A program made the translations under genes and the position numbers. Of a DNA stretch of 10,003 bases, positions 1 through 10,003 are shown one piece after another; positions within the stretch are counted from its first letter, which is position 1, and each line of letters opens with the position of its first letter. The notes below the pieces were generated by a model, which was not told the origin of the DNA, searched no databases, and saw nothing but the letters and a program-made list of their open reading frames with translations. Source of the DNA: Candidatus Auribacterota bacterium (GTDB taxonomy: Bacteria > Auribacterota > JAFGBW01); contig JAFGBW010000258.1 of the NCBI GenBank assembly GCA_016932965.1, forward strand, positions 1-10,003, in the 5' to 3' direction.

Positions 1-2933
1 AAAAAATTCATCCATGCACGCTGATGATGCTTCCATTGAACTTGTTTCCTGCAGACTTGCATGAAGCCGGATTCAAAAAGAGTGAAAATGCCTCCCTCAA
101 TGATCACGGTTATATGGCCTAAGGATACGGTCAAGGGAGATAAAAACCTGGGCGCAGCGTCATCCTCATCTATCCAATATTCCCTGATATGAGAGGGTTT
201 ACCTAATAAGATGGCCCGGCAGGCTGAAGGCCGTTTCCGGGCAACTTTATGTTCAATGCGAGTACAAACTTCCAGCCATTTTTCTGTCTCTGGCCTGTTC
301 CAGGTTCCTTTTGGCAGAATTCCTTTTTCAGTCATGAGGCGTGAAAAATGAAGGACGGCTTCCTGAGGAGGAAAATTTATATTTTTAAGACAATCTTCAA
401 GATAACGCCTGTAGAACCGGGTTTCATCTATTGGATTCAGATGAAAAGGTTCATCCTCCTCCTCAAGGGAAAGAGAATCGCCGGTAAACTGAATGCCGAG
501 AATTTTTCGATAATAGGATTCAATCGGATTTTTTATAAAAAGAAAAAGGTCATCCGCATGAAGAGTCATGGTTTCTCCAATGGTTTCTTGTGAAACCGGA
601 GTGGGGACATGGATAAAGCTTTTATCCTGCTTTTGCATGAACGATTTCGCCGCTGAGAGATTGCATTCATTGAATGAAAAGAATGGAGATGTACCTGAAA
701 AATAACGTTCGTCGAATGAATGAAGGGGGTGGATCTCAGTCAATGATCGCTCCATGGATGAAACATTCTCTGCAATAAAACAAGATTCACAGTATTGCAC
801 GAATTCCCTGACCAGAAGAGACGGTTGTAAAACCGTATCATGAATAAGATCTTTTCCGGTGTAAAACAAATAAAATTTCTCCCTGGCAGAAATGAGGGTT
901 TCAAGAAAAGAGTACCGGTCCACATCCCTTTGCGTCGCATCCAGAAGGTGGGGATTGGCAGCAAGAAGGTCAAAATGCAGTCTGGATTCTTTTTGCGGAA
1001 AAACGCCATCGTCCATCCCCAGTATGCAGATCACTCTTTTAGGTACCGCCCTCATGGAACGAATGGAAGAAAAAGTGATGCCATGCCCTGATCCAAATGA
1101 TCTAGATGCCAGCATTTTTTCCATTTCGTCTTGCAACATTTCCCTGAAAAAGGAAAAGGGAACCATGAATGGAATGGTATTATTGAGAAGATGTCCTTCC
1201 ACACGCAAAGAAACCAGTGTGTCGGTAAGCCGTTCAAAATGAAAAAAATCATCCAGTTCTTCCGGACGGGGCAAAAAGAAGCTCTTCAGCCATTCCAGAA
1301 GAAAGTCGCACCATTCATCCAGGGTTTTGGCATGCCCTTGAGCTGATTCCACCCAACGAAAAAGAATCCGGCATCGTTGAATCCAAACACCTGCTTGTTC
1401 GGTTTCAGAAACTGAAGACAAAAAATACGGATTGGCTCCCCATGAGGAAGATTTCATGGCATAACCGTTCAAAACACGTTCAAAAGCTTCTTCCCAAGTA
1501 GTGGCTGACGGAATGGCGAGATCCAGGCTTTCTTTGTGTCCAGGATCGATTCCCCAGTGGATATGAAGATCTTCAATGAATTTCAAGAACCAATCCAGGT
1601 CTTTTTGATCCAGTTCAAACCTTTTCATGACACAGGGATTTTTAAAAAAATCCAGCACCTCTTTTCTTGTCATCCGTGAAGAAGGCAATTTTAAAAGCCG
1701 AAGCACTCCCTGTAAAAAAACGGATTCTTCAGTCAGTTTCAGGTCTAGAATTCGATAAGGGAGCCCGATTCCTTTTCCCGGGAATACGGCTTCAATAAAG
1801 GAGGAGTAAAGATTGATGTCCGGAGCGAGCACAGCCATGTCATCGGGCCTTAAATCAGGATTCTCTTTTAAAAGAAAAAGAATCTGATCCAGGAGGATTT
1901 CAATTTCTCTCTGCTTCCCGGCGCAGGAAAAGATTTTAATGCTGGCATCCTGTTTAGAAATGATTTCTTTTTTTTCTGATAAAGGGACCAGGTTCAGAAT
2001 CTGATTCTGAATCTTGGCAAGCAAAGTATGGGATTCGTTTTCCCGGTAAAACTCGTGCTCCTTACGGACATCTTCCCACTCCAGCAGAAAATTCAATTCT
2101 CCCCGTCCCAATTTCCCCCAGTTTGCCAATAAAGGATTGAAGTCAGCGTTCTTGCTTTCGTTTCTTGTGATATCCCCCCAATAAGTCCGGCAGGGTCTTA
2201 AAATAAAATGATGGACCTGGACTTTATCTGCGAGCTGATGAAAAAATATCTGATTGCTTTCATGGAGAAATGCCGAGCCTAAAAGGCAGATGGCCTTAGG
2301 CAGAACTCCCTCTGGCGCTCTACTCTCAGGGAGTTTTTCCAACGGCATGTTATAAGAGGAAAAACAAAAATCCTGATAAAGCAAACGCCACATGGATTTC
2401 TGCCAGATTTCCTCCTGGTATAAAGGATGATCCACAGAAAAACTGGACTGGTCATGACTCCATGATTGGAGCATTTCTTTTCTTGCAGCCTCATAGCCTC
2501 CGAAAAGAGTGGCAAGACTTTTGGAGAATTGCCTGGTTTTTACTCGTCGTATTTCCGGAGCATCCCGGGTGTTCAGAAAAGCCAAGCCCCCTTCAAGCGA
2601 TTCCGGAATTTTTATTTCTTCGAATCTCATGAGGATTTGGAATAAAAGCATCTGCATCTGGATGAGTGAAAGCATCGGATATTTCTGCAGACAATCGGAA
2701 ATATCAGGAAAAAATGAACTGAGTGTCGTTCTCGCTATTTCCTGATTCATAAAATCAATCTGGCTGTAAATGCCGTGCTTATGCGCCATCTGCATTTTCA
2801 GCCATTGATCAATAGATTTGTTCTGCGTAACCATGAGAAGAGGATGAAAGATGTCCTGGCTGAAGGCGAGCTCGCAAACAGGGTCGATAAAGGCTTCCAG
2901 GTGATTGCTGTAATATAAATAATATCCGGGCAT
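1..2933 (-). CDS. recC: RecC, exodeoxyribonuclease V gamma subunit (3' end missing)
   Basis: An uninterrupted minus-strand frame runs from ATG at 2931-2933 to the window edge, giving about 977 residues against 1122 in E. coli RecC, so the C-terminal part is missing. RecC is the non-catalytic scaffold of the RecBCD helicase-nuclease. In E. coli it splits the DNA duplex and recognises Chi during double-strand break repair. The identification rests on residue patterns that match E. coli RecC from memory. The N-terminal region has DQWLKMQMAHKHGI followed by IDF. A central block reads ITFSSIRSMRAVP, then ILGMDDGVFP near residues 637-646, RDVDRY at 669-674 and FLETLISA just after. The start is supported because the protein begins at the family's usual N-terminus (YYSNHLE, compare YHSNRLD). 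The ribosome-binding site is weak. recB and recD would be expected beyond the left edge but are not visible. No frameshift or internal stop was seen. Confidence 0.95.
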   Translation of the reverse strand, partial: MPGYYLYYSNHLEAFIDPVCELAFSQDIFHPLLMVTQNKSIDQWLKMQMAHKHGIYSQIDFMNQEIARTTLSSFFPDISDCLQKYPMLSLIQMQMLLFQILMRFEEIKIPESLEGGLAFLNTRDAPEIRRVKTRQFSKSLATLFGGYEAARKEMLQSWSHDQSSFSVDHPLYQEEIWQKSMWRLLYQDFCFSSYNMPLEKLPESRAPEGVLPKAICLLGSAFLHESNQIFFHQLADKVQVHHFILRPCRTYWGDITRNESKNADFNPLLANWGKLGRGELNFLLEWEDVRKEHEFYRENESHTLLAKIQNQILNLVPLSEKKEIISKQDASIKIFSCAGKQREIEILLDQILFLLKENPDLRPDDMAVLAPDINLYSSFIEAVFPGKGIGLPYRILDLKLTEESVFLQGVLRLLKLPSSRMTRKEVLDFFKNPCVMKRFELDQKDLDWFLKFIEDLHIHWGIDPGHKESLDLAIPSATTWEEAFERVLNGYAMKSSSWGANPYFLSSVSETEQAGVWIQRCRILFRWVESAQGHAKTLDEWCDFLLEWLKSFFLPRPEELDDFFHFERLTDTLVSLRVEGHLLNNTIPFMVPFSFFREMLQDEMEKMLASRSFGSGHGITFSSIRSMRAVPKRVICILGMDDGVFPQKESRLHFDLLAANPHLLDATQRDVDRYSFLETLISAREKFYLFYTGKDLIHDTVLQPSLLVREFVQYCESCFIAENVSSMERSLTEIHPLHSFDERYFSGTSPFFSFNECNLSAAKSFMQKQDKSFIHVPTPVSQETIGETMTLHADDLFLFIKNPIESYYRKILGIQFTGDSLSLEEEDEPFHLNPIDETRFYRRYLEDCLKNINFPPQEAVLHFSRLMTEKGILPKGTWNRPETEKWLEVCTRIEHKVARKRPSACRAILLGKPSHIREYWIDEDDAAPRFLSPLTVSLGHITVIIEGGIFTLFESGFMQVCRKQVQWKHHQRAWMNF

Positions 2934-3006
2934 GGCGATTTGAAGATAATGATATACAATACCGTTAATTCTATAACAAAAATGATAGGATCAAAAAATG
3001 GTTATT

Positions 3007-3036
3007 TTGTTTCTATCCCATTTAATAATGTATTAT
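3007..3036 (+). promoter_or_regulatory. Weak candidate promoter for the PEGA lipoprotein
   Basis: TTGTTT (3007-3012) and TATTAT (3031-3036) are separated by 18 bp on the plus strand, about 65 bp upstream of the lipoprotein start. The -10 box overlaps the -10 box of the candidate recC promoter on the other strand, so if both are real the two genes would compete for RNA polymerase. The match is modest. Confidence 0.3.
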
Positions 3037-3060
3037 ATTGATTAACAATAACAGTTACAA
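3032..3060 (-). promoter_or_regulatory. Candidate sigma-70 type promoter for recC
   Basis: Read on the minus strand, TTGTAA (3055-3060) lies 17 bp upstream of a perfect TATAAT (3032-3037). Transcription would start near 3025 and give a leader of about 90 nt before the recC ATG. The -10 box and spacing are good and the -35 box matches at four of six positions. The region is AT-rich, so chance matches are possible. Confidence 0.5.
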
Positions 3061-3100
3061 GTGAACGAACCCCTGAAAAAGGTCTGATTCAGGCTCTAAA

Positions 3101-4561
3101 ATGCGTCAAACCTGTTTTCCTTCTATTTATTTAATTCATATAGTTATTCTGGCGTCATTGATATTGATTCTACCGTCATGCAAAACAATGTCTCCTGTAT
3201 TTTCTCTTTTATCGCCCACGATCACACGGTGGCCTGGAAGATCAGACGAAAAAATAAGCAGAATTTTGGACATAGCCCGTAAAGAGGATATCTTCAAGGA
3301 TTTTTTATGGACAACCCCACCGATCCAAGCAAGGTCAATCGACAATCGGTTTGAATTTTCAGGCAGGACATTTCAGTTGAAGGAAATCCCTTCTGGTTTG
3401 TCCATCTGTTATCAGGGTAAGGAATATCAATTCAAGCGCCAGACATCAAAAAATCTCTATTACTCGGGTTTATCGGATTTAAAAAAAACAACCAGAATGG
3501 AAAGGCGCTGGGTGCCTAAAACCAGAATGTCTTTGGAACGTGTGGCCGTAACCAAAAGCAGAATAGTTCATCGTACATCTTTTGACAGTCACGGCAGAAT
3601 GCAGACTAGACCTCAACACGAATTTTATACGGATTGGGAAACACGTCATGTTCCCAAGACCCATTATGAATGGGAAAACCGCATTATGCCTTGTTATGAA
3701 ATTCCTGAATGCAGTTATTATGATATCAAACTGGATGGGGTCCCCAGATTCATTATTTATCCTTCATCCAATGAGGGGAAGAACCGTTTTTATATCCAGA
3801 ACCCGGCTTATTTGATTTCTACAGAAAAAAATAAAACTTTATTCGGCTCCAAGGATATCAATTTGATTTTTATTGATACGAACTCCAACGGAATATTCAT
3901 GGAAAAAGACGACAAAATGCTATTCAACGTTTGGAATCCCTATGATCCTAAATCCACCTACCGATCTATCAGACATCTCATGGATAATGAATGGTACAGC
4001 CTGTCATATTTATTTGATAATCAGTTTCTGTCATTTTCCCTGAAAGGGCATCAACTCTCAATCAATTATGAAAATGAAAAATATCTAACCTCGACCAAAT
4101 TGGGAAAGCTGGTTATCCATAATATGGAACACCCTCATGCAAAGCTTTTTATCAATGGAAAAGAATACTCCGCTTCTTTCAAAAAAGCAATCAAGATACA
4201 ATACGGCCTTTACAAATTGCGCATTTGTATACCGGGATATGCCGATTATGAGGAGAGTTTCGTTATCAACGAAACAAATCCAGAACAAACGATTTCATAT
4301 GTTTTACCTGAAAAAGCCGGTATACTTGAAATAAAAAATATTTTCATCAACAATTGGTTTCTGGTTATCACCCATGAGAATATACCGAGGATATATTATA
4401 ACCTTCCTGTTGTAAGTGTTCCTGAAGGGGAATGCACTGCTCAAATCTACGTCAACGGTTTTGTATTCAATAAATCATTCAACATATCTACAGGACAGAA
4501 AATCACCATCGATTTTGAAAAAGAAATCCAGACACTCCTAACAAGCTCATCTTCAAGATGA
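3101..4561 (+). CDS. Predicted lipoprotein with PEGA domain, otherwise unknown
   Basis: This 486-residue protein is not from a family I can name. The N-terminus has a hydrophobic segment (about residues 9-25) ending in LPSC with Cys27, a plausible but non-canonical lipobox, so envelope anchoring is likely. Residues 134-142 and 180-188 form two copies of an E-x-R-x-VPKT motif about 46 residues apart, in a stretch rich in Arg, Trp, Tyr and His. DTNSNG at 259-264 followed by acidic residues resembles a DxNxNG calcium-binding loop. Residues about 340-405 look like a PEGA domain (AKLFINGKEY, then GLYKLRICIPGYADYE), a small beta-sandwich common in surface proteins, and a weaker beta-rich repeat may follow at 406-480. 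ATG 3101 is the first start after an in-frame stop at 3074. AGG at 3091-3093 is a weak ribosome-binding site at good spacing. Two tandem TGA stops end the gene, overlapping the convergent SpsF-like gene by 9 bp. It appears monocistronic. The function is unknown; a structural or carbohydrate-binding envelope role is only inference. Confidence 0.85.
   Translation: MRQTCFPSIYLIHIVILASLILILPSCKTMSPVFSLLSPTITRWPGRSDEKISRILDIARKEDIFKDFLWTTPPIQARSIDNRFEFSGRTFQLKEIPSGLSICYQGKEYQFKRQTSKNLYYSGLSDLKKTTRMERRWVPKTRMSLERVAVTKSRIVHRTSFDSHGRMQTRPQHEFYTDWETRHVPKTHYEWENRIMPCYEIPECSYYDIKLDGVPRFIIYPSSNEGKNRFYIQNPAYLISTEKNKTLFGSKDINLIFIDTNSNGIFMEKDDKMLFNVWNPYDPKSTYRSIRHLMDNEWYSLSYLFDNQFLSFSLKGHQLSINYENEKYLTSTKLGKLVIHNMEHPHAKLFINGKEYSASFKKAIKIQYGLYKLRICIPGYADYEESFVINETNPEQTISYVLPEKAGILEIKNIFINNWFLVITHENIPRIYYNLPVVSVPEGECTAQIYVNGFVFNKSFNISTGQKITIDFEKEIQTLLTSSSSR
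4547..4561. repeat. 15-bp palindrome spanning the overlapping stops of convergent genes
   Basis: TCATCTT and AAGATGA are perfect reverse complements around a single C at 4554. The palindrome contains the plus-strand TGA (4559-4561) and, read on the minus strand, the TGA at 4553-4555 plus a second in-frame TGA at 4547-4549. The plus strand also has a second TGA at 4562-4564. As RNA it could form a 5-bp stem with a 5-nt loop, followed on the plus strand by a run of six T. That is only a weak terminator. Confidence 0.5.
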
Positions 4562-5227
4562 TGAAATTTTTTCCCTGATGACCCGGTCTAACTCCAACGA
4601 CCCCTGTTGGATATATTTATTTACGAGCTGATCCATCTGCTGATAATCGTCCTGCGTGTCTACGGTCAAGCGCAACTGTTCAGCCTCTTTGGGGAAACCG
4701 CAGGATACGGGCATGCCTTTTAGTTCTTTCCTGTTTCTAAAAATCGGAACAATGTGTTCTTTTTCCTCTTCCGTGAGGGAGGCATTTTCAAAACTCAGAA
4801 AAGTCCGCATCTTGAAAATATCACAGCCGCAGCCGACCGGGCAATGCGTCATCCAGACATAATCGAGATCCTGTTCATGTATCAACTGCATACCCTTTTT
4901 GATTGCTTCGCAGTCTGTTAAAGGATTATCTGCCGTCACTCTCACCAAAACAGATGCGCTGTATTTTTTCACAGCGTTTAAAAACCTGAGATAGACATTG
5001 GTCGGATGTCCGCGGAAAACGCTGTAGCCTTTTTGAACCAAAATTTCATTCAATCTATCTGAAGCCTTCGCATCCGATATCGCAACGCAAAGCCCCTGAC
5101 AGGGGATGGAGGAAAGCCGCTCCAGCAGATGAAAAATAAGGGGTTTACCCGCCAACGGCAGAAGGACTTTTCCAGGGAGCCTTGTTGATTCCATCCTTGC
5201 CTGAACCACGATCACAGAGTCATTCAT
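4553..5227 (-). CDS. SpsF-like cytidylyltransferase family protein (sugar activation)
   Basis: This 224-residue protein belongs to the SpsF/acylneuraminate cytidylyltransferase family (COG1861). Members have a nucleotidyltransferase Rossmann-like fold and are thought to join a sugar acid or related sugar to CMP for glycan synthesis. Visible motifs are the N-terminal nucleotide-binding signature QARMESTRLPGKVL (residues 9-22), VFRGHPTNVYLRF (70-82), RVTADNPLTD (96-105, with the probable metal-binding Asp), EHIVPIF, and LTVDTQDD near the C-terminus. The length is close to B. subtilis SpsF, so it looks complete. The ATG at 5225-5227 lies inside the end of the upstream glycosyltransferase gene (8-bp overlap), with AGGA about 7 nt before it, so translational coupling is likely. 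The neighbours point to polysaccharide or flagellar/surface glycan synthesis. The actual sugar cannot be deduced, and a GT-associated role other than CMP transfer is possible. Confidence 0.88.
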   Translation of the reverse strand: MNDSVIVVQARMESTRLPGKVLLPLAGKPLIFHLLERLSSIPCQGLCVAISDAKASDRLNEILVQKGYSVFRGHPTNVYLRFLNAVKKYSASVLVRVTADNPLTDCEAIKKGMQLIHEQDLDYVWMTHCPVGCGCDIFKMRTFLSFENASLTEEEKEHIVPIFRNRKELKGMPVSCGFPKEAEQLRLTVDTQDDYQQMDQLVNKYIQQGSLELDRVIREKISSS

Positions 5228-6155
5228 GCTTCCTGTTCACTGCCTTGAAAATTTCTTCAGCGCTGAGCCCACCTTTTTGTTTCTCCTGTTTCCTGCGCTT
5301 TAACACAAAAGGGAGCCGTTTAAGAACCTCCCAGAACGCCTTCCAGAAACGAAATCTGAATTTGAAAGCGTCCCGGATAAGGAAAAGCGGTATATAAATC
5401 AGCATGTCTCTTGTCATGACAGGATCGTGGATGTTTTTAAGGGAAAAAAAGTAATTGTTCCTGGCAGAAATGATTTTTACTCTTGTTGTGTCATATTGCC
5501 GGGAAACCGTTTGTCTCTCCTTGTGAAAAGCAACACTTCGCGGTTCATAAATGATTGGATAGCCCTTTTTCAGGGCACGGAAACAAAGGTCCGTCTCATC
5601 ATAATAATAAGGCGAGTATAATTCCGCATCATAACCCCCCAGTTCCAGATACAGATTTTTTCTGCATAAAAAAGCACCACCGCAGGCAAAAAGCGTCTGG
5701 GAATAAGTATCATCGGGATCCTTTTCAAAATAAGAGAAATGACCTTTTTCAAAAGTCCCCCCCCTGTTTCCATATAAAAAATGGTTTTCCCAGTCGAATA
5801 TTTTTCCGGAAGCGGCAAACACTCTGGGATCACTAAAATGTTTGACAAGAGAGGGGATCGTGGATGCATTGATTTTCATGTCATTATTCAGACAAAACAC
5901 CAACGGGAACCGGGCATTTTGGACGCCGAAATTGTTCGCAGCCATGTACCCCATGTTTTGAGGAGTTTTGATCACACGGATATGGGAAAAATTTGTCTTA
6001 ACATAAGAAACACTATCATCCGTACTGCAATCGTCCACCAGAAGGATTTCATAAATATGGTCTACGTCCTGAACCGCTGCATCCAGAACCGTAGGCAGAG
6101 TGTCTTTCAAAATATTTATCCCGTTCCAGTTGGTAATAACTATCGAAATTTCCAT
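5220..6155 (-). CDS. Family 2 glycosyltransferase (rhamnosyltransferase-like)
   Basis: This 311-residue protein has a GT-A fold transferase pattern and is predicted to act at the cytoplasmic face of the membrane, moving a sugar from a nucleotide donor to a growing glycan. It opens with ISIVITNWNG, then LLVDDCSTDDS (residues 38-48) for the nucleotide, NMGYMAANNFG (67-77), LNND (89-92) as the DxD-equivalent metal site, CGGAF (158-162), and YYDETDLC (184-191) carrying the probable catalytic acidic residues. The C-terminal ~70 residues alternate hydrophobic and basic stretches (about 250-295), suggesting membrane association. It is a paralogue of the gene at 6505-7491: both share CGGAFL, LGG[FY]D and an RN..F...HD pattern near the C-terminus. 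ATG 6153-6155 starts directly at the conserved first strand, but the ribosome-binding site is weak. A terminator-like hairpin lies about 20 nt upstream. The gene overlaps the SpsF-like gene by 8 bp. Donor and acceptor are unknown. Confidence 0.92.
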   Translation of the reverse strand: MEISIVITNWNGINILKDTLPTVLDAAVQDVDHIYEILLVDDCSTDDSVSYVKTNFSHIRVIKTPQNMGYMAANNFGVQNARFPLVFCLNNDMKINASTIPSLVKHFSDPRVFAASGKIFDWENHFLYGNRGGTFEKGHFSYFEKDPDDTYSQTLFACGGAFLCRKNLYLELGGYDAELYSPYYYDETDLCFRALKKGYPIIYEPRSVAFHKERQTVSRQYDTTRVKIISARNNYFFSLKNIHDPVMTRDMLIYIPLFLIRDAFKFRFRFWKAFWEVLKRLPFVLKRRKQEKQKGGLSAEEIFKAVNRKHE

Positions 6156-6175
6156 ATCGCTTCGATCCCATTGCG

Positions 6176-6203
6176 AAAAAACCCTTTATGAATAAAGGTT
6201 TTT
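6176..6203. terminator. Terminator-like hairpin with A and T tracts, bidirectional in form
   Basis: CCTTTAT (6183-6189) and ATAAAGG (6192-6198) pair, and A-tracts at 6176-6181 pair with T-tracts at 6199-6203. This gives a stem of about 11 bp with a bulge and a small loop. Read on the minus strand it ends in six T, in the leader of the GT2 gene that starts at 6155. Read on the plus strand it ends in five T. The stem has only two G-C pairs, so it may be leaky or act as an attenuator. Confidence 0.5.
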
Positions 6204-6226
6204 CCGCGCCTTTTTCCAAACACTTT

Positions 6227-6275
6227 TACCGGGCTATTTGATTTTCTTGAAACAAGAAAATCAAATCGCGGGGTA
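6227..6275. repeat. Long inverted repeat (14-bp perfect arms, 3-nt loop)
   Basis: The arms ATTTGATTTTCTTG (6236-6249) and CAAGAAAATCAAAT (6253-6266) are perfect reverse complements around a loop of three A on the plus strand. An outer TACC (6227-6230) can pair with GGTA (6272-6275) across an internal loop. No T-run follows on either strand, so it is not a standard intrinsic terminator. It would be the first of two stem-loops in the leader of the GT2 gene at 5220-6155 if transcription starts to its right. It could instead be an RNA-stabilising or protein-binding element. Confidence 0.75.
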
Positions 6276-6342
6276 TTTACTTCACCTGTGCATTCTTTCA
6301 ATTTTTAAAAGAACGAATATTATTAAATTTAACTACTGTCTG

Positions 6343-6372
6343 ATTTTACCACAAAAATTTCTTGCAACGAAA
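6343..6372 (-). promoter_or_regulatory. Weak candidate extended -10 promoter for the GT2/SpsF-like unit
   Basis: On the minus strand TGG followed by TAAAAT (6343-6351) fits an extended -10 element with five of six matches. The possible -35 sequence 18 bp upstream (TTTCGT, 6367-6372) is poor. A start near 6336 would give a leader of about 180 nt that includes both stem-loops. This is the best of several weak options in an AT-rich stretch. Confidence 0.25.
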
Positions 6373-6463
6373 GAAAGTACTCTTCTCAAACGCTCTTTCA
6401 AGTTAATCCTAACCTATTCTTATGCAATAAGTTAAATAAATCTCTATTACAATTCCAACAAAG

Positions 6464-6502
6464 AAAAAATTGGCTATGAATCTCTTCCTGCAGGAGAAAT
6501 TC
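6464..6502 (-). terminator. Possible terminator after the GT2 gene at 6505-7491
   Basis: A near-palindrome at 6478-6502 starts 2 nt after the TAA stop. In minus-strand RNA it forms GAAUUUCUCC paired with GGAAGAGAUUC around a UGCA loop, with one bulge and one G-U wobble. The wobble would be a C-A mismatch in plus-strand RNA, so the fold favours the minus strand. A run of six T (6464-6469 read on the minus strand) follows after 8 nt, which is further than in a classic terminator. Confidence 0.4.
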
Positions 6503-6504
6503 AT

Positions 6505-7491
6505 TTAAATTGCAATTTCTATTCCTTGTTTCCATGTTCCACTTATAATTTGACTATCCCTCATTTTTACGTAAGGCCGCTCAATCGATCTCTTTTTTAT
6601 AATCCGTTTGAGATAAGAAAGGGCTTTAATAAAACCCAGCACATAAGGCCAGCGGCCGTTGAATATAAATTTTAATAATTTCCACGGCAGATATAAAAAA
6701 TGCTGAAAAAGGATTTCTTTATCATGAAAACGGCTCCACATGAAAATAAATTTGTTTCTCCAGACGAGGGTTTTGAACTCTGTTTGAGTATAAATAGAAC
6801 GGGAAGTGGCTTCCCTTTTATGATATAGAGTGATCTGCGGGGTGTATAAATTATAAAAACCCCTCTGGACTGCCTGATAGCCCAAATCCAGGTCCTCCCA
6901 GGCAAAAGGGGTATAAATTTCATCAAATCCGCCTAAGTTCAAAAAGTGTTCTTTTAAAACCAGAAAAGCCCCCCCGCAGAAGAACACAGTCGGAGCAGGA
7001 GCGTTCATTTTATCTTCTTCCAGCCTGACGTCTAAAAGCCCTGTTGAAAAAACAGGATTCCGTATTCCATCATCTATGGTTTTTCGGTCCCATCTCATCA
7101 GACGGGGCACAACCGCAAATACGTTGGGATTTCTTTCATAAAGCCGCAGAAGCGGTGTTAGAAAATCCCCTTCTGCCAGAATATCATTGTTGATAAAAAA
7201 TAAAAATGTTCCAGAGCTCCTTTTAACGCCTTCGTTGCAGGCAACAGCAAATCCTTTATTTTCTTCCAACCTAACGTATTGTATCGGAAAACGTTGCCCC
7301 CTAACAAATCCTTCTGTTCCGTCAGTGGATCCGTTGTCCACGACAATCAATTCGGTCTTTAATGAAAGAGAAGAAAGAATCCTCAAGAGTACAGGCAGTG
7401 TCTCCTTCATGAGCGTCAATCCATTAAACGTGGGACAGATAAGAGAAACCAAATGGGAAGAAAAGGGACACGGATCTGAAGAATTCAGCAT
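6505..7491 (-). CDS. Family 2 glycosyltransferase (rhamnosyltransferase-like)
   Basis: This 328-residue predicted GT-A transferase is of the type found in O-antigen and exopolysaccharide loci. After a short N-terminal tail it shows VSLICPTFNG (residues 15-24), VVDNGSTDGT (50-59), NKGFAVACNEG (78-88), INND (100-103) as the DxD-equivalent, CGGAF (172-176), LGGFDE (186-191) and WEDLDLGYQA (198-207) with the likely catalytic acidic pair. The C-terminal third has aromatic-hydrophobic and basic stretches, such as the segment around LYLPWKLLKFIF, suggesting peripheral membrane contact. The ATG at 7489-7491 is preceded by AAGGA (7497-7501) at 5-nt spacing, a clear ribosome-binding site. The motif order and C-terminal pattern match the glycosyltransferase at 5220-6155, so a duplication is likely. 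The 349-bp gap and hairpins between them suggest separate transcripts or regulated read-through. It is divergent from the exported HExxH protein. The sugar is unknown. Confidence 0.92.
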   Translation of the reverse strand: MLNSSDPCPFSSHLVSLICPTFNGLTLMKETLPVLLRILSSLSLKTELIVVDNGSTDGTEGFVRGQRFPIQYVRLEENKGFAVACNEGVKRSSGTFLFFINNDILAEGDFLTPLLRLYERNPNVFAVVPRLMRWDRKTIDDGIRNPVFSTGLLDVRLEEDKMNAPAPTVFFCGGAFLVLKEHFLNLGGFDEIYTPFAWEDLDLGYQAVQRGFYNLYTPQITLYHKREATSRSIYTQTEFKTLVWRNKFIFMWSRFHDKEILFQHFLYLPWKLLKFIFNGRWPYVLGFIKALSYLKRIIKKRSIERPYVKMRDSQIISGTWKQGIEIAI

Positions 7492-7570
7492 GGCTTTCCT
7501 TAAAAATGATTGGTATAAAATAGGTAATTTTATGGGGTTATATATCGCATTTTTTTATTTTGTACGATAC

Positions 7571-7584
7571 CAAAATATATTTTG
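7571..7584. promoter_or_regulatory. 14-bp perfect palindrome, candidate operator
   Basis: CAAAATATATTTTG is its own reverse complement and lies between two divergent genes, 20 bp upstream of the -35 box of the plus-strand promoter and 79 bp upstream of the minus-strand start codon. The position suits a regulator binding site for one or both genes. It is made almost only of A and T, so chance is a real alternative. Confidence 0.35.
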
Positions 7585-7604
7585 ATTCAACGATTCATCA
7601 CGAG

Positions 7605-7633
7605 TTGACACATTTAATAAATTCAGGTATAAT
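7605..7633 (+). promoter_or_regulatory. Perfect-consensus sigma-70 type promoter for the HExxH protein gene
   Basis: TTGACA (7605-7610) and TATAAT (7628-7633) match both consensus hexamers at all positions with the optimal 17-bp spacer. Transcription should start near 7640, giving a leader of about 23 nt with the ribosome-binding site AAGGG (7651-7655) 7 nt before the ATG. This implies strong housekeeping-type expression unless a repressor acts, for example at the palindrome just upstream. Confidence 0.85.
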
Positions 7634-7662
7634 TAATCACCCAGGTAAATAAGGGTATACAA

Positions 7663-9420
7663 ATGATAAGATTTTTTTGTGTATTTATTATCATATTATC
7701 GCCATTGACCCCGGTCTATTGTCAAAATAGATCGAACGACTTCTATATCGGCGGACAATATTATTTATCCCCCCTATCTATTTTTGACGACTCTGACTCT
7801 GATAGTTCCCGTCAGACGACTCAAAAAAAATTATCAGACATTTTTGAAATATTAAAAAAGCAGGGTCAAAAAAAAGTCGAACGATTTAAAAGTGCAATAG
7901 CAAGACTGCCGACAACCAGGGATCAATGGGATAAAAAACAATCCTTATACAAATTCAATCTTATCCAAAGCTTTGATACCAAGAGGCAATACAAAAGCAG
8001 TGTATACCATACCTCTATGTTTCCATATATCCTAACGATAAACGGGATTCAATTGGTCATCACCTTTGAACATTTTGACTGGTCCAAAAAAGACGTTGAT
8101 GTATTAGAAAAAGCTGTCGTATCCGGGATATACTTAATTGAAGATCTGAAAGATGGATTCATGTCACGAGGCGAATTTCATTTGCTGGATTTAAATCATC
8201 CTGACACCCTTAAGGCATTATCAGAAGATGATCAGCAAAAAGTGAGGCAATCTGTCTTGCTGATTAAAGAAAAATTCCCCAACTATCGAGCGGCGGTATC
8301 TGCTTATGTCTCCCCTGATAATCCAGAGCGACTGCCGATGGGAGGACTTTCCTTCGAAATACAGGATGTAGTTCAGTTCCTGTATGAGCCCGGCTATAAT
8401 GCTCATAATAGTGTAGATTATCTGATCGATGCAGCAATGGATAATCCGCTCATGTTACACTTGTTGTCTCATTTTCCTGACTCTGATTTTGGCATATTTT
8501 CTCCAAAAATAGTTGCAAGAAGAACATCTTATCGGCAACTAACTCCTATACCTGAAGACAGATATTTACCAGCACCGATTCTCCAGAATTCTGCTTCAAC
8601 TGCATTGGCTAAAATTGATAGGCCTCTCGACTTTTTTCGCGGGTCTTATGAAAGTCAGAAAAAGGACAGAGCCGTATGGATTGGTGAGGTTTCAGGAGGT
8701 TTTGCAGGAGAAGACAGTATTGTATTCGATGCTGATACAGAATTTACCTCACAATCTGCCCATGTCAATCATGAGTTATCCCATGCTGTATTATTTTTAT
8801 TATTACAAAAGAATAAAAAGATCATCAATCAATTGGAATACGACGTATTGCATGCCTATCCAGACGCTGTAACAATGCTGCAAGAGATAGGAGTATATGA
8901 CCAAATAGGCTCCTCAATGGACCGGACAGCAAGTGAAATCATTGCTCGGATATTGGAGAGTTTAGGAGAATTTAAAGAGCATATGACTATTAAAACCAGA
9001 AAAGGAGACATGCAATTTCCTATTACTTATCAGATCTTAACAAGATTGGCACAGACGGGTTTGATTCCTGATTATATGGATCCGGCAAAAATACTGCCGT
9101 TACAAAGCAGAACAGGTTGTATTGATCATCAGTATTACCTTCACGTTTTAGGCATACTCGCAGCAAATCGTGGGATTGGGGATTGGGTTACCCATGTCTA
9201 TTACAGAAAAGCAAAAGACAGTCTTTTCGAACGATTTGAAACCGACGCCTTAAAATCAGGCAAGCTTGATTTATTGCGGTTTTTTATTGATAACCATTAC
9301 GATTCGCTGGCGTTATGTTATGCGAATAATGAATCTCTTATTTCTTCTGATAGGATTGATAGCATTGACAAACTCAAACGTTATCTTAGTAAACTGACTC
9401 CTGTTTTGATTTCTGGCTAA
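7663..9420 (+). CDS. Exported protein of unknown family with HExxH motif, possible zinc metallopeptidase
   Basis: I do not recognise the family of this 585-residue protein. Residues 1-20 form a Sec-type signal peptide: Arg3, a hydrophobic core at about 4-12, then VYC before Gln21. Signal peptidase I cleavage is more likely than lipidation, because Tyr precedes the Cys. An acidic Ser/Asp stretch (42-49) and a basic helical segment follow. The key motif is HELSH at 370-374 (within NHELSHAVLF), which fits the zinc-binding HExxH helix. It comes after a beta-strand-like stretch (about 340-360), as in gluzincin peptidases. Glu425, in TASEIIARILESLGEF and 51 residues after the second His, is a reasonable third ligand. 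Start evidence is good: AAGGG 7 nt upstream and a perfect promoter. TAA is followed directly by TAG. The gene stands alone on its strand, facing the membrane sugar-phosphate transferase gene. Peptidase activity is inference from motifs; the substrate is unknown and a non-catalytic role is possible. Confidence 0.85.
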   Translation: MIRFFCVFIIILSPLTPVYCQNRSNDFYIGGQYYLSPLSIFDDSDSDSSRQTTQKKLSDIFEILKKQGQKKVERFKSAIARLPTTRDQWDKKQSLYKFNLIQSFDTKRQYKSSVYHTSMFPYILTINGIQLVITFEHFDWSKKDVDVLEKAVVSGIYLIEDLKDGFMSRGEFHLLDLNHPDTLKALSEDDQQKVRQSVLLIKEKFPNYRAAVSAYVSPDNPERLPMGGLSFEIQDVVQFLYEPGYNAHNSVDYLIDAAMDNPLMLHLLSHFPDSDFGIFSPKIVARRTSYRQLTPIPEDRYLPAPILQNSASTALAKIDRPLDFFRGSYESQKKDRAVWIGEVSGGFAGEDSIVFDADTEFTSQSAHVNHELSHAVLFLLLQKNKKIINQLEYDVLHAYPDAVTMLQEIGVYDQIGSSMDRTASEIIARILESLGEFKEHMTIKTRKGDMQFPITYQILTRLAQTGLIPDYMDPAKILPLQSRTGCIDHQYYLHVLGILAANRGIGDWVTHVYYRKAKDSLFERFETDALKSGKLDLLRFFIDNHYDSLALCYANNESLISSDRIDSIDKLKRYLSKLTPVLISG

Positions 9421-9473
9421 TAGGCCCGGCTCACATAGGCAGGACTCTTTAAACATTCGATTCCCACTCCTTT

Positions 9474-10003
9474 TTATTGTTTCAATACAAAGAAGTTCCA
9501 TGCGAGGATACAGGCCATACCTTGAAAAAAAAGGAATATAATTAAGACGGCATAGCGGGAACCGGTATATTTTAAAGCAGTGAACATGAGATGGTCCTCG
9601 GATTTCACAAATGGAGGGATTTTTTTGATGATCCGTCTCAGGCATACATATGAAAAATCAAAAATAATGAAACCGAAAAGCGCGGTCAGAATTGAAGCAG
9701 AATGGACATAGGTCAGGCCGGAATGAGAGAAAAAATCAAGAGAAAGAAAAAATAAGACAGAACCGAGAAGATGGGCGCCTGCGTCTCCCAAAAAAACAGA
9801 AGGTTTATAGACGTTTTGAAGCAGAAAACCAAATAGCGAAAAAATCCAGAAAAGACTCAGCCGTGAACAGATGTCCATTCCCTGCTTTTTGAATATAAAG
9901 GCCAAAGTCATGAGAATCAATACAGCGACTGAGGAAGCGGCTCCATCCAGTATATCAAGAAAATTGATCGCGTTCACAAGCCATACGAGGAGTAAAATGC
10001 ACA
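9474..10003 (-). CDS. Polyprenyl-phosphate sugar-1-phosphate transferase, WecA/MraY superfamily (5' end missing)
   Basis: The reading frame stays open to the right edge. A GTG at 9975-9977 lies inside the conserved NAINFLDILDG motif and is preceded by an in-frame hydrophobic stretch, so it is not the true start. About 176 C-terminal residues are visible, roughly half of the usual 320-370. The family transfers a sugar-1-phosphate (often GlcNAc-1-P) from a UDP-sugar to undecaprenyl phosphate in the inner membrane, the first step of O-antigen, teichoic acid or exopolysaccharide synthesis. Evidence is NAINFLDILDG (compare the NxxDGxDG motif), VFLGDAGAHLLG near 9760-9800 (compare FxGDAGS in WecA), and about five hydrophobic segments. 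The later histidine motif is unusual: where relatives have DHLxHRL or HxHH, this protein has DHLMFTAL (the His at 9591-9593), keeping only one His. It may use a different donor. It ends 53 bp from the convergent HExxH gene and shares the strand and theme of the two GT2 genes. Confidence 0.85.
   Translation of the reverse strand, partial: CILLLVWLVNAINFLDILDGAASSVAVLILMTLAFIFKKQGMDICSRLSLFWIFSLFGFLLQNVYKPSVFLGDAGAHLLGSVLFFLSLDFFSHSGLTYVHSASILTALFGFIIFDFSYVCLRRIIKKIPPFVKSEDHLMFTALKYTGSRYAVLIIFLFFQGMACILAWNFFVLKQ

What the first reader, a model, noticed from the sequence alone, without database searches (positions are those of the whole stretch)
7663..9420. Possible new family of secreted HExxH metallopeptidase next to glycan genes
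The 585-residue exported protein carries HELSH at residues 370-374 with a candidate third ligand at Glu425, but no other region resembles a peptidase family I know. A perfect promoter suggests it is strongly expressed. Its place among surface-polysaccharide genes suggests an envelope role.
Basis: partly seen in the sequence, partly recalled or inferred. Interest (0 to 1): 0.6.

Follow-up and report, generated by a model that had tools for sequence, protein, structure and literature searches.

The report
Exported orphan HExxH protein with address-like motif
The gene encodes an exported protein, unlike any known family, that is probably but not provably a zinc peptidase; it carries a short tag (L-A/S-P-x-S) just behind its export signal that many otherwise unrelated exported proteins of the same uncultured bacterium share, among them enzymes normally found only inside cells, which hints at an undescribed protein-sorting system.

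Summary
In detail: an intact 585-aa ORF (7663-9420, +) has a Sec-type signal peptide, a 12/12 consensus promoter, HELSH at 370-374 and E425. No family matches it (Pfam, NCBIfam, PHROGs, PDB), and no homologue was found in 44 phylum genomes, about 380 wider genomes, GTDB contigs, viruses, phages or plasmids. It is an orphan, so zinc-site conservation cannot be tested. AlphaFold without an alignment failed (pLDDT 33 and 40), so the proposed structural test did not complete. A peptidase role is plausible, not shown. The glycan-gene argument is weak: the gene is on the opposite strand with its own promoter, and relatives' matching GT2-GT2-SpsF loci show no HExxH protein. Following the promoter revealed something broader. 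Exported proteins of this genome share a post-signal motif L[AS]PxS: 16 of 118 in a 571 kb sample, against 0.65 in shuffles and 0 of 75 in a same-order relative. This protein carries LSPLS at 35-39. Tagged proteins include radical SAM, uridine kinase-CYTH, poly(A)-polymerase-head and decarboxylase enzymes; recognisable periplasmic families in a control sample lack it. I read the protein as a probable exported metallopeptidase in a lineage-specific tagged set, possibly bound for a host or an internal compartment.

The parts
7605..7633 (+). consensus sigma70-type promoter TTGACA-17-TATAAT
   Evidence: 12/12 match; one of 7 in the genome, 0 in reversed control
7651..7655 (+). AAGGG, ribosome-binding-like sequence 7 nt before the ATG
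   Evidence: read from sequence
7663..9420 (+). orphan exported HExxH protein, 585 aa
   Evidence: no family or homologue
7663..7725 (+). Sec-type signal peptide, residues 1 to about 21 (cleavage site inferred)
   Evidence: only strongly hydrophobic segment; no canonical lipobox before Cys20
7765..7779 (+). LSPLS (residues 35-39), instance of the post-signal L[AS]PxS motif
8770..8784 (+). HELSH (residues 370-374), putative zinc-binding/catalytic motif
8935..8937 (+). E425 in ASEIIAR, candidate third zinc ligand
   Evidence: alternatives E392, E408, E432, E436, E439

Best explanation
The gene encodes an exported, probably zinc-dependent peptidase with a gluzincin-type site (H370, E371, H374, third ligand probably E425). 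It belongs to a lineage-specific set of heterogeneous exported proteins tagged just after the signal peptide with L[AS]PxS. Shown: the ORF, the signal-like N-terminus, the HELSH motif, the absence of detectable relatives in everything searched, and the enrichment of the motif in exported proteins of this genome. Inferred: Sec export leaves LSPLS near the mature N-terminus, where a sorting or processing factor recognises it and sends the protein to a destination different from that of ordinary periplasmic proteins. Many tagged proteins carry domains that need ATP, SAM or PLP, so the destination may be a host or prey cytosol, or an internal compartment, where this protein would cleave proteins or peptides.
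For: Motif: 26 of 84 in-frame LAPxS (TCN) occurrences follow a signal-like N-terminus. In a 571 kb sample 16 of 118 signal-bearing proteins carry L[AS]P.[ST], shuffle mean 0.65, maximum 5 in 1000 shuffles; LAP is the top unsupervised 3-mer (18 against 1 further inside the same proteins). The chance for this protein's own window is 0.3%. The signal peptides are diverse in sequence. Promoter: 3 of the genome's 7 perfect promoters precede tagged genes. Cargo: radical SAM/B12, uridine kinase-CYTH, poly(A)-polymerase head, OKR decarboxylase, methyltransferase, GH116, amylase and, with variant LAPS, a glucan-water-dikinase-like protein, several with catalytic motifs kept. Other tagged proteins also carry HExxH: HEYLH, HEITH, HEGLH. 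Zincin: HELSH in V-N-H-E-L-S-H-A context, then S-E-x-x-A-R 51 residues on.
Against: No homologue, so zinc-site conservation is untested. HExxH arises by chance in 2.1% of shuffles. Models are uninformative. This protein has the rarer S variant of the motif. Motif instances in loci picked with the motif pattern are ascertained. Signal peptides were called with a crude rule that also passed clearly cytosolic proteins in the control set (SAM synthetase, prephenate dehydrogenase). HExxH excess among tagged proteins is not significant in the 571 kb sample (2/17 against 2/101, p = 0.10).
Confidence: 0.45

Rival explanations
1. Exported protein of non-peptidase function (for example an adhesin or binding protein); HELSH is coincidental or structural.
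For: No peptidase family match even at E=5 except a weak PHROGs 'peptidase' hit (E=0.43, residues 357-424); HExxH appears in 2.1% of shuffles; several Glu compete as third ligand.
Against: Motif lies in a V-N-H-E-L-S-H-A context followed by SEIIAR at gluzincin-like spacing; other tagged proteins of the genome also have HExxH.
Confidence: 0.35
2. Envelope or surface-glycan peptidase acting with the neighbouring glycosyltransferases.
For: Lies between a GT4-type gene and two GT2 genes plus an SpsF-like cytidylyltransferase.
Against: Opposite strand, own promoter; relatives' GT2-GT2-SpsF loci have no HExxH protein; shares a post-signal tag with genes scattered over many contigs.
Confidence: 0.12
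3. L[AS]PxS is not an address but part of the signal-peptide cleavage or early folding region of secreted proteins in this lineage, with no separate destination.
For: In several proteins the motif follows the predicted cleavage site directly (AHG|LAPQS, VLG|LAPQS).
Against: Distance from the hydrophobic core varies widely (7 to 32 residues); recognisable periplasmic proteins of the same genome (ZnuA, OEP, solute-binding, YfdX) lacked the tag in the control sample; annotated tagged proteins are largely cytosolic-type enzymes.
Confidence: 0.3

Closest known systems
Gluzincins, clan MA(E) HExxH...E metallopeptidases (e.g. M34/ATLF, M4)
   Same: HExxH and a downstream Glu in an SExxA stretch about 50 residues on
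   Different: no detectable sequence match to any family; fold and zinc site untested
PHROG 4415 'peptidase'
   Same: weak profile match over residues 357-424 including HELSH (E=0.43)
   Different: not significant; phage proteins; rest unrelated
Post-signal host-targeting motifs of eukaryotic pathogens (PEXEL in Plasmodium, RxLR in oomycetes)
   Same: short motif within tens of residues after a signal peptide, shared by otherwise unrelated exported proteins
   Different: bacterial genome, different motif, no host known, destination untested; analogy only, not homology
Bacterial sorting tags (LPXTG, PEP-CTERM, T9SS CTD)
   Same: a shared short element on many unrelated exported proteins
   Different: those are C-terminal; this one is N-terminal, just after the signal peptide

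Membership tests
Gluzincin (clan MA(E)) metallopeptidase | HExxH | tested here: met
   HELSH 370-374
Gluzincin (clan MA(E)) metallopeptidase | Glu third ligand downstream | tested here: inconclusive
   E425 in SEIIAR is plausible; five other Glu in range
Gluzincin (clan MA(E)) metallopeptidase | zincin fold with clustered ligands | tested here: inconclusive
   single-sequence AlphaFold pLDDT 33 and 40; Foldseek nothing at E<=0.001
Gluzincin (clan MA(E)) metallopeptidase | zinc site conserved in homologues | not testable with these tools
   no homologue found
Metzincin | HExxHxxGxxH/D | tested here: not met
   HELSHAVLFLL
Any curated peptidase family in Pfam/NCBIfam | profile match above cut-off | tested here: not met
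Lipoprotein | lipobox before Cys | tested here: not met
   P-V-Y-C before Cys20, not a canonical L-[AST]-[GA]-C
Post-signal L[AS]PxS exported set of this genome | signal peptide followed within 45 residues by L[AS]P.[ST] | tested here: met
   LSPLS at 35-39

The most novel reading that the evidence does not exclude
An uncultured bacterium uses a post-signal L[AS]PxS tag to send about ninety exported proteins, including cofactor- and ATP-dependent enzymes and several candidate metallopeptidases such as this one, to a destination with cytosol-like contents (host or prey cell, or an internal compartment): a bacterial counterpart of PEXEL/RxLR host targeting.
Probability: 0.3. Interest if true: 0.88.

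Novelty: new variant of a known kind. Interest (0 to 1): 0.6.

Why it matters
A lone orphan HExxH protein would be a minor find. A shared N-terminal tag on a large, mixed set of exported proteins, which includes radical SAM, kinase and nucleotidyltransferase-type enzymes that should not work in an ordinary periplasm, would point to an unrecognised bacterial sorting route, and would give a simple sequence rule for predicting its cargo. I found no description of it: 'LAPxS' returned no paper in the library, which holds open-licence papers only.

Tried and rejected
Homology by Pfam, NCBIfam, PHROGs, PDB sequences, genome contigs, viral contigs, phages and plasmids: nothing significant. Weak catalytic-core hits in relatives (E 0.009-2.5): all but one lie outside HELSH, and that one is a 51-aa open frame with a stop; discarded as noise. 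AlphaFold without alignment on the mature protein and on residues 320-470, plus Foldseek: uninformative. Sequence relation to the HEYLH tagged protein: none. HExxH enrichment among tagged proteins: not significant. Promoter strength of tagged against other exported genes: only marginal (p = 0.04). Literature searches for the motif, for secreted proteins of Omnitrophota and for bacterial glucan water dikinases gave nothing on this tag.

Full report
Observation. The ORF at 7663-9420 (+) is real and intact: 585 aa, ATG start, AAGGG seven bases upstream, a 12/12 sigma70-type promoter at 7605-7633. HELSH lies at 370-374 and E425 in ASEIIAR. HExxH appears in 2.1% of shuffles of this protein, so it is suggestive only. 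E425 is one of six Glu within 10-65 residues of H374. The N-terminus looks like a typical signal peptide and is the only strongly hydrophobic segment. The window is a whole contig (10,003 bp) of a 3.14 Mb, 300-contig genome.

Orphan status. No Pfam or NCBIfam family, no PDB sequence, and only a non-significant PHROGs 'peptidase' hit (E=0.43) over residues 357-424. No homologue in 44 phylum genomes, 384 genomes spread over the domain, 40 of another phylum, GTDB contig scans, viral contigs, phages or plasmids. The contig scans reach close relatives only, and no other genome of the same family was among those searched, so 'orphan' means without detectable relatives here. The fragment model's order of elements (two strands, HELSH helix, later E425 helix) would fit a zincin, but at that confidence it is not evidence.

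Glycan context. Neighbours are GT2, GT2, an SpsF-like cytidylyltransferase and a GT4-type gene, all on the minus strand; the HExxH gene is on the plus strand with its own promoter. In G014, G021 and G007 a GT2-GT2-SpsF set is followed by what read as NeuB-like and SDR-type genes; in G001 and G002 the GT2a-SpsF part is kept. No HExxH protein occurs in any of these loci. The link to surface glycans is therefore weak.

From promoter to motif. Searching the genome for perfect promoters gave seven, none in the reversed control. Two others precede exported proteins, one a GH116 enzyme with LAPISEVF after its signal peptide, the other a 410-aa HEYLH protein with LAPQSTM. The protein in question has YLSPLSIF. 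A pattern search for LAPxS DNA (TCN serine) gave 170 places (control 139), and of 84 in-frame instances in the 100 loci read, 26 follow a start codon and signal-like segment. Because those loci were selected by the motif, I then took 571 kb of long stretches of contigs and examined every signal-bearing gene. Several of these contigs were known to hold pattern hits, so the sample is not fully blind, but its genes were not chosen by the motif. Of 118 signal-bearing proteins with fewer than two further TM segments, 16 have L[AS]P.[ST] in the 45 residues after the hydrophobic core, none at residues 100-145 of the same proteins; shuffles give 0.65 on average and at most 5. Without supervision LAP is the most frequent 3-mer there (18 against 1). 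In the same-order relative G001 it is 0 of 75 (Fisher p = 0.0003), and in 281 kb of other relatives 0 of 108 signal-like frames. Scaled to the genome, roughly 90 proteins would carry the motif, an estimate that the choice of contigs may inflate. The protein studied has LSPLS at 35-39; its window would do so by chance in 0.3% of shuffles. Looser variants (LAPS, LAPKK, LAPKN, LAPQE, LAPRF) also occur.

Cargo. Tagged proteins with recognisable domains include radical SAM with B12-binding domain, a second radical SAM protein, uridine kinase-CYTH, poly(A)-polymerase head, Orn/Lys/Arg decarboxylase, a methyltransferase, metallo-beta-lactamase, GH116 and alpha-amylase, and, with variant tags, a glucan-water-dikinase-like protein and its Ig-domain neighbour. 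Radical SAM CxxxCxxC, the kinase P-loop and a decarboxylase SFHK are kept. Homologues of the uridine kinase domain elsewhere are mostly in 205-250 residue open frames, too short to carry such an extension. A random sample of 20 signal-like proteins without the strict motif, from the same contigs, contained ordinary periplasmic or outer-membrane families (ZnuA, OEP, solute-binding, YfdX, Ysc84); it also contained obvious cytosolic proteins that my crude signal rule let through (SAM synthetase, prephenate dehydrogenase, a radical SAM protein), so cargo proportions are approximate. Several tagged proteins carry HExxH (this one, HEYLH, HEITH, HEGLH, HEGDH), but the excess is not significant in the 571 kb sample.

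Mechanism. Best-supported reading: Sec export, then recognition of L[AS]PxS near the mature N-terminus by an unknown factor, delivering a mixed enzyme set to one destination; this member probably cleaves proteins there through a zinc site. The signal-like N-terminus and tag enrichment are shown; peptidase activity, recognition and destination are inferred. Host or prey delivery would explain ATP-, SAM- and PLP-dependent cargo; an internal compartment would too. PEXEL and RxLR are analogues in eukaryotic pathogens, not relatives.

Verdict. The metallopeptidase claim remains open at about even odds or slightly better. The tag is statistically solid, lineage-specific in the genomes sampled, and, as far as I could search, undescribed.

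Noticed in passing
L162 (G000 contig C2), 1583-12084: A run of adjacent genes that nearly all encode exported proteins with L[AS]Pxx after the signal peptide (NDK-like, P-loop, radical SAM, isochorismatase-like, uridine kinase-CYTH).
   Followed up: partly
L147:301-5340 (G000 contig C82): Two neighbouring exported proteins with glucan water dikinase-type domains (Ig_N_CWD1, GWD1_pHisD, PPDK_N), a plant-plastid type of enzyme, carrying variant tags LAPS and LAPQE.
   Followed up: partly
L014 (G014 contig C318): An open frame of about 9,720 codons with a signal-peptide-like start in a phylum relative (giant protein).
   Followed up: no
window 3101-4561 (+): Lipoprotein-like gene (lipobox LPSC) with a weak PEGA match (E=0.002), convergent with the SpsF-like gene, flat codon-position GC and no NCBIfam match.
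   Followed up: no
window 4553-7491 (-); L028, L029, L030, L032, L033: GT2-GT2-SpsF genes kept in order in several relatives, followed there by NeuB-like and SDR-type genes; in this window SpsF is followed by the convergent PEGA-like gene instead.
   Followed up: partly
window 3-2933 (-): RecC-like nuclease subunit gene running off the contig end, apparently unrelated to the glycan genes.
   Followed up: no
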